From Chryseobacterium camelliae (lineage in GTDB: Bacteria > Bacteroidota > Bacteroidia > Flavobacteriales > Weeksellaceae): DNA of 64,000 nt. Made by a program: the position numbers and the translations under genes. The notes under the pieces are model-generated. The model was not told the DNA's origin. It did not search any database and saw nothing but the letters and a program-made list of their open reading frames with translations. Of this stretch, positions 1 to 64,000 are shown piece by piece. The stretch covers positions 2,553,501 to 2,617,500 of the forward strand of contig NZ_CP115859.1 of NCBI RefSeq assembly GCF_027920545.1, written 5' to 3'. How positions within the stretch are numbered: position 1 is the first letter of the stretch; the number at the start of each line of letters is the position of its first letter.

Positions 1-1
1 T

Positions 2-982
2 AATTGGGATGCAGCAAGTGTACAGTTAAAAACAAAACGAGTAAGTGTTCAGTCCGGATTTAAAACCGGAGCAAAAGATTTTGAACATTATACGGAATGG
101 ATGAGATATAATCTGGATTGGTTTTCAAAAAACTGGCCGGGAGTTGAATATCCATATAATGTGATGACTGCCATTCAGGGGTACGCCGATATGGAATATC
201 CTATGATGATTAATGATACAAGTATTCCTGATGATCTTCAGGATGCGAGATTAACGGCTGATCACGAAATTGCTCATACTTATTTCCCTTTTTATATGGG
301 AATTAATGAAACACGCTATGCTTTTATGGATGAAGGCTGGGCGACAACTTTGGAATATCTTATCGGAATTGATGAAAACGGAGAAGCTGCAGCAAAAGAA
401 TTCTACAAAAATTTTCGTGTAAAAAAATGGATTAAAGATCCTTCCTCAGAGCAGGATCAGCCTATTATTACCATGAGTACTCAGGTAAGCGGAGCGGGCT
501 ACGGAAACAATTCATATGTGAAATCTTCTTTATCTTATTTAGCGCTGAAAGATTATCTGGGTGACGAATTGTTTAAAAAAGCGCTTCATCATTATATGAA
601 TAACTGGAATGGAAAGCACCCGATTCCATGGGATTATTTTAATTCAATGAACACAGGTTCCGGAAAGAATCTGAACTGGTTTTTTAATAATTGGTTCTAT
701 ACCAACAACTACATCGACTTAAAAGTAGGGGCTGCGGCTCAGCAAAATAATCTGCTTTCTATCAGTGTAGATAATATAGGCGGTTTTGCTATTCCTTTTG
801 ATACAAAAATTAATTATGAGGACGGAGCAACAGAAACTATTCATTTTTCACCTTCAGTTTGGGAAAAAGATCAGACAAAGACGGTTCTTACTATTCCTAC
901 CAAGAAAAAAGTAAAATCCATAAATTTAGATGGAGGGCTCTTCATGGATTATACACCGGAAAATAATTCAAAAAACCTATAA
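2..982 (+). CDS. M1 family metallopeptidase, C-terminal part (5' end outside window)
   Basis: The reading frame is open from base 2 and has no stop before the first ATG at 101, so the gene begins upstream of the window. The gluzincin zinc site is intact: HEIAH (codons starting at 263) is followed by exactly 18 residues and then the third zinc ligand Glu in MDEGWA, the HExxH-x18-E spacing of M1 aminopeptidases. The C-terminal part (YFNSMNTGSGKNLNWFFNNWF and a following beta-rich stretch) resembles the helical and beta-sandwich domains of bacterial M1 enzymes. It probably trims N-terminal residues from peptides in the periplasm, but the signal peptide lies outside the window. The gene ends just before a strong bidirectional terminator. 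Confidence 0.88.
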   Translation, partial: NWDAASVQLKTKRVSVQSGFKTGAKDFEHYTEWMRYNLDWFSKNWPGVEYPYNVMTAIQGYADMEYPMMINDTSIPDDLQDARLTADHEIAHTYFPFYMGINETRYAFMDEGWATTLEYLIGIDENGEAAAKEFYKNFRVKKWIKDPSSEQDQPIITMSTQVSGAGYGNNSYVKSSLSYLALKDYLGDELFKKALHHYMNNWNGKHPIPWDYFNSMNTGSGKNLNWFFNNWFYTNNYIDLKVGAAAQQNNLLSISVDNIGGFAIPFDTKINYEDGATETIHFSPSVWEKDQTKTVLTIPTKKKVKSINLDGGLFMDYTPENNSKNL

Positions 983-984
983 AA

Positions 985-1014
985 AATAAGCCTGAGAATT
1001 TTCTCAGGCTTATT
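985..1014. terminator. Bidirectional intrinsic terminator
   Basis: A perfect 14-bp inverted repeat (985-998 with 1001-1014, core AAGCCTGAGA) separates two convergent genes, the M1 peptidase and the M43 protease. A/T flanks on both sides suit termination in both directions. Confidence 0.8.
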
Positions 1015-1034
1015 CTGTAGTATCAAGGTTAATT

Positions 1035-2042
1035 TTAATAGACTCTTAATCCAGCTCTCACCCCGGATGAAGCAACTACGGATTGCATTCTTGTTTTTTG
1101 TCCTCCCGAAAACATAAACATGGCGCCATCATCCACATAATCCATGTAGTTCATGAACATTACAGATCTTTGTACGCCGGTACAAGTGTTATATAGAGGG
1201 TAGGTTGGTTTTCCATAATTCGCTGTTGTTTGCGTAGGAGTATCTGTTACAAGGTCGTTTCCACAATTGGCATCTCCCCAGATATGTCTTAAATTAAGGT
1301 AGTGCCCTACCTCATGAGTCGCTGTTCTTCCAAGGTTAAAAGGAGAAGAAGCGCCTGTTTTCCCAAAGAAAGGAGCAGCAATTACCACACCGTCGTTCCA
1401 CAGACCTGCAGATTCCGGGAATGTGGCATATCCTAAAATAGTTCTTCCCTGGCTGGTCATTTTACCAACTACCCACATATTAAAATAATTAGTAGGGTTA
1501 GTAGCATCAATGCCTCCTGACGAAGCTTTTTTCATGGCATCATTGGTTCTCCAGCTTTTAGTGGTCGTTTTTTTCCTGATGGTATTTACTAATCTGAATT
1601 TTATTTTGGTATCCCCGGCGCTCACCGTCTGAAACTCACTAGGGATTTTACTAATATCGCTGTTAGTAGCTGTGAAATCTTCATTCAGCACAGCAATTTG
1701 CTCTGCAATTCTTGCGTCCGAAACATTTTCAGCGGTGGTATTATAAAGAACATTTACGACTACAGGAATTTCTACTGTTCCGTCAGCAAGTACTTTTCCT
1801 AATTTTAAATCATTAGCAAATTTTTCTGTATTGGTTTCCAAAGTAGCAAATTTCTGTCTTAGCTCAGGACTGTTTTTTAGAGCCTCCTGACGTATTTCTT
1901 CCGATGGGCAGCCTCTTTTTACTAGACCAGAAGATTCCTGAGTATTGGATAAATCTTCGGATTGATTGGTGATATTATCACTGTTACAAGATGATACAGC
2001 CCCTAAAGCCAGGATGCCTAATAGTAATTTTTTCATAACCAT
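1035..2042 (-). CDS. M43 (pappalysin/cytophagalysin-like) zinc metalloprotease lipoprotein
   Basis: This 335-aa protein starts with a lipoprotein signal (MKKLLLGILALGAVSSC, lipobox Cys at residue 19), so it is probably anchored in the outer membrane or surface-exposed. The metzincin motif HEVGHYLNLRH is at residues 243-253, giving three His zinc ligands, and MNYMDYVDD further on fits the Met-turn. The segment from about residue 90 is typical of M43 catalytic domains, and the region between the lipobox and residue 90 looks like a short propeptide. It belongs with the secreted M43 proteases common in Flavobacteriia. The start could also be the ATG two codons downstream (2036), which places MKK directly at the N-terminus. 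Confidence 0.85.
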   Translation of the reverse strand: MVMKKLLLGILALGAVSSCNSDNITNQSEDLSNTQESSGLVKRGCPSEEIRQEALKNSPELRQKFATLETNTEKFANDLKLGKVLADGTVEIPVVVNVLYNTTAENVSDARIAEQIAVLNEDFTATNSDISKIPSEFQTVSAGDTKIKFRLVNTIRKKTTTKSWRTNDAMKKASSGGIDATNPTNYFNMWVVGKMTSQGRTILGYATFPESAGLWNDGVVIAAPFFGKTGASSPFNLGRTATHEVGHYLNLRHIWGDANCGNDLVTDTPTQTTANYGKPTYPLYNTCTGVQRSVMFMNYMDYVDDGAMFMFSGGQKTRMQSVVASSGVRAGLRVY

Positions 2043-2212
2043 TCTCTTTAAAATTTCTTAAAGTGAATTTAGAATATTTGAAATTAATATGCAATAACAA
2101 TTTTAAATATATTGTATGGATGTGATAATAGTTTTGTTTTAAATTTGTTTTATTTGTATTATTTTTTAATTTTTGTTGGCTTTGTGTGTTTTTGATTTTC
2201 CGAAAGAAATAT

Positions 2213-2242
2213 AAAAAAACCTTTCCCTAAAAAGAGAAAGGC
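2213..2242 (-). terminator. Intrinsic terminator of the two-component cluster
   Basis: Read on the minus strand, an 8-bp stem (CCTTTCTC with GGGAAAGG, plus coordinates 2220-2241) is followed by a run of seven T. It sits about 45 bp after the response regulator stop codon. Confidence 0.75.
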
Positions 2243-2286
2243 TTCCTTGAGTTAAATATATAATTGAATGTGTTTATGGGTCTTAA

Positions 2287-2931
2287 TTAAGATTCTGCGA
2301 AACCATTTTTAATAGCGTAAATCGCTAAACCGACACGTGTTTTTAGCTCTAGTTTTTCGCAGAGCTGATCACGGTAGCTTTCTACGGTTCTCGGGCTACA
2401 GAACATTTTTTCTGCAATTTCCTTATAGCTGAGTTCTGTCACAGTATACTTTAAAAATTCTTTTTCCCGATCAGAAATTTTTATATTGCCGTCAGAGCCA
2501 TGAGGATTGTTCAGATTTGAAAGAATGATTTTTGAAGCCCATTCCGGATAAAAATAACCGTCTTTATTCAATCTGGTTAAGGCTTCTTCCAGATCTTTTG
2601 GATGAGTATTTTTCAGCAGGTAGCCTTTTGCCCCGTTTTTAACCATTTTGATCACGCTTTTATCATCTCCCTGCATGCTGAGAGCCATTACCTTGATATC
2701 CGGATGGTTCTCCTGGAGCCATAATACCGTTTCGAAACCATCCATAATTGGCATGCTGATGTCTAATAGTATGATATCGGGTATTGCGTTTTTCTCTTCA
2801 AACTTTTGAATAAGATCTTTTCCGTTTTCTGCAACATAAATAACTTCAAAATCGTTAAAATTATCAATAATTCCTTCCAAAGCTTTTGCAATGAGTACGT
2901 GGTCGTCTACAATTACTATCGTCTTTTTCAT
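2287..2931 (-). CDS. NarL/LuxR-family DNA-binding response regulator
   Basis: This 214-aa protein has an N-terminal receiver domain and a C-terminal LuxR-type helix-turn-helix. The acidic pocket is D9/D10, and the phospho-acceptor is D57 in DIILLDISMP. The output domain (about residues 150-210) holds SYKEIAEKMFCSPRTVESY, the scaffold and recognition helices of the GerE fold. Its start overlaps the stop of the upstream histidine kinase gene by 4 nt, so the pair is translationally coupled. The targets cannot be told from this sequence. Confidence 0.92.
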   Translation of the reverse strand: MKKTIVIVDDHVLIAKALEGIIDNFNDFEVIYVAENGKDLIQKFEEKNAIPDIILLDISMPIMDGFETVLWLQENHPDIKVMALSMQGDDKSVIKMVKNGAKGYLLKNTHPKDLEEALTRLNKDGYFYPEWASKIILSNLNNPHGSDGNIKISDREKEFLKYTVTELSYKEIAEKMFCSPRTVESYRDQLCEKLELKTRVGLAIYAIKNGFAES

Positions 2932-3713
2932 GGCTGTCTTTTTAAAATTATTTTAACTCGTGTTCCTTTGTTTTTCTCACTTTCTATTATAAAATCTGCA
3001 TTAATGATTTTTGCCCTGTTTTTCATGTTGGTAAGACCGATTCCGTTATTGAGTGTCTTTGAAATATCAAAACCTATTCCATCATCATTAATTTCGAGCT
3101 CCCAAAGAAAATCGTCAGAGGTATCTAACCGGATATAAATATTCTTACATTGAGAATGTTTTATGCTATTTTGAATAAATTCCTGAGTAATTCTTAGAAG
3201 CACATTTTTATGTACAAAGCTTAGATCCATCCGGTCAAAATTGTGCTCAAAAATGATATGGCACTTCTTAAAGGAGTTGGTGTTGTCTACTTCTTCCTGG
3301 ATGAGTGTTACAATTTCTTTTTTATTAATATTGTCATCCGTCAGTGTCTTTGAAAGACTTCGAAGATCCTGTAACGACTGATTGATGATATGAGAAACCT
3401 GCTCAATTCTTTCACTGGCTTCCGGAACTTTATTTTCATACAGCATTTGCTGGGTGTAGAGACTTACCAGAGTGAGCTTTTGCCCTATATTATCGTGCAG
3501 TTCTCTCCCGATTTGATGCATGGTTGCCTGCTGAATTTCCAGCTGCGTAGCAAGCAATTCCTTTTGATGAATTTCGTTATTGATTTCGATCTCATTTAAA
3601 TATTCCTTTTTTCTCTGCTGGTATTTTCTAATGTAGATCATTATGGCTACAACAAAGAATACAAAGAACAGATTAAATAAAATAATCGTTAAGAATAATT
3701 CTGTTTTCCCCAT
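2928..3713 (-). CDS. HisKA_3-type sensor histidine kinase with one TM segment
   Basis: This 261-aa kinase has one N-terminal membrane segment (about residues 7-28) and then a coiled-coil linker. The dimerisation/phospho-acceptor helix has H73 in IGRELHDNIGQKL, and the HATPase domain shows N (EFIQNSIKH), G1 (DDGIGFD) and G2 (GIGLTNMKNRA) boxes. It belongs to the DesK/LiaS/NarX-like class that phosphorylates NarL-type regulators, here the product of the next gene. It has no separate sensor domain. The preceding multi-TM gene overlaps it by 25 nt and may supply the sensing part; that is inference. Confidence 0.92.
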   Translation of the reverse strand: MGKTELFLTIILFNLFFVFFVVAIMIYIRKYQQRKKEYLNEIEINNEIHQKELLATQLEIQQATMHQIGRELHDNIGQKLTLVSLYTQQMLYENKVPEASERIEQVSHIINQSLQDLRSLSKTLTDDNINKKEIVTLIQEEVDNTNSFKKCHIIFEHNFDRMDLSFVHKNVLLRITQEFIQNSIKHSQCKNIYIRLDTSDDFLWELEINDDGIGFDISKTLNNGIGLTNMKNRAKIINADFIIESEKNKGTRVKIILKRQP

Positions 3714-4345
3714 ACGAATGAACTTGCAAATAAAATATACATAATAATTCCAGACATCAGGAAGTAGTTAAAATAGATATCCCAAATTTCTTTATGTTCG
3801 AACAACTGAAAGTAAAATGACCAAAACGGAAGTGTCCCGATATAAAACAAAGTTACTCCAATATTGACGTAAAACATTCTGTTTTTTGCAAAATGTAAAA
3901 TATTATCAGAGTTAATTTGCTTATAATATTCCATGACTACAAGAAACATGAGTAGTAAACTTCCAAAAGTATAAGTGAAAGAATAAATAATTTTGTTCTT
4001 TAAAATATTAAAATACAACTCATGTGGAATAAATGACAATAGATAGAGCGCAGTAAATAGGTAAAAAAGATTTTTCTTATCCAAAGATTTCCATGCATAT
4101 AGCCAATAAAAGAATATAAACTCTATTGGGATAACAAAATAATTGTAGAATATAATTTTAGATACAGAAGCATAGCTGGCTACATATTTTGCAAAGGTTT
4201 CGCAACAAAAGATAAAAATAAGAAAAAAGGAAAAATAGATATAGTGGCTTCCCTTTAATTTTTTAAAATATAAAATTGATGCTAGTGCTGCAATGCCCTC
4301 GCTTGTTCTCATTAAATTTTGCAGTAATATCTGGAAATCGGTCAT
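3689..4345 (-). CDS. Multi-TM membrane protein of unknown function, coupled to the histidine kinase
   Basis: This 218-aa protein is almost entirely hydrophobic, with about seven predicted membrane segments of regular spacing and short loops. I do not recognise a named family. Its 3' end overlaps the histidine kinase gene by 25 nt, which implies co-translation and suggests it is the membrane sensor or partner of that kinase. Phe, Tyr and Ile are very abundant. No catalytic motif is visible. Confidence 0.7.
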   Translation of the reverse strand: MTDFQILLQNLMRTSEGIAALASILYFKKLKGSHYIYFSFFLIFIFCCETFAKYVASYASVSKIIFYNYFVIPIEFIFFYWLYAWKSLDKKNLFYLFTALYLLSFIPHELYFNILKNKIIYSFTYTFGSLLLMFLVVMEYYKQINSDNILHFAKNRMFYVNIGVTLFYIGTLPFWSFYFQLFEHKEIWDIYFNYFLMSGIIMYILFASSFVWGKQNYS

Positions 4346-4356
4346 TTAAAAATAAA

Positions 4357-4860
4357 TTAATAAGACTCAACATTAGTTGACCCTGGTGGAACTAGATCAC
4401 CGTGATTTTGTGCCATAGCCATTCTTCCGGTTATTGCCAAAGCATTTTCTTCACTTTCAAAAGGATTAAAATCATAGTTTTGATTTTGCTCTTTTTTTGT
4501 GGGAACCATAACTAAAGTATGTTTTTTAGAAAAATTTTCAGGTATAGGTTCTTGAGGGATTTCAGGATAAGCTGCATAATAAAAACGTACTCCTAAATCT
4601 TCCTCGGAAATTGGTGAATCAAGGTTTTGAGCTGCTTCTTCTATCTCAGCGATGAATTTTTTTAATGTCACAAGATCAAACCAAATTGAATGTGCATCAT
4701 CTATACCTAGCTTTTCGTTGATAAACGTTAGCTGATTTGAGCGGTAGTTATCAATTAGATTCTGAATAATTTCAGTTGATAGTCTTGCTGAGTTGCCAGC
4801 ATTAAAATTTTCATTGTCTGTTGATTCCATTTTATTAGTGTTTATAAATGATAGGTACAA
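4357..4860 (-). CDS. Conserved-looking hypothetical protein upstream of the two-component genes
   Basis: This 167-aa soluble protein has no signal peptide or membrane segment. The more natural start is the ATG at residue 11 (MESTDNENF, position 4830), since the ten residues before it are low in charge and start close to the promoter region. Visible blocks are NLIDNYRSNQLTFINEKLGIDDAHSIWFDL and the acidic helix LKKFIAEIEEAAQN, then RFYYAAYPEIP. I have the impression of having seen this pattern in other Flavobacteriia proteins but cannot name a function. It lies 11 bp upstream of the multi-TM gene on the same strand, so the four genes from here to the response regulator probably form one operon. 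Confidence 0.65.
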   Translation of the reverse strand: MYLSFINTNKMESTDNENFNAGNSARLSTEIIQNLIDNYRSNQLTFINEKLGIDDAHSIWFDLVTLKKFIAEIEEAAQNLDSPISEEDLGVRFYYAAYPEIPQEPIPENFSKKHTLVMVPTKKEQNQNYDFNPFESEENALAITGRMAMAQNHGDLVPPGSTNVESY

Positions 4861-5182
4861 ATCTCTGAAAAAAAAATGTAATGCGACATGGTTTTTTCCC
4901 GAATTAAAAATCCGTGTTTTTACGGATTGTGTTTATTGGATGGATTGGATATGACTTATCATAAAAAAATAAGTACCGAAGACCAGATTTACAGCACTTA
5001 TTATAAATATATATTTACAAAATTTGATGTCAGAAAAAAATAAAATATAAAAATATGGATGATGGATTTTCAACGAATTACAACCTAGATGATAATTTGA
5101 AAATTTATACGAGGAAAAACTCTATAATAAATGATAGATTTGCAGCGATTATTTAATCGGTTAAACATAAAAAAATTATAAA
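4861..5182. other. Divergent intergenic region with a possible promoter element
   Basis: This AT-rich region separates a minus-strand operon from the plus-strand FKBP gene. TAGATTTG at 5135-5142 fits the Bacteroidota -7 consensus TAnnTTTG and is 40 bp before the FKBP start. The nearest TTTG (5096-5099) is 35 bp upstream, too far for a normal -33 box. I see no ORF or RNA gene here. Confidence 0.35.
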
Positions 5183-5887
5183 ATGAAAAGACAGACTATC
5201 GCATTATTTTGCATAGCAGTATTTAGTATTTCATGTGCTAAGAAAGATGAGACTAAAATGGATAGCAAATACACTGATGATCAAAAAGCTTCTTATTATA
5301 TAGGTTTAAGTATTGCCCAAAACATGAAGCAAGAAGGTTTCAAAGTAGATGCAGACCTTTTAGCTCAGGCTATTAAAGAAGAAATGAATGGGACAAAAAA
5401 GTTGATGCCGGCTGAAGAAATGACTGCCTTTATGCAGGAATTTATGCAGAAGCAACATGAAAAAAAACAAGCTGAATCGGGAGTGCAAGCAGATGAAAAT
5501 AAGAAAAAAGGTCTGGATTTTCTTACAAAAAATAAAAGTAATCCTAAAATAAAAACCACAGCTTCAGGTTTGCAATATGAAGTGTTGCAGGAAGGTGATG
5601 GTACAACAAAACCAAAAGCGTCAGATGTTGTACAGGTAAAATATACTGGAAAGCTTCTGGATGGAACTGTTTTCGACTCTACTGACAAAAATGGAGGCGC
5701 TCCAATGGATATTAATCTGGGTGCGGTAATCAAAGGATGGACAGAAGGTATCCAACTCATGAGCAAAGGATCTAAATACAGATTTTACATTCCTTCAGAT
5801 TTGGCTTATGGAGATAACGGTGCCGGACCAGTAATTCCTGCAGGCGCTACTATCATTTTTGATGTGGAATTAGTGAGTATAAAATAG
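5183..5887 (+). CDS. FKBP-type peptidyl-prolyl isomerase, lipoprotein
   Basis: This 234-aa protein has a lipoprotein signal (lipobox ISC, Cys18), then an FKBP N-terminal dimerisation domain (about 30-110, SYYIGLSIAQNM). A helical linker rich in K/E/Q follows, then a C-terminal FKBP domain (about 125-234, with VKYTGKLLDGTVFDST and IPSDLAYGD). This is the FkpA/Mip architecture: a dimeric periplasmic prolyl isomerase and chaperone. A close paralogue with the same architecture but a normal signal peptide is at 36605-37288. The gene is followed by a strong hairpin. Confidence 0.93.
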   Translation: MKRQTIALFCIAVFSISCAKKDETKMDSKYTDDQKASYYIGLSIAQNMKQEGFKVDADLLAQAIKEEMNGTKKLMPAEEMTAFMQEFMQKQHEKKQAESGVQADENKKKGLDFLTKNKSNPKIKTTASGLQYEVLQEGDGTTKPKASDVVQVKYTGKLLDGTVFDSTDKNGGAPMDINLGAVIKGWTEGIQLMSKGSKYRFYIPSDLAYGDNGAGPVIPAGATIIFDVELVSIK

Positions 5888-5955
5888 AGATATTGTTGGT
5901 TGTAAGGTTGGCAACAATCGAATTTGCTTGTTTTATAGCTGATATGTTACAAATA

Positions 5956-5987
5956 GAATTTCCGCAGATTTTTGTCTGCGGAAATTC
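5956..5987. terminator. Hairpin between FKBP and clpB, likely bidirectional terminator
   Basis: A perfect 13-bp stem (5956-5968 with 5975-5987, core TTTCCGCAGA) has a 6-nt T-rich loop between two convergent genes. The T tract after it is short, so efficiency is uncertain. Confidence 0.65.
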
Positions 5988-6017
5988 TTCAAAAATAATA
6001 TATATGAAAAAAACTAC

Positions 6018-8612
6018 TTATTGCTCAGTAGGTCTGAAAACCAAACCCGTTTCCTCAAAATAATCCAAAGTGATTCTGTCACCGTCATTTACCGTTCCTG
6101 CAAGAATCTCTCGGGATAATTTATTTAAAACTTCCTGCTGAATAACTCTTTTCAAAGGTCTTGCACCGAAAACCGGATCGTACCCTTTATTCATCAGATA
6201 GTCTACAGCGTCTTGTGTTGCTGTCATAATGATATTTCGTTTTGCCAGCATATCATTGAATCCTCTCAACTGATATGTAACGATTTTTCCGATTTCTTTT
6301 CTTCTTAGAGGCTGGAATAATACCACCTCGTCAATTCTGTTTAAGAACTCCGGACGTAATGTTTGTTTCAATAAATCGAAAACTTCGTCTTTTGTTTTGT
6401 CTACAATCTCATCTTGGTTTTCATCCGTAATGTTCTCAAAATTCTCCTGAATCAGGTGTGAGCCTAAATTCGAAGTCATAATGATAATCGAATTTTTAAA
6501 ATTCACCACTCTGCCTTTGTTGTCCGTCAAACGACCGTCATCCAAAACCTGTAATAAAGTATTGAAAACATCAGGATGTGCTTTTTCAATTTCATCCAAA
6601 AGTACCACAGAATAAGGTCTTCTTCTCACAGCTTCTGTTAATTGTCCTCCCTCATCATATCCTACATATCCAGGAGGGGCACCAACAAGCCTAGATACGC
6701 TGTGTCTTTCCTGGTATTCACTCATATCGATTCTCGTCATATTGTTTTCGTCATCAAATAAAAACTCAGCCAAAGCTTTTGCCAGTTCCGTTTTTCCGAC
6801 ACCGGTGGTTCCCAGGAATAGGAAAGATCCGATGGGTTTTTTATCATCACTCAGTCCGGCTCTGTTTCTTCTGATCGCATCTGCTACTGCCTGAATGGCT
6901 TCGTCTTGTCCTACAACCCTGTGATGGAGCTCGGTTTCAAGACTTAACAACTTCTCTCTTTCAGACTGTAATAGTTTGGTAACAGGAATTCCTGTCCATT
7001 TTGCAATGACTTCTGAAATGTTTTCGGAAGTTACTTCTTCTTTAATCAATTCATTCTGATGGTTTTGCATCTCCAGTTCCAGTTTCTGCAAAGCATCCTC
7101 CTTCTCTTTTATTTTTCCGTACTGAATTTCAGCAACTTTTGCATAATCTCCTGCTCTTGAAGCTCTTTCAGCCTCCAGTTTCAGAGATTCAATATCTTTT
7201 TTAATCTGAGTCAAATCCTCAGATTTTTGTTTCTCTTTCAGCCATTTTGCATTAATTTCATTTCTTTCTTCCGAAATTTTTGAAATATCTTCTTTTAAAT
7301 GGTCAATTTTTGTCTGGTTGCCTTCTCTTGAAATGGCAGCCAATTCAATTTCCAGCTGCATTAATCTTCTGTCTAAAACATCCAGTTCTTCCGGTTTTGA
7401 ATTGATTTCCATTCTCAATTTAGCCGAAGCTTCATCAATTAAGTCAATCGCTTTATCCGGTAAAAATCTGTCCGAAATATATCGTTGAGACATTTCCACA
7501 GCTGCAATGATTGCTTCATCTTTGATTCTTACCTTATGATGCGCTTCATATTTATCCTTAATTCCACGAAGAATAGAAATGGCGGATTCAGTATCCGGTT
7601 CTTCCACCATTACTTTCTGGAAACGTCTTTCTAGTGCTTTATCTTTTTCAAAATATTTTTGATATTCATTTAAAGTGGTGGCACCGATGGCTCTTAATTC
7701 TCCTCTTGCCAAAGCAGGTTTCAAAATATTTGCAGCATCCATGGCGCCTTCTCCCCCTCCTGCTCCCACCAACGTGTGGATTTCATCAATGAAAAGAATG
7801 ATTTGCCCGTCTGATTTGATTACTTCATTCACCACCGATTTCAAACGCTCTTCAAATTCACCTTTGTATTTTGCACCGGCGATCAAAGCTCCCATATCCA
7901 ATGAATACAAGGTTTTATCCATCAAATTCTCCGGAATATCCCCGGAAATGATACGGTGTGCAATTCCTTCTGCAATGGCGGTTTTACCAACTCCTGGTTC
8001 ACCAATCAGGATCGGGTTGTTTTTCGTTCTTCTTGAAAGGATCTGTAAAACCCTTCTTATTTCCTCATCACGACCGATTACAGGATCTAATTTTCCTTCG
8101 GCTGCTAGTTCGTTGAAGTTTTTAGCATACTTATTTAAAGCTTGATAAGTCTGTTCCGAGCTTGCAGATGTTGCCTTACTTCCTTTTCTTAGTTCCTTAA
8201 TGCCGCCTTCCAGAAGACTTTTTGTAACACCCATATCTTTCAGCATTTTCGAAACTTCTGAATGGGTTTCTAAAAGCGAAAGCCATAAATGTTCAATGGT
8301 TACAAATTCGTCACCCATTTTTTTTGCTATGTTGGGGGCATCAAGCAAAACTTTGTTTGCCGATTGTGAAAGATAAATACTTCCTCCCTGTACTTTCGGA
8401 AGTTTTTCTAAATTTTCACGGTTACGCTCTCTTAATAAAGTAGCATCAGCTTCTGATTTCTTTAATAAGAATGGCGATATGTTTTCATCTACCTGAAAAA
8501 TTCCTTCAAGTAAATGTTGAGGTTCTATTTGCTGATTGCCAAATTCCATAGCGACTTGTTGTGCTGCCTGGATGGCTTCCTGCGATTTTACGGTATATTG
8601 ATTTAAATTCAT
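6018..8612 (-). CDS. clpB: ATP-dependent disaggregase ClpB (Hsp100)
   Basis: At 864 aa this is a full-length class I Hsp100. It has an N-terminal Clp-N double repeat (1-145) and AAA+ module 1 with Walker A GEPGVGKTA and Walker B IILFIDEIHT. The middle coiled-coil domain (about 400-530, rich in K/E) distinguishes ClpB from ClpA/C. AAA+ module 2 has GTTGVGKTE, and the C-terminal D2-small domain has GARPLKRVIQ. It reactivates aggregated proteins together with DnaK. It is transcribed alone, convergent with the FKBP gene. No heat-shock operator could be identified in the upstream region. Confidence 0.97.
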   Translation of the reverse strand: MNLNQYTVKSQEAIQAAQQVAMEFGNQQIEPQHLLEGIFQVDENISPFLLKKSEADATLLRERNRENLEKLPKVQGGSIYLSQSANKVLLDAPNIAKKMGDEFVTIEHLWLSLLETHSEVSKMLKDMGVTKSLLEGGIKELRKGSKATSASSEQTYQALNKYAKNFNELAAEGKLDPVIGRDEEIRRVLQILSRRTKNNPILIGEPGVGKTAIAEGIAHRIISGDIPENLMDKTLYSLDMGALIAGAKYKGEFEERLKSVVNEVIKSDGQIILFIDEIHTLVGAGGGEGAMDAANILKPALARGELRAIGATTLNEYQKYFEKDKALERRFQKVMVEEPDTESAISILRGIKDKYEAHHKVRIKDEAIIAAVEMSQRYISDRFLPDKAIDLIDEASAKLRMEINSKPEELDVLDRRLMQLEIELAAISREGNQTKIDHLKEDISKISEERNEINAKWLKEKQKSEDLTQIKKDIESLKLEAERASRAGDYAKVAEIQYGKIKEKEDALQKLELEMQNHQNELIKEEVTSENISEVIAKWTGIPVTKLLQSEREKLLSLETELHHRVVGQDEAIQAVADAIRRNRAGLSDDKKPIGSFLFLGTTGVGKTELAKALAEFLFDDENNMTRIDMSEYQERHSVSRLVGAPPGYVGYDEGGQLTEAVRRRPYSVVLLDEIEKAHPDVFNTLLQVLDDGRLTDNKGRVVNFKNSIIIMTSNLGSHLIQENFENITDENQDEIVDKTKDEVFDLLKQTLRPEFLNRIDEVVLFQPLRRKEIGKIVTYQLRGFNDMLAKRNIIMTATQDAVDYLMNKGYDPVFGARPLKRVIQQEVLNKLSREILAGTVNDGDRITLDYFEETGLVFRPTEQ

Positions 8613-9145
8613 ATTGTATTTGTTTTTGATTTCTTACTCTTTAGTTTTTTCTTTTTTTAGATTTTAGACATCAGATTTCAGACCATAAGAGTCAAATAAA
8701 TGTTAATTTTTAAATCCGATTTTCTAATTTCTGATGTCCTCAATCTTATTTAATCATTTAATTCTGATTTCTTAATCTCAAAAAGTGTTCAATTATTGAT
8801 TTTTTAAAAATAATGGACAAAATTTCCGAAATATGTATTTTCGGAAACGTTGAAAACGACAAAATTTCCGATTCGATTGATTTAAATAAAAAATTATGGA
8901 AAAACAGTCAGTTGGGTTTGGAATGATAAAACTGAGAAGGGGTAAAATGATATGAGTTGCCTAAATATTTATGGGCGAAATCAAAATTCCCCTCCTGTGG
9001 AGGGGTGGCGAAAAAAGAATTTTTGACGGGGTGGCTTTAAAATAACATTTATAGATTTAGCTTTGGTCAGTTCTTATAGCTTGTAAAAATCATCCTCTCA
9101 AAATCAGATTATTAAAATCAAAATAGCTATTTTTGCGTTTTACAG
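8613..9145. repeat. Intergenic region with two unrelated palindromic repeats
   Basis: No gene is seen between clpB and the TetR gene, which are divergent. Two structures stand out: a 9-bp inverted repeat GACATCAGA (8667-8675) with TCTGATGTC (8730-8738), and a G/C-rich hairpin CCCCTCC (8989-8995) with GGAGGGG (8999-9005) followed at 9025-9034 by a second GGGGTGG copy. The second has the look of a dispersed flavobacterial intergenic repeat. TATTTTTG at about 9128 could be the -7 box of the TetR gene, but no -33 box is at the right distance. Confidence 0.5.
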
Positions 9146-9727
9146 ATGGAGCTTAAAGAAAAACAAAGGAAAATATTAGATGTTGCCGTAGAACTTTTCA
9201 AGGAAAAAGGATATATGGGCAGCTCTGTGAGGGATTTGGCGACAAAGCTTAACATTAAGGCAGCTTCTTTGTATGCACATATCCGTTCGAAGGAAGAAAT
9301 TCTGGAATGGATTTGTTTCGGAATCGCACAGGAATTTTTCGATGAACTTCAGGATGTAAAAAATACCGACATTTCTCCTAAAGATAAGCTCAATCTTTTT
9401 ATTGATAAACATTTGTCGGTAGTATTAAAAAACCGCGATGTTACCCATATTTATTCCAACGAATGGAAACATTTGGAAGAAAAGCTTCCGGAATTCGTGG
9501 AATTAAGAAAAAATTATCAGCAGGAAGTTGAAGAATTGATTTCTGAAATTTACAATGCTGAAAACTGGGAGCTGAAGTCTCCGGCTTTTACAACACGATT
9601 TATTCTTCATACCTTAAACAATTCTTATTTCTGGTTCAAAAGAAATATTGAATCGGGTTCTGAAATTACTGATGAAATCAGGGATAAAATTCTTTTTGGG
9701 CTTTTAGGAAACCAGAAAAATAGTTAA
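9146..9727 (+). CDS. TetR/AcrR family regulator, probable paa repressor
   Basis: This 193-aa protein has an N-terminal TetR helix-turn-helix (residues 5-55, ILDVAVELFKEKG, SVRDLATKLNIKAASLYAHIRSKEEIL) and a helical ligand-binding C-terminal domain. It lies directly upstream of the paa operon on the same strand. In many bacteria a TetR-type PaaR represses paa genes and is released by phenylacetyl-CoA. A 14-bp palindrome at 10067-10080, on the predicted paaK transcription start, is the best candidate for its operator. The regulator function is inferred from position and family. Confidence 0.88.
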   Translation: MELKEKQRKILDVAVELFKEKGYMGSSVRDLATKLNIKAASLYAHIRSKEEILEWICFGIAQEFFDELQDVKNTDISPKDKLNLFIDKHLSVVLKNRDVTHIYSNEWKHLEEKLPEFVELRKNYQQEVEELISEIYNAENWELKSPAFTTRFILHTLNNSYFWFKRNIESGSEITDEIRDKILFGLLGNQKNS

Positions 9728-9760
9728 TTTATCTGATTCAAAACAAAGATTTCCAGAGTA

Positions 9761-9845
9761 TTTGTCATTCCGTAGGAATCTCGACAACTACAACAAAATT
9801 TTACTTAGATTCCACGCTTCACTTCGTTTCGCTCTGAATGACAAA
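9761..9845. repeat. Imperfect long hairpin of the TTTGTCATTC...GAATGACAAA type
   Basis: The left arm (9761-9781) and right arm (9807-9845) are complementary at their ends (TTTGTCATTC with GAATGACAAA, GGAATCT with AGATTCC). The right arm reversed gives a TCATTCAGAGCGAA..GAAG core like the inserts at 13554-13581 and 22767-22794. The rest of the gap up to the paaK promoter shows no gene. Confidence 0.6.
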
Positions 9846-10031
9846 CTTTTTGGTTAGTTACTATGAATCAAACTATTATTTCGGCGGCGGAGAAATCTAT
9901 ATTTAAGATGTTAAAAGTAAATTCTTTACTCTACTTTGTTTTGTTCAGAATGATGAAACCAGCCTTAAACTCAACCTAAACCTTATCCTAGTTATTTAGA
10001 ACCATTCAAAATATGATAAAAATCATAAAAA

Positions 10032-10063
10032 TTTTGTCACCTGGTAAAATCTTTTTAAATTTA
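10032..10063 (+). promoter_or_regulatory. Predicted promoter of the paa operon
   Basis: TTTTG at 10032-10036 and TAAATTTA at 10056-10063 are separated by 19 bp, close to the Bacteroidota TTTG / TAnnTTTG consensus (one mismatch in the last base of the -7 box). The predicted transcription start is near 10069, about 24 bp before the paaK start codon. Confidence 0.7.
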
Positions 10064-10066
10064 CAC

Positions 10067-10080
10067 CTAACAAATGTTAG
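10067..10080. promoter_or_regulatory. Palindromic operator candidate for the TetR repressor
   Basis: CTAACA AA TGTTAG is a perfect 14-bp inverted repeat lying on the predicted transcription start, the position expected for a TetR-type repressor site. No second copy was seen at the TetR gene itself. Confidence 0.6.
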
Positions 10081-10092
10081 TTAGTTAATGAT

Positions 10093-11409
10093 ATGGATTT
10101 TTCAGTTGAATATTTAAAGCTCGACCAATTGAGACAGCTTCAATCTGAGCGATTGGCTGATTTGGTGAACTACCTTGGAGAGAAATCGGAATTTTATAAA
10201 GGAAAATTTAATGAATTGGGAATATCTCCGCAGGATGTCAGGTCGATTGAGGATATTACGAAACTTCCGATTACTTACAAACAGGATTTGAGAGACAATT
10301 ATCCGTTTGGATTATTTACCGTTCCGAAAAATGAGTTACAGAGAATTCACTGTTCAAGCGGAACAACAGGGAAGCCGACGGTAGTAGGATATACAAAAGA
10401 AGATGTTGATTTATTCAGCGAAGTAGTAGCAAGATCTTTGAACGCAGCAGGGGCAAAACCGGGAATGCAGCTACATAATGCCTATGGATATGGGATTTTT
10501 ACAGGAGGATTGGGGTTGCATTACGGGGCGGAGAAATTAGGCATGAGCGTTCTTCCGATTTCGGGAGGAATGACGACAAGACAGGTGGATTTAATTATGG
10601 ATTTTAAACCTGAGGTTATTTGTTGTTCACCTTCTTATGCTTTAACGATTGCTGATGAATTTGCAAAACGTGGCGTTTCTGCGGATGAGATCAGCTTGAA
10701 ATATGCGGTTCTGGGTTCTGAGCCTTGGACGGAAATTATCAGACACCATATTGAAGAAAGATTGGGCGTTCATGCAACCAATATTTACGGGTTAAGCGAA
10801 ATTATCGGTCCAGGAGTTTCTATGGAGGATTTTGAGGAGAAAGGAGGTTCATATATTTGGGAAGATCACTTTTATCCTGAAATTTTAGATCCGGTTACAA
10901 AACAACCGGTTCCTTTCGGAGAAGAAGGTGTTTTGGTCATTACCACTTTAACGAAGAAAGCAATGCCGCTTTTGCGTTATTGGACCAACGATATTACGAG
11001 TCTTTATTATGACGAAACCGGTAAGAGAACAATGGTTAAAATGAAGTCTATTCTCGGAAGAGCCGACGATATGTTAATTGTAAGAGGCGTAAATGTATAT
11101 CCGAGTCAGATTGAGGAAGCTTTTTCTCATGTAGATGGAGTGGTTCCGAATTATTACTTAACACCGGTTGAAAAAGAACAAATGTGTGTGGCGCTGGATA
11201 TTGATCTGGAGATTGATGATGATTTTGTAAAAGCGCAAAAATTTGAGAGTAATACCGATGATTATGCTATTTTTGTCGGGAACTTTGGAAAAAATATAGA
11301 AAGTGAAATAAAAAAGAGAGTGGGAATCACTACGAAAGTAAAAATTCACGCTCAGGACAGCCTGCCGAAGTGCGAAGGCGGAAAAATTAATAGAATACTT
11401 AAAAAATAA
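10093..11409 (+). CDS. paaK: Phenylacetate-CoA ligase
   Basis: This 438-aa adenylate-forming enzyme activates phenylacetate with ATP and CoA to phenylacetyl-CoA, the first step of the pathway. The P-loop-like motif SSGTTGKP is at residues 88-95, YGLSEIIGPG is the A5-type motif in the middle, and GRADDMLIVRGVNVYPSQ marks the hinge to the C-terminal lid. The length matches the PaaK family (about 430-440 aa). It is the first gene of the operon, behind the predicted promoter and palindrome. Its stop codon shares one base with the start codon of paaE (TAATG). Confidence 0.96.
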   Translation: MDFSVEYLKLDQLRQLQSERLADLVNYLGEKSEFYKGKFNELGISPQDVRSIEDITKLPITYKQDLRDNYPFGLFTVPKNELQRIHCSSGTTGKPTVVGYTKEDVDLFSEVVARSLNAAGAKPGMQLHNAYGYGIFTGGLGLHYGAEKLGMSVLPISGGMTTRQVDLIMDFKPEVICCSPSYALTIADEFAKRGVSADEISLKYAVLGSEPWTEIIRHHIEERLGVHATNIYGLSEIIGPGVSMEDFEEKGGSYIWEDHFYPEILDPVTKQPVPFGEEGVLVITTLTKKAMPLLRYWTNDITSLYYDETGKRTMVKMKSILGRADDMLIVRGVNVYPSQIEEAFSHVDGVVPNYYLTPVEKEQMCVALDIDLEIDDDFVKAQKFESNTDDYAIFVGNFGKNIESEIKKRVGITTKVKIHAQDSLPKCEGGKINRILKK

Positions 11410-12494
11410 TGAATTCATTTTATAAACTTAAAACCGTGAAGGTTCAGAAAGATACTTCCGATGCGGTAAACGTAGCGGTAGAAATTCCTGAAGAACTGAA
11501 AGATAAATTCAGGTTCAAGCAGGGACAGTATCTTAATTTCCGAATGATGATCGACGGAAACGAAGAAAGACGTTCTTATTCGATCTGTAATGCTCCGAGT
11601 GAAAAGAGCAATACGTTGGAAGTATTGGTGAAATTATTGGAAAACGGAAAAGTTTCAGGTTATTTCAACGAGCATCTTCATATGGATGAAGTTCTTGAAG
11701 TAATGCCTCCAATGGGCGGTTTCAACACTTCTTATCACCCGACCAACGTGAAAACTTATATTGGTCTGGCTGCAGGAAGCGGAATTTCTCCGGTGTTGTC
11801 AAACATTAAAGAAAGTCTTTACCAGGAACCTAATTCTAATGCCTATTTATTCTACAGCAACAGAAGCATGAATCATGTGATGAAAAAGGCTGAGATCGAT
11901 AAATTGGTAGAGCAGTTCAACGGAAGACTGAAAGTTGTTTATTTAGTAAGCCGTGAGCAGCATGAAGACCCGATTTTTGAAGGAAGAATTTCTCCTGAAA
12001 AATTAGATCAGCTGTTTGAAAGATATGCAGATATCGATGTGAAAGAATCTACATTCTTTATTTGCGGACCTTCAGAAATGATCAAAGGAATCGCAGATTA
12101 TTTAAAGAAAGATAAAAAAGTACCTGCAATTCAGGTTTTATTTGAATATTTCACTGCTCCTGACGAAGAAAATACGGAGGAAATGAGTGATGAGTTCAAA
12201 GCCATTGCCAATATTGAAAGTATGGTAACGGTAATTATCGATGATGATGAATATTCGTTCCACCTGAATTCAAAAAAAGAAAGTATCTTAGATAAAGCAT
12301 TGAAAGACAATCTTCCTGTACCCTTTGCATGTAAAGGAGGAGTTTGTTGTACGTGTAAAGCGGAGGTTTTGGAAGGAGAAGTTTTCATGGAGAAAAACTA
12401 TGCGCTTACCGAAGAAGAAGTAGCCAGAGGTTATGTTCTTACCTGCCAATGTCACCCGACAACGAATGTGGTGATGCTTAATTATGACGTATAA
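11409..12494 (+). CDS. paaE: Phenylacetyl-CoA epoxidase reductase subunit PaaE
   Basis: This 361-aa protein passes electrons from NADPH to the diiron epoxidase. The N-terminal ferredoxin-reductase part binds FAD (RRSYSICNAP, residues 54-63) and NAD(P) (GLAAGSGISP, residues 119-128). The C-terminal part is a plant-type 2Fe-2S ferredoxin with ligands C308, C313, C316 and probably C346. Domain order and length agree with PaaE. In this operon the reductase comes before paaABC, not after paaD as in E. coli. It overlaps paaK by 1 nt. Confidence 0.95.
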   Translation: MNSFYKLKTVKVQKDTSDAVNVAVEIPEELKDKFRFKQGQYLNFRMMIDGNEERRSYSICNAPSEKSNTLEVLVKLLENGKVSGYFNEHLHMDEVLEVMPPMGGFNTSYHPTNVKTYIGLAAGSGISPVLSNIKESLYQEPNSNAYLFYSNRSMNHVMKKAEIDKLVEQFNGRLKVVYLVSREQHEDPIFEGRISPEKLDQLFERYADIDVKESTFFICGPSEMIKGIADYLKKDKKVPAIQVLFEYFTAPDEENTEEMSDEFKAIANIESMVTVIIDDDEYSFHLNSKKESILDKALKDNLPVPFACKGGVCCTCKAEVLEGEVFMEKNYALTEEEVARGYVLTCQCHPTTNVVMLNYDV

Positions 12495-12496
12495 TT

Positions 12497-12569
12497 AATG
12501 TAACAATTTACCGGTTTGCCGATGTAACAATCATTGGTACATTGCTAGACTGATACATTGCTAAATTGA
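12497..12569. repeat. Palindromic repeat, copy 1 (paaE-paaA gap)
   Basis: The left arm is built of TGTAACAAT / TTTACC units and the right arm of CATTGGTA / GATACATTG units. The two arms are imperfect reverse complements. It fills the whole gap between paaE and paaA. Confidence 0.75.
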
Positions 12570-12575
12570 AAAATT

Positions 12576-13514
12576 ATGGATTTAGAAAAATTTGTACAAT
12601 ACGTACACGAAGAAAATAAAGTAGAACCAAAAGATGTAATGCCGGATGATTACAGAAAATTATTGGTTCGTCAGATTTCACAGCATGCACATTCTGAAAT
12701 TGTTGGAATGTTGCCGGAAGCCAACTGGATTTCAAGAGCACCTTCATTGAGAAGAAAAATGGCTCTTTTGGCTAAAGTTCAGGATGAAGCAGGTCATGGT
12801 TTATATCTTTATTCTGCAACGGAAACTTTAGGAGACGGAAGTATCAGAGCTGACAGAGATGCTACTTACGACGATATGTTGGAAGGAAAAGCAAAATATT
12901 CAAGTATTTTCAACTATCCGACATTAAGCTGGGCAGATATCGGTGCGATCGGCTGGTTGGTTGATGGTGCTGCGATTATGAACCAGGTAATGTTGATGGG
13001 AAATTCTTATGGTCCGTATTCAAGAGCGATGGTGAAAATCTGTAAAGAGGAATCTTTCCACCAAAGACAAGGATACGAGATTTTGATGGCGCTTTGCCGT
13101 GGTACAAAACAGCAGAAAGAAATGGCCCAGGCTTCGTTAAACCGTTTTTGGTGGCCGGCTTTAATGATGTTTGGTCCGAATGACGACAGCTCGCCAAACT
13201 CTAAAATCTCTATGAATTACAGAGTAAAAAGAGAAAGTAACGACAGTCTTCGTCAGAGATTTATTGATGTTACCGTTTCTCAAGCTGAATTCTTAGGATT
13301 AACGATTCCGGATAAAGATCTTAAATGGAATGAAGAAAGACAGCATTATGATTTCGGAGAGCTCCCTTGGGATGAATTCATGGAAATCCTGAAAGGAAAC
13401 GGACCTGCCAACAAAAAGCGTATCGAAACCAAGAGAAAAGCTCAAAGAGAAAATTCTTGGGTAAAAGAAGCAGCGGCGGCATTTGCAGAAAAACAACAAA
13501 AAGAAGTAATATAA
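12576..13514 (+). CDS. paaA: Phenylacetyl-CoA 1,2-epoxidase catalytic subunit PaaA
   Basis: At 312 aa this is the alpha subunit of the multicomponent oxygenase that converts phenylacetyl-CoA to the 1,2-epoxide. Ferritin-like diiron ligands are visible: E41 (HSEIVG), the pair E71-x2-H74 (DEAGHG) and a later E-x2-H in [10 protein letters not shown]. The length and the conserved block [16 protein letters not shown] match PaaA closely. It sits between two repeat elements, with paaB following after about 110 bp instead of the usual tight coupling. Confidence 0.97.
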
Positions 13515-13515
13515 T

Positions 13516-13617
13516 AATGTAACAATATACCAATGTAAAAATGTAACAATCAATTGTTATTCTGAGCAAAGTGAAGAATCTCATTGGTAAATCGGTACAT
13601 TGATACATTGTTAAATT
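13516..13617. repeat. Palindromic repeat, copy 2 (paaA-paaB gap), with inserted core
   Basis: The left arm is 13516-13553 and the right arm 13582-13617. Between them, at 13554-13581, lies a 28-nt core (TTGTTATTCTGAGCAAAG...) that is nearly identical to the core in the copy at 22723-22820. Confidence 0.78.
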
Positions 13618-13626
13618 AATTTGACT

Positions 13627-13908
13627 ATGGCAAATTTAGATATGTGGGAAGTGTTTATTCAGACTAAACCGGGATTATCTCACAAACACGTTGGAATTGT
13701 ACAGGCACCAACAGCAGAAATGGCTTTGCAAAATGCAAGAGACGTTTATACAAGAAGAAAAGAAGGAACTTCAGTTTGGGTAGTTCCGAGTAAATATATT
13801 GTGACCTCGGAAGGGGTGGACAAAGAAGCGTTCTTCGATCCTGCTGATGACAAATTATACCGTCACCCTACTTTCTACGAGATTCCAAACGATGTAAAAA
13901 ATATGTAA
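13627..13908 (+). CDS. paaB: Phenylacetyl-CoA epoxidase subunit PaaB
   Basis: This small subunit of 93 aa bridges the PaaAC heterodimers of the epoxidase. The typical opening MWEVFIQTKPGLSHKHVG and the block ALQNARDVYTRRKEG are present. I chose the ATG at 13627 rather than the TTG two codons upstream because the family begins just before this block and the TTG would lie at the end of the repeat element. Confidence 0.95.
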   Translation: MANLDMWEVFIQTKPGLSHKHVGIVQAPTAEMALQNARDVYTRRKEGTSVWVVPSKYIVTSEGVDKEAFFDPADDKLYRHPTFYEIPNDVKNM

Positions 13909-13913
13909 AACAG

Positions 13914-13975
13914 CGATTGGCTGTTAGCTGCTTGCAATTTGCCAAAAGCTATACGCCAAAAACCAAAAGCTAAAA
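13914..13975. repeat. GCCAAAAGCTAT-type dispersed repeat (paaB-paaC gap)
   Basis: This A/C-rich stretch contains GCCAAAAGCTATACGCCA (13941-13958). The reverse complement of the same 18-mer, with one mismatch, occurs at 63647-63664 in the rRNA spacer. It is a different family from the TGTAACAAT palindromes. Confidence 0.6.
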
Positions 13976-13977
13976 TA

Positions 13978-14727
13978 ATGAACCCATTATATAATTATTT
14001 ATTAAAACTAGCAGACGACAGTTTCATTATGGGACAGCGTTTGTCTGCATGGTGCGGTGAAGGTCCTTATTTGGAGGAAGATATTGCATTAACGAATATT
14101 GCGTTGGATGAGCTAGGCCAGGCGAATAACTTTTACGTTTATGCTTCAAGAGTGATCGATAACGGAAAAAGTGAAGATGATTTGGCATTTTTAAGATACG
14201 AGCACGAATACTTAAATGCGCACTGGACAGAGCTTCCGAACGAAGATTATGCTCAGACGATTCTAAAAGTGTATGTTTTTGCAACGTATCAGAAATTGAT
14301 GTACGAAGCATTATCAAACTCTGCGAATGAAGAACTTTCTGCGATTGCTCAAAAATCTTTGAAAGAAGTAAGGTATCATTATACTCACGCTGCTTCCTGG
14401 ATGAAAATTTTCGCGCAGGGAACAAAAGAAAGTAAGGCTCGTTTGGTAAAAGCGATTGAAAATATCTGGGAATATACAAAAGGTTTATTTGCAAAAACAG
14501 AAGGAGAAGATGATTTGGTCGCTTTAAATATTGCTCCGAATACAGATGCTCTTTACGAAGAATTCCTTGCTATTACACAGAAAGATTTTGCTGATTTCAA
14601 ATTAGAATATCCGACAAATTCTTTCATGCAGCCAAAATCAAGAACGGGTTATCACACTGAGTATTTTGGATATATTCTTTGTGAGTTACAGTATATGCAG
14701 AGAGCATATCCTGGTTGTACTTGGTAA
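13978..14727 (+). CDS. paaC: Phenylacetyl-CoA epoxidase structural subunit PaaC
   Basis: This 249-aa ferritin-like subunit pairs with PaaA. ALTNIALDELGQANNFYVYAS and the later LKEVRYHYTHAASW helix match the PaaC family. An upstream TTG (13939) would add 13 residues encoded by repeat sequence, so the ATG at 13978 is preferred. The gene is followed by a half element of the palindromic repeat family. Confidence 0.95.
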   Translation: MNPLYNYLLKLADDSFIMGQRLSAWCGEGPYLEEDIALTNIALDELGQANNFYVYASRVIDNGKSEDDLAFLRYEHEYLNAHWTELPNEDYAQTILKVYVFATYQKLMYEALSNSANEELSAIAQKSLKEVRYHYTHAASWMKIFAQGTKESKARLVKAIENIWEYTKGLFAKTEGEDDLVALNIAPNTDALYEEFLAITQKDFADFKLEYPTNSFMQPKSRTGYHTEYFGYILCELQYMQRAYPGCTW

Positions 14728-14734
14728 ATTTTTA

Positions 14735-14772
14735 AATGTAACAATGTAGCAGTTTATCAATGTAACAATTTT
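14735..14772. repeat. Palindromic repeat, copy 3 (left arm only, after paaC)
   Basis: Only the left-type arm (AAATGTAACAATGTAGCAG...) is recognisable. No matching right arm follows before the small membrane gene. The rest of the gap (14773-14887) is unrelated and has repeated ACTTTG/GTTAA words. Confidence 0.65.
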
Positions 14773-14887
14773 GAACTGTTATTAAGTTGTACTATTTGTT
14801 GACTTTGTTAAGTGAAACGCCTTTGTGAACTTAAAAGCAGTTAACGGCCAAAAAACATAGTGCACTTTGCGTTTAAAATTTTTAAGT

Positions 14888-15133
14888 ATGAAAAGGAGTT
14901 ACTTTAAAATCTTGATTACTGTTTTGCTGATTTTAATTCCGGTGTTTTATTTTGGAATTTTTAATTCAAAAGTCAGCTTAACATATGAAACAAATAATCC
15001 TGGAGATTGTATTTCATTAATAACAGGAAGAAATTTATGTCAGGACATAGAACAAATGAAAATATTAATTGCTGTTGATATTATTATAATTGTTCTTTTG
15101 ATGTTGTTTAGGAAAAAAATAATAAGAGATTGA
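14888..15133 (+). CDS. Small two-TM membrane protein inside the paa operon
   Basis: This 81-aa protein has a hydrophobic N-terminal segment (about 5-25), a polar stretch with two Cys (PGDCISL, RNLCQDI) and a second membrane segment (about 56-74) ending in RKKIIRD. I do not recognise a family. Its stop overlaps the TTG start of paaD by 4 nt (TTGA), so it is translated together with paaD. An upstream TTG at 14867 is possible but would lie in repeat-like sequence. Confidence 0.6.
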   Translation: MKRSYFKILITVLLILIPVFYFGIFNSKVSLTYETNNPGDCISLITGRNLCQDIEQMKILIAVDIIIIVLLMLFRKKIIRD

Positions 15134-15594
15134 AAAATCCTTTAGAAATATTAGAATTAGTTCCCGATCCGGAAATTCCGGTAATCAATATCGTGGAATT
15201 AGGCATTGTAAGAGAAGCGAAAGTTACAAGCGAGAATTCTTGTGAAGTAACCATTACGCCGACTTATTCTGCCTGTCCTGCTATGTTTACCATTGAGGAA
15301 GACATTATAAAGATTATGAAAGAAAACGGTTGGGAAGCGAAAGTAGTCACCAAAATGTTTCCGATTTGGACAACAGACTGGCTGACGGATGAAGCGAGAG
15401 AAAAACTTCGTGCTTACGGAATCACTCCTCCGGAAAAAGGAGCAGATGAACATCATATCGGGAAACCGAAAAAATGCCCTCGGTGTGGTTCTGAGCATAC
15501 CAAACAGATCAGTAGATTTGGATCCACGCTGTGTAAGGCATCCTATCAATGTTTAGATTGTTTAGAGCCTTTTGACTATTTTAAATGTCATTAA
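15130..15594 (+). CDS. paaD: PaaD, MIP18/DUF59-type maturation factor of the epoxidase
   Basis: This 154-aa protein has an N-terminal DUF59 domain (PDPEIPVINIVELGIVR near residue 12) and a C-terminal Cys cluster (CPRCGSEH, CKASYQCLDC, CH) typical of PaaD. It is needed for an active PaaABCE complex, probably in metal or Fe-S assembly. No in-frame ATG exists before the conserved PDPEIPV block, so the TTG at 15130 is the most likely start, coupled to the upstream small membrane gene. Confidence 0.92.
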   Translation: MKNPLEILELVPDPEIPVINIVELGIVREAKVTSENSCEVTITPTYSACPAMFTIEEDIIKIMKENGWEAKVVTKMFPIWTTDWLTDEAREKLRAYGITPPEKGADEHHIGKPKKCPRCGSEHTKQISRFGSTLCKASYQCLDCLEPFDYFKCH

Positions 15595-15653
15595 AAATGA
15601 TTAACTTTATAAAACAATCATTTTAATATTAACCTATTAATAACCAGTATAAT

Positions 15654-16454
15654 ATGTATACACAAATTGACATTGAAACGCATTTTGACGGAAAACTTAA
15701 AATTGCTTATCTCAATCAGCCGGAAACAATGAACGCGCTTACAAAACCTTCTTTATCGGATCTTAAAGATTTTATTAAAGATTGTAGCGAAGACGAAACG
15801 GTAAGATGTGTGGCGATTTCAGGAAGAGGAAGAGCTTTCTGTTCCGGTCAGAATTTGGATGATGCTTTTGTACAAGGGAATGAACATCATGATAATGACA
15901 TTATCAGAAAAATTGTAACAGATTATTACAACCCTCTGGTTAAGGAAATTACACGCTGTAAAAAACCTGTAGTTGCATTGGTAAACGGACCTGCTGTAGG
16001 AGCCGGAGCAATGTTGGCATTAATTTCAGACTTCGTTTTAGCAGTTGATAAATCATATTTTGCTCAGGCATTTTCAAATATCGGTTTAATTCCTGATACG
16101 GGAGGAACCTATTTCTTACCAAAACTATTGGGAAGACAATTGGCAAATTATTTAGCATTTACAGGTAAAAAACTGTCTGCTGAAGAAGCTAAATCTCACG
16201 GCTTGGTTGCGGAAGTTTTCAACGAAGAAGAATTCTCGCCAAAATCAATGGAAATCCTTGAGAAAATGTCAAATATGCCGACTGCAGCTATTAAATTAAC
16301 CAAAAAAGCTTTCGCCGCATCTTACAATAATACATTGAAAGATCAATTGGAGCTGGAAGGAGATTTACAGCAGGAAGCTGCAGAAACAGAAGACTTTATC
16401 GAAGGTGTAAATGCCTTTTTACAAAAAAGAAAACCTAATTATAAAGGAAGATAA
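15654..16454 (+). CDS. paaG: Enoyl-CoA hydratase/isomerase, PaaG-like epoxide isomerase
   Basis: At 266 aa this is a crotonase-fold enzyme. AISGRGRAFCSGQNLDD and the oxyanion loop GPAVGAGAMLALISDFVLA are clear, and AFSNIGLIPDTGGTYFLPKLLGR has the Asp expected at the catalytic position of PaaG-type isomerases. It probably turns the ring-1,2-epoxide into oxepin-CoA and also isomerises later double bonds. It is the only crotonase-type gene in the operon proper. Confidence 0.88.
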   Translation: MYTQIDIETHFDGKLKIAYLNQPETMNALTKPSLSDLKDFIKDCSEDETVRCVAISGRGRAFCSGQNLDDAFVQGNEHHDNDIIRKIVTDYYNPLVKEITRCKKPVVALVNGPAVGAGAMLALISDFVLAVDKSYFAQAFSNIGLIPDTGGTYFLPKLLGRQLANYLAFTGKKLSAEEAKSHGLVAEVFNEEEFSPKSMEILEKMSNMPTAAIKLTKKAFAASYNNTLKDQLELEGDLQQEAAETEDFIEGVNAFLQKRKPNYKGR

Positions 16455-16458
16455 GAAT

Positions 16459-16554
16459 TAATATAACAATGTACCAATGTAACAGTTTACCAATTATGGA
16501 ATTATTGGAATTCAATTAAATTGTTACATTGTTACATTGATACACTGTTACATT
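16459..16554. repeat. Palindromic repeat, copy 4 (paaG-paaH gap)
   Basis: The left arm (AATATAACAATGTACCAATG...) and right arm (AATTGTTACATTGTTACATTG...) are almost complete. The right arm ends directly at the ATG of the 3-hydroxyacyl-CoA dehydrogenase gene. Confidence 0.78.
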
Positions 16555-17688
16555 ATGACGAATGTAGGAATTATCGGTGCCGGAACAATGGGAATCGGCA
16601 TTGCACAAGTAGCCGCAACGAACGGATGCAAAGTTTGGGTCTATGATGCCAACGCAAAACAAGTAGAAACGGCAACCGTAGGTTTGGAAAAAACATTGAC
16701 CAAATTGGTTGATAAACAAAAAATTTCAGCAGAGAAAATGACTGAAATTTTAGCTAACATTTCTATTGCTACAGAATTAAAAGACTTCAAAGATTGCGAA
16801 CTGATTATTGAAGCAATCATTGAAAACAAAGAAATTAAAACCAAAGTTTTCACAGAATTAGAACAGCATGTTTCTGAAAGTTGTGTGATTGGTTCCAATA
16901 CATCCTCTATTTCCATCACCTCTCTGGGTGCGGAATTACAAAAACCGGAGCGTTTCATTGGAATTCACTTTTTCAATCCGGCTCCATTGATGCCTTTAGT
17001 TGAGGTTATTCCATCTTTATTAACAGAAAAAACTTTAGCGCAAAAAATTTATAATCTGATGAAAGATTGGGGGAAAACTCCAGTGATTGCTAAAGATATT
17101 CCAGGATTTATCGTAAACAGAATTGCTCGTCCTTACTATGGTGAAGGATTGAGAATTGTTGAAGAAAACATGGCAACGGTAGAACAGGTAGATGAAGCCA
17201 TGAAAATATTAGGGAACTTTAAAATGGGACCTTTTGAATTGATGGATTTAATTGGAGTTGATGTGAATTTTTCCGTAACAAAAACGGTTTACAACGAATA
17301 TTTCTACGATCCGAAATACAAGCCGTCTCTTCTTCAGCAAAGAATGTCGGAAGCCAAACTTCACGGCAGAAAAACAGGAAAAGGTTTCTACGATTATTCT
17401 GAAGGAGCGGAAAAACCTGTTGCGGAAAAAAACGATGCTCTTTATCAGTATATATTCTTGAGAATTATCTCTATGTTGATTAATGAAGCGGTTGAAGCAA
17501 AAAGACTAGGCGTTGCGAATGATGAAGATTTGGAATTGGCAATGCAGAAAGGCGTGAATTATCCAAAAGGATTATTAGCTTGGGGAAAAGAAATAGGATA
17601 CGCAAAAATCTCCGAAACCCTGCAAAATCTTTACGAGGAATATCAGGAAGAGAGATACAGACAAAGCCCGTTACTACGTAAATTATAA
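16555..17688 (+). CDS. paaH: 3-hydroxyacyl-CoA dehydrogenase PaaH
   Basis: This 377-aa NAD-dependent enzyme oxidises 3-hydroxyadipyl-CoA. The Rossmann motif GAGTMGIGIA is at the N-terminus. The catalytic region shows SNTSSISIT and IGIHFFNPAPLMPLVEV (the His of the His-Glu pair), then KDIPGFIVNRI. The C-terminal helical domain contains a second, partial copy. The ATG at 16555 is chosen because the TTG at 16537 lies inside the repeat. Confidence 0.94.
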   Translation: MTNVGIIGAGTMGIGIAQVAATNGCKVWVYDANAKQVETATVGLEKTLTKLVDKQKISAEKMTEILANISIATELKDFKDCELIIEAIIENKEIKTKVFTELEQHVSESCVIGSNTSSISITSLGAELQKPERFIGIHFFNPAPLMPLVEVIPSLLTEKTLAQKIYNLMKDWGKTPVIAKDIPGFIVNRIARPYYGEGLRIVEENMATVEQVDEAMKILGNFKMGPFELMDLIGVDVNFSVTKTVYNEYFYDPKYKPSLLQQRMSEAKLHGRKTGKGFYDYSEGAEKPVAEKNDALYQYIFLRIISMLINEAVEAKRLGVANDEDLELAMQKGVNYPKGLLAWGKEIGYAKISETLQNLYEEYQEERYRQSPLLRKL

Positions 17689-17769
17689 AATGTATCAATG
17701 TATCAGTTTACCAATATAACAATATATACAACCATTGGTAAATTGCTAGATTGTTAAATTGTTACATTA
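17689..17769. repeat. Palindromic repeat, copy 5 (after paaH)
   Basis: The left arm begins right at the paaH stop (AATGTATCAATGTATCAG...). The right arm (CCATTGGTAAATTGCTAG...) ends 6 bp before the next start codon. Confidence 0.78.
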
Positions 17770-17774
17770 GAATT

Positions 17775-18086
17775 ATGGATATAGAAGGGTTTAGAGCCGA
17801 ATTGGAAACAAGGCTTATCATTGAAAAAGACTACATCATTCAGGAGCTTTCTTCGATACATAATGATCGGGAAAAGTTGGAATTACTGGGAAAATTCAAT
17901 GAAAAATACAAAGAGCTGATTAAAAGAATGGCGAATGAAGAAGGTATCGATTTAAATGAGCTCTATCAAACCGAAGTCTCATCAAATTCAGAAAATCTTT
18001 CATATGAACAGATAATTCTTGGTAAAACCATGAATATTTATGACAAATTGGTTGATGAATTATATGAAGAAATAACACAAATCTGA
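17775..18086 (+). CDS. Small acidic helical protein of unknown function in the paa operon
   Basis: This 103-aa soluble protein is predicted to be mostly alpha-helical (AELETRLIIEKDYIIQELSSI, ELLGKFNEKYKELIKRM). No motif is recognised. The ATG at 17775 is preferred over the upstream TTG at 17751 inside the repeat. It follows paaH and precedes a small membrane gene and paaI on the same strand. Confidence 0.6.
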   Translation: MDIEGFRAELETRLIIEKDYIIQELSSIHNDREKLELLGKFNEKYKELIKRMANEEGIDLNELYQTEVSSNSENLSYEQIILGKTMNIYDKLVDELYEEITQI

Positions 18087-18133
18087 AGGCTGCCATTATA
18101 TTAGAGTCGGTTGTTAAATAAAGTATTAAAATT

Positions 18134-18382
18134 ATGCTTAAAAGAATTTTTACAAAGAAAAACTTTCTGAGATCTCTCGTAAGCGCAATCATTTTTAGTA
18201 TTGCTTTTTTTCTGATTAAACTTCTATTTTATTATTTTGAATGGGATGATGAAAAAAGCATAAATATATATGGTCTTGTATTTTATTTCATCTTTATGTT
18301 TTTAGCTTTCTTCATTTTAGACGGCAGAGATTACACTTGGAAAGATGTTATAAAATTAAAAAATTTAAATAAAAATAAATGA
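18134..18382 (+). CDS. Small two-TM membrane protein upstream of paaI
   Basis: This 82-aa protein has two hydrophobic segments (about 13-33 and 45-62) joined by an acidic loop, and a basic C-terminus. No family is recognised. Its stop overlaps the paaI start by 4 nt (ATGA), so the two are coupled. Confidence 0.6.
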   Translation: MLKRIFTKKNFLRSLVSAIIFSIAFFLIKLLFYYFEWDDEKSINIYGLVFYFIFMFLAFFILDGRDYTWKDVIKLKNLNKNK

Positions 18383-18792
18383 ACCCGAGACAGGTTGCAG
18401 AATATATGTTCGATCAGGATTATTTTTCCCAATGGATGAATATCAAACTAATCGAAGTAAAAGAAAATTATTGCTTAATAGAAATGCCCATTAAAAAAGA
18501 AATGATTAACGGGCTAAAAACGGTTCACGGAGGAGTTACATTTGCTTTTGCAGATTCTGCATTGGCATTTTCGTCTAACAATTCCGGAGATGCTGCCGTT
18601 GCACTGAATTGCATCATCAATTTTACCAAAGCTGGAAAAGAAGGAGATACCTTCAGAGCAGAAAGCACTTTGGTAAACGAGACCAGAAAAACAGCAGTTT
18701 ACGATATTAAAATTACCAATCAAAACGAAGAGTTAATTGCAAAATTTGTCGGAACGGTTTATAAAATCGGAAAAAAAGTAACTGAACTTTAA
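18379..18792 (+). CDS. paaI: Hotdog-fold acyl-CoA thioesterase PaaI
   Basis: This 137-aa protein has the hotdog helix motif GLKTVHGGVTFAFADSALAFSSN, whose HGG and Asp residues are typical of PaaI. It probably hydrolyses phenylacetyl-CoA or hydroxylated CoA thioesters that would tie up CoA. It is coupled to the preceding small membrane gene by a 4-nt overlap. Confidence 0.92.
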   Translation: MNPRQVAEYMFDQDYFSQWMNIKLIEVKENYCLIEMPIKKEMINGLKTVHGGVTFAFADSALAFSSNNSGDAAVALNCIINFTKAGKEGDTFRAESTLVNETRKTAVYDIKITNQNEELIAKFVGTVYKIGKKVTEL

Positions 18793-18795
18793 GCT

Positions 18796-18835
18796 TAATG
18801 TAACAATGTAATAATTTACCAATCTAACAATTTTT
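18796..18835. repeat. Palindromic repeat, copy 6 left arm (before the four-helix-bundle gene)
   Basis: A left-type arm (AATGTAACAATGTAATAATT...) ends 3 bp before the four-helix-bundle start codon. Its right arm is not adjacent; a right-type arm follows after the gene at 19203-19240. Confidence 0.75.
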
Positions 18836-18837
18836 AA

Positions 18838-19203
18838 ATGATGATAAATTTTGAAAATAATCCATTAATTGAGAAGACGGTTCAATTTTCATTAGATATT
18901 ATTGAATTTTGTGAGTTGTTAGAGGAAAAAAGAAAATTTGTTATTGCAAAACAATTATTACGTTCCGGAACAAGCATTGGAGCAAATGCATTTGAAGCTC
19001 AAAACCCACACAGCAAGAATGATTTTGTAAATAAAATTAAAATTGCTGCTAAAGAATTAGAAGAAACAAAATATTGGCTCTATCTCTGTAAACATTCTAA
19101 AAACTATCCTTTCAATGAAAAATTAGAACTTCAAATTACCGAGATTGGAAAAATTATATATAAAATACTAAGTACAAGTCTAAATAAAAACCAATCAATA
19201 TAG
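18838..19203 (+). CDS. Four-helix-bundle protein (23S rRNA intervening-sequence protein family)
   Basis: This 121-aa protein has the family hallmarks KQLLRSGTSIGANAFEAQ and KIAAKELEETKYWLYL. The family was first found inside intervening sequences of 23S rRNA genes and is common in Bacteroidota intergenic regions. Its function is unclear. Here it has no visible link to phenylacetate metabolism and lies exactly between a left and a right arm of the operon's palindromic repeat, as if it were cargo. An ATG one codon downstream is an equally good start. Confidence 0.88.
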   Translation: MMINFENNPLIEKTVQFSLDIIEFCELLEEKRKFVIAKQLLRSGTSIGANAFEAQNPHSKNDFVNKIKIAAKELEETKYWLYLCKHSKNYPFNEKLELQITEIGKIIYKILSTSLNKNQSI

Positions 19204-19240
19204 CATTGGTAAACTGTTACATTGCTATATTTTTACATTA
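19203..19240. repeat. Palindromic repeat, copy 6 right arm (after the four-helix-bundle gene)
   Basis: The right-type arm (GCATTGGTAAACTGTTACATT...) begins at the last base of the four-helix-bundle stop codon and ends just before paaJ. Confidence 0.75.
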
Positions 19241-19247
19241 AAATATT

Positions 19248-20453
19248 ATGAACAACGTATACATCATAGATTATGTTAGAACTCCCATTTCAAAATTACA
19301 GGGAGGTTTATCAGAAGTGCGTGCCGATGATTTAGCGGCAGTTGTCCTTAAAGAAATAGTTGCAAGAAATCCTGAAGTTCCTGTTGAGGAAATTGAGGAT
19401 GTTATTTTCGGATGTGCCAATCAGGCTGGTGAAGATAACAGAAACGTAGCAAGAATGGGACTTTTATTGGCTGGGCTTCCTTACAAAATAGGAGGGGAAA
19501 CCGTAAACAGGTTGTGTGCTTCGGGAATGTCGGCGGTGGCTAATGCTTTCCGTTCGATTGCTGCAGGAGAAGGTGAAATTTATATTGCGGGTGGAGTGGA
19601 GCACATGACGCGTTCGCCTTATGTAATGTCAAAACCAAGTGCTGCTTTCGGTAGAGATAGTCAGATGTTTGATACGACTTTCGGATGGAGATTTATCAAT
19701 CCGAAAATGAAAGAATTATATGGTGTTGACGGAATGGGAGAAACTGCGGAAAACTTGGCAGACATCCACAATATCAGTCGTGAAGATCAGGATAAATTTG
19801 CCCTTTGGTCTCAGCAAAAGGCGACTAAAGCTCAGCAAAGCGGAAGATTAGCGGAAGAAATCGTAAAAGTGGAAATTCCGCAGAGAAAAGGTGAACCGAA
19901 AATCTTCGATACGGATGAATTCATCAAGCCTACTTCTTCAATGGAAGGATTAGGAAAACTTCGACCTGCTTTCAGAAAAGAAGGAACCGTAACGGCTGGA
20001 AATGCTTCAGGAATGAATGACGGAGCTGCGGTTTTAATTTTAGCAAGTGAAGAAGCTGTAAAAAAATATGGTTTGAAGCCGAAAGCTAAGATTTTAGGAT
20101 CATCTGTTGCCGGTGTTGAGCCGAGAATTATGGGAATCGGACCTGTTGAAGCGACTCAGAAGCTTTTAAAAAGACTGAACCTTTCATTAGATGATATGGA
20201 CATCATCGAATTGAACGAAGCTTTTGCAGCTCAGGCTTTAGCGGTAACAAGAACATTAGGATTAAAAGATGACGATTCAAGAATCAATCCAAACGGAGGT
20301 GCCATTGCAATTGGTCACCCACTGGGAGTTTCCGGAGCAAGAATTGTTGGCTCTGCGGCTATGGAACTTCAGAAACAGGATAAAAAATATGCATTGTGTA
20401 CCCTTTGTATCGGTGTCGGACAAGGTTATGCAATGATTATTGAAAAAGTATAA
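19248..20453 (+). CDS. paaJ: Acetyl-CoA acyltransferase (3-oxoadipyl-CoA thiolase) PaaJ
   Basis: This 401-aa thiolase cleaves 3-oxoadipyl-CoA, and probably also the dehydro intermediate, to acetyl-CoA and succinyl-CoA. The acyl-accepting Cys lies in NRLCASGMSAV. NEAFAAQ, the His in GGAIAIGHPLGVSGARI and the second Cys in CTLCIGVGQG complete the thiolase signature. The length and FGCANQAGEDNRNVARM block fit the PcaF/PaaJ subgroup. Confidence 0.95.
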   Translation: MNNVYIIDYVRTPISKLQGGLSEVRADDLAAVVLKEIVARNPEVPVEEIEDVIFGCANQAGEDNRNVARMGLLLAGLPYKIGGETVNRLCASGMSAVANAFRSIAAGEGEIYIAGGVEHMTRSPYVMSKPSAAFGRDSQMFDTTFGWRFINPKMKELYGVDGMGETAENLADIHNISREDQDKFALWSQQKATKAQQSGRLAEEIVKVEIPQRKGEPKIFDTDEFIKPTSSMEGLGKLRPAFRKEGTVTAGNASGMNDGAAVLILASEEAVKKYGLKPKAKILGSSVAGVEPRIMGIGPVEATQKLLKRLNLSLDDMDIIELNEAFAAQALAVTRTLGLKDDDSRINPNGGAIAIGHPLGVSGARIVGSAAMELQKQDKKYALCTLCIGVGQGYAMIIEKV

Positions 20454-20457
20454 CATT

Positions 20458-20537
20458 TTCAATAATATAACAGTGTAACAGTTTACCAATGTACTAATAT
20501 TGTTAGACTGTTACATTGTTAAATTGGTACATTAAAT
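20458..20537. repeat. Palindromic repeat, copy 7 (paaJ-paaY gap)
   Basis: The left arm (AATATAACAGTGTAACAG...) and right arm (TTAGACTGTTACATTG...) are separated by a few bases and fill the gap. Confidence 0.78.
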
Positions 20538-20546
20538 TAAAATTTT

Positions 20547-21140
20547 ATGAATATTTACTCATATCACGGAATTCGTCCCATCATTAAACCATCTGCATAC
20601 ATTCATCCGCAAGCGGTGATTATCGGAAATGTTGAAATCGGCGAAGAAGTTTATATCGGTCCGAATGCGGTAATCCGTGGCGACTGGGGTAAAATTATCA
20701 TCAAAGACGGTGCAAATGTTCAGGAAAACTGTACCCTTCATGTTTTTCCCGGGATTGAAACCATTCTGGAAGAATCTGCACACATTGGTCATGGAGCAAT
20801 TATTCATTCCGGGCACATCGGTAGAAACTGTTTGGTTGGAATGAATGCAGTGGTGATGGATAAAGCAGTTATTGGCGATGAATGTATTATCGGAGCATTA
20901 GCTTTTGTTCCTGCTAATTTTAAATGTGAGCCAAGAAAATTGATTGTTGGAAGTCCTGCAAAAATCATCCGTGATGTTTCTGATGAAATGATCAAATGGA
21001 AAACAGAAGGAACAAAATTATATCAGGAACTGGCAAGAGAAGGTAAAGACGCCATTTTGCCTTGTGAGCCTTTTACGGAATATGTTCAGCAGATTCCAAC
21101 CAAAATTGTAGATTACAGCATTTGGGATGATGTAAAATGA
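20547..21140 (+). CDS. paaY: Gamma-carbonic-anhydrase-like hexapeptide protein PaaY
   Basis: This 197-aa left-handed beta-helix protein has hexapeptide repeats (IGNVEIGEEVYIGPNAVIRGDWG) and the His cluster HVFPG, HIGHGAIIHSGHIG that binds metal in the gamma-CA fold. In paa clusters PaaY acts as a thioesterase on 2-hydroxycyclohepta-1,4,6-triene-1-formyl-CoA. The C-terminal extension after residue 165 is typical of PaaY compared with plain gamma-CAs. Confidence 0.9.
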   Translation: MNIYSYHGIRPIIKPSAYIHPQAVIIGNVEIGEEVYIGPNAVIRGDWGKIIIKDGANVQENCTLHVFPGIETILEESAHIGHGAIIHSGHIGRNCLVGMNAVVMDKAVIGDECIIGALAFVPANFKCEPRKLIVGSPAKIIRDVSDEMIKWKTEGTKLYQELAREGKDAILPCEPFTEYVQQIPTKIVDYSIWDDVK

Positions 21141-21151
21141 TTTTTCTTACT

Positions 21152-21184
21152 AAACCTCATAGGTTTTTAAAACCTATGAGGTTT
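21152..21184. repeat. Perfect hairpin REP-like element, upstream copy
   Basis: A 16-bp perfect inverted repeat (21152-21167 with 21169-21184, core AACCTCATAGG / CCTATGAGGTT) sits 36 bp before the RAYT start codon. A second copy follows the gene. Confidence 0.85.
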
Positions 21185-21220
21185 AATTAAATATTAAAAC
21201 ACACAAATGAAGAAAAAGAA

Positions 21221-21799
21221 ATGTCAAATACAGAAAATTTTGAATGTGGTTATGTATACCATATTTACACTCATGCAAATGGAAAAGATTTAATTTTTAG
21301 GGAAGAAGAAAATTATAAATATTTTTTAGATAAGCTTGTAAAATATATTATTCCGATAGCTGAAATATATGCGTATTGTTTAATGTCTAATCATTTTCAT
21401 TTTTTAATAAGGTTTAAAAATTTAGACCAAATATCCAATGAGGGTGAGCATAAATATTTAATGAGACAGTTTAGTAACTTACTAAATGGCTATGCAAAAG
21501 CATATAATAAGAAATACAATAGAAAAGGTGCTCTTTTTCTTGATTTTTTAAAACGTAAGAGAGTGAATGATGAAAAGTATTTGATTAAATTATTTCATTA
21601 TATCCACAATAATCCTGTCAATCATGGATTTGTTGAAGATATTAATGATTGGAAATATTCATCTTATCATTCTTATATTAATTTGGCTAAAGAAAGTAAA
21701 ATTGAAAGAAAAGAAATGATGCAATATTTTGAAACAATAAAAGATTTTGTAGAATATCATAAATCAAACGTTGAATATGATTTTCTAACAATCGAATAA
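21221..21799 (+). CDS. REP-associated tyrosine transposase (RAYT, Y1/HUH family)
   Basis: This 192-aa single-strand DNA transposase of the IS200-like Y1 fold opens with GYVYHIYTHANGK. It has the HUH motif H58-F-H60 in MSNHFHFLIR and the probable catalytic Tyr at residue 127 in FHYIHNNPVNHG. RAYTs are associated with and mobilise REP hairpins, and one perfect hairpin lies on each side of this gene. It interrupts the paa operon between paaY and the esterase gene. The frame is intact. Confidence 0.9.
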   Translation: MSNTENFECGYVYHIYTHANGKDLIFREEENYKYFLDKLVKYIIPIAEIYAYCLMSNHFHFLIRFKNLDQISNEGEHKYLMRQFSNLLNGYAKAYNKKYNRKGALFLDFLKRKRVNDEKYLIKLFHYIHNNPVNHGFVEDINDWKYSSYHSYINLAKESKIERKEMMQYFETIKDFVEYHKSNVEYDFLTIE

Positions 21800-21814
21800 A
21801 ATAGAGTTTAACTC

Positions 21815-21847
21815 AAACCTCATAGGTTTCTAAAACCTATGAGGTTT
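21815..21847. repeat. REP-like hairpin, downstream copy
   Basis: A 15-bp inverted repeat (21815-21829 with 21833-21847) is nearly identical to the copy at 21152-21184. It begins 16 bp after the RAYT stop codon. Confidence 0.85.
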
Positions 21848-21886
21848 TGAATAAGGTTCGAAAAGACGATTAATAGTGAAAAAAGT

Positions 21887-22714
21887 ATGATCAAAAAACT
21901 TCTTATTTTCTGTAGTATTCTGTTTACATTTCAATTCATGGTTTTTGCCCAGAGTTCCAATGTAAAACCGTTAACTATTGGAGAAATAAGAACGATAAAG
22001 TCTAAGATTTTAAATGAAGAAAGAACTTTAAATATCTATCTTCCGCAAAATTTTGATAAAACAAAATCTTACCCGATCATTTATCTTCTGGATGGGAGCT
22101 TGAATGAAGATTTTATTCACGTTACAGGATTGATTCAATTCTTTAATCAAATGTATTCCATGCCGGAAACCATTGTGGTGGGAATTGCCAATATTGACAG
22201 GAAAAAAGATTTTACATTTCATACAGATTTAAAAGACTTACAGAAAGATTATCCTACAACGGGACACTCAGATCAATTCATCAGCTTTCTTGAAAAAGAA
22301 TTAAAACCTTACATCCGAAGTCAGTTTAAAACAACCGATAACTATTTATTCGGACAATCATTAGGCGGACTCTTAGCAACAGAAATTTTGTTGAAAAAAC
22401 CTGAAATGTTTACTAATTATTTTATCATCAGTCCAAGTTTGTGGTGGGATGATGAAAGTCTTTTAAAACAAGCCAATCAGTTACTCAGTAAAATTCCGGA
22501 TACCAAGAAATTTATTTATTTTTCTGTGGGAAAAGGAGAACATCCGGTGATGGTAAAAGATACGGAAGATTTATATGATGTTCTGAAAAAATCGGGTAAG
22601 AAAAACTGGATGGTAGAATATAAAATGATGGAAACAGACAACCACGCAACGATTCTTCACAGAAGTTTGTACGAAGGTTTGGTGAAATTGTTTCCTTATC
22701 AAGAACCGAAATAA
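21887..22714 (+). CDS. Secreted alpha/beta-hydrolase, esterase D/IroE-like
   Basis: This 275-aa protein has a signal peptide (cleavage near residue 21, VFAQS) and an alpha/beta-hydrolase fold. The nucleophile is S158 in FGQSLGG and a late His (DNHATILHRS) is the likely triad base. The pattern NIYLPQNFDKTKSYPIIYLLDG matches the putative esterase family PF00756. Its relation to phenylacetate is unknown. It may use the paa transcript, or it may have arrived with the RAYT unit. Confidence 0.85.
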   Translation: MIKKLLIFCSILFTFQFMVFAQSSNVKPLTIGEIRTIKSKILNEERTLNIYLPQNFDKTKSYPIIYLLDGSLNEDFIHVTGLIQFFNQMYSMPETIVVGIANIDRKKDFTFHTDLKDLQKDYPTTGHSDQFISFLEKELKPYIRSQFKTTDNYLFGQSLGGLLATEILLKKPEMFTNYFIISPSLWWDDESLLKQANQLLSKIPDTKKFIYFSVGKGEHPVMVKDTEDLYDVLKKSGKKNWMVEYKMMETDNHATILHRSLYEGLVKLFPYQEPK

Positions 22715-22722
22715 AATAAAAA

Positions 22723-22820
22723 ATATAACAGTCTAAAAATGTATCATTATAACAATTTTTTACAACTTGTCATTCTGAACGAAGTGAAGAATCTCATTGG
22801 TAACTGTTAAATTGATACAT
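22723..22820. repeat. Palindromic repeat, copy 8 (before paaZ), with inserted core
   Basis: The left arm (AATATAACAGTCTAAAAATG...) is followed by a 28-nt core at 22767-22794 (TTGTCATTCTGAACGAAG...) and then a right arm (CATTGGTAACTGTTAAATTG...). The layout is the same as at 13516-13617. Confidence 0.78.
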
Positions 22821-22838
22821 TATTAAAGTAAAAACTAT

Positions 22839-25334
22839 ATGGAAAAATTAAAAAACTATATCTACGGTGAATGGGTAGAAGGAAGCGGAAATGGAATTCC
22901 TTTGTACAATGCCGTAAACGGAGAGCAGGTTGCCATTTCCGATACGGAAGGTCTGAATTTTGAGCAGGCACTTGACTACGGAAGAACAATAGGGTACAAA
23001 AACCTTTCATCCATGACATTCTATGATCGTGGAGAAATGTTGAAAAAAGTAGCTCTTTATTTATTAGAAAGAAAGAAAAAATATTACGAATTATCTTATA
23101 AAACAGGAGCAACTCATGTTGATTCTTGGGTAGATATCGAAGGAGGTTTCGGTACGTTCTTTACCTATTCAGGATTGGCAAAAAGGATGCTTCCGAATAC
23201 TCCGTTTTGGGTAGATGGAGAAACTCAGAAGATTTCTGCTAACGGAACTTTCCTGGGAACTCATATCCTGACTCCGAGTGAAGGAGTTTCAGTACAGATT
23301 AATGCTTACAACTTTCCGGTTTGGGGAATGTTGGAAAAATTATCGACCTCTTTATTGGCAGGTGTTCCTTCAATTGTAAAACCATCTCCATTTGGATCTT
23401 ATTTAACCAACGCAGTTTTCCAGGATATGATTGAAAGCGGAATTCTTCCTGAAGGAGCTGTTCAATTAGTTTGTGGCGAACCGGGAAATATTCTGGATTA
23501 TGTTCAGGATGGAGATTCTGTATTGTTCACAGGTTCTGCAACAACAGGTAGGAAATTGAAATCTTTACCGTCAGTTGCAGGAAATGCGGTTCGTTTCAAT
23601 ATGGAAGCAGATTCTTTGAACTGTTCAATTCTTGGATTGGATGCAAAACCGGGAACTCCTGAATTTGATCTATTCATTAAAGAGGTTCGTAACGAAATGA
23701 CGACGAAAGCCGGACAAAAATGTACGGCGATCAGAAGAATCATCGTTCCTGAAAACTTAATAGGAGATGTTCAGCATGCGTTGGCAAAAGCTTTAGACCA
23801 GACAAAAATAGGAAACCCGTTGAGCAGAGAAACGAGAATGGGTTCTTTGGTTGGAAAACAGCAGTATGATGAGGTATTGAGAAAAGTTAACTTGTTAAAA
23901 GCTGAAACGGAACTTGTTTATGACGGGAAACATGAATTGGTAGATGCCAACTACGAAAATGGAGCATTTATGAGTCCGAAATTGTTCTTAAACGATTCTC
24001 CATTTACAAAAAACATCTCTCATGATGTCGAAGCTTTCGGCCCGGTTTCTACGTTAATGCCTTACAAAGACGCAGAAGAAGCGGCAGCTTTGGCAAAAAG
24101 AGGAAAAGGAAGCTTGGTAGGATCTATCATTTCTCATGACGATCAGTTCGTAGCAGAGACTTCCTGGAAAATGGCTTCTCAGCACGGAAGAATTTTCGTG
24201 TTGAACAGAGATAATGCAAAAGAAAGTACAGGTCACGGTTCTCCGCTTCCTACTTTAATGCATGGCGGACCTGGTAGAGCAGGAGGTGGTGAGGAAATGG
24301 GTGGACTGAACGGTCTTCATTTCTTCCTTCAGAAAACAGCGATTCAGGGCTCTCCGGATACGTTGACCGCAATTACTAAAATTTATCAGCAGGGTGCTGA
24401 GAAAAAATATTCAGATAAGCATCCTTTCCAGAAATATTTCGAAGAAGTGGAAGTTGGAGATTCTCTGGAAACTGCTGGAAGAACGGTTACTGATGCAGAT
24501 ATCGTGAATTTCTCTAATGTTTCTTGGGATCATTTCTACGCGCATACAGATGCTACAAGCTTAACGGGGACTATCTTTGATAAAACAGTTGCTCACGGAT
24601 ATTTCATCCTTTCTGCAGCAGCGGGATTATTCGTTTCAGGTAAAAAAGGACCGGTTATTGCGAACTACGGATTAGAAAACTGCTCATTCTTCAAGCCTGT
24701 TTATGCAGGAGATACCATTACGGTGTATTTAACAGCAAAAGAAAAAATCAACAGAGGAGTAAAAGGAAGAAATATTCCTTCAGGTGTGGTAAAATGGTTG
24801 GTTGAAGTGGTGAATCAAAGAGATGAGGTAGTTTGTGTGGCGACAATTTTAACGTTGGTAGCGAAACAATCTCCTTTCATCGATCTTAACTTAAAGAGTA
24901 TTCAAAAAGCTTTAAATGGCTTAACTGAATCTACTCAGCCAAATTGGGGTAAAATGTCTCCTCAGCAGATGATTGAACATTTAGAGCACGGCGTTTTGGT
25001 AAGTTTGGGTGAACCGGAAGCAGACAAATGCTTTACTCCTGAAGAACAGCTGGATAAATGGCAGGATTCTTTGTACAATCACAGAAAAATGCCGAAAGAT
25101 TTCCCTGCACCATTCTTATCAGAAGATGAAAAGCTGTTGGAATTAAGACACAAAAACCTTGAAGCTGCAAAAATTTCTTTCATGGATAATCTGAAAAGAT
25201 TCTCTATCTACTACAAAGAAAATCCACAGGCAGAACATATGAATTTTGTGTTCGGAAAGCTAAATAAAGAAATGTGGGAGTTAATGCACAAGAAACATTT
25301 TACGCATCATTTTGAACAGTTTGGATTGATTTAA
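22839..25334 (+). CDS. paaZ: PaaZ, bifunctional oxepin-CoA hydrolase/semialdehyde dehydrogenase with extra C-terminal DUF1569/DinB-like domain
   Basis: This 831-aa protein is about 150 residues longer than E. coli PaaZ. The ALDH domain (1-520) has E256 and C295 at the same numbers as the E. coli enzyme. The MaoC-like hydratase domain (about 530-675) has D564 and H569 in VSWDHFYAH for ring opening. After residue 682 follows an additional domain with MSPQQMIEHLEH (about 706-717) and FGKLNKEMWELMHKKHFTHHFEQFG (about 805-829). This is the pattern of DUF1569, a DinB-like four-helix family with His metal ligands. The gene is the last of the operon and is followed by a terminator. Confidence 0.95.
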   Translation: MEKLKNYIYGEWVEGSGNGIPLYNAVNGEQVAISDTEGLNFEQALDYGRTIGYKNLSSMTFYDRGEMLKKVALYLLERKKKYYELSYKTGATHVDSWVDIEGGFGTFFTYSGLAKRMLPNTPFWVDGETQKISANGTFLGTHILTPSEGVSVQINAYNFPVWGMLEKLSTSLLAGVPSIVKPSPFGSYLTNAVFQDMIESGILPEGAVQLVCGEPGNILDYVQDGDSVLFTGSATTGRKLKSLPSVAGNAVRFNMEADSLNCSILGLDAKPGTPEFDLFIKEVRNEMTTKAGQKCTAIRRIIVPENLIGDVQHALAKALDQTKIGNPLSRETRMGSLVGKQQYDEVLRKVNLLKAETELVYDGKHELVDANYENGAFMSPKLFLNDSPFTKNISHDVEAFGPVSTLMPYKDAEEAAALAKRGKGSLVGSIISHDDQFVAETSWKMASQHGRIFVLNRDNAKESTGHGSPLPTLMHGGPGRAGGGEEMGGLNGLHFFLQKTAIQGSPDTLTAITKIYQQGAEKKYSDKHPFQKYFEEVEVGDSLETAGRTVTDADIVNFSNVSWDHFYAHTDATSLTGTIFDKTVAHGYFILSAAAGLFVSGKKGPVIANYGLENCSFFKPVYAGDTITVYLTAKEKINRGVKGRNIPSGVVKWLVEVVNQRDEVVCVATILTLVAKQSPFIDLNLKSIQKALNGLTESTQPNWGKMSPQQMIEHLEHGVLVSLGEPEADKCFTPEEQLDKWQDSLYNHRKMPKDFPAPFLSEDEKLLELRHKNLEAAKISFMDNLKRFSIYYKENPQAEHMNFVFGKLNKEMWELMHKKHFTHHFEQFGLI

Positions 25335-25346
25335 TTCAAAGTATAT

Positions 25347-25383
25347 AAATCCCTTTTAAACTAATTTTAAAAGGGATTTCTTA
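25347..25383 (+). terminator. Intrinsic terminator of the paa operon
   Basis: A perfect 14-bp stem (25347-25360 with 25366-25379, core AATCCCTTTT / AAAAGGGATT) lies 12 bp after the paaZ stop. An AT-rich stretch without genes follows to 25553. Confidence 0.78.
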
Positions 25384-25553
25384 TTTAAAAGATTCATCTT
25401 TAGTGATATGAACTTTTATAAAACATGTACAAAATGATTTTTAAACAAAAAGCTTTATTAGGAAAATATAAACCTTTAGAATGTTAAAAAAATCAATTTT
25501 AATTCAAAATAAATATAGATATTTGATGAAGCTACTTTTAAAAAAAAAATACT

Positions 25554-26084
25554 ATGGAATTAAGGTTTTTCAAAGATTTTGACTTTACAAATTTTTGGAG
25601 TGAGTGCAGTTATTCGTCAAAAGATTATATTGAAGATTTTCCGAACGATGAAATCATTACTGCAATCGAAAGTGAATTAGGGTATCAACTTCCCGGATCT
25701 TATATCGAACTGATGAAAATACAGAATGGGGGATTGGTAAATAAATCATGTTTCTCCATTACTGAAAGCGTTTCCTGGGCAGAAGATCATGTTGCCATTA
25801 CCGGAATTATGGGGATCGGAAAAATAAAATCACACGCAGTTTGCGGAGAACTTGGAAGCCAGTTTATGATGAAGGAATGGGGATATCCAGCTGATGGTAT
25901 TTATATTTGCGATTGTCCTTCTGCCGGGCACGATATGATTTTACTTGATTATTCCTCTTGTGGAAAAAACGGAGAACCGGAAGTGGTGCACGTAGATCAG
26001 GAAAATAACTTTAAAAAAACTTTTTTGGCAAAAGATTTTGAAACATTCATCAGAGGATTGAGGAATGAAGAAGAATTTGATTAA
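25554..26084 (+). CDS. SMI1/KNR4 (SUKH) family protein
   Basis: This 176-aa protein contains LGYQLPGSYIELMKIQNGG, the signature start of SUKH-1 domains, and ends with the typical FLAKDFETFIRGL. SUKH proteins often are immunity proteins of contact-dependent toxins, but no toxin gene is adjacent here. Its stop codon shares one base with the start of the next gene, which suggests co-expression with the SMUG2-like protein. Confidence 0.82.
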   Translation: MELRFFKDFDFTNFWSECSYSSKDYIEDFPNDEIITAIESELGYQLPGSYIELMKIQNGGLVNKSCFSITESVSWAEDHVAITGIMGIGKIKSHAVCGELGSQFMMKEWGYPADGIYICDCPSAGHDMILLDYSSCGKNGEPEVVHVDQENNFKKTFLAKDFETFIRGLRNEEEFD

Positions 26085-26782
26085 TGAATGCAATGAATAA
26101 AACTTTTGCAGATAAAGTCATTGAGTTTAATCAAAACTTACACTATTCCGGGGAATTACCGGAAGACTTTCAGGTGCTCAATCCATATTTGGATAATCCT
26201 GAAACAATGATTGTGATGCAAAAGTTTTATCACAAATATTATAATGATTCAAACAGAAGGAAATTTATCATAGGAATTAATCCAAGCCGTCACGGAGCAG
26301 GAGTTACGGGAGTTCCTTTTACCGATACCAAACGTTTGGAAAATATTTGCGGAATTAAAATGAAATCCGCGCACACCCATGAAGTTTCTTCCGTTTTTAT
26401 GTATGATATGATTGCGGAATATGGAGGTGCAGAAGAATTTTATAAAAACATCTACATCAACTCTCCGTTTCCTCTGGCGATTGTAAGAAAATCGAAAAAC
26501 GGCTGGCTGAATGCCAATTACTATGATGACAAAGTACTTTTTAATGATGTAAAAGATTTCATGATTGCTTCTTTACAGAAACATATCAGTTTAAATCTGA
26601 TCACAGCTGAAGTCTTTGTTTTAGGAAAGAAAAATGCGGATTTTATTTCAAAATTAAACCAGGAAGCTCATCTTTTCGAAAAAATGACCGTGTTGGAACA
26701 TCCAAGATATATACAACAATATAAATCAAAAGAAAAACAGCTCTATATTGATAAATATATTTTGGCTTTGAATAAAAATTAA
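26084..26782 (+). CDS. SMUG2-like uracil-DNA glycosylase superfamily protein (DUF4918)
   Basis: This 232-aa protein has FIIGINPSRHGAGVTGVPFTD, a UDG-superfamily motif A-like block (GINPS), and a C-terminal LEHPRYIQQY that fits motif C (HP). Such proteins are annotated as SMUG2-type glycosylases, probably in base excision repair. The start could be the second Met four codons in. It is coupled to the SUKH gene by a 1-nt overlap. Confidence 0.78.
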   Translation: MNAMNKTFADKVIEFNQNLHYSGELPEDFQVLNPYLDNPETMIVMQKFYHKYYNDSNRRKFIIGINPSRHGAGVTGVPFTDTKRLENICGIKMKSAHTHEVSSVFMYDMIAEYGGAEEFYKNIYINSPFPLAIVRKSKNGWLNANYYDDKVLFNDVKDFMIASLQKHISLNLITAEVFVLGKKNADFISKLNQEAHLFEKMTVLEHPRYIQQYKSKEKQLYIDKYILALNKN

Positions 26783-26803
26783 GTCACCAAATACCATTTA
26801 AAT

Positions 26804-27568
26804 ATGCCCTGGAATCCTGAAGTTTACAATCAGTTTAAAAATATCCGTTACCAACCTTTCTTTGATTTGATGGAAAACATTTCGTCAGATGGTTTAAAAA
26901 AAGCCATTGATATTGGTTGCGGAACAGGAGAACAAACCAAAATTCTTTCAGAAAAATTCTCAGATGCCGTTTTTTTAGGAATTGATTCTTCTGTGGAAAT
27001 GCTTGCCCAGTCGAATGTATTTAAACACGAACGATTAAGTTTTCAACAGAAAACAGTTGAAGAACTCTATGATGCTAATGATCAATGGGATTTGATTTTC
27101 AGTAATGCGGCTTTACAATGGTCGGATAACCATGAAAAGCTATTTCCAAAGTTGCTTTCTTTACTAAGTGAGAACGGACAGTTTGCGGTACAAATGCCAA
27201 TGCAGTCGGAAAATATTCTTAATCAGATTCTGTTTCAGCTTGCTTCCGAAGAGCCTTACAAAACCAATCTTCAGCATTGGAACAGGATTTCTCCGGTGCT
27301 AAGCGTGGATGAATATACAAAGATGATGTTTGAATATGGGCTTAAAGACTTGCAGATTTCCATTAAAGTGTACCCGATTATTGCTGAGGATGCTGAAAAC
27401 CTCTTTCAGTTTATTTCCGGTTCGGCTTTGATTCCTTATCTGGAAAGGCTGGATGAAAATACTCAGGAAAAATTCATTGAAGAATATAAAAAACGGATCG
27501 CGAAAAAATTTGACAGATTTCCCGCTATTTATGCTTTTAAAAGAATATTGTTGTACGGAAGAAAATAA
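26804..27568 (+). CDS. Class I SAM-dependent methyltransferase, trans-aconitate methyltransferase-like
   Basis: This 254-aa protein has the SAM motif AIDIGCGTGEQT near residue 37, FLGIDSSVEML (motif II) and DLIFSNAALQW (motif IV). The opening WNPEVYNQF and overall length resemble Tam, which methylates trans-aconitate. Substrate assignment is by similarity of pattern only. It lies 21 bp after the SMUG2-like gene and may belong to the same short operon. Confidence 0.82.
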   Translation: MPWNPEVYNQFKNIRYQPFFDLMENISSDGLKKAIDIGCGTGEQTKILSEKFSDAVFLGIDSSVEMLAQSNVFKHERLSFQQKTVEELYDANDQWDLIFSNAALQWSDNHEKLFPKLLSLLSENGQFAVQMPMQSENILNQILFQLASEEPYKTNLQHWNRISPVLSVDEYTKMMFEYGLKDLQISIKVYPIIAEDAENLFQFISGSALIPYLERLDENTQEKFIEEYKKRIAKKFDRFPAIYAFKRILLYGRK

Positions 27569-27662
27569 AGAAAAGACGTTCTAAAATTGGAAAATCTCTG
27601 GTTTTAGTTTTCCTAAAAGCCCTTTATTTAGTATTTTTGTACCAATCCAATAGATACTAAAA

Positions 27663-28427
27663 ATGAGTGATTTTGTAAGATCAGAAATTAAAAATAATAT
27701 TGCCGAGATTACATTCGGAACCGCAAAAAGTAATTCTCTTCCGGGAGCTATTCTTGAAAAACTGGCTCAGACTATTCTTGACGAAGGAGCTAAAGCTGAA
27801 GTAAAAGCTATTCTTGTAAAAAGTGAAGGTGAAAAAGCGTTCTGCGCAGGAGCTAGTTTTGACGAATTATTAGCAATTGAAGAACTGGAAGCTTCTACCC
27901 GATTTTTTGGAGGATTTGCCAAAGTTTTAAATGCAATGAGAAATTGCGGGAAGATTGTTGTGGTAAGAGTTCAGGGTAAAACAACCGGAGGCGGAGTAGG
28001 TCTTGCATGTGGAGCAGATTACTGTTTTGCAACGAAAGATTCGGCATTGGCCTTAACGGAACTTAATCTTGGAATTGGTCCTTTTGTTATCGGTCCTTAT
28101 GTGGAAAGAAAAATAGGAAAATCACAATTTTCAGCGATGGCGATCGATGCAGACTTCAGATCCGCAGCATGGGCAGAACAGCACAATATTTATCACTCAG
28201 TTTCAGAAAATATTGCAGAAATGGATTCTAAGTTAGAGAAGTTTTTGAACACTTTGGCTACAAGAAGTGAAGATGCTTTAGCTTTAATCAAGAAAGTGTC
28301 TTGGGAAGGAACAGATCATTTCAATGAATTGATGCCTGCAAGAATTCATATGAGTGCAAGCCTTATTCTGGAAGATTCTGCTAAAAAGAATATTGAATCA
28401 ATCAAAGAAAGATTGAGAGTAAAATAA
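27663..28427 (+). CDS. Enoyl-CoA hydratase/isomerase family protein
   Basis: This 254-aa crotonase-fold protein has VKSEGEKAFCAGASFDEL and the oxyanion loop GKTTGGGVGLACGADYCFA. It resembles methylglutaconyl-CoA-hydratase-like members of Bacteroidota more than PaaF. It lies 2.3 kb after paaZ behind its own possible promoter (TATTTTTG at 27632). It could supply the hydratase step missing from the paa operon, but this is not shown by the sequence. Confidence 0.85.
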   Translation: MSDFVRSEIKNNIAEITFGTAKSNSLPGAILEKLAQTILDEGAKAEVKAILVKSEGEKAFCAGASFDELLAIEELEASTRFFGGFAKVLNAMRNCGKIVVVRVQGKTTGGGVGLACGADYCFATKDSALALTELNLGIGPFVIGPYVERKIGKSQFSAMAIDADFRSAAWAEQHNIYHSVSENIAEMDSKLEKFLNTLATRSEDALALIKKVSWEGTDHFNELMPARIHMSASLILEDSAKKNIESIKERLRVK

Positions 28428-28444
28428 TTTGACAGTTTTAAAAT

Positions 28445-28483
28445 AAAAAAAGCGTTGCTAGATTTTCTAACAACGCTTTTTTT
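28445..28483. terminator. Bidirectional intrinsic terminator
   Basis: The inverted repeat with core AAAAAGCGTTG / CAACGCTTTTT, with A and T tracts outside, lies between two convergent genes. Confidence 0.85.
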
Positions 28484-28489
28484 AAGGTT

Positions 28490-30100
28490 TTAAGCTTTCA
28501 GTAAATTAATGGAAACCGTTGCAAGCTCAGAGTTCGGGAATTTCCGGAAAAGGTCTTTGTCGATTTTTAAACCGGTTTCTTCACAGATTTTCCTGAAAAC
28601 ATCAATTTCCAGAATATATTGATCTGAAAAGCCATGAGTAGCTTCATAAGCGGTAGCTGCAGTTTTTCCCAGATTTTCACGAGTGAGTTTTGGAGCCAAA
28701 GAATGAAGTTCTATGATGAGAAGTCCGTTCTTTTGAATGTAAGGAAGCCAAAGTTCAAGATGTTCTTTTAAACTTTCTTCAACTAATGCATTCGGAAGCC
28801 TTTTCCCACGATATGCAAATGCTCCTGTTGAAGTACTTATTCTTTGTGGATTTTTGTTGCCGGGAGCTTGCCAGATTCTGTTATGGTCTAGAAATGTTCT
28901 GATATTGAGAAGCTCAGAAAGCTCAATTTCGTAATTATCTTTTAAATCTTCTGCCAGTTTTTTCGGATTTCCGATGTCGCCCCAGATTACTTTGGCCCAA
29001 ATATCATTATTAATCAGGTTGGCTCTTGTTACTTTCAATGCAGCCGGATTATAATCTGCGCCTACCAGAAATAAAGGATATTCTTCAAGCATTTTTCCCC
29101 GTAACGTATATCTTTCAATGGTTTCAAAAATATGCTGGATGAAGGCGCCGTTTCCGCAACCCATATCCAAAACGCCTTTGGGCTGTAAATGAATAGGCTG
29201 ATTAAAAATCTGAATGATAAAATCATTGGCGACTTTAAAATAATTGGAATGAGCGCCTCCGCTTCCCCAAACATTCATCGCTCTGTCTACATGTATTTCA
29301 TCTTCTCCTTCTTCAACATCTCTTATTTTACCGGCATTTCCGAATAAAAGTTCGTCCATTTTATTCATGAGTGGAAGATAAGAAACGGTAACTCCGTAAG
29401 AAGCGGCTCTTTTGGCAAAGTAAATTCCGGTTTCTGTAAACTTATAAGTGTTTCCTGATTTTTTAAACCACTCTAAATGGGTAAGGAAATCTAAAATAAT
29501 TTCAAAGTTTTCAGAGTTTTTATGAAATTCTGCGGCCTGAAAAGAGGTCTCCATAAAATATTTGTGAAACATTCCGGTCATTCCAAGATAGACAATGAGA
29601 GGTCCGATTACGCATCCTTCAATATGTTTGAGGATTTGTTCCTGGACTTTTTTTTCTTCCGGATCTTCGGAAAAAGCAATTCCGAAATTATCTTTAATGG
29701 AATGGGTAAGTTTTTCAAATTCTTCGATAAATAAAGCATCTGTAACTTGATTTTTTATATCAACCGATTTTTTTTGGAAAGAAATTACTTTAAGATATAG
29801 AGGAGAGTATTTTTGGAGAAATTGTGTATGGCTGTTTTCTGAAATAATAATGTTATCGGTTGTATTGTTGAGTTCATACTCTAAGAAACCTTGTGAAGCC
29901 AAACTCCGTAAAGCAACATTCAGATAGCCTTCGTTGGCTTTGTAGATTTTGGTGAGTTCTGATAAGGAAATGCTCTTTTTGTCGATGATATAGCATAAGA
30001 TTTCACGCTTGATCAACGAAGCCACAATGGGAGCTGTAACAATCCCGTCCAGATGTCTGAAAATTAGCGAACGTAAAATTTCTTTATCCATAATTTTCAA
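28490..30100 (-). CDS. Large class I SAM-dependent methyltransferase with N-terminal winged-helix-like region
   Basis: This 536-aa protein has an N-terminal helical part (about 1-90) that looks like a winged helix (LSELTKIYKANEGYLNVALRSLASQGFLEYE), as in the dimerisation domains of O-methyltransferases. A second such segment lies near 185-235. The catalytic domain follows, with GVLDMGCGNGAFIQHIF near residue 315 and FLVGADYNPAALKV. The substrate is unknown. It is transcribed alone. The ATG three codons in (30091) is an equally possible start. Confidence 0.78.
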   Translation of the reverse strand: MKIMDKEILRSLIFRHLDGIVTAPIVASLIKREILCYIIDKKSISLSELTKIYKANEGYLNVALRSLASQGFLEYELNNTTDNIIISENSHTQFLQKYSPLYLKVISFQKKSVDIKNQVTDALFIEEFEKLTHSIKDNFGIAFSEDPEEKKVQEQILKHIEGCVIGPLIVYLGMTGMFHKYFMETSFQAAEFHKNSENFEIILDFLTHLEWFKKSGNTYKFTETGIYFAKRAASYGVTVSYLPLMNKMDELLFGNAGKIRDVEEGEDEIHVDRAMNVWGSGGAHSNYFKVANDFIIQIFNQPIHLQPKGVLDMGCGNGAFIQHIFETIERYTLRGKMLEEYPLFLVGADYNPAALKVTRANLINNDIWAKVIWGDIGNPKKLAEDLKDNYEIELSELLNIRTFLDHNRIWQAPGNKNPQRISTSTGAFAYRGKRLPNALVEESLKEHLELWLPYIQKNGLLIIELHSLAPKLTRENLGKTAATAYEATHGFSDQYILEIDVFRKICEETGLKIDKDLFRKFPNSELATVSINLLKA

Positions 30101-30171
30101 GTGTTAGTTTTCCTAAAGTTAAGAATTAGTTTAAAGCTTAATGAAAAAGGCTTGAAAATTTTTAAAAAATA

Positions 30172-30202
30172 TTTTGATGTTTAAAATTTAATTATAACTT
30201 TG
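30172..30202 (+). promoter_or_regulatory. Promoter with consensus Bacteroidota boxes
   Basis: TTTTG (30172-30176), an 18-bp spacer and TAACTTTG (30195-30202) make a near-perfect promoter 19 bp upstream of the membrane protein gene at 30221. Confidence 0.75.
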
Positions 30203-30221
30203 TATTTCAAAGTTCTTTATA
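30196..30221. promoter_or_regulatory. Operator-like site A, overlapping the promoter
   Basis: This 26-bp stretch contains the palindrome ACTTTG-n5-CAAAGT (30197-30213) and overlaps the -7 box. A copy with 24 of 26 identical bases is at 31701-31726. It is the probable binding site of the winged-helix regulator at 31388-31678. Confidence 0.6.
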
Positions 30222-30838
30222 TGGAATCAAAAAACTATCACGAAGACTTATCACATATTCGTTCTATGATGGAGCGTTCTTCAAGATTTATTTCTTTGAG
30301 CGGACTGTCTGGAGTTTTTGCAGGATTGGCAGCTATTTTAGGTGCTATATATGTGTACTTTGCCTTTCAGCGCGAGGGAATTGATTATTTTGCCGGACAG
30401 CGAAATGTTTTTAAAGCCGGTTTGGTGAATGAGCTGATTATTACCGGAATTGTGATTCTTGCTGTAGCTCTTTTAAGCGGATATATTTTTACCGCCAATA
30501 AAAGCCGCAGAAAAGGATTGAAAATTTGGGATGCTACCACTAAGAGACTTTTGATTACCTTTGCGGTCCCTTTAATTTCAGGAGGAATCTTTTGTTTAGG
30601 ACTTTTGTATCATCATCTTTTTGTCTTCATCGCTCCGGCTACTCTTATTTTCTATGGACTGGCTTTAGTGAGTGCGGAACGATATACATTAACTGATGTA
30701 AAATATCTAGGATATTGCCAGATTGCATTAGGGTTGTTTTCCCTTTTCTTTATTGGATGGGGATTGGTGACCTGGACGATTGGTTTTGGCGTACTTCATG
30801 TGGTGTATGGATTGATTATGCATAAGAAATATAAATAG
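30221..30838 (+). CDS. Four-TM membrane protein, first gene of a regulator-containing operon
   Basis: This 205-aa protein has a short soluble N-terminus (MESKNYHEDLSHIRSMMERSSRF) and then about five hydrophobic segments. I do not recognise a named family, though the N-terminal SHIRSMMERSSRFISLSGLSG block looks conserved in kind. The ATG at 30221 is chosen; the TTG at 30200 lies in the promoter. The next gene begins 5 bp after the stop. Confidence 0.72.
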   Translation: MESKNYHEDLSHIRSMMERSSRFISLSGLSGVFAGLAAILGAIYVYFAFQREGIDYFAGQRNVFKAGLVNELIITGIVILAVALLSGYIFTANKSRRKGLKIWDATTKRLLITFAVPLISGGIFCLGLLYHHLFVFIAPATLIFYGLALVSAERYTLTDVKYLGYCQIALGLFSLFFIGWGLVTWTIGFGVLHVVYGLIMHKKYK

Positions 30839-30842
30839 AACA

Positions 30843-31391
30843 GTGAAAGTGAAGAAATGGGTTGTATTTTTAATGATTATTTTTGCAATCGTTATTTGCA
30901 GAACTTATTTATTCATGTCTTTTTTCAAGTATGAAATAATTAGAGAAAGCGCAGCACCTGTTTCAGTTATTACCAATCAGAAACTTTTAGATGATTTAAA
31001 AACAAGTAGATCAGAAGATGCTATTGATAATATTATTCAGGATGCATTAAGGAAAACAAGTTCTGACTTAAGTTTTACATTTAATAAATGCTATAATGAG
31101 GTTAATCATTTGGCGGAATCTAAAAACGCAAATTGTATTGGATATGCCGGATTTTTATCAGCAATAATTCAATATAAGTTAAATAAAAGTAGACATGATA
31201 AGCAGTGGAAGGTTCATCATAAAGTCGGGAAAATTTATTTTTTGAATGAAAATATAAATAAATTTTTTGATTCGAATTTTTTTAAAGACCATGATTTTGT
31301 AACTGTTGAAAACATAGAAACAAAAGAGATAATTCCAATTGACGGTACAGTTTACGATTACTTTAAAATAAATAGAGTACAATTAAAATGA
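30843..31391 (+). CDS. Membrane-anchored transglutaminase-like protein
   Basis: This 182-aa protein starts at GTG and has one N-terminal membrane segment (about 6-26). Its soluble part shows a Cys (NCIGYAGFLSAII), then DHDFVTVEN with a His, then IPIDGTVYDY with an Asp. The order and spacing suit the Cys-His-Asp triad of transglutaminase-like proteases/hydrolases. No substrate is suggested. It overlaps the regulator gene by 4 nt (ATGA). Confidence 0.6.
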   Translation: MKVKKWVVFLMIIFAIVICRTYLFMSFFKYEIIRESAAPVSVITNQKLLDDLKTSRSEDAIDNIIQDALRKTSSDLSFTFNKCYNEVNHLAESKNANCIGYAGFLSAIIQYKLNKSRHDKQWKVHHKVGKIYFLNENINKFFDSNFFKDHDFVTVENIETKEIIPIDGTVYDYFKINRVQLK

Positions 31392-31678
31392 TCAAAATAA
31401 ATCAACTCAACAAAGAATTCGAAAGTCGTGTAAGATTGGGCATTATGTCTGTTCTTATGGTGAACGATTGGGTTGATTTTTCTGAAATGAAAAGCCTTTT
31501 AGAAATTACGGACGGTAATTTGGCAAGTCACAGCAGTGCATTGGAAAAGTCTAATTACATTGAAGTAAAAAAAGAATTTGTAGGTAAAAAGCCAAAAACA
31601 TCTTATCGGGTGACTCAGGCCGGAAGATTAGCATTTACCGAACATTTGAATGCTCTTGAAAAATTATTGGGTAGATAA
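31388..31678 (+). CDS. Winged-helix transcriptional regulator (HTH_34/ArsR-like)
   Basis: This 96-aa protein is a single winged-helix domain: RLGIMSVLMVNDWVDFSEMKSLLEITDGNLASHSSALEKSNYIEVKKEF, then the wing GKKPKTSYRVTQAGRLAF. Such small regulators repress neighbouring membrane-protein operons in Bacteroidota. The shared 26-bp site upstream of its own operon and of the next gene suggests autoregulation and control of both. Confidence 0.88.
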   Translation: MIKINQLNKEFESRVRLGIMSVLMVNDWVDFSEMKSLLEITDGNLASHSSALEKSNYIEVKKEFVGKKPKTSYRVTQAGRLAFTEHLNALEKLLGR

Positions 31679-31700
31679 GAGTCAATTTTTTTTGAATTTA

Positions 31701-31726
31701 AACTTTGTATTCCAAAGTACTTTATA
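31701..31726. promoter_or_regulatory. Operator-like site B
   Basis: This site carries the palindrome ACTTTG-n5-CAAAGT at 31702-31718 and matches site A at 24 of 26 positions. It lies 20 bp before the start codon at 31746. The core AAACTTTG also resembles a -7 box. Confidence 0.6.
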
Positions 31727-31745
31727 AATTAAAAATAAGAATATT

Positions 31746-32036
31746 ATGAAAACACTAAAACAAACCAACATCCTGATTTTCGCTGTCCCGGCATTGCTTT
31801 TGGCAGCGGCTTTTTTCTGCAATCTTTTTGTGGAAGGGTTTAACTGGTCTTTACCGGACTTCATCATTGCCGGAATTTTACTTTTTGGAACAGCATTCGT
31901 CATCAACCTGGTTGTTCATTCCCAAAAAACACTTTTGTTCAAGCTAATCATTAGTGGAATCGTGCTTTTGATTCTTCTTTTAATTTGGATAGAATTAGCG
32001 GTTGGAATTTTCGGAAGTCCGTTTGCCGGAAGCTAA
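31746..32036 (+). CDS. Small three-TM membrane protein
   Basis: This 96-aa protein has three hydrophobic segments (about 8-28, 37-56, 63-90). No family is recognised. It lies behind operator-like site B and just before the frameshifted metallophosphoesterase. Confidence 0.65.
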   Translation: MKTLKQTNILIFAVPALLLAAAFFCNLFVEGFNWSLPDFIIAGILLFGTAFVINLVVHSQKTLLFKLIISGIVLLILLLIWIELAVGIFGSPFAGS

Positions 32037-32046
32037 AAAGGAAATG

Positions 32047-32885
32047 ATGACAAGAAAAGATTTTTTAAAAAGGATTTTTCAACTTTCCGTTATCGGTGCA
32101 TTTCCGGCGTTGTATTCCTGGCAGGTGGAGCCTTTTTGGGTAGAATTTGTCCAGCGGAAACTGTCTGTCAAAAATCTTCCTGCCGAACTGGAAGGAAAAA
32201 TTCTGATGCAAATCTCAGATCTTCATGTAGGAGACCGGTTTGATTATCATTTCCTGATAGGATCATTTCAGAAAGCGAAACAATTTGAACCCGATTTTGT
32301 AGTGTATACCGGAGATTATGTGAATCACGGAAGTACTGAAGATCACGAAAAGCTGAAGAAAGTAATGAGTAACGCGGTCATGGGAAAGCTGGGAACCTTC
32401 GGAATTTTAGGAAACCATGATTATGGAAAGAAATGGAAAGACTTGGGTTCTTCGGAAATTACCTGCCGGATTTTAGAAAATCACGGAATCACTATGCTGA
32501 ATAATGCACAGGAAGAATCTCACGGATTAAATTTTATAGGCTTCGACGATCTGTGGTCGCCCAACTTTGATCCGATGAGCGTGATGAAAGATTATGACGC
32601 TTCAAAAGCGAATATTGTTCTTGTCATAATCCCGATGTTTGTGATAAAGAGGTATGGAACGGTTATCAAGGCTGGATTTTGAGCGGACATACACACGGCG
32701 GACAATGCAGAATTCCGGGTGTGGTTACTCCAGTACTTCCTGTAGAAAACAGAAAGTATATATCAGGCGAAATTGATCTTGAAGATGGAAGAATGCTGTA
32801 CATCAACCGTGCTTTGGGGCATTCTTTTCAGGTAAGGTTTATGGTTCGACCGGAAATCACGGTTTTTACTTTAACTCAAGCTTAA
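32047..32885 (+). pseudogene. Metallophosphoesterase broken by a one-base frameshift
   Basis: The first frame (to 32682) carries ISDLHVGD, YTGDYVNHG and ILGNHDYG. These are the first three metal motifs of calcineurin-like phosphoesterases of the YkuE/membrane type. At about 32621-32623 the reading frame leaves the family pattern. Shifting by one base restores the expected CHNPD...GWILSGHTHGGQCRIPG and the normal C-terminus to 32885. Adding one T after CTT would give the full gene of about 280 aa. It is either a real recent mutation or a sequencing error in the T run. ATG 32044 or 32047 is the start. Confidence 0.88.
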
Positions 32886-32894
32886 AATTTTTAT

Positions 32895-33194
32895 ATGAAA
32901 AATGAATCTTTAATTTATTTCGGAAAATCAGTTTTGGGTCTTTTTTTCGCACTTGGAAATATATGTCTACTAGGATACTTAATTACTAAAAATCAAGATT
33001 TTGCTTTATATGGATTTATGCTATTACTATATGCTACACCAATTAATTTATTGGTAATAATATGTTTGTTAATCTATGGTTTGTTTAATAAATCTCAACT
33101 TAATATCTGCTGCAAAGCATCATCAATTATTTGTATAAACATTCCTGTAGCAATCCTTTATTTGTATATCGGAATTTCAATTCTGAATTTTTAA
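32895..33194 (+). CDS. Small membrane protein of unknown function
   Basis: This 99-aa protein has about three hydrophobic segments and no recognised motif. It follows the metallophosphoesterase by 9 bp. Confidence 0.55.
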   Translation: MKNESLIYFGKSVLGLFFALGNICLLGYLITKNQDFALYGFMLLLYATPINLLVIICLLIYGLFNKSQLNICCKASSIICINIPVAILYLYIGISILNF

Positions 33195-33198
33195 ATAA

Positions 33199-33582
33199 AT
33201 GAGTATGGAAAATTCAGAAAAAAAGAATCTTAGAAAATGGTGGCTTAACAGAAGAATTAAATATAATGTCGGACTATTAATTTCAGGTTTTGTATCATTT
33301 AATTTATATTGGTTTTTAGGAGAACTTCTGATTTTTCCTTATGATGATAGTTTTGAAGTGACCTTGTTTACAATGTCTTTTCAATTTGTTGGATATTTTT
33401 TTTTCACTCTTATTGCCAATATTTTTTACTTCTTGGGCTATTTTGTTGATGTTTTCTTCAATAAAAACAGTAGTGAAAAATTTAGAACTAATCTTTTTAA
33501 TAGTGGATTTGTATTCTCTCTATTTATTCCTTTTATAGTCCCAATTCTTATTGTAGTGCGATATTTCGTCGAATATTATTAA
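33199..33582 (+). CDS. Small membrane protein of unknown function
   Basis: This 127-aa protein has a charged N-terminus (ENSEKKNLRKWWLNRRIKYN) and three membrane segments. The ATG at 33205 is an alternative start. No family is recognised. It follows the previous gene by 4 bp. Confidence 0.6.
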   Translation: MSMENSEKKNLRKWWLNRRIKYNVGLLISGFVSFNLYWFLGELLIFPYDDSFEVTLFTMSFQFVGYFFFTLIANIFYFLGYFVDVFFNKNSSEKFRTNLFNSGFVFSLFIPFIVPILIVVRYFVEYY

Positions 33583-33597
33583 AATTTAATCAGAACT

Positions 33598-34083
33598 ATG
33601 AAAAAACTACGTGTCAAATTCTTGCTCTTCGTTTACGATAAAACACAAAAACTCTATAGAACTTATTTTAAAAAGAAAAAAAGACAATGGCAGTTTAATG
33701 AAAAACAATTGCTGGAATTCCATAAAGATTCTTTAGGCAGAAAGCTGGGTGAGTTTTATAAAAAGTATGGCTTTTCAATGATTCCTAAAATGGAAAATCA
33801 TGATGTTCATCATTTAATCACCGGTATCGGAACCCAGTTCGAAGAAGAAATTGCCATGCAATATCTTTTGCTGGGAAACGGAAAACTGAATGCTCATCTT
33901 CTGGCTGCCATCGTTTTGGGAACAATGATTCTTCCGGAATATTCTAAGATGTACATCAATGCTTACAGAAAAGGACAAAGTATGAGAAAGTTTCATCATC
34001 TGAATTTCGAAGAGCTCCTTTGGCAAAATTTTGAACATGTGAAGGATTTTATTCTGCAAAAAGAAAATCCTGTTTTGTATTAG
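33598..34083 (+). CDS. Coq4-family protein
   Basis: This 161-aa protein keeps the Coq4 metal motif HDxxH-x11-E exactly (H68, D69, H72, E84). The following GNGKLNAHLLAAIVLGT helix also suits the family. Coq4 in eukaryotes and proteobacteria acts in ubiquinone biosynthesis, removing the C1 carboxyl group. Bacteroidota normally make menaquinone only, so the substrate here must differ. A basic, amphipathic N-terminus (about 1-32) could lie on the membrane. Confidence 0.8.
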   Translation: MKKLRVKFLLFVYDKTQKLYRTYFKKKKRQWQFNEKQLLEFHKDSLGRKLGEFYKKYGFSMIPKMENHDVHHLITGIGTQFEEEIAMQYLLLGNGKLNAHLLAAIVLGTMILPEYSKMYINAYRKGQSMRKFHHLNFEELLWQNFEHVKDFILQKENPVLY

Positions 34084-34106
34084 TTTAACTTTATTAAAAT
34101 TTTCCT

Positions 34107-35465
34107 ATGAAAACTCATCATCTTATCATTCTTACAACCGTACTGTTTGTCGTGCTTTTTTATGGAGAAACTCCCGGAATCAACCTTGGGATTCTCGGGA
34201 TTGCATATGCCGTATTTACTTTTTTTAAAACCCCGGAAAAAAACAAAACACAAACTTTTTATATTTTATGGGCTGCTTCCATTATATCCAGTCTGGCATT
34301 TGCCTGGTATCGTGATTTTCCGTCACTCTTAGCAGTAGCTTCTTCGCTTTTATTCTTAGGGCTAAAATCAAAAACAAGAAAACTGAAGTCCCTTTTTATT
34401 ATTCCTGTTTTTGTAACGAACATTTTTACTTTTTTTTGCAGATTTTTCAGTTTCGAAAAATGGCTTCCTAAATTTAACACTTCAGGAATGCTGCAGAAAA
34501 CGATTGCCATTATCTTTATTCCTGCTTTTTTTATTATGGTATTCTTCTGCATTTATACCTATGGAAGCGATCATTTTGCAACACTTTTTGAAAATATTGA
34601 GTTTGACTTTAATTTTCTTGATTTTTTCGGACTTGCTATTCTGGGATTCTTCATTGCATTCAACTTCTGGAATTTTTCTGTGGAAAGATTTATTTATAAA
34701 CAGAACCACTATTTAAACAATACTTTTTCAGCTCAGGAAAGATCTCAGAAAGCCACTTTTAGCTTTATGACTTTTGATCTGGAAAGAACAAGCGGAATCG
34801 TGACGTTCCTGGTATTAAATGTTATGCTTCTGTTTTTTATTTTCACCTATAACTATGAACAGTTTTATGAAATTCCGAAAACTCCGTCTCAACTCTCAGA
34901 TGAAACACACGAAAGAGTAGCTGCTGTTATTTTCAGTATTGTTATGGCCATTACAGTCATTATGTTTTATTTCAAAGGGGCTTTTAATTTTGATAAAAAT
35001 GCCGGAGTTTTAAAAACGCTGGCTAAAATATGGGTGGTTCTTAATGCTGTTTTAGTATTTTCTGCGATGGCTAAGAATACAGAATATGTCCATAATTTAG
35101 GCTTAACATATAAGAGATTGGGTGTCTATGCATTTTTATTGTTGAGCATCATTGGTTTGGTTGTTACTTTCCTTAAAATTCAGAAGCAAAAAACAAATGC
35201 TTTTCTCTTCAATCAGATGCTGTGGTATTTCTATGGAATGATTTTGGTTTGCAGTTATTTCAATTGGGGTGGAATGGCAACTAAATATAATATCCGGAAC
35301 CATAAAGGAAATTTTGAATTTCTGCACTCGCTGAATTATAATGATGAAGTGTTGGAGAATACATTTCCGCAAGAGATGAAAACAAAAATTAATGATGATA
35401 GAGTAGCAAGTGATAAAGCCACATTCCTTTCCAAGATTTTATATTATGAATCCATAAAAAAATAA
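34107..35465 (+). CDS. Polytopic membrane protein, DUF4173/DUF4153-like
   Basis: This 452-aa protein has about ten to twelve hydrophobic segments. The block YNYEQFYEIPKTPSQLSDETHERVAAVIFSIVMA in the middle and a soluble C-terminal tail fit the DUF4153/DUF4173 group of uncharacterised membrane proteins. It is followed after 3 bp by a lipoprotein gene, so the two are probably co-transcribed. Confidence 0.7.
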   Translation: MKTHHLIILTTVLFVVLFYGETPGINLGILGIAYAVFTFFKTPEKNKTQTFYILWAASIISSLAFAWYRDFPSLLAVASSLLFLGLKSKTRKLKSLFIIPVFVTNIFTFFCRFFSFEKWLPKFNTSGMLQKTIAIIFIPAFFIMVFFCIYTYGSDHFATLFENIEFDFNFLDFFGLAILGFFIAFNFWNFSVERFIYKQNHYLNNTFSAQERSQKATFSFMTFDLERTSGIVTFLVLNVMLLFFIFTYNYEQFYEIPKTPSQLSDETHERVAAVIFSIVMAITVIMFYFKGAFNFDKNAGVLKTLAKIWVVLNAVLVFSAMAKNTEYVHNLGLTYKRLGVYAFLLLSIIGLVVTFLKIQKQKTNAFLFNQMLWYFYGMILVCSYFNWGGMATKYNIRNHKGNFEFLHSLNYNDEVLENTFPQEMKTKINDDRVASDKATFLSKILYYESIKK

Positions 35466-35468
35466 AAT

Positions 35469-35987
35469 ATGAAAAAGCTGCTGTTCGTTATTCCTGTTAT
35501 TGTGTTGTCTTGTAAAAAAGAGACAAAAGATATCGAAATAAAAACCATTGATTCTGTAACGCTAAAGCAGAAGTCTGAAAATACAATTGATTCGGTTGTA
35601 AAGAAAGAAGATGCAAAGATCACAGATACTATAACTCCCGAAGATAGGGCAACAACCGAAGAAAATGGCAGAGTTCTGGTAAAAACAGTGGACGGAAGCC
35701 GCTTTCCAATTGTTTTGCAGGAAGAATTTACGAAAGAACATGATAAATTGATCATTAAAATTTCAAATTATTCAAAACCTGAACTGAAAGCCAGGATTGT
35801 CACTAAGCAAAATGATTTCAACATAAGATTCAACCAGATCAAACTTCCGGATGGAATGATGGATGGGCCATTCGGAAGAGAAATTACCTACAAAATTCCT
35901 ACAAAAGGAGAAGTATGGCTTATCATCGGGAAAAATAACATGGCAGATGGTAAAATTACCGGTGTTTTTTCTGTGAACATAGAATAG
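35469..35987 (+). CDS. Predicted lipoprotein of unknown function
   Basis: This 172-aa protein has a lipobox (VLSCKK, Cys15), a Lys/Glu/Thr-rich linker (about 18-65) and a beta-rich C-terminal part. No family is recognised. Confidence 0.65.
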   Translation: MKKLLFVIPVIVLSCKKETKDIEIKTIDSVTLKQKSENTIDSVVKKEDAKITDTITPEDRATTEENGRVLVKTVDGSRFPIVLQEEFTKEHDKLIIKISNYSKPELKARIVTKQNDFNIRFNQIKLPDGMMDGPFGREITYKIPTKGEVWLIIGKNNMADGKITGVFSVNIE

Positions 35988-36030
35988 ATTTGGTATAGTT
36001 TATGCAAGTGAAAACTTAAAATAAATTATT

Positions 36031-36543
36031 ATGAAAAATATTTTTTCAACAGCAATAATCGCTTCTGTAGCTTTGGTGAGCTGCGGAGCGGTACAGTCTA
36101 TTGTTCAGAATACATTTCCATATACTGCAAATGTGTTGATTTCTACGGGTGTGCCTGCCAATAAAGAAGTTTCTTCTACGGCAACGGCCTCTAATGTGCA
36201 AACATGGTTTGGAGGAAATAATAATGCCAAGATAAAAGATGTAAGGATTTCTGATGCGAAAATATCGGTGGTAAGTCCTTCCGGGGGTAATCTTAGCGAT
36301 TTTAAATCGGTAAAAGTATATATTTCTTCAAACGGAACCGGAGAAAAGCTGGTCGCTTCAAGATCTGATATCTCAACAACTTCATCAAGTATCAATTTAG
36401 ACTTAAATGATACAGGATATTTAGATGAGGTGGTGAAAAGTTCCGGTCTTACCGTAAGAACCGTTTATGAATTGAAAAATCAGACAAGCTCTGATATGAA
36501 TATCAAAGTAGCGCTTAATTTCAGCAGTATCCCTGCACAGTAA
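36031..36543 (+). CDS. Predicted lipoprotein, beta-rich, unknown function
   Basis: This 170-aa protein has a lipobox VSCGA (Cys18) and a Ser/Thr/Val-rich body suggesting an all-beta fold. No family is recognised. It is followed by a strong hairpin. Confidence 0.7.
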   Translation: MKNIFSTAIIASVALVSCGAVQSIVQNTFPYTANVLISTGVPANKEVSSTATASNVQTWFGGNNNAKIKDVRISDAKISVVSPSGGNLSDFKSVKVYISSNGTGEKLVASRSDISTTSSSINLDLNDTGYLDEVVKSSGLTVRTVYELKNQTSSDMNIKVALNFSSIPAQ

Positions 36544-36550
36544 TAAAACT

Positions 36551-36588
36551 AAACCCCGCCTTTCAAAATTTTTGAAAGGTGGGGTTTT
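36551..36588. terminator. Bidirectional intrinsic terminator
   Basis: The stem CCCCGCCTTTCAA / TTGAAAGGTGGGG, with one G-T pair and A and T tracts outside, lies between convergent genes. Confidence 0.85.
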
Positions 36589-36604
36589 ATTTTGATAGTA
36601 GATA

Positions 36605-37288
36605 TTATTTAAAATCTACCAACTCAATATCAAAAATAAGGGTTGCTCCCGGAGGAATGACTCCTGATGCTCCACTATCTCCGTATGCTAAATCCGAAGG
36701 GATGTAGAATCTGTATTTTGCCCCTTTGGTCATTAACTGAATTCCTTCCGTCCACCCTCTGATTACACCGGAAAGACTCAATTCCATTGGTTTTCCGCCA
36801 TGGTTGTCTGTACTGTCAAAAACAGTTCCATCCATTAGTTTTCCTGTGTACATTACATTGGCTGTACTGGAAGCAGTAGGTTTTGTTTTTCCGTCTCCCG
36901 GTTTCAGAACCTCATATTGTAAACCACTTGCTGTAGTCGTTATTTTTTTATTTAATTTGTTTTTAGCTAAGAATTCTGCTCCTTTCTTCTTGTTTTCTTC
37001 AGCTTTTACCTGTGCTTCAGCTTGTCTTTTTTCATTTTGCTTCTGCATAAAGCCTTGTAAGAAAGTCCCCATTTCTTCTTTTGGGAATAGTTTAGCTTTA
37101 TCGGAGAATTCATCTTTTAAAGCTTGTGCCATAAGATCGGGGTCTACGGTGAATCCTTGTCTTTTCATATTTTGAGCAATATCAAGACCTATATAATAAG
37201 AAGCTTTTTGTTCGTCCGTATAAGACTTTTGAGCGAAAGAAGCTGTAAATCCGGCAAGAAGAGCTATAGTAGCTAACGTTTTTTTCAT
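36605..37288 (-). CDS. FKBP-type peptidyl-prolyl isomerase, periplasmic
   Basis: This 227-aa protein has a signal peptide (MKKTLATIALLAGFTASFAQ), an FKBP-N dimerisation domain (SYYIGLDIAQNM) and a C-terminal FKBP domain with VMYTGKLMDGTVFDST and IPSDLAYGD. I placed the start at 37288 because the signal peptide begins there; an upstream ATG would add 20 residues without purpose and run into the dtd side. It is a paralogue of the FKBP lipoprotein at 5183-5887. Confidence 0.93.
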   Translation of the reverse strand: MKKTLATIALLAGFTASFAQKSYTDEQKASYYIGLDIAQNMKRQGFTVDPDLMAQALKDEFSDKAKLFPKEEMGTFLQGFMQKQNEKRQAEAQVKAEENKKKGAEFLAKNKLNKKITTTASGLQYEVLKPGDGKTKPTASSTANVMYTGKLMDGTVFDSTDNHGGKPMELSLSGVIRGWTEGIQLMTKGAKYRFYIPSDLAYGDSGASGVIPPGATLIFDIELVDFK

Positions 37289-37319
37289 GTGTTGAAATAA
37301 ATTATATTTTGTTGTAAAA

Positions 37320-37769
37320 TTAAGCTTTCGTAACGGAATCCATGACAATAGTCACAGGACCGTCGTTGATTAAAGATACTTTCATGTCTGCGCCAAAGAT
37401 TCCGCTTTCAGTTTTTAATCCAGATTTTGAGATCTGCTCTTTAAAATAATCGAAAAGAGGAATGGCCTTATCCGGTTTTGCAGCTTTAATGAAAGAAGGG
37501 CGATTGCCTTTTTTGTAATCTGCGATTAATGTAAATTGGCTTATACAAAGGATTTCACCTTTTATATCCTGAACAGAAAGATTGAGTTTATCATTTTCAT
37601 CCCCGAAAATCCTGAGATTTAAAATCTTCTGAACCAGCCAGTCTGCATCTGTTTTCTCATCGTTTTCATCAATTCCTATCAAAAGCATTAATCCTTTTCC
37701 GATTTCACCTACAATTTTTCCATCTACTTTTACACTGGATTCGGAAACCCTCTGTATGATAACCTTCAT
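37320..37769 (-). CDS. dtd: D-aminoacyl-tRNA deacylase
   Basis: This 149-aa protein has MKVIIQRVSESSVKVDGKIVGEIGKGLMLLIG at the start and NRPSFIKAAKPDKAIPLFDYF plus GPVTIVMDS at the end, all typical of Dtd. It removes D-amino acids wrongly attached to tRNA. It lies between the FKBP and the Rieske-like lipoprotein genes on the same strand. Confidence 0.96.
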   Translation of the reverse strand: MKVIIQRVSESSVKVDGKIVGEIGKGLMLLIGIDENDEKTDADWLVQKILNLRIFGDENDKLNLSVQDIKGEILCISQFTLIADYKKGNRPSFIKAAKPDKAIPLFDYFKEQISKSGLKTESGIFGADMKVSLINDGPVTIVMDSVTKA

Positions 37770-37770
37770 A

Positions 37771-38226
37771 TTAATAGTAAATCGTTAAAATATTCGTTGA
37801 AGCATCGTAGTTATAAGGATAGGTTTTGGGAGGTAATCCGGTCACCTGATTGGCGGGCTGTCCGCTGAGAAGAATCCATTTGGCATTATCTTTCGGGCAT
37901 ATGATGCTGATATCATCTTTTACTTCAAGGGTAGTGTTGTTATCCGGACAAAGATGAGGGGCATTTCGGTCGTAAACTTTGAAACCGTTTCCGCCTGCAT
38001 TAACAACAATTAGACCTCTTGTTCCGGACTGTTGTTCGTCAATATATTTCCATCCGCCGGTATTGTTAAGGTCATAGTAAGCCGGAAGATTTAAATTGAG
38101 TGTTACATTGATTGGGCTGCTTGGGAAGCAGCTTACCGTATCCTGGGTTCTTCCACAAGAGTTTAGGGTTAAATTACTGAAAATCAGCAATATTGAAATA
38201 ATTAAGATTGAAAAACTTTTTTTCAT
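37771..38226 (-). CDS. Lipoprotein with degenerate Rieske-like domain
   Basis: This 151-aa protein has a lipobox (LNSCG). The C-terminal half follows the Rieske layout, with RNAPHLCP, then IICPKDNAKWILLSGQP and GLPPKTYPYNYD. The first cluster Cys is replaced by Ala (A-P-H) and the second His by Asp (C-P-K-D), so a 2Fe-2S Rieske cluster is not expected. Family assignment rests on motif spacing alone. It ends 1 bp before dtd and is probably co-transcribed with it. Confidence 0.62.
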   Translation of the reverse strand: MKKSFSILIISILLIFSNLTLNSCGRTQDTVSCFPSSPINVTLNLNLPAYYDLNNTGGWKYIDEQQSGTRGLIVVNAGGNGFKVYDRNAPHLCPDNNTTLEVKDDISIICPKDNAKWILLSGQPANQVTGLPPKTYPYNYDASTNILTIYY

Positions 38227-38335
38227 TTCAATTTAAATTTTTATATATTTGTAAAAATTAAACGATTATTACACGAAAACATTGTCCGGCAAATGTCGGA
38301 TTATTTTTTTATACTAAAACTAAATTTTAAAAATT

Positions 38336-38806
38336 ATGGCAAGCTATGTTACAAAGGAGGGACTAGACAAAATGAAAGCCGAGCTGGAACAGTTGGAAAC
38401 GATTGAGAGACCTAGAATTACCCAGCAGATTGCAGAAGCCAGAGATAAGGGAGATCTTTCAGAAAATGCTGAATATGATGCTGCTAAAGAAGCGCAGGGG
38501 ATGCTGGAAATGAGGATTTCTAAATTAAAGGACGTTATTTCTACTTCTAAAATTATAGATGAAAGCCAATTAGATACTTCTAAAGTTTCAATTTTAACAA
38601 CGGTGAAGCTTAAAAATAACGCTACAAAGCAAGAACAGGTATTTAAATTGGTTCCTGATAATGAAAGTGATCTTAAATCCGGAAAAATTTCTGTAAATAC
38701 CCCTATTGCTAAAGGTCTTTTGGGTAAAGTGGTTGGTGAAACTGCCGAAATTACTTTGCCAAACGGAAATAAACTGTCTTTCGAAGTATTGGAAATCACT
38801 CTGTAA
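38336..38806 (+). CDS. greA: Transcription elongation factor GreA
   Basis: This 156-aa protein has an N-terminal coiled coil with the acidic tip ARDKGDLSENAEYDAAKE and a C-terminal FKBP-like domain (TPIAKGLLGKVVGETAEI). It stimulates transcript cleavage by backtracked RNA polymerase. TATATTTG at 38244-38251 may be its -7 box. It is followed by the HIT gene after 19 bp. Confidence 0.97.
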   Translation: MASYVTKEGLDKMKAELEQLETIERPRITQQIAEARDKGDLSENAEYDAAKEAQGMLEMRISKLKDVISTSKIIDESQLDTSKVSILTTVKLKNNATKQEQVFKLVPDNESDLKSGKISVNTPIAKGLLGKVVGETAEITLPNGNKLSFEVLEITL

Positions 38807-38825
38807 AAACTAAATCCGTAGAATA

Positions 38826-39215
38826 ATGAGCACAATATTCACTAAAATAATTAACGGAGAAATACCGGCTTATAAAATTGCTGAAGATGAAAATTTTATT
38901 GCATTTTTAGATGCAATGCCTTTGGTAAAAGGACATACGTTGGTAGTTCCGAAGAAAGAAGTCGATTTGATTTTTGATTTGGATAGTGATGAATATAAAA
39001 ATCTTTGGGGATTTGCTCAGGAAGTCGCTAAGAAAGTAAAAAATGCAATTCCATGTATAAGAGTGGGAGTTGCTGTAGTAGGGCTGGAAGTTCCTCATGC
39101 TCATATCCATTTGATCCCTTTGAATAAAATGGAAGACATGAACTTCAGAAATGACAGACTGAAATTATCTGTAGAAGAGTATACAGAAATTCAAAATTCA
39201 ATTATTAATTCTTAA
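38826..39215 (+). CDS. HIT family nucleotide-binding protein
   Basis: This 129-aa protein has the histidine triad HAHIHLIP and the opening TIFTKIINGEIPAYKIAEDENFIAFLD. It is probably a nucleoside phosphoramidase or dinucleotide hydrolase of the HinT type. It probably forms an operon with greA. Confidence 0.94.
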   Translation: MSTIFTKIINGEIPAYKIAEDENFIAFLDAMPLVKGHTLVVPKKEVDLIFDLDSDEYKNLWGFAQEVAKKVKNAIPCIRVGVAVVGLEVPHAHIHLIPLNKMEDMNFRNDRLKLSVEEYTEIQNSIINS

Positions 39216-39227
39216 CCCATAACAGAG

Positions 39228-39253
39228 ATCGTAAAAAAGCAATTTTTTACGAT
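39228..39253 (+). terminator. Intrinsic terminator after the HIT gene
   Basis: A perfect 11-bp stem ATCGTAAAAAA / TTTTTTACGAT with a GCAA loop is followed by a T-rich stretch, before clpX. Confidence 0.7.
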
Positions 39254-39278
39254 TTTCTTTAATAATATTTTATATAAA

Positions 39279-40466
39279 ATGAACTCAAATCAATGTTCAT
39301 TCTGCGGCAGAAAAAGAAATGAAGTACAGATGCTGATTTCGGGGCAGAATGGTTTTATTTGTGAAAACTGTATCGAGCAGGCGCATTCAATTGTAAAAGA
39401 CAGTAATTCTAAGACAGGATATTCTCCTGCTGAAAATATAGACGAGCTGAAAAAGCCGAAAGAGATTAAAAGCTTTTTGGATCAGTATGTAATCGGGCAG
39501 GATCAGGCAAAAAAGCAGCTTTCGATAGCCGTTTATAATCATTACAAAAGACTGCTTCATGCTAAAGATGAAAATAGAGAAGTAGAACTTGAGAAGTCAA
39601 ACATCATCATGATCGGTGAAACCGGAACGGGAAAAACGTTGTTGGCGAAAACGATTGCACGTGAGCTGAATGTTCCGTTTTGTATTGTAGATGCTACCAT
39701 TCTTACAGAAGCCGGTTATGTGGGTGAAGATGTGGAAAGTATCTTGTCAAGACTTTTAATGGTGGCGGACTACGATGTTGAAAAAGCAGAGAAAGGGATT
39801 GTATTTATAGATGAAATTGATAAAATTGCCAGAAAATCTGATAACCCGAGTATTACAAGAGATGTTTCCGGAGAAGGAGTGCAGCAGGGTTTATTGAAAT
39901 TGCTGGAAGGAAGTATCGTGAATGTTCCGCCGCAAGGAGGAAGAAAGCATCCTGATCAAAAATATATCCAGGTGAACACTCAGAATATTTTGTTCATTGC
40001 AGGTGGAGCTTTTGACGGAATTAAGGAAATTATTGAGCGAAGAATGAATAAGCAGGCGATTGGTTTCAGCTCAGAAAAAATTAATAAAGTTGATGAGAAT
40101 GAATATGTGTTAAGAAATATTAATGCAATAGATTTAAGATCTTTCGGGTTGATTCCTGAGCTTTTGGGAAGGTTCCCGATCATTACCTATCTGGAAAAAC
40201 TTACGAAAGAGACCATGGTTCGAATCATGAAAGAACCTAAAAATTCTATTGTAAATCAGTTTGTTGAGCTTTTCAAAATGGATGGCATACAGCTGACTTT
40301 CACAGATGATGCCATTGAAAAGATTGTGGAAGAGACTATGGAAAAGGGATTGGGAGCAAGAGGACTTAGAGGAACAACGGAGAAAGTACTTGAGGACTAT
40401 ATGTTTGACATAGGAGAACAAAACGAAATCGTATTAACTGCTGATAATATTTTGGTAACTAAATGA
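39279..40466 (+). CDS. clpX: ATP-dependent Clp protease ATP-binding subunit ClpX
   Basis: This 395-aa protein has an N-terminal zinc finger (C6, C9, C28, C31), Walker A GETGTGKTLLA, Walker B VFIDEIDKIA, an RPDQ-like sensor region and the GLGARGLR sensor-2 motif. It unfolds substrates for ClpP. The pore loop AGYVGEDVES is present. clpP is not adjacent. Confidence 0.97.
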   Translation: MNSNQCSFCGRKRNEVQMLISGQNGFICENCIEQAHSIVKDSNSKTGYSPAENIDELKKPKEIKSFLDQYVIGQDQAKKQLSIAVYNHYKRLLHAKDENREVELEKSNIIMIGETGTGKTLLAKTIARELNVPFCIVDATILTEAGYVGEDVESILSRLLMVADYDVEKAEKGIVFIDEIDKIARKSDNPSITRDVSGEGVQQGLLKLLEGSIVNVPPQGGRKHPDQKYIQVNTQNILFIAGGAFDGIKEIIERRMNKQAIGFSSEKINKVDENEYVLRNINAIDLRSFGLIPELLGRFPIITYLEKLTKETMVRIMKEPKNSIVNQFVELFKMDGIQLTFTDDAIEKIVEETMEKGLGARGLRGTTEKVLEDYMFDIGEQNEIVLTADNILVTK

Positions 40467-40545
40467 TTTTTATAGTTTTTTGTTAAAAAAAATTATATAT
40501 TTGCATAGAGTATTTTATTATATTAACACATAAAAATAATATACA

Positions 40546-42519
40546 ATGAAAAAAAATTTATTTACTATAGCACTTTTGGCCACGATGTGTTCTGTTCAGG
40601 CGCAGCTATTACACATCGATAATTCGGCAAATGTTTATGTAAGTCAAGGTACTTTGGTGTATAGTGGAGGTGGTGTACAAACGAAAGGGACTGGTGTAGT
40701 TGAGAACCACGGAAACTTTATGATCCAAGGAACAACAACTGATGTTTTCAGAAATTTAGATGCATCAGGTACTGAAATTACTACAGGAAATGCTGGCGGA
40801 TCTTTTATTAACAAACTGAATCAGCCTACAGCTTATGCTTCTGTAAACACCAATTCTTCTTCTGCAACTCCGGTTTATACTTATGGACAGCTATTCATTT
40901 CAGGTTTACCTCAAACTGCAATCACAGGGGTGGTTAACCAGGAATACAGAGCTGTTAGTCACGGAGATTACCAGCAAATGGGGATGCCTTTCTACGGAAA
41001 GACGATTGCTTCTCTAAACGCGAATAGCGGTGCTGAATTAGGAAAGACCTTTACAACAACAAGAGGTTCTAAAAACGAAATTCTTTACTGGGATAATACA
41101 AACGTATATTTCCCTAATCTACCTACCGGACTGAACACAACTATGGGAGTTGATACCAATCCTTACGCTTATTATATTATGGGTGGAAACGGATTAGATG
41201 TGTCATCTGCCACTCGTACATTGGTAGGAAGACCGGTTTCTGATGCTAACATGACTGTTTCTTTGGCAAACGCAGGAGCAAATGTGAATTTCGGAACAGG
41301 AGGAAGCAACTTAAATCCTGTAAACGAAAAATACTATACGTATTTACAAGATGGGTTTAGTGCATCTGCTGGCCTATGGACAGGAAACTTCGGGAAAAAT
41401 ATTTATCAGTTTGGTAACCCGTTCATGACGAACTTAGATTTGAGTAATCTTGGTGTTAATCAAACTAACTCAGACGGTAATTATTTAAGTAACATTTACG
41501 GAGTTCGACTAGAATATCAGGGAGTACAATACTCAACCGGAGGTGGCGGTGGAGCTTCTGCTTATAAATTCATCACATTTGGTGGAGGATCTTTAGCCGG
41601 AGATGTTGACTATGCTATGATTAGACCTTACGGAACATTTGTGGTTAAATTGAACGACAATGTTACGCAGCCTACTTTAAACTTAGCCAACCTTCGCAGA
41701 TTTAACTACTATTCAAGAAATGCTGCTACAACTCCATATTCTGTAAGTGCCAATAAAAACGGTGCAAGCGGTACATTGAAACAATTAGGAGTAATTGGCT
41801 TAGATGCTAACGGAAAAGAAGTGGCAAGAACTTATTATATTGTATCTCCAACTACTGTTTCCGGACATTCATCAACGGTGAAAGCTCAGGTGATCACATC
41901 CAGCAGTTCATTAGGAACTTTTGAAGAAGATCCTGTAAACGGAGGTTATGATCTGAATAATGTTAATTATTGGATGTATATCAACGAAGCGAATGAGGTT
42001 AACTTTAAAGGTAAGAATATTAAATTGGTAAATTACGATCCAAGTATTGTTTCTTACAAATTTGAAATAAGAGAAAATGCAGCTTTAGTTGCCAACGGAA
42101 CTCATATTCTTTCTGCAGGTGAAGGGTTCTATTATAAAAAATCTACCGACACCAATGTAACAGCTGCTTCACAAGGAGCTACGGTTACAGCAAACGGTGC
42201 TGCAAACGGAGTAGAGTATGACTTATATTATGGGGTTCCTAATTCCGGAACTTTAGCAACTTCTGAAACAAATAAGTCTGCAAAAACAATGGTTATTTAT
42301 AATCCTGATAATGACGGATATTTCGTAAGGTTTGACGGTTCATGGAAAACAGCAGATATAAATGTGTTTGATATGAGCGGTAAATTAGTTTTCTCTCAAA
42401 AAGGAGTGAATGCGAAAAAAGACTATGATTTGAGCTTAGATAAGAAACTTAATGTAGGCTATATTGTTAACGTTGTGTCTGAAAAAGGAGAAAGAGTAAC
42501 CTCAAAAATTGTAAGATAA
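40546..42519 (+). CDS. Large secreted protein with type IX sorting domain
   Basis: This 657-aa protein has a signal peptide (MKKNLFTIALLATMCSVQAQ) and a Gly/Asn/Thr-rich, beta-strand body. The C-terminal domain (about 580-657, NVFDMSGKLVFSQKGVNAKKDYDLSL ... VSEKGERVTSKIVR) matches the type A T9SS sorting signal. It is probably exported through the SprA-containing translocon encoded at 53-60 kb and fixed to the cell surface. The passenger function is unknown. Confidence 0.85.
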   Translation: MKKNLFTIALLATMCSVQAQLLHIDNSANVYVSQGTLVYSGGGVQTKGTGVVENHGNFMIQGTTTDVFRNLDASGTEITTGNAGGSFINKLNQPTAYASVNTNSSSATPVYTYGQLFISGLPQTAITGVVNQEYRAVSHGDYQQMGMPFYGKTIASLNANSGAELGKTFTTTRGSKNEILYWDNTNVYFPNLPTGLNTTMGVDTNPYAYYIMGGNGLDVSSATRTLVGRPVSDANMTVSLANAGANVNFGTGGSNLNPVNEKYYTYLQDGFSASAGLWTGNFGKNIYQFGNPFMTNLDLSNLGVNQTNSDGNYLSNIYGVRLEYQGVQYSTGGGGGASAYKFITFGGGSLAGDVDYAMIRPYGTFVVKLNDNVTQPTLNLANLRRFNYYSRNAATTPYSVSANKNGASGTLKQLGVIGLDANGKEVARTYYIVSPTTVSGHSSTVKAQVITSSSSLGTFEEDPVNGGYDLNNVNYWMYINEANEVNFKGKNIKLVNYDPSIVSYKFEIRENAALVANGTHILSAGEGFYYKKSTDTNVTAASQGATVTANGAANGVEYDLYYGVPNSGTLATSETNKSAKTMVIYNPDNDGYFVRFDGSWKTADINVFDMSGKLVFSQKGVNAKKDYDLSLDKKLNVGYIVNVVSEKGERVTSKIVR

Positions 42520-42520
42520 T

Positions 42521-42742
42521 ATGAAAAAGATTTATTTCAAACTTGTATTTACATTCTGTCTGTTAATGTGTACATTTTTTTACGCACAGACACCTACTAA
42601 CCCTAATCCTCCGGGTGGAGTAGGCGGAGGTACTCCGGGAGCTCAGGCTTCGCCGATCGATATGTATGTGTATGTACTGGGAATCGTAGCTATGTTGCTT
42701 ATCGTATTCTTTACAAAAAAATACAAAAGTCAAAAAATATAA
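42521..42742 (+). CDS. Small secreted/membrane protein with Gly/Pro-rich centre
   Basis: This 73-aa protein has a signal peptide (cleavage near FYAQ), a Pro/Gly-rich stretch (TNPNPPGGVGGGTPGAQ), one membrane segment (about 48-65) and a basic tail KKYKSQKI. It starts 1 bp after the stop of the T9SS cargo gene. No family name is known to me. Confidence 0.65.
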   Translation: MKKIYFKLVFTFCLLMCTFFYAQTPTNPNPPGGVGGGTPGAQASPIDMYVYVLGIVAMLLIVFFTKKYKSQKI

Positions 42743-42762
42743 AAATTTTATTAAAATAATAG

Positions 42763-42796
42763 CAAACTCTCTGATTAGTCGGGGAGTTTTTTTATT
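42763..42796 (+). terminator. Intrinsic terminator
   Basis: AACTCTCTGA ttag TCGGGGAGTT with G-T pairs, followed by seven T, lies between the small protein and the TlpA-like gene. Confidence 0.7.
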
Positions 42797-42804
42797 TTTA
42801 CGAT

Positions 42805-44088
42805 ATGAAAAAGATACTTTTATTGTCGGGGATGATGGCAGGATTGTCTATCCATGCTCAGTTTTCAATCACTATTCAAGGACCGGAAGGATTCAAAGAG
42901 CAAGATGCTGTTTTATATACACTGAGTGGATCTAAAGATATCATTGTTACCAAAGAACAGAAAAAAAATAATGTATGGACGTTTAAGTATCCTAAAGCTT
43001 ATTCCGGGATGATGAAGGCGTATTTTCCTAATACAAATAATACGGTAACATTTATTTCTGAAAATAAGAATGTAAACATCAGGCTTGAGGCAGACGGTAA
43101 TAAAATAAAGGACATCATTTATCTTGATGAAGCCAATGCTTTAATGAGTAGTATTCAGGAATCATCTCAAAAGAAAGAAGTGATACTTCCTGCGCTATCA
43201 CAAATAAAAGAATATTATAAAGACAATACAGAGTTTGGAAAAGCTTTAAAAGCGGAAATAGGAAGACTATCCGGAAATGATAATTCAGATGCATCTAAAT
43301 TTCCTTTTGTGAATTATTATAATACAAATTATAATAAGTACTTATCTGCTGAAAATACCAAAAAAATTTCCCAGGATGATATCATTAACTTTATCGATAA
43401 GTCCAATGATATGCTGGAAACCTCTTCTTTGCTAAGACCATTATTGGTGGCATACCTGAACAACGGCGGAAATACTAATGTTGCTGGCTCTGTAGATCAA
43501 TTATTAGATAAGCTAAAGGTAGAAACTCCTCGTGGACAAACTGTTTTATCAGAACTTATTGATATTTTTGACGTCTATGATATGGCGGAATATAAAAATA
43601 AGTATTTAGGGCTTGCAAAGAATCTTAAATGCACGATTACAGATCGATTGGCATCCACATTAAAATCTAATGCCAATGTGGAATTAGGGGCAGTTTTCCC
43701 TAACTATAAATTTCAGTCTGCTGTAAATACCGATGCAAAGACAATTCATGATGTAAAAGCAGATAAAAAGGTTATTGTTTTCTGGTCGTCTACATGTTCA
43801 CACTGTGAAACCGAGCTTCCGCAGTTGCTGGCAAAATACAAGGAATTACAAGCTAAAAAGATTCAGATTATTGGATTGTCATTGGATACTGACAAAAGCT
43901 CATATACAACTAGAATTGCGGCCTTTCCTTGGATCAATGATTCGGAATTGAGAGGATGGAACAGTTCATACTCGGAAACCTATAATGTACATGCTACACC
44001 GACCTATTTTATTTTAGATGCTAACAATAAGATTATCAGTAAACCAGAGCATGTAGGGAATGTTTTAGAATATTTTAATGCAAAATAA
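42805..44088 (+). CDS. TlpA-like thiol-disulfide oxidoreductase with long N-terminal domain
   Basis: This 427-aa protein has a signal peptide (MKKILLLSGMMAGLSIHAQ), a beta-rich N-terminal domain (about 20-110, DUF4369-like), a helical middle and a C-terminal thioredoxin fold (about 290-427). The active site is STCSHCETELP (CSHC), and the cis-Pro is in HATPTYF. It acts in the periplasm or outer membrane and probably reduces or transfers disulfides. Confidence 0.88.
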   Translation: MKKILLLSGMMAGLSIHAQFSITIQGPEGFKEQDAVLYTLSGSKDIIVTKEQKKNNVWTFKYPKAYSGMMKAYFPNTNNTVTFISENKNVNIRLEADGNKIKDIIYLDEANALMSSIQESSQKKEVILPALSQIKEYYKDNTEFGKALKAEIGRLSGNDNSDASKFPFVNYYNTNYNKYLSAENTKKISQDDIINFIDKSNDMLETSSLLRPLLVAYLNNGGNTNVAGSVDQLLDKLKVETPRGQTVLSELIDIFDVYDMAEYKNKYLGLAKNLKCTITDRLASTLKSNANVELGAVFPNYKFQSAVNTDAKTIHDVKADKKVIVFWSSTCSHCETELPQLLAKYKELQAKKIQIIGLSLDTDKSSYTTRIAAFPWINDSELRGWNSSYSETYNVHATPTYFILDANNKIISKPEHVGNVLEYFNAK

Positions 44089-44120
44089 TTTTGGAGGTAA
44101 AGAAATAATTTATATATTTG
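44089..44120 (+). promoter_or_regulatory. Promoter of the tRNA-Met pair
   Basis: TTTTG (44089-44093), a 19-bp spacer and TATATTTG (44113-44120) match the Bacteroidota consensus exactly, 12 bp before the first tRNA. Confidence 0.8.
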
Positions 44121-44132
44121 CACCACGAAAAA

Positions 44133-44206
44133 GGCGAGGTAGCTCAGTTGGTTAGAGCGCAGGATTCATAACCCTGAGGTCACGGGTTCAATTCCCGTCT
44201 TCGCTA
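44133..44206 (+). tRNA. tRNA-Met (elongator, anticodon CAT)
   Basis: This 74-nt cloverleaf has acceptor GGCGAGG / CTTCGCT, a D arm GCTCAGTTGGTTAGAGC, the anticodon loop TTCATAA and a T arm CGGGTTCAATTCCCG. CCA is not encoded. An isoleucine-2 (lysidine) tRNA also has CAT, but the overall sequence fits elongator Met better. Confidence 0.9.
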
Positions 44207-44241
44207 CAAATTGTACCTTCGGTAGGTGCTGAAAAATATAC

Positions 44242-44314
<73 letters not shown>

Positions 44315-44316
44315 CT

Positions 44317-44353
44317 AAAATCGTAACTATTTTTAGTTGCGATTTTTTTTTAG
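44317..44353 (+). terminator. Intrinsic terminator after the tRNA pair
   Basis: AAATCG-AACTA / TAGTT-CGATTT hairpin followed by a run of T. Confidence 0.75.
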
Positions 44354-44660
44354 GAAAACTCAAGTTGTTTTAAAAGCTTTAAAGAATTTGGTTTTATAGA
44401 TTTTCTTTTTGTTTTCATCATTATTAACCTTTTAATTTGATCTAAAAAATAATAAAACTATAAATAAATAGATTTAAATTTTCTTTACAGAAGAAGGTGC
44501 TTTTAAAAGAAGAAGAGGTTATGATTTTATTAAAAAAAATAAGTATCTTTATTGTGAATTATTTGAAATTGTGAAAAAGTCTTAAAATAAATTCAAAAAA
44601 TCTTAAATTTTTCATAAAACTCGATAAAAGGAAGAAATAAATTTTTTATTTATAAATATT
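44354..44660. other. AT-rich non-coding stretch
   Basis: No gene, tRNA or clear repeat is seen. It has many A and T tracts. Confidence 0.5.
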
Positions 44661-44768
44661 GTTGTATTTTTACAACGCCTTGAATGAGGGAACAAGTCAA
44701 GGTAATAAATTTTTTTTCATCATTTGTGTTTTTAGAATCGTATCGCCTGATACGATTCTTTTTTTTTG
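44661..44768 (+). ncRNA. Candidate small RNA with three hairpins and a terminator
   Basis: A small hairpin GTTGTA-TTTT-TACAAC (44661-44676) is followed by a stem CCTTGA / TCAAGG around GAATGAGGGAACAAG. A strong terminator comes last: an 11-bp stem (44734-44744 with 44749-44759, core GAATCGTATC) followed by nine T. No ORF precedes the terminator on the plus strand, so something short and untranslated is probably made. The promoter is not clear and no family is recognised. Confidence 0.4.
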
Positions 44769-44772
44769 ACTA

Positions 44773-45852
44773 TTATTTTTCGTAGTTTAGGAGTAAATCG
44801 ATAAAGTAGGAATAAGTAACGGAACCTTCCTGCTGATTGCTTTTAAGAAACAGATTGTTGGTGAACCCAAAAAAATCATCCAGCCAGCTCTGATGTTCCA
44901 GAATGAAAGCTTTTTCAAATGCCCTGTCCCTTTTCATTCCTTCAGAATAGTTGTTTAAAACTGATTCTACGAATTCAGGATCAGTTTCTACAATAAATCT
45001 TAAAAGGCTTCTTAAAGTGAAGTATTCGGTGCTGTAGCGTAATTCCGTGTTTGAAGATGTACTGCCGATCAGATAGCCTACAAAATTAGCCTCCTGTTCC
45101 CTGGCAAAACCTAATTGATGTGAACTTTCGTGAGCCATTGTAAAAGGAATTGATGTAAAGGGAAGCTGCGAATTGTATTGAGCTTCTGCGGTGAAAGGAT
45201 TATAATATCCGAGAATTCCGGTAAAGCTCATTACGTTTTTGAAGAGACTGGGCTTAAAGGAATTGATCTCCGGAGCTTTTTTAGTTGTAATGAATCGAGG
45301 TATTGCTTGTTGTCTGTGTAGAATTTCAGTTTGAATAGTATTGAGGTTAGAAATCATAAAGATGCCGTTTTTGTCCTCTTTTACCCTTTTCCTGCTGGCT
45401 TTGCATTTTTCAAGATATTTCAGAGCTAGTGCTTTTGCTTGGTTGATATCAGGCTCTTTTTGGCTTGACAGCTTTTGGAAGATTGGTGTTTGAAAATATA
45501 ACATACCCCAGAATACCTGATAGCAGAAGTATATGATATTAATGGTGAAAAGAAATCTTATCATGGTTTTGTTTCTTTCTCTCTTTTTTAAAAATTCAAT
45601 AAAAGAATACAAAATAAAGATCCCTAAGACTACATATAAAATATCGCCCAACGAAAAAGGAACCCATGAAAAGAGAAGCTGATGAGTTTTTTTCTGAATT
45701 TCAAAAAGACTTTCAAAAAAAGAAATCATCAATACTGATTTCGAGAACACAAAAAATAAAAGAAATTGGGCAAGTAATAAACCCGCCCAAAATCTTTTCT
45801 TCGTATATATTTTACTACTGTTAATGACCACTTCCTTTTGTGAGTTTGTCAA
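44773..45852 (-). CDS. DUF3810 membrane protein with HExxH motif
   Basis: This protein of up to 359 aa has three N-terminal membrane segments (to about residue 125). A large soluble part follows with FTMAHESSHQLGFAREQEANFVGYL, a HExxH zinc-protease motif with a downstream Glu. It fits DUF3810, an uncharacterised Bacteroidota family. The TTG at 45852 overlaps the MFS gene by 32 nt. A GTG at 45831 would shorten the overlap, so the exact start is open. Confidence 0.82.
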   Translation of the reverse strand: MTNSQKEVVINSSKIYTKKRFWAGLLLAQFLLFFVFSKSVLMISFFESLFEIQKKTHQLLFSWVPFSLGDILYVVLGIFILYSFIEFLKKRERNKTMIRFLFTINIIYFCYQVFWGMLYFQTPIFQKLSSQKEPDINQAKALALKYLEKCKASRKRVKEDKNGIFMISNLNTIQTEILHRQQAIPRFITTKKAPEINSFKPSLFKNVMSFTGILGYYNPFTAEAQYNSQLPFTSIPFTMAHESSHQLGFAREQEANFVGYLIGSTSSNTELRYSTEYFTLRSLLRFIVETDPEFVESVLNNYSEGMKRDRAFEKAFILEHQSWLDDFFGFTNNLFLKSNQQEGSVTYSYFIDLLLNYEK

Positions 45853-47266
45853 GGTCTATTCCCTGAGATTTTAAAATACCAGTCACGCGGATTGCGTAGA
45901 AGGCTAAATATGCAAAACAAATAACTCCTACAATATAACTGATATGTATTGTTGTTAAATCTGCAATATATCCCTGGATAAGGCTTACAATTCCACCTCC
46001 CATGATCATCATGATCAATAATCCGGAACCTTGATTGGTGTGTTTTCCGAGACCATTGATGGCAAGAGCAAAAATACAAGGCCATAATGTAGAACAGAAT
46101 AAACCTACACTTGTGAATGCATATACAGAAACCATTCCGCTTGTAAACATTCCGGTAAGCAGGGCTATGATTCCTGCAGTAGAGAAAATAAGAAGCATTC
46201 TCGCAGGATTTCCTTTACTCATTACATCACAGATAATCATTACAATAATAATTAAACCATACACATAGAAAGGTGTTAAGTCATGTTTTGCAATTGCATT
46301 AACCAATAGGAATACTCCAAAAGCCAAATAAGGAGCTAAAAATCTTAATATCTTCTTGAATCCTGCACTAAAATCAAAAGCATCAACAGCTCCTGTCCAA
46401 CGTCCAATCATCATAGAAGCCCAATAAAGAGAAATATAAGGAGCTACATCTTTTGTTTCAAATCCCAGGTCTTTTTCCATGTATGCAGGTAAATTACTGG
46501 CGGTAGATACCTCTACTCCTACATAAACAAAGATGGCAATCATCCCCATAATGAGCTGAGGGTACTGTAGCGCTGATTTTCTGTGTTCTCCCGGTGTAGA
46601 ATCGTCAGTGTTTTCAGTATTGGTAGGAGTAACTGTAGGAAGTGATGAAAATTTAAGCATAATAGCTACCAAAACAAATGCAGCACCTAAAATAAGATAA
46701 GGAATTTTTACACTTTCTATACTAACCTCAGTGCTTGCTGCTGTAGCAGAACCAAAAATTGCGAAAGAAACGATCAGAGGACCAATCGTTGTTCCCAAAT
46801 TGTTGATTCCACCCGCCATCGTTAATCTCTGAGAGCCTGTTTCTACAGGTCCTACTTCAATTGCAAGAGGATTGGCAACGATTTGCTGTAAAGAAAATCC
46901 TAAACCGACAATAAATAATCCGGAGATCATTAATGGGAAAGATCCCATATTGGCAGCAGGATAAAATAATAAAGTTCCCGCAGCTGAAATCAATAGTCCG
47001 GAAATTAATCCGTTTTTGTAGCCTATTTTATTGATTAAATCTTGTTTCAGCCCTTTCGAAATAAACATATAAATTAATGAACCCACTGTATATGCTACGT
47101 AAAAACAGATTTGTACGAGCATACTTTCGGTTTGCGTTAAATTAAATGCTTTTTTGAAAACCGGGATTAGGATATCATTACTGGCTGCAACAAAACCCCA
47201 GAAAAAAAATACTGTAACTAATGGAATAAACTGTCCCCAGTTAGTTTGTTTAGAATAATTCGACAT
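45821..47266 (-). CDS. Sugar MFS transporter, FucP/GluP family
   Basis: This 481-aa protein has twelve membrane segments. The opening FFFWGFVAASNDILIPVFKKAFNLTQ is characteristic of L-fucose/glucose/galactose:H+ symporters in Bacteroidota. It probably brings hexoses across the inner membrane. TATATTTG on the minus strand (47293-47300) is a possible -7 box. The downstream DUF3810 gene overlaps its 3' end. Confidence 0.9.
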   Translation of the reverse strand: MSNYSKQTNWGQFIPLVTVFFFWGFVAASNDILIPVFKKAFNLTQTESMLVQICFYVAYTVGSLIYMFISKGLKQDLINKIGYKNGLISGLLISAAGTLLFYPAANMGSFPLMISGLFIVGLGFSLQQIVANPLAIEVGPVETGSQRLTMAGGINNLGTTIGPLIVSFAIFGSATAASTEVSIESVKIPYLILGAAFVLVAIMLKFSSLPTVTPTNTENTDDSTPGEHRKSALQYPQLIMGMIAIFVYVGVEVSTASNLPAYMEKDLGFETKDVAPYISLYWASMMIGRWTGAVDAFDFSAGFKKILRFLAPYLAFGVFLLVNAIAKHDLTPFYVYGLIIIVMIICDVMSKGNPARMLLIFSTAGIIALLTGMFTSGMVSVYAFTSVGLFCSTLWPCIFALAINGLGKHTNQGSGLLIMMIMGGGIVSLIQGYIADLTTIHISYIVGVICFAYLAFYAIRVTGILKSQGIDLDKLTKGSGH

Positions 47267-47314
47267 ATTTGTTAATAAAAAATTCGCAATAACAAATATA
47301 GATTATTTCTTTGA

Positions 47315-48040
47315 TTAAGAGTATTTAACTAAAGTTTTTTTTATTGTCTCAAAAGAAGACAATTTTAAGTCTTTTGGAGAATCTGAAGGAGCTAAAATAC
47401 CGTTGTAAAAAACTTTTACTTTACCGGGATAACCTTTGGAGTTCTCGAAGGGGAAAATTTCTTTTAAACCGACGAAGGTATGGATCACAATAGGCGAATT
47501 GTGCTTGGAAGACAAAGTAAATGCTCCATCCTTGAATTCATCTAAAATAATAGAAGTATCATCAGGAACTCCGCCTTCAGGAAAAATCACGATGCTACAA
47601 CCTTCTTCCATTTTTTCAGCACTTCTTCTATAAACGTCAGCACGGCTTCTTGCGCTGCTTCTGTCTACCATTACACAAATCCTTTTATAGATGGTCCCGA
47701 AAATAGGAATTTTCACCAGTTCCTTTTTTCCGACAAAGCAGATCGGGTGATGCGGAAATAAAATGCAGGTAAGCATAATATCCATAATGGAAGTATGATT
47801 AGAAATAATCACATATTGTTTTCCCTTTTCGAGCTGTTGATTGGAAAGTTTAGTAACCTCATGTCTCAAGCCCATTCCGTAGAACATTCCGTAGCTCCAG
47901 AACCGGATAAATTTATAGGCATATTTATAATGCTTTTTGCTAAAAGATAAAATATAAACCGGGAGCCCGAAAAATATTGTTAAAAAAAAGGCCAATAGCA
48001 AAAGCCAAAATCTCCAGAGATAATTTAAAATCTTTCCCAC
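47315..48040 (-). CDS. 1-acyl-sn-glycerol-3-phosphate acyltransferase
   Basis: This 241-aa protein has an N-terminal membrane helix, the acyltransferase motif NHTSIMDIM (NHxxxxD) and FPEGGVPDD. It makes phosphatidic acid in membrane lipid synthesis. The following motif for glycerol-3-phosphate binding suits the PlsC family. It is 3 bp downstream of the GtrA gene. Confidence 0.9.
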   Translation of the reverse strand: MGKILNYLWRFWLLLLAFFLTIFFGLPVYILSFSKKHYKYAYKFIRFWSYGMFYGMGLRHEVTKLSNQQLEKGKQYVIISNHTSIMDIMLTCILFPHHPICFVGKKELVKIPIFGTIYKRICVMVDRSSARSRADVYRRSAEKMEEGCSIVIFPEGGVPDDTSIILDEFKDGAFTLSSKHNSPIVIHTFVGLKEIFPFENSKGYPGKVKVFYNGILAPSDSPKDLKLSSFETIKKTLVKYS

Positions 48041-48043
48041 AAG

Positions 48044-48502
48044 CTACCCATTAAAAATTACTTTTTTCTTTATTGAATAATTAAGTATCGAAACTAATAA
48101 AATTGCTGCAATTTTACTAATCATTTCCGGACTTAGCGTATAGAAAATTAAACTGATATTATCTTTGAAGATGAAACTGTAAAATAACTGAAAAAAACTA
48201 AGGCTTAATAAGGTAGAAAGAAAAGAGACCGCCATAAAATAAGCAAACTCTCTGTTTTTGGAATGTTTTCCTCTTTCGAAAACAAACCAGATGCTCAGGA
48301 AATAATTGGTGATAATGCCACAGCTTGTAGACAAAATATTACTTAAAGGATAATGAATACCATGAAAATTGGTTTCCTGGGGAAAGATGATGGGAAGACG
48401 GGTATTGAAAATTTTAAAGCTTCCAATTTCTACAATGGCACTTAGTCCTCCAGCTATGATGAAGAATAAAATTTGTTTTTGACGTAGGAGTAATTCTCTC
48501 AT
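48044..48502 (-). CDS. GtrA-like membrane protein
   Basis: This 152-aa protein has four membrane segments and the block LFFIIAGGLSAIVEIGSFKIFN, followed by GIITNYFLSIWFVFERG, the pattern of GtrA flippase-type proteins. I set the start at the ATG 48502; a longer frame to 48610 adds 36 residues without family pattern. The role is likely transfer of lipid-linked sugars. Confidence 0.85.
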   Translation of the reverse strand: MRELLLRQKQILFFIIAGGLSAIVEIGSFKIFNTRLPIIFPQETNFHGIHYPLSNILSTSCGIITNYFLSIWFVFERGKHSKNREFAYFMAVSFLSTLLSLSFFQLFYSFIFKDNISLIFYTLSPEMISKIAAILLVSILNYSIKKKVIFNG

Positions 48503-48733
48503 TCGGTTATTGTGAACTGCAAATTTATAACTATATGTTAAACAGTAAAAAAAGTTGTTAAATATTTTTTTTGAACCAAAAATATTTTTAATTTTAATAT
48601 TCAGAACCATGTAAAACTAACCTGATACTAAATTCATTTTCAATAGTTTGTGTTGAAAGTTTTTTCTATCTTGTAATGCGGGTTTGAACGCATTTTATCA
48701 ACTTTTTTTGTCAAAAATTTTAATAATATTTGT

Positions 48734-48997
48734 ATGAAAGGTCAAAACAAATACAGAAAATTCCAGCTTCAACAGAAAAATATTGAGGCTCTCGAGAGAG
48801 AGAACTCCCGGTTCAAAAGAGTGTACACCGAGTACGAAAATATGTCTGATGAGTTATGGAATCTTGAGAATTCTAACGGAGAACCCGTTCCTGATGATTT
48901 TATTAATGCAATGATATTACAGGCTTCTTATCTGGAAGACGAAATTGAAGATTGGCTATTGCATTTTAATGAGAAAAAAACTGATATAAAACAGTAG
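48734..48997 (+). CDS. Small coiled-coil protein of unknown function
   Basis: This 87-aa highly charged protein has predicted helices (QKNIEALERENSRFKRVYTEYENMSDELWNLE and MILQASYLEDEIEDWL). No family is recognised. It stands alone between divergent and downstream genes. Confidence 0.65.
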   Translation: MKGQNKYRKFQLQQKNIEALERENSRFKRVYTEYENMSDELWNLENSNGEPVPDDFINAMILQASYLEDEIEDWLLHFNEKKTDIKQ

Positions 48998-49082
48998 TGA
49001 TTTTTAATAAGCTTCTGTCTCGTTTATAAGACTGTTTAAAGATAAATTCATAATTTAGCACCCTTAAACTAAAATGTAATAT

Positions 49083-49934
49083 ATGGTTGCTATTGTTGAT
49101 AGTGGTTCTACCAAATCTGATTGGGTAATCCTGGATGACTTCAAAAACGTTTTCTTAAAGACCGAAACCATTGGTTTTAATCCCAATTTTATCAGCAAAG
49201 AGCTTATCGTACCCGAAATTGAAAATAATAAAAGCCTGACATCGGTTAAAAACTCGATCACTAAGATTTATTTCTATGGTTCAGGCTGTGGTGTGAAACA
49301 GAATTGCGAAATCATAGAAGAAGAAGTAGGAAAAGTTTTTACCAATGCAGAAGTTATCGTAAAAGAAGATCTTACCGCGGCTGCTTATGCTGCGTATAAC
49401 GGCAAACCCACGATTGTCTGTATTTTAGGTACAGGCTCCAATTCTTGTTATTTCGACGGAGAAAATATAAAAATAAAACTTCCTTCATTAGGTTATCTGA
49501 TGGGAGACGAAGGAAGCGGCAGTGCTATTGGAAAACAACTGGTACGCAGATTTTTTATGCAGAAACTTCCTCAGGATTTACATCTTGAATTCAAAAATAC
49601 ATATGATTTAACCATTGATGAAGCGTTGAAAAATATGTATCATACGACAAGACCTAACGCTTATTTAGCCAATTTTAATAAATTTGTTGTAGAAAGGAAA
49701 GATCATCCTTACTTCCGGAAAATGATTTTCGATGAAATGATGAGTTTTTTCGATTATCAGGTTCTGCCTTATGAAGAATCAAAAGACGCTGAGATCAGTT
49801 TCATTGGTTCTATAGCCTATTACTATGAAAATATCTTACGTTCTGCGGCAGCAGAGCTTCATTTAAATGTGGGGCAAATCGTACAAAAACCTATTGAGAG
49901 TTTAGTAGATTACCACATTAAATATATACTATAA
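49083..49934 (+). CDS. BadF/BadG-type ATPase, N-acetylglucosamine kinase-like
   Basis: This 283-aa protein opens with IVDSGSTKSDWVILDD, the ASKHA phosphate-1 motif. GTGSNSCYFDG (phosphate 2) and GYLMGDEGSGSAIGKQL follow. This pattern matches the N-acetylglucosamine kinase-like group common in Bacteroidota. It lies 17 bp upstream of maeB. Confidence 0.85.
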   Translation: MVAIVDSGSTKSDWVILDDFKNVFLKTETIGFNPNFISKELIVPEIENNKSLTSVKNSITKIYFYGSGCGVKQNCEIIEEEVGKVFTNAEVIVKEDLTAAAYAAYNGKPTIVCILGTGSNSCYFDGENIKIKLPSLGYLMGDEGSGSAIGKQLVRRFFMQKLPQDLHLEFKNTYDLTIDEALKNMYHTTRPNAYLANFNKFVVERKDHPYFRKMIFDEMMSFFDYQVLPYEESKDAEISFIGSIAYYYENILRSAAAELHLNVGQIVQKPIESLVDYHIKYIL

Positions 49935-49951
49935 ATAAAAAATAAAATTCT

Positions 49952-52246
49952 ATGTCAAGTAAAAATAATCGCGACGAGAAGAACTTTAACCAGGCCGCGT
50001 TAGACTATCATAAAATCGAACCCAAAGGAAAAATTGAAGTTATCCCTTCAAAACCACACTCTTCACAGAGAGATCTTTCATTAGCATACTCACCCGGAGT
50101 GGCTGTTCCATGTATGGAAATTCATGAAAAACCGGAAACCGTGTATGATTATACGGGGAAAGGAAATCTTGTGGCCGTTATTTCCAATGGTACTGCGGTT
50201 TTAGGTTTAGGAGATATTGGAGCAGAAGCTTCAAAGCCGGTAATGGAAGGAAAAGGACTTCTGTTCAAGATTTTTGCAGATATCAACGTTTTCGATATTG
50301 AAATCGACGAAAAAGATCCTGATAAATTTATCGAAATTGTAAAAGGTATTGCTCCTACTTTTGGAGGAATCAACCTGGAAGATATTAAAGCTCCAGAAGC
50401 TTTCTATATCGAACAAAGATTAAAAGAAGAGCTGGATATTCCGTTGATGCACGATGATCAGCACGGAACGGCGATTATTTCTGCGGCGGCATTGATTAAC
50501 TCTTTACAGATTGCCAACAAAAAGATCGAAGAAGTAAAAATGGTGGTGAACGGAGCAGGAGCAGCAGCGATTGCCTGTACCAACCTGTATATTTCTTTAG
50601 GATTGAAGAGGGAAAACGTTTTAATGTGCGACAGTAAAGGAGTTATTAATCATAAAAGAGAAAACCTTACTCCCGAAAAATTAGACTTCATTGCCAATAC
50701 AGATATTGAAACCCTGGAAGATGCCGTAAAAGGCTCTGACGTTTTTGTAGGATTATCAAAAGGAAACGTGATGACACCTGAAATGTTGCTAAGCATGAAC
50801 GAAAATCCTATCGTTTTCGCATTGGCAAATCCGGATCCTGAAATTGCATACGATTTAGCACTGGAAACCCGTAAAGATGTGATTATGGCGACAGGTAGAA
50901 GTGATTATCCTAACCAGGTTAATAACGTTCTTGGTTTCCCTTACATTTTCCGCGGTGCATTAGATGTTCAGGCAAAAGGAATTAATGAAGAGATGAAATT
51001 AGCTGCTGTTCATGCAATTGCTAATTTGGCAAAAGAACCGGTTCCTGAAGCGGTAATTTTGGCTTACAATGTTCAGAACTTACAATTTGGAAGAGAATAT
51101 TTCATTCCAAAACCATTTGATAACAGATTGATTACTAAAGTGTCGAGTGCTGTAGCAAAAGCAGCTATTGAAAGTGGTATTGCAAGAAAAACAATTGCCG
51201 ATTTCGAAGAATACGAACATCATCTTCTTGACAGAATGGGAAGAGACGAGAAGTTGGTAAGAATGATGCAAAGCCGTGCAAAAGCGAATCCGAAGAGAAT
51301 TACTTTAGGAAATGCTGAAGAATACAACGTATTGAAGGCGGCTCAGATTCTTTATGAAGAAGGAATTGCTTATCCGAGTCTTTTAGGAGATAAAAAGTAC
51401 ATCAAAGAACAGATGGAGCGTTTCGGAATCAACCTTGATGTTCCGATTATCGATCCAAGTGACGACGATCAGAAGGAAAACAGACAGAAGTACAGAGAAA
51501 CCCTTTGGAAGCTTCGTCAGAGAAAAGGAATGAACGAGTACAAAGCGAAAAGATTCGTTCGCCAGAGAGACTATTTCGGTCCGTTGATGTTGAAACATGG
51601 CGATACAGACGGATTGATTATCGGTTTCTCCAAAAATTATACTTCGGTATTAAGACCGGTTTTAGAAATTATTGAAAAAGAAAAAGGAGTAGATAAAGTA
51701 GCGGCAATGATGATGATTTTATCTGAAAAGAAACCTATTTTCTTTGCTGACACTTCGATCAATCAGAACCCGACGGCAGAAGACCTAGTAAATATTGCCA
51801 AAATGGCTGAATTTACGGTGAAATCTTTCGCCATTGAACCTAGAATTGCCATGCTGGGATTTGAAAACTTTGCGGCAATTTCCGATACTTCTAAAAAAGT
51901 AGCGAAAGCGGTAAGTATTCTTCATGAGAAATATCCTAAAATGATTGTGGATGGAGAGATTCAGCCGGATTTTGCCATGAATGCAGATCATTTGAGTGAT
52001 TATCCTTTCTCAAAACTGGAAACAACTCCTGCCAATACCTTTATTTTCCCGAATCTGGAATCTGCAAATTTATCTTACAAAATTATCAGAGGAATGAAAG
52101 TAGCACAGGTAATCGGACCAATCCTGATGGGATTAAAACAACCGGTTCACGTGTTGCAGATGCGTTCAAGCGTAGATGAAATTGTAAACCTGGCCACCGT
52201 TGCGGTTTTAGATGCTCAAAGAAGAGAGAAAAAAGATAAAAAATAA
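49952..52246 (+). CDS. maeB: NADP-dependent malic enzyme with C-terminal phosphotransacetylase-like domain
   Basis: This 764-aa protein has a malic N-terminal domain ([12 protein letters not shown]), an NAD(P)-binding domain ([12 protein letters not shown], about residue 200) and a C-terminal phosphate acetyl/butyryltransferase-like domain (about 430-760) that is regulatory in MaeB. The reaction is malate to pyruvate with NADPH and CO2. The length matches the long bacterial form. Confidence 0.96.
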
Positions 52247-52278
52247 TATGAAATGCCAATACAGGTATTTGAAATAGT

Positions 52279-52309
52279 AAAAAAGACTCCGGATTTTGGA
52301 GTCTTTTTT
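52279..52309 (+). terminator. Intrinsic terminator after maeB
   Basis: AAAAAAGACTCC / GGAGTCTTTTTTT hairpin with a short loop and a T tract. Confidence 0.9.
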
Positions 52310-52423
52310 TATTTACAGGTTCCATTGATTTTTTGATAAAAGAATAAGATAAAGTCATTAGCCGGTGAAATGAAAACATTACTTAGTTTAATTTGCTATA
52401 TTTGGGAGTTTTAAAAATTAATC

Positions 52424-53008
52424 ATGATATTTTCTTTACAAGGAACTGTTCAGGAGCTTACCCCAACTTATGCTGTAATTAATGTGCAAGGTGTTGGATA
52501 CTATGTTGGAATCAGCTTGATGACATCTCAAAAACTTCTCCTGAACCAGGAAACTTTCCTCTTTATTCAACAGATTATCCGGGAAGATGCCCATTTGCTT
52601 TTTGGCTTTAACACTCGTTCTGAAAAAGAAATGTTTAATTTGTTAATAAGCGTTAATGGAGTCGGAGCGGTATCCGCATTGATTTTACTTTCTACATTTA
52701 GTCTTAATGAGGTGGCTGCTGCCGTGCTTTCAGGAAATAGTGCATTGATTCAAAAAGCGAAAGGAATCGGAGCCAAAACAGCGGAAAGAATTATTGTTGA
52801 TTTGAAAGATAAAGTCCAAAAATTCAACACTTCAGAAGAAAATATTTCTACATTTGTAAATAATAAAATTAAGGAAGAATCGTTATCTGCATTAGAAGTT
52901 TTAGGAATTCCTAAACGAATGAGCGAGAAGATTGCGGATAAAATAATTAAGCAAAATCCAAGTATTTCGGTAGAAGAATTGGTAAAACAAATTTTAAAAA
53001 ACATTTAA
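52424..53008 (+). CDS. ruvA: Holliday junction branch migration protein RuvA
   Basis: This 194-aa protein has the OB-fold domain I (MIFSLQGTVQELTPTYAVINVQGVGYYV), helix-hairpin-helix motifs (LLISVNGVGAVSALI, AKGIGAKTAERIIVDLK) and the C-terminal RuvB-contact helix (EALSVEELVKQILKNI-like). TATATTTG at 52397-52404 is a likely -7 box. It is followed after 3 bp by sprA. Confidence 0.96.
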   Translation: MIFSLQGTVQELTPTYAVINVQGVGYYVGISLMTSQKLLLNQETFLFIQQIIREDAHLLFGFNTRSEKEMFNLLISVNGVGAVSALILLSTFSLNEVAAAVLSGNSALIQKAKGIGAKTAERIIVDLKDKVQKFNTSEENISTFVNNKIKEESLSALEVLGIPKRMSEKIADKIIKQNPSISVEELVKQILKNI

Positions 53009-53011
53009 CAT

Positions 53012-56000
53012 TTGGTGACAACTCATAAATATCTCAATATATTCTTGTTCCTGTCTTTTCTGTGTGTTTCTATGAATGCATTCGGACAAGAAAAACCTGT
53101 GACCGGTATTTCTATAAAAACAGATTATGAATTGCCGGATCCTACGCAATATGAAGCGTTTTACGATATAAAAACAGGGATGTATCTGGTCTATCCCAAG
53201 ATTGGAAATATTGTAACAGGAGTTCCGACAGCGATGTCTCCGGAAGAATACAAAGAATTTACACTCGCAACGCAGGCAAAGGCTTATTATAAAGAAAAAT
53301 CAGACCGATACAGTCTGCTTTTCAGAAAGGATAAAAGTGATGCACAAAAGAAAGGGCTGATTCCTGCCTTAACGATCAGAAACAGGCTTTTCGAAACCAT
53401 TTTCGGAAGCAATAAAATAGAAATCATTCCATCCGGATTTGCCTCTTTTGATTTTGGAGGATTGTACCAGAAAATTGATAATCCGCTGATTTTACCACAA
53501 AACAGAACCAGTTTTACATTTGATATCAACCAGAGAATTCAGTTGGGGCTTTTAGGAAAAGTAGGGGAAAACCTTCAATTGAAAGCCAATTATGATACTC
53601 AAAGCGGTTTTGCTTTCGAAAACAGGATGAATTTGGTGTGGCAGGCAAAAGGAAGCTGGAAAGATCTGCAGAGTAAAGGTCTTGGAGATATCAATTCTCC
53701 AGGAGCAGGCGGTGAAGATAAAATTATAAAAAGAGTAGAGTTCGGTAACGTTAATATGCCGTTGTCTACCAGTCTGATACGAGGATCTGAGTCTTTATTC
53801 GGGGTAAAAACAGAATTTCAGCTTGGTAAAACATACGGAACCGTAGTTCTTTCCCAACAACAGGGTGAAGCCCGAAATATTGTCGTTCAGGGAGGTGGAG
53901 TAATGAATACCTTTAAAATGAATGCGATAGATTACGAAGACAATCAGCATTACTTTTTAGGACATTACTTCTTAAATGGCTATGACAACGCTTTGCTTAA
54001 TTACCCTCAGATTAATTCCAGAATCAATATCACAAGATTAGAAGTTTGGGTATTGGATCAAGGAAACAGTAATTTAGCCTATCAAAAAAGTTTGGTAGGG
54101 ATTCGTGATTTGGGGGAAGGAGCATCCGGAACACCGGACAACTCTCAAAACGGATTGTACAACGCAATCTCTACAGCAATGGGAACCAGGGATCCAGGAA
54201 CCAATTATGGAGATATTTTACAAGGGGGAACATTTCCGGGGAGTCCGCAGCCCTATAGTAACGGAGAGCATTTTATTTTTAATAAAAAAGCAAGAAGGTT
54301 AAATGCAAACGAATATACCTTCCAGCCGCAATTAGGATATATTTCATTAAATCAGAAGCTAAATGATCAGCAATTGTTGGCGGTTTCATACTCTTATACG
54401 GTAAACGGAACCAATCAGGTTTATAAAGTAGGGGAATTTTCAGAAGAAAGCCCTGTTTTAATTGCTAAGCTTTTGAAATCAAATACTACGGTAAATGTAG
54501 AATCTCCGATGTGGGATTTGATGATGAAGAATATCTATGCATTAGATGCAGGACAGGTAAGCCAGGATGGGTTTATTTTAAATGTTTACTATAGAGATGC
54601 GCAAACAGGAGGTAAAGTTAATTACCTTCCTAATACAAATGTTCAGGACACCAACTTATTAAAATTACTGAACTGGGATCGTCTGAATACCAACGGCGAC
54701 CTTCAGTCGAACAGTGGCGGAACAACAGGGGACGGTATTTTTGACTTTGTAAACGGTATTACCATCAGGCCGGAAACCGGAAAAGTGATCTTTACTAAAG
54801 TACAGCCGTTTGGAAGTTACATTCAGAATGTTTTAGGAAGTAATAATCCTCAGTATGTATTTAGTGATTTGTACGACAAGCAAAAACAGGCTGCGACATA
54901 TAGCAATTTGGCGCAAAGATATACGATGGAAGGTCGCTACAAAGGAACTACCGGACAGGGAATTTCACTGGGTGCCGTAAACGTTCCTCAAGGATCTGTA
55001 AAAGTTTCGGCAAACGGAGTGCAACTGACAGAAGGTGTAGACTACACCGTAGATTATATGCTGGGAACCGTTACCATCATCAATGAGCAGGTGAAACAAT
55101 CCGGTCAGGCTATCAACATCGCTTTAGAAAATCAATTAACATTTAATACGCAGAGAAAAAGATTTTTAGGATTAAACTTAGAAAGAAGATTTAGCGAAAA
55201 TTTCATCTTAGGAGGTACGGTTGTTAATTATTCTGAGTCGCCGCTTACCCAAAAGGTAAATTATGGACAAGAAGCCGTAAATAATACAATGGCAGGAATC
55301 AATTTGATGTATAATAATCAATTGCCATTCCTGACAAGATTAACCGATAAAATTCCTTTGGTAAACACGGAAGCTCCTTCCAATTTAAATTTCAAAATGG
55401 AAGCTGCCTATTTGTTACCCGGACTGAATAAAGGAACAAATGATCAGTCGTATATTGATGATTTTGAACAGACCACTTCAAAAATCTCGTTAAAAGAACC
55501 GGCAGCCTGGAGTTTGGCTTCAAAACCTGAAAAAAATACGCAGGTTCCATTCAACATCGCTCCGCCGAATGATGATATTACGAGTGGATACGGAAGGGGA
55601 TTGTTGTCTTGGTATAATATTGATCCGAGATTCTGGGGAGTAGGAGGTAAAGCTCCTGCAGGAATTACCGCTCAGTCTATTTCCAATCATGCATCGAGAA
55701 GGGTACAGCTTTCGGAAATTTATAATAACAGAGATTTTGTGGCTGGTGAACAGACATTTACCAATACGTTCGATATTTCTTATTATCCTCAGGAAAAAGG
55801 ACCTTATAACGTAAACCCAAATACGGAAAGTACACAACAAAGATGGGGCGGAATCATGAGACCGATCAGTGTTTCCAACTTTGTAAACTCCAATATTGAA
55901 TATGTTGAATTTTGGTTAATGGATCCTTATGCGGATGGAAAACCACTGAGTAATCCGGGGAATACTCCGAAACTATTATTACATTTAGGAAACGTATCGG

Positions 56001-59000
56001 AAGATATCCTGAAAGATGGTTTAATGCAGTATGAAAACGGACTTCCTACTCCTTCCTCAACATCTACTACAACGAATTCAAATTGGGGGATTCAGCCCAA
56101 ACAACCTCCTGTTTTATATGCATTCTCAAGCGAAGGTACAGACAGAACAATTCAGGATGCAGGATACGACGGATTAACATCTGATCAGGAAGCTGCGAGA
56201 TTTGGAAATACGTTTATAAACCCTGTGACTAATTTATCTGACCCTGCTGTGGATGACTTCTTGTTCTACATGTCGGATAAATTTACAGGAACTTTAGCTT
56301 CTTCAATTATTGAACGTTATAAATATTTCAGAGGCCCTGAAGGAAATTCTAAAAGCAATTCTTTGGAAGTTTCTTCACAAACTCCGGATGCGGAAGATAT
56401 CAATAAAGACTACAATTTAGATCAAAGTGAAAACTACAACCAGTATGAAGTAAACTTAGATCAGACAAGCCTGGCTTTAGGGCAAAATAATATCGTGGAT
56501 GTAAAAACGGTAAAAGCTACTTTCCAAAATGGGCAGTCATCTGATGTGAAGTGGTATTTATTCAGAATTCCGGTTTCACAGTATTCGGCTACAGAAGGAG
56601 ATCACTCACCATCTGTTCTTAATAATGTGAGATTTGCAAGATTATTATTGACAGGATTCGATAACACTTCTACTTTAAGATTCGGAACAATGGATTTGGT
56701 GCGTTCGGACTGGAGAAGATATCCGAATAAAATTGCAAGTGCAACAGTAGATTCACCAACTGAAGGTACCTCAGGAAGCCCTACAATGAATGATAATTTT
56801 GAGGTAGGAAGTGTAAATATTGAAGAAAACGGATTGAATCAACCTCCGTATGTATTGCCTCCCGGAATCGACAGACAGGTATTGAGCGGAAATGCAGGAG
56901 CTCAGAGACAGAATGAAGCTTCTCTTTATATGAAAATCAAGAACCTTAGCCAAGAAGCCAGAGGGGTTTTCAAAAATACGACTCTTGATATGAGAAGATA
57001 TAAAAAGCTAAAACTTTTTATGCATGCTGAAAACTTAGATAATCCGATCTCTTCAGCCCTTGATAATAACTTGAAGTTCTTTATCCGTTTCGGAAGTGAT
57101 GCTACGGATAATTACTATGAATATGAATCTTCAGTAAAATATACAGCAAATACGGCAACTACTCCTTTAGAGATCTGGCCTGTGGAAAACGATGTGGATT
57201 TTGAGATTCAGGATTTCGTAAATGCAAAAATCAGAAGAGATAAACAATCTCCTAACAATATTACGGAAAGAACCAGAGACGTACAGTTTAGTCATGATAA
57301 TAAAGATATCTATATCAAAGGTAGACCTTCGTTAGGAAACATTACCACAATTATGATTGGGGTAAGAAACTTACAGAGAGGAGATATTAATGATAAAGGT
57401 AGAGTAATCTGGGTAAATGAAATTCGTCTTTCGGAAATTGAAAATGATGGAGGATATGCCGGAAATGCAAGCCTTAATTTCAATCTAGGAGATTTTGCTA
57501 CGGTAAATACAAGCGCTTCCTACAGTTCAGTAGGTTTTGGAAATATAGATTCTAAACCTGCCGAAAGAAGCCAGTCTTCACAATCTGCATTCAGCATCAA
57601 CACTGCGATTAATGTAGACAAACTTTTACCTGAAAAAAGCGGGGTAAAAATTCCGTTGAATTACTCGTATTCTCAAACGATCGAAGATCCGAAATACAAT
57701 CCGTTGGATACCGATGTGGAATTTAATAAAGCTGCGAATAAAGAAGAACTTAAAAAAGTAGCAAGAACCTATACGCAACAAAGAAGTATCGGTATTGTGA
57801 ATATGCATAAAGAAAGGGTAAACCAAAACAGAAAACCAAAATTCTATGATATAGAAAACGTTTCCATGACGGCGGTTTATAATGATGATTATTACAGAGA
57901 TATTTATACCAAGAAGAATTACAGACAATACTTCAGAGGATACATAGATTATAATTATACCTTTAAACCTTGGGTGATCAGACCGTTCAATAAAATGATC
58001 AGCGATACCGCAAAATCAACCAAGTACCTGAGATGGGTGAAGGAATTTAATTTTAATCCGGTTCCTACAAGATTATCTTTCAGAACGGAAATTGACAGAA
58101 ATTACAACGAACTTGAATTTAGAGATATAGAATCTATCCTTTCAGGAAATTTCGGAAGTAATTTTGATGTGATCAAAAACAGAAACTTCTATTTCGGTTG
58201 GCAGTATGGTTTGGAATTCGGTCTTACAAAATCATTGAAACTTCAGGTGAACTCATTGACGAGAACCCTGAATGATAATATCGATGTGAATACAATGGAC
58301 AACAGCTCAATTTTCGGAAATGTGTTCAGAGCCGGAAGACCTGTTCTATATAATCATAAAGCGCAGTTAAGTTATAAATTACCATTCCAGTATCTTCCGT
58401 ATCTGGATTTCATTGATGGAGAATTGGGGTATGGATTTGCTTATAACTGGAACTCGAGATCTACCGCTTTACTTTCAAGCCCGGAAGGAAGCTTAGGATC
58501 TATTGGTCAGAATACAAATGTGATCACAGCTAAAGCAAGTGCCGATATCCCTAAATTCTTCAGCCAGTTTAAATACTTCCAGAAAATTACAGCTAAAATG
58601 CAGAAAAGAAAAAGAGAGATCGATTCTTTAAATAATGCATATACATTGGCTTGGGATAAAAAAAGATACAAATACAAAGGCTATAAATTTAAAAATAAAC
58701 TGACGCCTTTACAGAGTATCGCTAATTTCATGACTTCATTCAAACAATTGAATGTGGATTATACAGAAAATAACGGATCTGTTATTCCGGGACTTATTTC
58801 TGCTCCGAACTGGTACGGATACGGACAAACCGTAGGAGGACCAACGGCAGGATTCTTATTAGGATCACAGTCGGATATCAGAAGGATTGCAGTAGAAAAT
58901 GGCTGGGTAAGCGGTTCCTCATTGATGAATGATCCTTATATTCAGATGTCGACAAAAGAATTAAGAGGAGATTTACAATTCATGCCGATTAATGACTTTA

Positions 59001-60058
59001 GAATAGATTTTAACGTTCTTCATACTTATAACCGAAACTTTTCACAGTCAGGATTTAATGATCGTCAGAATTTAGCATATCCAAATCATGACTTCTCTTT
59101 CGGAAATGATTTTGTAACGTATTCGAATACCGTAGTGGCTATTAATACAGCTTTCAAAGACGGGGCTGCAATTTATCAGGCAATTAGAGCAAATGCAATG
59201 GCGATTTCTCAGCAAATGGGAGGTACACTAAACGCGGATGGCTTTACAGACGGACATAGTATTGCTAATGCATACGTATTAATTCCTGCCTTTAGAGCAG
59301 CGGTAGAAGGAAAATCTCCAAAAGCAATCGGGAATGCTAAAAAAGCAGGGCTTCCGATTCCAAACTGGAAAATTATATATTCAGGATTAAGAAATATTCC
59401 TGTAATTAACGGTCAGTTTAGTAAATTCGATCTGTTACATGCCTATAGTGCGACTTACACCGCAACAGGTATTCAGTCGAGTATTGATTATTATAACGTT
59501 CCTACCTCGGGTAATGATAAAGATATAAACGGAGACTACATTAATCCATATACTTTCTCGCAGGCTACCTATATAGAATCTTTCTCACCGCTTATCGGAA
59601 TAGATGTTACCATGAGAAACAATATGCAGTTTGGATTACAGTACAACAGAAACAGAATGTTATTGTTAGGATTGGTAAACCATACCCTTACCGAAGAAGC
59701 AAATACCGAATATGTGGTAAGATTAGGATATATTATTAGAAACTTCAGATTGGGAATGGCAAATACAAGAGGCTCCAGATCTAAAGGAAGTGACCTTAAT
59801 ATAAGAGGAGATATTTCATTAAGAGACGGGCAGACAAGTATTATGAATATTTTATTGAACGATTCTCAGGTTACAGGCGGACAAAAAGTAATGAACATCA
59901 AACTTTCCGCAGATTATAATGTTTCCGAAAATCTGAATCTGAGATTATTCTATGAGCAATTAACCTCAAAATATAAAATATCCACGGCATTCCCGCTATC
60001 CACAATCAGGGCAGGTATTTCTGCAACGTTTACATTCGGAGATTCCGGCGGATTCTAA
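53012..60058 (+). CDS. sprA: SprA, outer-membrane translocon of the type IX secretion system
   Basis: At 2348 aa this is the giant beta-barrel pore of T9SS (SprA/Sov). The N-terminal signal peptide (IFLFLSFLCVSMNAFGQ) is followed by conserved blocks, and the body is rich in beta strands with aromatic ends. The ruvA-sprA-gcvH order is the one found in F. johnsoniae and relatives. It passes folded cargo with C-terminal sorting domains, such as the product of 40546-42519, and is needed for gliding in motile species. The start is TTG 53012 or GTG 53015; no ATG fits before the signal peptide. Confidence 0.95.
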   Translation: MVTTHKYLNIFLFLSFLCVSMNAFGQEKPVTGISIKTDYELPDPTQYEAFYDIKTGMYLVYPKIGNIVTGVPTAMSPEEYKEFTLATQAKAYYKEKSDRYSLLFRKDKSDAQKKGLIPALTIRNRLFETIFGSNKIEIIPSGFASFDFGGLYQKIDNPLILPQNRTSFTFDINQRIQLGLLGKVGENLQLKANYDTQSGFAFENRMNLVWQAKGSWKDLQSKGLGDINSPGAGGEDKIIKRVEFGNVNMPLSTSLIRGSESLFGVKTEFQLGKTYGTVVLSQQQGEARNIVVQGGGVMNTFKMNAIDYEDNQHYFLGHYFLNGYDNALLNYPQINSRINITRLEVWVLDQGNSNLAYQKSLVGIRDLGEGASGTPDNSQNGLYNAISTAMGTRDPGTNYGDILQGGTFPGSPQPYSNGEHFIFNKKARRLNANEYTFQPQLGYISLNQKLNDQQLLAVSYSYTVNGTNQVYKVGEFSEESPVLIAKLLKSNTTVNVESPMWDLMMKNIYALDAGQVSQDGFILNVYYRDAQTGGKVNYLPNTNVQDTNLLKLLNWDRLNTNGDLQSNSGGTTGDGIFDFVNGITIRPETGKVIFTKVQPFGSYIQNVLGSNNPQYVFSDLYDKQKQAATYSNLAQRYTMEGRYKGTTGQGISLGAVNVPQGSVKVSANGVQLTEGVDYTVDYMLGTVTIINEQVKQSGQAINIALENQLTFNTQRKRFLGLNLERRFSENFILGGTVVNYSESPLTQKVNYGQEAVNNTMAGINLMYNNQLPFLTRLTDKIPLVNTEAPSNLNFKMEAAYLLPGLNKGTNDQSYIDDFEQTTSKISLKEPAAWSLASKPEKNTQVPFNIAPPNDDITSGYGRGLLSWYNIDPRFWGVGGKAPAGITAQSISNHASRRVQLSEIYNNRDFVAGEQTFTNTFDISYYPQEKGPYNVNPNTESTQQRWGGIMRPISVSNFVNSNIEYVEFWLMDPYADGKPLSNPGNTPKLLLHLGNVSEDILKDGLMQYENGLPTPSSTSTTTNSNWGIQPKQPPVLYAFSSEGTDRTIQDAGYDGLTSDQEAARFGNTFINPVTNLSDPAVDDFLFYMSDKFTGTLASSIIERYKYFRGPEGNSKSNSLEVSSQTPDAEDINKDYNLDQSENYNQYEVNLDQTSLALGQNNIVDVKTVKATFQNGQSSDVKWYLFRIPVSQYSATEGDHSPSVLNNVRFARLLLTGFDNTSTLRFGTMDLVRSDWRRYPNKIASATVDSPTEGTSGSPTMNDNFEVGSVNIEENGLNQPPYVLPPGIDRQVLSGNAGAQRQNEASLYMKIKNLSQEARGVFKNTTLDMRRYKKLKLFMHAENLDNPISSALDNNLKFFIRFGSDATDNYYEYESSVKYTANTATTPLEIWPVENDVDFEIQDFVNAKIRRDKQSPNNITERTRDVQFSHDNKDIYIKGRPSLGNITTIMIGVRNLQRGDINDKGRVIWVNEIRLSEIENDGGYAGNASLNFNLGDFATVNTSASYSSVGFGNIDSKPAERSQSSQSAFSINTAINVDKLLPEKSGVKIPLNYSYSQTIEDPKYNPLDTDVEFNKAANKEELKKVARTYTQQRSIGIVNMHKERVNQNRKPKFYDIENVSMTAVYNDDYYRDIYTKKNYRQYFRGYIDYNYTFKPWVIRPFNKMISDTAKSTKYLRWVKEFNFNPVPTRLSFRTEIDRNYNELEFRDIESILSGNFGSNFDVIKNRNFYFGWQYGLEFGLTKSLKLQVNSLTRTLNDNIDVNTMDNSSIFGNVFRAGRPVLYNHKAQLSYKLPFQYLPYLDFIDGELGYGFAYNWNSRSTALLSSPEGSLGSIGQNTNVITAKASADIPKFFSQFKYFQKITAKMQKRKREIDSLNNAYTLAWDKKRYKYKGYKFKNKLTPLQSIANFMTSFKQLNVDYTENNGSVIPGLISAPNWYGYGQTVGGPTAGFLLGSQSDIRRIAVENGWVSGSSLMNDPYIQMSTKELRGDLQFMPINDFRIDFNVLHTYNRNFSQSGFNDRQNLAYPNHDFSFGNDFVTYSNTVVAINTAFKDGAAIYQAIRANAMAISQQMGGTLNADGFTDGHSIANAYVLIPAFRAAVEGKSPKAIGNAKKAGLPIPNWKIIYSGLRNIPVINGQFSKFDLLHAYSATYTATGIQSSIDYYNVPTSGNDKDINGDYINPYTFSQATYIESFSPLIGIDVTMRNNMQFGLQYNRNRMLLLGLVNHTLTEEANTEYVVRLGYIIRNFRLGMANTRGSRSKGSDLNIRGDISLRDGQTSIMNILLNDSQVTGGQKVMNIKLSADYNVSENLNLRLFYEQLTSKYKISTAFPLSTIRAGISATFTFGDSGGF

Positions 60059-60064
60059 ATCTAT

Positions 60065-60094
60065 AAAACTCTCTTTTTAAGAGAGTTTTTTTTA
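60065..60094 (+). terminator. Intrinsic terminator after sprA
   Basis: AACTCTC / GAGAGTT stem followed by eight T. Confidence 0.8.
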
Positions 60095-60176
60095 TGAGAC
60101 TAAGGAACATGATAAGAAGAATTTCATTTTTTTGAATCCGTGAATTCTAAAGACTGCAAATAATTTCTTTATTTCC

Positions 60177-60207
60177 TTTGAGCATTTATCTATTTTGAAT
60201 AAATTTG
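60177..60207 (+). promoter_or_regulatory. Promoter of gcvH
   Basis: TTTG (60177-60180), a 19-bp spacer and TAAATTTG (60200-60207) match the Bacteroidota consensus, 19 bp before the gcvH start. Confidence 0.78.
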
Positions 60208-60226
60208 TTGACATAAAAAAATAAAA

Positions 60227-60604
60227 ATGAACACACCATCAGAATTAAAGTACACTAAAGACCACGAATGGATTAAGATTGAAGGTAACGTAGCTACAAT
60301 CGGTATTACAGACTTCGCGCAAGGAGAGCTTGGAGATATCGTATACGTAGATGTAGATACTGTAGATGACGAGCTTAATGGAGGAGACGTTTTCGGAAGT
60401 GTAGAAGCTGTAAAAACAGTTTCAGACTTATTCTTGCCTATCTCAGGAAAAGTTATTGAGTTCAACTCAGACCTGGAAGATCAGCCGGAATTACTAAATT
60501 CAGATCCTTACGGAAATGGATGGATTATTAAATTAGAAGTTGCTGAAGGTGCAGATCATTCAGAATTGCTTTCTGCAGAGGAATATCAAGCTATCATTGG
60601 ATAG
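60227..60604 (+). CDS. gcvH: Glycine cleavage system H protein
   Basis: This 125-aa lipoyl-carrier protein has the lipoylation site Lys in GSVEAVKTVSDL and the opening LKYTKDHEWIKIEG. It shuttles aminomethyl groups between the P, T and L proteins. It has its own promoter and is followed by an overlapping VanZ-like gene. Confidence 0.97.
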   Translation: MNTPSELKYTKDHEWIKIEGNVATIGITDFAQGELGDIVYVDVDTVDDELNGGDVFGSVEAVKTVSDLFLPISGKVIEFNSDLEDQPELLNSDPYGNGWIIKLEVAEGADHSELLSAEEYQAIIG

Positions 60605-60956
60605 GATATCAAAAATATTTAGTAAGATTTTGCCCATTTATTGGGCATTTCTTACTTATATGCTGTTGAAGCCTGGTGAAGAGAATCATGAATATTGGTT
60701 CATGTTCAGCGGGATCGACAAGGCTCTGCACCTAAGCATATTTGCAATGCTTGGTTTCTGTTTCATGGCAGCCTTCCCTAAAATCAGGTTTTCTTACTTT
60801 TTTCAAATCATTCTTATTTACGCGTTCCTTACAGAAATCCTTCAGGAAGAGATGGGGTTTGGGAGATCTATGGAGACTTTGGATATTGTTGCGGATACCA
60901 TCGGTTGCCTTATCGGGTACTATATATATAAGATACTCATCAAACGTTTTTTCTGA
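60597..60956 (+). CDS. VanZ-like membrane protein
   Basis: This 119-aa protein has four membrane segments. IDKALHLSIFAMLGFCF and TEILQEEMGFGRSMETLDIVADTIGCLIGY (with the conserved Glu and Asp) match the VanZ-like family. The TTG at 60597 is preferred. Earlier starts would lie within gcvH. It overlaps gcvH by 8 nt. Confidence 0.82.
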   Translation: MDRISKIFSKILPIYWAFLTYMLLKPGEENHEYWFMFSGIDKALHLSIFAMLGFCFMAAFPKIRFSYFFQIILIYAFLTEILQEEMGFGRSMETLDIVADTIGCLIGYYIYKILIKRFF

Positions 60957-61400
60957 TCAGGAAATAAATTCTGCTTCTTTCATTCTGGCAAAAAGAATCT
61001 TTCTTTTCAAATATAGACTTTTAACAATACTCATTTTTAGGAGCTTAATCCCGCTCTCCGCACTCGCTATTTTCTTTTGAAGAAAGAAAATGAGCTCAGA
61101 CAAATGCTGCGATCGGGGCTATGATATTCTATATAGTATAAAAGGTAGTCTGCAGAAATAACCTTTCTTTAAACCAATAAGTATTCTTTATATAAGCCAC
61201 CAAAATTAAAGCTTTGGAACATTCCAAATATCTAGTTTGGGGTAAAATCAGTTCAAATTTTATTCTTAGACAGCTACCTGTAAATAATTTGGTTATTGTG
61301 GATAAGTACTATTGGTATTTTAATCGTTTGTTTATTAGTTGTTTAATTGAAATAGTTTCCCACAATATAGACTCATGTATAACTTTACAATAAATAAATT
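60957..61400. other. Non-coding region with a possible dispersed repeat
   Basis: No gene is seen. At about 61037-61122 a stretch AGGAGCTTAATCCCGCTCTC... with a 9-bp stem ATTTTCTTT / AAAGAAAAT (61069-61091) and GAGCTCAGACAAATGCTGCG resembles a repeat I recall from related genomes. The rest is AT-rich. Confidence 0.4.
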
Positions 61401-61404
61401 AGGA

Positions 61405-61431
61405 TTGTAATGTTAAGATGTTTTATCTTTG
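61405..61431 (+). promoter_or_regulatory. rRNA promoter P1 candidate
   Basis: TTG at 61405-61407 and TATCTTTG at 61424-61431, with a 16-bp spacer (slightly short). The sequence downstream contains AAGCGCAG, as does that after P2. Confidence 0.55.
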
Positions 61432-61550
61432 CGGCACTGAAAACGAGAGTATATCGGTAAGCGCAGAAGAGCCTTTAGGTGGGCGTAGAGATTAATAAAA
61501 TCACTTTAACAGATAGGAAAAAAAACGATCAAAACTTTTTAAAATAAAAG

Positions 61551-61580
61551 TTGCGGGAGTTAAAATTTTTTGTATCTTTG
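61551..61580 (+). promoter_or_regulatory. rRNA promoter P2
   Basis: TTG (61551-61553), a 19-bp spacer and TATCTTTG (61573-61580) match the consensus exactly. Confidence 0.8.
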
Positions 61581-61673
61581 CAGTCCGGTAAAACGGGAAG
61601 CGCAGGAGTGGGATTGAAGGTTTAGAGAGAGGTTAAGGTTACTAAAAAAACTTTAAAATTTTCTTGAAAAACA

Positions 61674-61705
61674 TTTGGTCATAAAGAAAATAATTTTTAC
61701 TTTTG
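61674..61705 (+). promoter_or_regulatory. rRNA promoter P3
   Basis: TTTG (61674-61677), a 20-bp spacer and TACTTTTG (61698-61705), about 140 bp before 16S. Confidence 0.7.
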
Positions 61706-61766
61706 CACTCGCAAATACGGAGCGAAACTGACAGAAAAGTAGCTTCGTTAAAAAGCGGAAGATTGG

Positions 61767-61780
61767 AAGATCATTGACAT
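61767..61780 (+). promoter_or_regulatory. rRNA leader motif, copy 1
   Basis: AAGATCATTGACAT lies about 68 bp before 16S. The identical 14-mer is at 63866-63879 about 67 bp before 23S. It is probably a leader or antitermination element. Confidence 0.6.
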
Positions 61781-61802
61781 ACAATATAACAACCAAGTAA
61801 GG

Positions 61803-61835
61803 AAAAACTAAAGCGTAAAAAAACTTTGAGTGAGT
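61803..61835 (+). other. 5' strand of the 16S processing stem
   Basis: AAAAACTAAAGC (61803-61814) and AACTTTGAGTGAGT (61822-61835) pair with 63428-63439 and 63411-63424. The second helix has two G-U pairs. The long helix around 16S is the expected RNase III substrate. Confidence 0.75.
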
Positions 61836-61847
61836 CAGACAAACATA

Positions 61848-63364
<1,517 letters not shown>

Positions 63365-63410
63365 AGAGCGTCTTCGGACGATAAAAAAACAAGGACACTA
63401 TGTGTCCAGA

Positions 63411-63439
63411 ACTTACTTAAAGTTCAAGCTTTAGTTTTT
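63411..63439 (+). other. 3' strand of the 16S processing stem
   Basis: ACTTACTTAAAGTT (63411-63424) and GCTTTAGTTTTT (63428-63439) pair with the 5' strand at 61803-61835. Confidence 0.75.
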
Positions 63440-63558
63440 TATTTGGTTGCTATATAAAAAAATACAAAACCCACTAGAAATTAGTATAGGGAAAGAGATT
63501 GAGAAATGAAGAAGAGGAAAAGGAATTACTTATTACTCATCACCCATTACTCATACAA

Positions 63559-63632
63559 AGTCTCGTAGCTCAGCTGGTTAGAGCGCTACACTGATAATGT
63601 AGAGGTCGGCAGTTCGAGCCTGCCCGAGACTA
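63559..63632 (+). tRNA. tRNA-Ile (anticodon GAT)
   Basis: This 74-nt cloverleaf has acceptor AGTCTCG / CGAGACT, the loop CTGATAA and the T arm GGCAGTTCGAGCCTGCC. It lies in the 16S-23S spacer as usual. Confidence 0.96.
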
Positions 63633-63646
63633 CTAATTAAAGCGGC

Positions 63647-63712
63647 TGGCGAATAGCTTTTGGCTGCTGGCATTTAGCCAATAGCAAGAAGCCATAAGCA
63701 AGAAGCAACTAG
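63647..63712. repeat. GCCAAAAGCTAT-type dispersed repeat in the rRNA spacer
   Basis: TGGCGAATAGCTTTTGGC at 63647-63664 is the reverse complement, with one mismatch, of 13941-13958 in the paaB-paaC gap. The stretch runs on with AGCCAATAGCAAGAAGCC words between tRNA-Ile and tRNA-Ala. Confidence 0.6.
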
Positions 63713-63713
63713 A

Positions 63714-63787
63714 GGGGAATTAGCTCAGCTGGCTAGAGCGCCTGCCTTGCACGCAGGAGGTCAAGGGTTCGACTCCCTTATTCTCCA
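63714..63787 (+). tRNA. tRNA-Ala (anticodon TGC)
   Basis: This 74-nt cloverleaf has acceptor GGGGAAT / ATTCTCC, anticodon stem CCTGC / GCAGG, loop CTTGCAC and T arm AAGGGTTCGACTCCCTT. Confidence 0.96.
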
Positions 63788-63865
63788 CAGTTTTGGAGGT
63801 TTAGTTTAAAAGTTACGATTGGAGCCAAAAACAACAATTGTTTACTAAACCAAAAAGAAGACAAT

Positions 63866-63879
63866 AAGATCATTGACAT
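63866..63879 (+). promoter_or_regulatory. rRNA leader motif, copy 2
   Basis: This is identical to AAGATCATTGACAT at 61767-61780 and lies at the same distance before 23S. Confidence 0.6.
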
Positions 63880-63945
63880 TAACGGTAAAGACATCACAAA
63901 GAGAAAACCGAGCACTTATAAGTGCTTGAGTAACCTAAAAATAGG

Positions 63946-64000
63946 AAAGAAATCGTTAAGGGCGTATGGCGGATGCCTAGGCTTTCAGAGGCGAAGAAGG
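63946..64000 (+). rRNA. rrl: 23S ribosomal RNA, 5' end (continues beyond the window)
   Basis: TCGTTAAGGGCGTATGGCGGATGCC matches the conserved 5' region of 23S (E. coli CGACTAAGCGTACACGGTGGATGCC). The exact first base is estimated. Confidence 0.88.

Follow-up and report, generated by a model that had tools for sequence, protein, structure and literature searches.

The window analysed here, a stretch of 64,000 nucleotides of the Chryseobacterium camelliae genome, contains a small gene which occupies the gap between paaI and paaJ (names taken from the original prediction; Table 1). Its 121 amino acid product matches the family profiles 23S_rRNA_IVP (PF05635, 75.5 bits, cut-off 33.8) and four helix bundle protein (TIGR02436, 88.7 bits, cut-off 24), which agrees with its earlier description as a 23S-intervening-sequence-type protein, and has one relative of solved structure (PDB 2rld, E 3.5e-21). 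We refer to the protein as IVP and to the gene with its flanking repeats as the IVP element.

The ORF is abutted at both ends by tandem octads of the CAATGTAA type. The resulting arms (18797-18823 and 19205-19231) are 85% complementary and 381 nt apart, with 71% complementarity over a 48-nt extension. On the left the octad stretch reaches to about 18833, ending 4 nt ahead of the ATG; on the right the arm starts 1 nt past the stop codon. The gene lies exactly between two complementary arms, as had been proposed. The complementarity of these flanks has an empirical P of 0.009 in a comparison with 334 control ORFs from the genome. Allowing up to 3 mismatches, the arm pattern was matched 10 times in the window, both arms included, and 0 times in 100 shuffles; the exact octad pattern gave 21 matches in the 3.44-Mb genome, 11 of them in the window (overlapping registers, five elements).

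Table 1. The IVP gene, its arms, its neighbours and the gene-less octad-family copies of the window
Feature	Position	Strand	Evidence
Octad-family element without gene	12492..12568	.	pattern search
Gene-less octad-family palindrome; loop contains another dispersed repeat	13504..13621	.	
Octad-family copy, looks one-armed	14735..14771	+	
Gene-less octad-family palindrome, loop 5 nt, before MTNVGIIGAGTMG gene (read as paaG-paaH gap)	16459..16555	.	
Gene-less octad-family palindrome	17689..17770	.	
paaI	18379..18792		
Left arm, octad repeat of AATGTAAC-type units	18797..18833	+	complementarity and pattern search
23S_rRNA_IVP / four helix bundle protein gene, 121 aa	18838..19203	+	PF05635, TIGR02436, PDB 2rld
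Right arm, reverse complement of left-arm units	19205..19241	+	complementarity to left arm
paaJ	19248..20453		
Gene-less octad-family palindrome, past paaJ	20461..20534	.	
Degenerate octad-family copy with nested second repeat	22741..22826	.	

The four copies entered in Table 1 as gene-less palindromes form hairpins whose loops measure about 0-38 nt, which bears out the earlier remark that the other complete copies have their arms close together. The paaG-paaH gap is occupied in six fetched loci of other species by a different IVP with AATTTGAA arms. The names paaG, paaH, carA, carB, groES, groEL, gmk, nadD, kdpA, kdpB, kdsB and lpx were assigned by reading translations, with no family search. 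A second dispersed repeat, of the GTCATTCTGA..GAAGTGAAGAATCTC type, is nested in octad palindromes of the window at about 13545-13585 and 22765-22800, and is found also in several carA-carB gaps (L342-L352).

Loci of the family, their orientation and predicted fold

The genome carries ten PF05635 loci (one broken, one short), each with a distinct flank sequence and all in tandem gene gaps. Their flank complementarity scores range from 11 to 25 against a mean of 10.9 for swapped flanks and differ from those of the 334 control ORFs (Mann-Whitney U test, p 7.6e-6); taken singly, P<0.05 is reached by six of the ten and not by the other four. One locus, between groES- and groEL-like genes, has weak arms (P 0.28).

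Of 60 genus genomes, 59 have PF05635. A set of 109 loci was composed of the ten own loci, 30 of the best-scoring genus hits, and 29 close and 40 more distant relatives of the window IVP, and falls into 21 sites, nine of them represented by a single locus. Flank complementarity reached the 99th percentile of the control ORFs in 74 of the 109 loci and the 95th in 83 (p 1.7e-11 over the medians of the 21 sites). Arms are weak at sites 2, 4 and 15 (median score 14), and none were detected at one of the 109 loci (L169). The best lag of arm periodicity is 7 at 13 sites, 8 at six and 9 at one, out of 20 scorable sites. Beyond the genus PF05635 was found in 157 of 198 Bacteroidota genomes of a phylum sample. 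In that sample the 30 best-scoring loci divide into 16 that exceed the 95th percentile for swapped flanks and 14 that do not, so that either the arm rule is weaker beyond the genus or the measure is too blunt. As a separate observation on heptads, about a dozen perfect tandem copies of GCAATAA stand between two genes at L034:17596-17698 (G000:C1:2497596-2497698), and the copy number of this array is perhaps variable.

Every one of the 21 sites lies between tandem genes (background 0.71, P 7e-4), and at 20 of them the IVP gene is co-directional with both neighbours (P 1e-5), the remaining locus (L010) being antisense. The putative insertions are thus between co-directional genes and nearly always in the sense direction. 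In the predicted minimum-energy RNA fold of positions 18790-19245 the arms pair (z -3.14). Covariation was examined for sites with at least four loci, leaving out nine broken or partial loci (L015, L019, L055, L109, L114, L128, L129, L142, L143). Paired changes on both arm sides numbered 5 against 2.0 for swapped arms at groES-groEL, 4 against 2.6 at kdsB and 2 against 0.7 at gmk-nadD, three sites which lean towards selection on the RNA. Own arms, however, were clearly better than swapped arms only at sites 1, 4 and 9, and RNAalifold gave no left-right pairs at paaI-paaJ or at the acyl-CoA site, so that covariation was set aside as proof of such selection.

Predicted fold and co-directional placement would be compatible with removal of the element from the mRNA. 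One explanation of the locus places selection on this RNA step: the arms would pair in the transcript and RNase III or a similar enzyme would remove the segment, as RNase III does, according to the available text of PMC4990558, with rRNA intervening sequences carrying S23 ORFs. Pairing of the arms and sense transcription at 20 of the 21 sites favour this explanation, as does the site between groES- and groEL-like genes, where the arms of the own copy are weak; against it are the antisense orientation of L010 and the weakness of arm covariation. We consider it doubtful, and compatible with the reading preferred below, in which gene and arms form one DNA unit.

Gene and arms at paaI-paaJ, carA-carB and other sites

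The original prediction stood or fell with the flanks of homologous genes. Close homologues, with 82-91% identity to the window IVP, sit at carA-carB and at a third site (L213, Epilithonimonas caeni, 91%) and keep the same octad arms, and distant IVPs have other units. IVPs at least 85% identical to the window IVP are found at paaI-paaJ in many species and at carA-carB in others. In the genus there are 12 carA-carB loci with octad arms, one copy being at 75% identity. A scan of named genomes gave 55 loci, composed of 21 at paaI-paaJ, 21 at carA-carB, one at the third site and 12 more distant ones; a few are broken or truncated. The named carA-carB copies belong to Chryseobacterium, Elizabethkingia occulta, Kaistella, Epilithonimonas, Halpernia, Cloacibacterium and others. 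Both paaI-paaJ and carA-carB are occupied by copies in C. paridis and C. lathyri.

At carA-carB the left arm encodes the C-terminus of CarA, ..M(Y/H)QFKNV(T/P/S)V, in 12/12 genus loci and 8/8 named loci checked. CarA ends in LMYQFKNVTV or near variants where the element is present and in ELMENFKK in the own genome; the end MNEFKNVPV in G019, which has no IVP gene there, may be read as a scar of the element. The IVP tree took in the window and the named loci except L209, L238, L248-L251 and L253, which leaves 48 of 55; in it the carA-carB copies form one clade with support 98/95. Gene and arms appear to relocate together, and to do so rarely, because the tree of 49 rows needs only three changes among four labels (paaI-paaJ, carA-carB, third site, outgroup). 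By-eye comparison of occupied and unoccupied gaps revealed neither a target-site duplication nor a clean pre-insertion site; the unoccupied gaps are mostly occupied by other repeats or genes.

Arm similarity tracks protein identity across the 21 sites (Mantel r 0.52, p 1e-4; nine sites single-locus). For pairs of loci from different sites the median arm SW score is 12 at protein identity <0.3 (2572 pairs) and 29-31 at identity >0.7 (241 pairs, from few site pairs). Sites 2 and 5 have proteins 65% identical and unlike arms. Another IVP subfamily, 22-27% identical to the window IVP, is present in 9 of 30 sampled carA-carB gaps and comprises two clades (87-99% identity within, 69-74% between) with two different arm units. 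The paaG-paaH-type IVP is about 50% identical to the window IVP and has AATTTGAA octads (six loci read).

The number of octads per genome follows the same pairing of unit and protein. The window octad has a median of 20.5 in 30 carriers of the window-type IVP and 6.5 in 88 others (p 2.7e-9, kinship ignored), the 88 including four genomes with decayed copies (G010, G033, G039, G097). The AATTTGAA octad has a median of 6.5 in 26 carriers of the paaG-paaH-type IVP, chosen from the hits by identity and nearness to PaaI (six inspected), and 1.0 in 92 others (p 1.2e-7, kinship ignored). Cross-tests of octad family against the non-matching IVP showed no effect (p 0.99 and 1). Some genomes lacking an intact window-type IVP are rich in octads (38, 33, 33 and 32). 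As to position, 6/12 AATTTGAA matches in G038 and 7/9 in G003 lie within 10 kb of the paaG-paaH-type IVP; octads cluster around the paa operon also in G060, for which no matching IVP is known, and are not clustered around the carA-carB copy of G032.

The paaI-paaJ gap itself was resolved in 116 of 118 genus genomes (G019 was not fetched, and in G025 PaaJ was not found near PaaI), with repeat units assigned by regular expression; one IVP match (G098) was set aside by hand because the 78-bp gap is too short for the gene. The window-type IVP is present in 23 of the 116 gaps, and window octads occur in all 23 as against 13 of the 93 other gaps (kinship ignored). Five of the 23 copies are decayed (G010, G032, G033, G039, G097) and two further ones carry one in-frame stop (G043, G049). 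The 65 short gaps lacking an IVP contain AAGC heptads (21), AATTTGAA octads (20), CAGAT heptads (12), the window octad (9) or no recognised unit (3). In short gene-less gaps the AATTTGAA unit is found in 11/17 carriers of its IVP and in 9/48 others (p 0.0014, kinship ignored); relative to these carriers, the roles of paaI-paaJ and paaG-paaH are reversed in the own genome.

The nine short gaps with window octads and no gene correspond to the empty elements which the original prediction had proposed to look for. Seven of them are near-identical (0-4 differences in 90 nt) and therefore probably represent one lineage and about one event. Six of the nine are in genomes with a window-type IVP at carA-carB, that is 6/8 of the carA-carB carriers against 3/57 others, a difference which, the gaps being near-identical, again amounts to about one event. 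One of the nine, a 37-bp remnant in G013, looks like an element stripped of nearly everything. The other 28 gaps are filled by other genes or long sequence; they measure 378-894 bp, their ORF often starts with MRKI..LLFGIS, and many have a right-side octad arm (L072, L075, L082, L097 and others of L263-L328). Outside the class that a kinship label assigns to the window, the paaI-paaJ gap is taken by a different IVP (21-29% identical) in 6 of 30 sampled loci.

These gaps bear on the order of events. Had the arms come first, palindromes of many units would already have been in the gaps, with IVP genes inserting or being captured between them; repeats of at least four units do occur in IVP-less paaI-paaJ gaps, and such gaps are hot spots which also take Y1 transposase genes, other ORFs and, outside the class of the window, other IVPs. 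However, window octads on either strand are absent from all 30 sampled carA-carB gaps without a window-type IVP and present in 12/12 with it, the arm unit follows the protein subfamily both across sites and within one site, and the IVPs of one genome keep different arms, which makes prior arms improbable.

The IVP protein is under strong purifying selection, with dN/dS of 0.05 at paaI-paaJ (15 named loci plus the window) and 0.06 at carA-carB (20 loci) and dS near 1 (L205, L208, L209, L235, L240, L251 and L238 excluded). Together with the co-directional placement, this would suit a resident operon gene, that is a host protein with a cellular role whose arms serve as a processing or attenuation hairpin, with little or no mobility. 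Long residence at one site points the same way: carA-carB is occupied across several genera, and a gmk-nadD-type site recurs in F. columnare, where, in the available text of PMC5524665, a four helix bundle gene is placed between the guanylate kinase and nicotinic acid mononucleotide adenylyltransferase genes. Against a resident gene stand its patchy presence in the genus, copies decaying in place, near-identical units at unrelated sites and the dispersed gene-less palindromes; we regard this explanation, too, as unlikely.

Transposases, reverse transcriptases and Avd

In profile searches the IVP ORF matched PF05635, with no Y1 match and no recognised transposase. The Avd profile of diversity-generating systems (DGR; Avd plus reverse transcriptase) gave 19.4 bits (NF033474), so that Avd is a distant sequence relative, but far below its cut-off of 80 bits. 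RVT_1 (PF00078) had 0 matches in the own genome, which differs in this from a DGR, and none in 28 of 60 genus genomes, being present in 32. A reverse transcriptase as a general need was rejected, since the own genome has ten IVP loci and no RVT_1 match. Y1_Tnp (PF01797) has matches in 54 of the 60 genomes, and the six without (G010, G019, G024, G029, G036, G055) all have PF05635; the PF01797 model misses the window's own RAYT-like ORF, so divergent Y1 proteins are possible in these six. Twelve of 13 inspected Y1 loci have complementary flanks of their own (scores 22-33), GC-rich hairpins unlike the octads, and the thirteenth ORF is truncated. A Y1 or RAYT protein is an unlikely mover of the IVP element.

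Movement in trans by Y1 (RAYT-type) transposases or a reverse transcriptase, with IVP as passenger or Avd-like partner, is favoured by the frequency of Y1_Tnp, its occasional nearness to IVP and the weak similarity to Avd, but is very improbable given the genomes without RVT_1 or PF01797 matches and the separate flanks of the Y1 loci.

Y1 genes were encountered at several places. Y1_Tnp lies about 1.4 kb upstream of PF05635 on the same strand, with a gene in between, in G059:C54, G001:C13, G043:C1, G005:C6, G006:C14, G038:C1, G032:C1 and G048:C3. A Y1 transposase-like gene (MSTFRQIYYQIVFSTKHRK) is present in the carA-carB gap of G018, G014, G058, G043, G040 and G034 (L353, L354, L357, L359, L362, L371), and PF01797 matches fall in several of these gaps, a gap thus common to two unrelated element types. 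In the window a RAYT-like ORF (21221-21799; NF047646, 61.5 bits, cut-off 80) lies between palindrome copies at 21152-21191 and 21807-21847, and 21152-21847 is a REP/RAYT-type unit in the same gene cluster as the IVP.

The IVP element and known systems

The reading we prefer is that the gene and its two arms are probably one palindrome-ended DNA unit of about 0.45 kb, with a 23S-IVP-type four-helix-bundle protein as its sole gene. It has the look of a very small mobile element, of a type not described so far, and the earlier idea of the gene as cargo of the repeat in a small mobile unit is supported by the same arms at other sites and by the empty and decayed elements of the paaI-paaJ gap. That idea had not anticipated the multiplicity of arm families, the strength of purifying selection, the scarcity of relocation or the placement as in an operon. 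Sequence comparison shows that the gene and its arms are found together at unrelated sites, that the arm unit goes with the protein subfamily, that palindromes of the same unit without the gene are scattered through these genomes and commoner with the matching IVP, and that at one and the same site the gene decays between its arms.

S23/23S_rRNA_IVP ORFs are described in rRNA intervening sequences of Coxiella and Leptospira and in rRNA inserts of CPR bacteria in the available text of PMC4990558 and PMC11270868, the former giving no known function for S23p-type proteins. The inserts described there have, like the IVP element, one ORF of the same protein family, about 0.4 kb of length and complementary ends. 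The IVP element has the complementary terminal arms, but lies in an intergenic gap of protein-coding genes (paaI-paaJ) and not inside a 16S or 23S rRNA gene; its arms are tandem octads or heptads of many families, with gene-less copies dispersed. Strong purifying selection acts on its protein; the Coxiella ORF, by contrast, is described as undergoing reductive evolution. Rfam gave no match in positions 12000-23500 of the window, nor in 34.9 kb around the ten own-genome IVP loci.

The REP/RAYT system, in the available text of PMC2817692, likewise has a gene between inverted palindromes, palindrome and protein that vary together, and gene-less palindromes which are dispersed, commoner with the matching gene and partly clustered nearby. 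The IVP element shows the inverted palindromic flanks (at L205, L210, L211, L215 and L217 one flank reads as a full hairpin) and dispersed repeats commoner with the gene (kinship ignored), but in place of a Y1 (HUH) transposase it encodes a four-helix bundle without known catalysis. Its arms are AT-rich octad or heptad tandems, whereas REPs are short GC-rich hairpins, and its protein is slow-evolving, whereas rayt genes are said, in the available text, to evolve fast. MITEs and other non-autonomous palindromic repeats are also short palindromic intergenic units, but the IVP element has a gene-bearing form without recognised transposase, and no target-site duplication was found by eye. The element works like REP/RAYT minus the transposase and resembles an rRNA intervening sequence minus the rRNA; it lacks a defining feature of each and is classed with neither. 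In the open-access literature we found no paper linking 23S-IVP genes to intergenic palindromes, which is not proof of absence.

For a palindrome-ended unit of this kind the following mechanism can be proposed. IVP would recognise the hairpin of its own octads or heptads, either as RNA or as single-stranded DNA, and the gene-less palindromes would be non-autonomous relatives multiplied with its help, as REPs are with RAYTs. Relocation would be rare and carried out by host enzymes, because IVP matches no known catalytic domain and the own genome lacks an RVT_1 match; we know of no catalytic protein that moves the element. Since the arms fit so closely to the start and stop codons, and are predicted to pair in the transcript, the element may be tolerable inside operons, with putative trimming of the RNase III type as in rRNA intervening sequences. 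More tentatively, it is possible that 23S-IVP proteins act on specific hairpins as mobility or maintenance factors, each subfamily serving its own octad or heptad palindrome. In Bacteroidota they would make up a large class of intergenic elements that lack a transposase and are accompanied by gene-less followers, and the rRNA intervening sequences would be the special case which landed in rRNA.

The PF05635 family gains from this a testable role, since within the genus its genes are found in palindromic elements that have gene-less followers; these elements would stand beside the REP/RAYT pair as a counterpart without a transposase. An origin is offered for the periodic palindromes in the intergenic gaps of operons such as paa and carAB, and whether bacteria have removable mRNA inserts like those of rRNA becomes a testable question.
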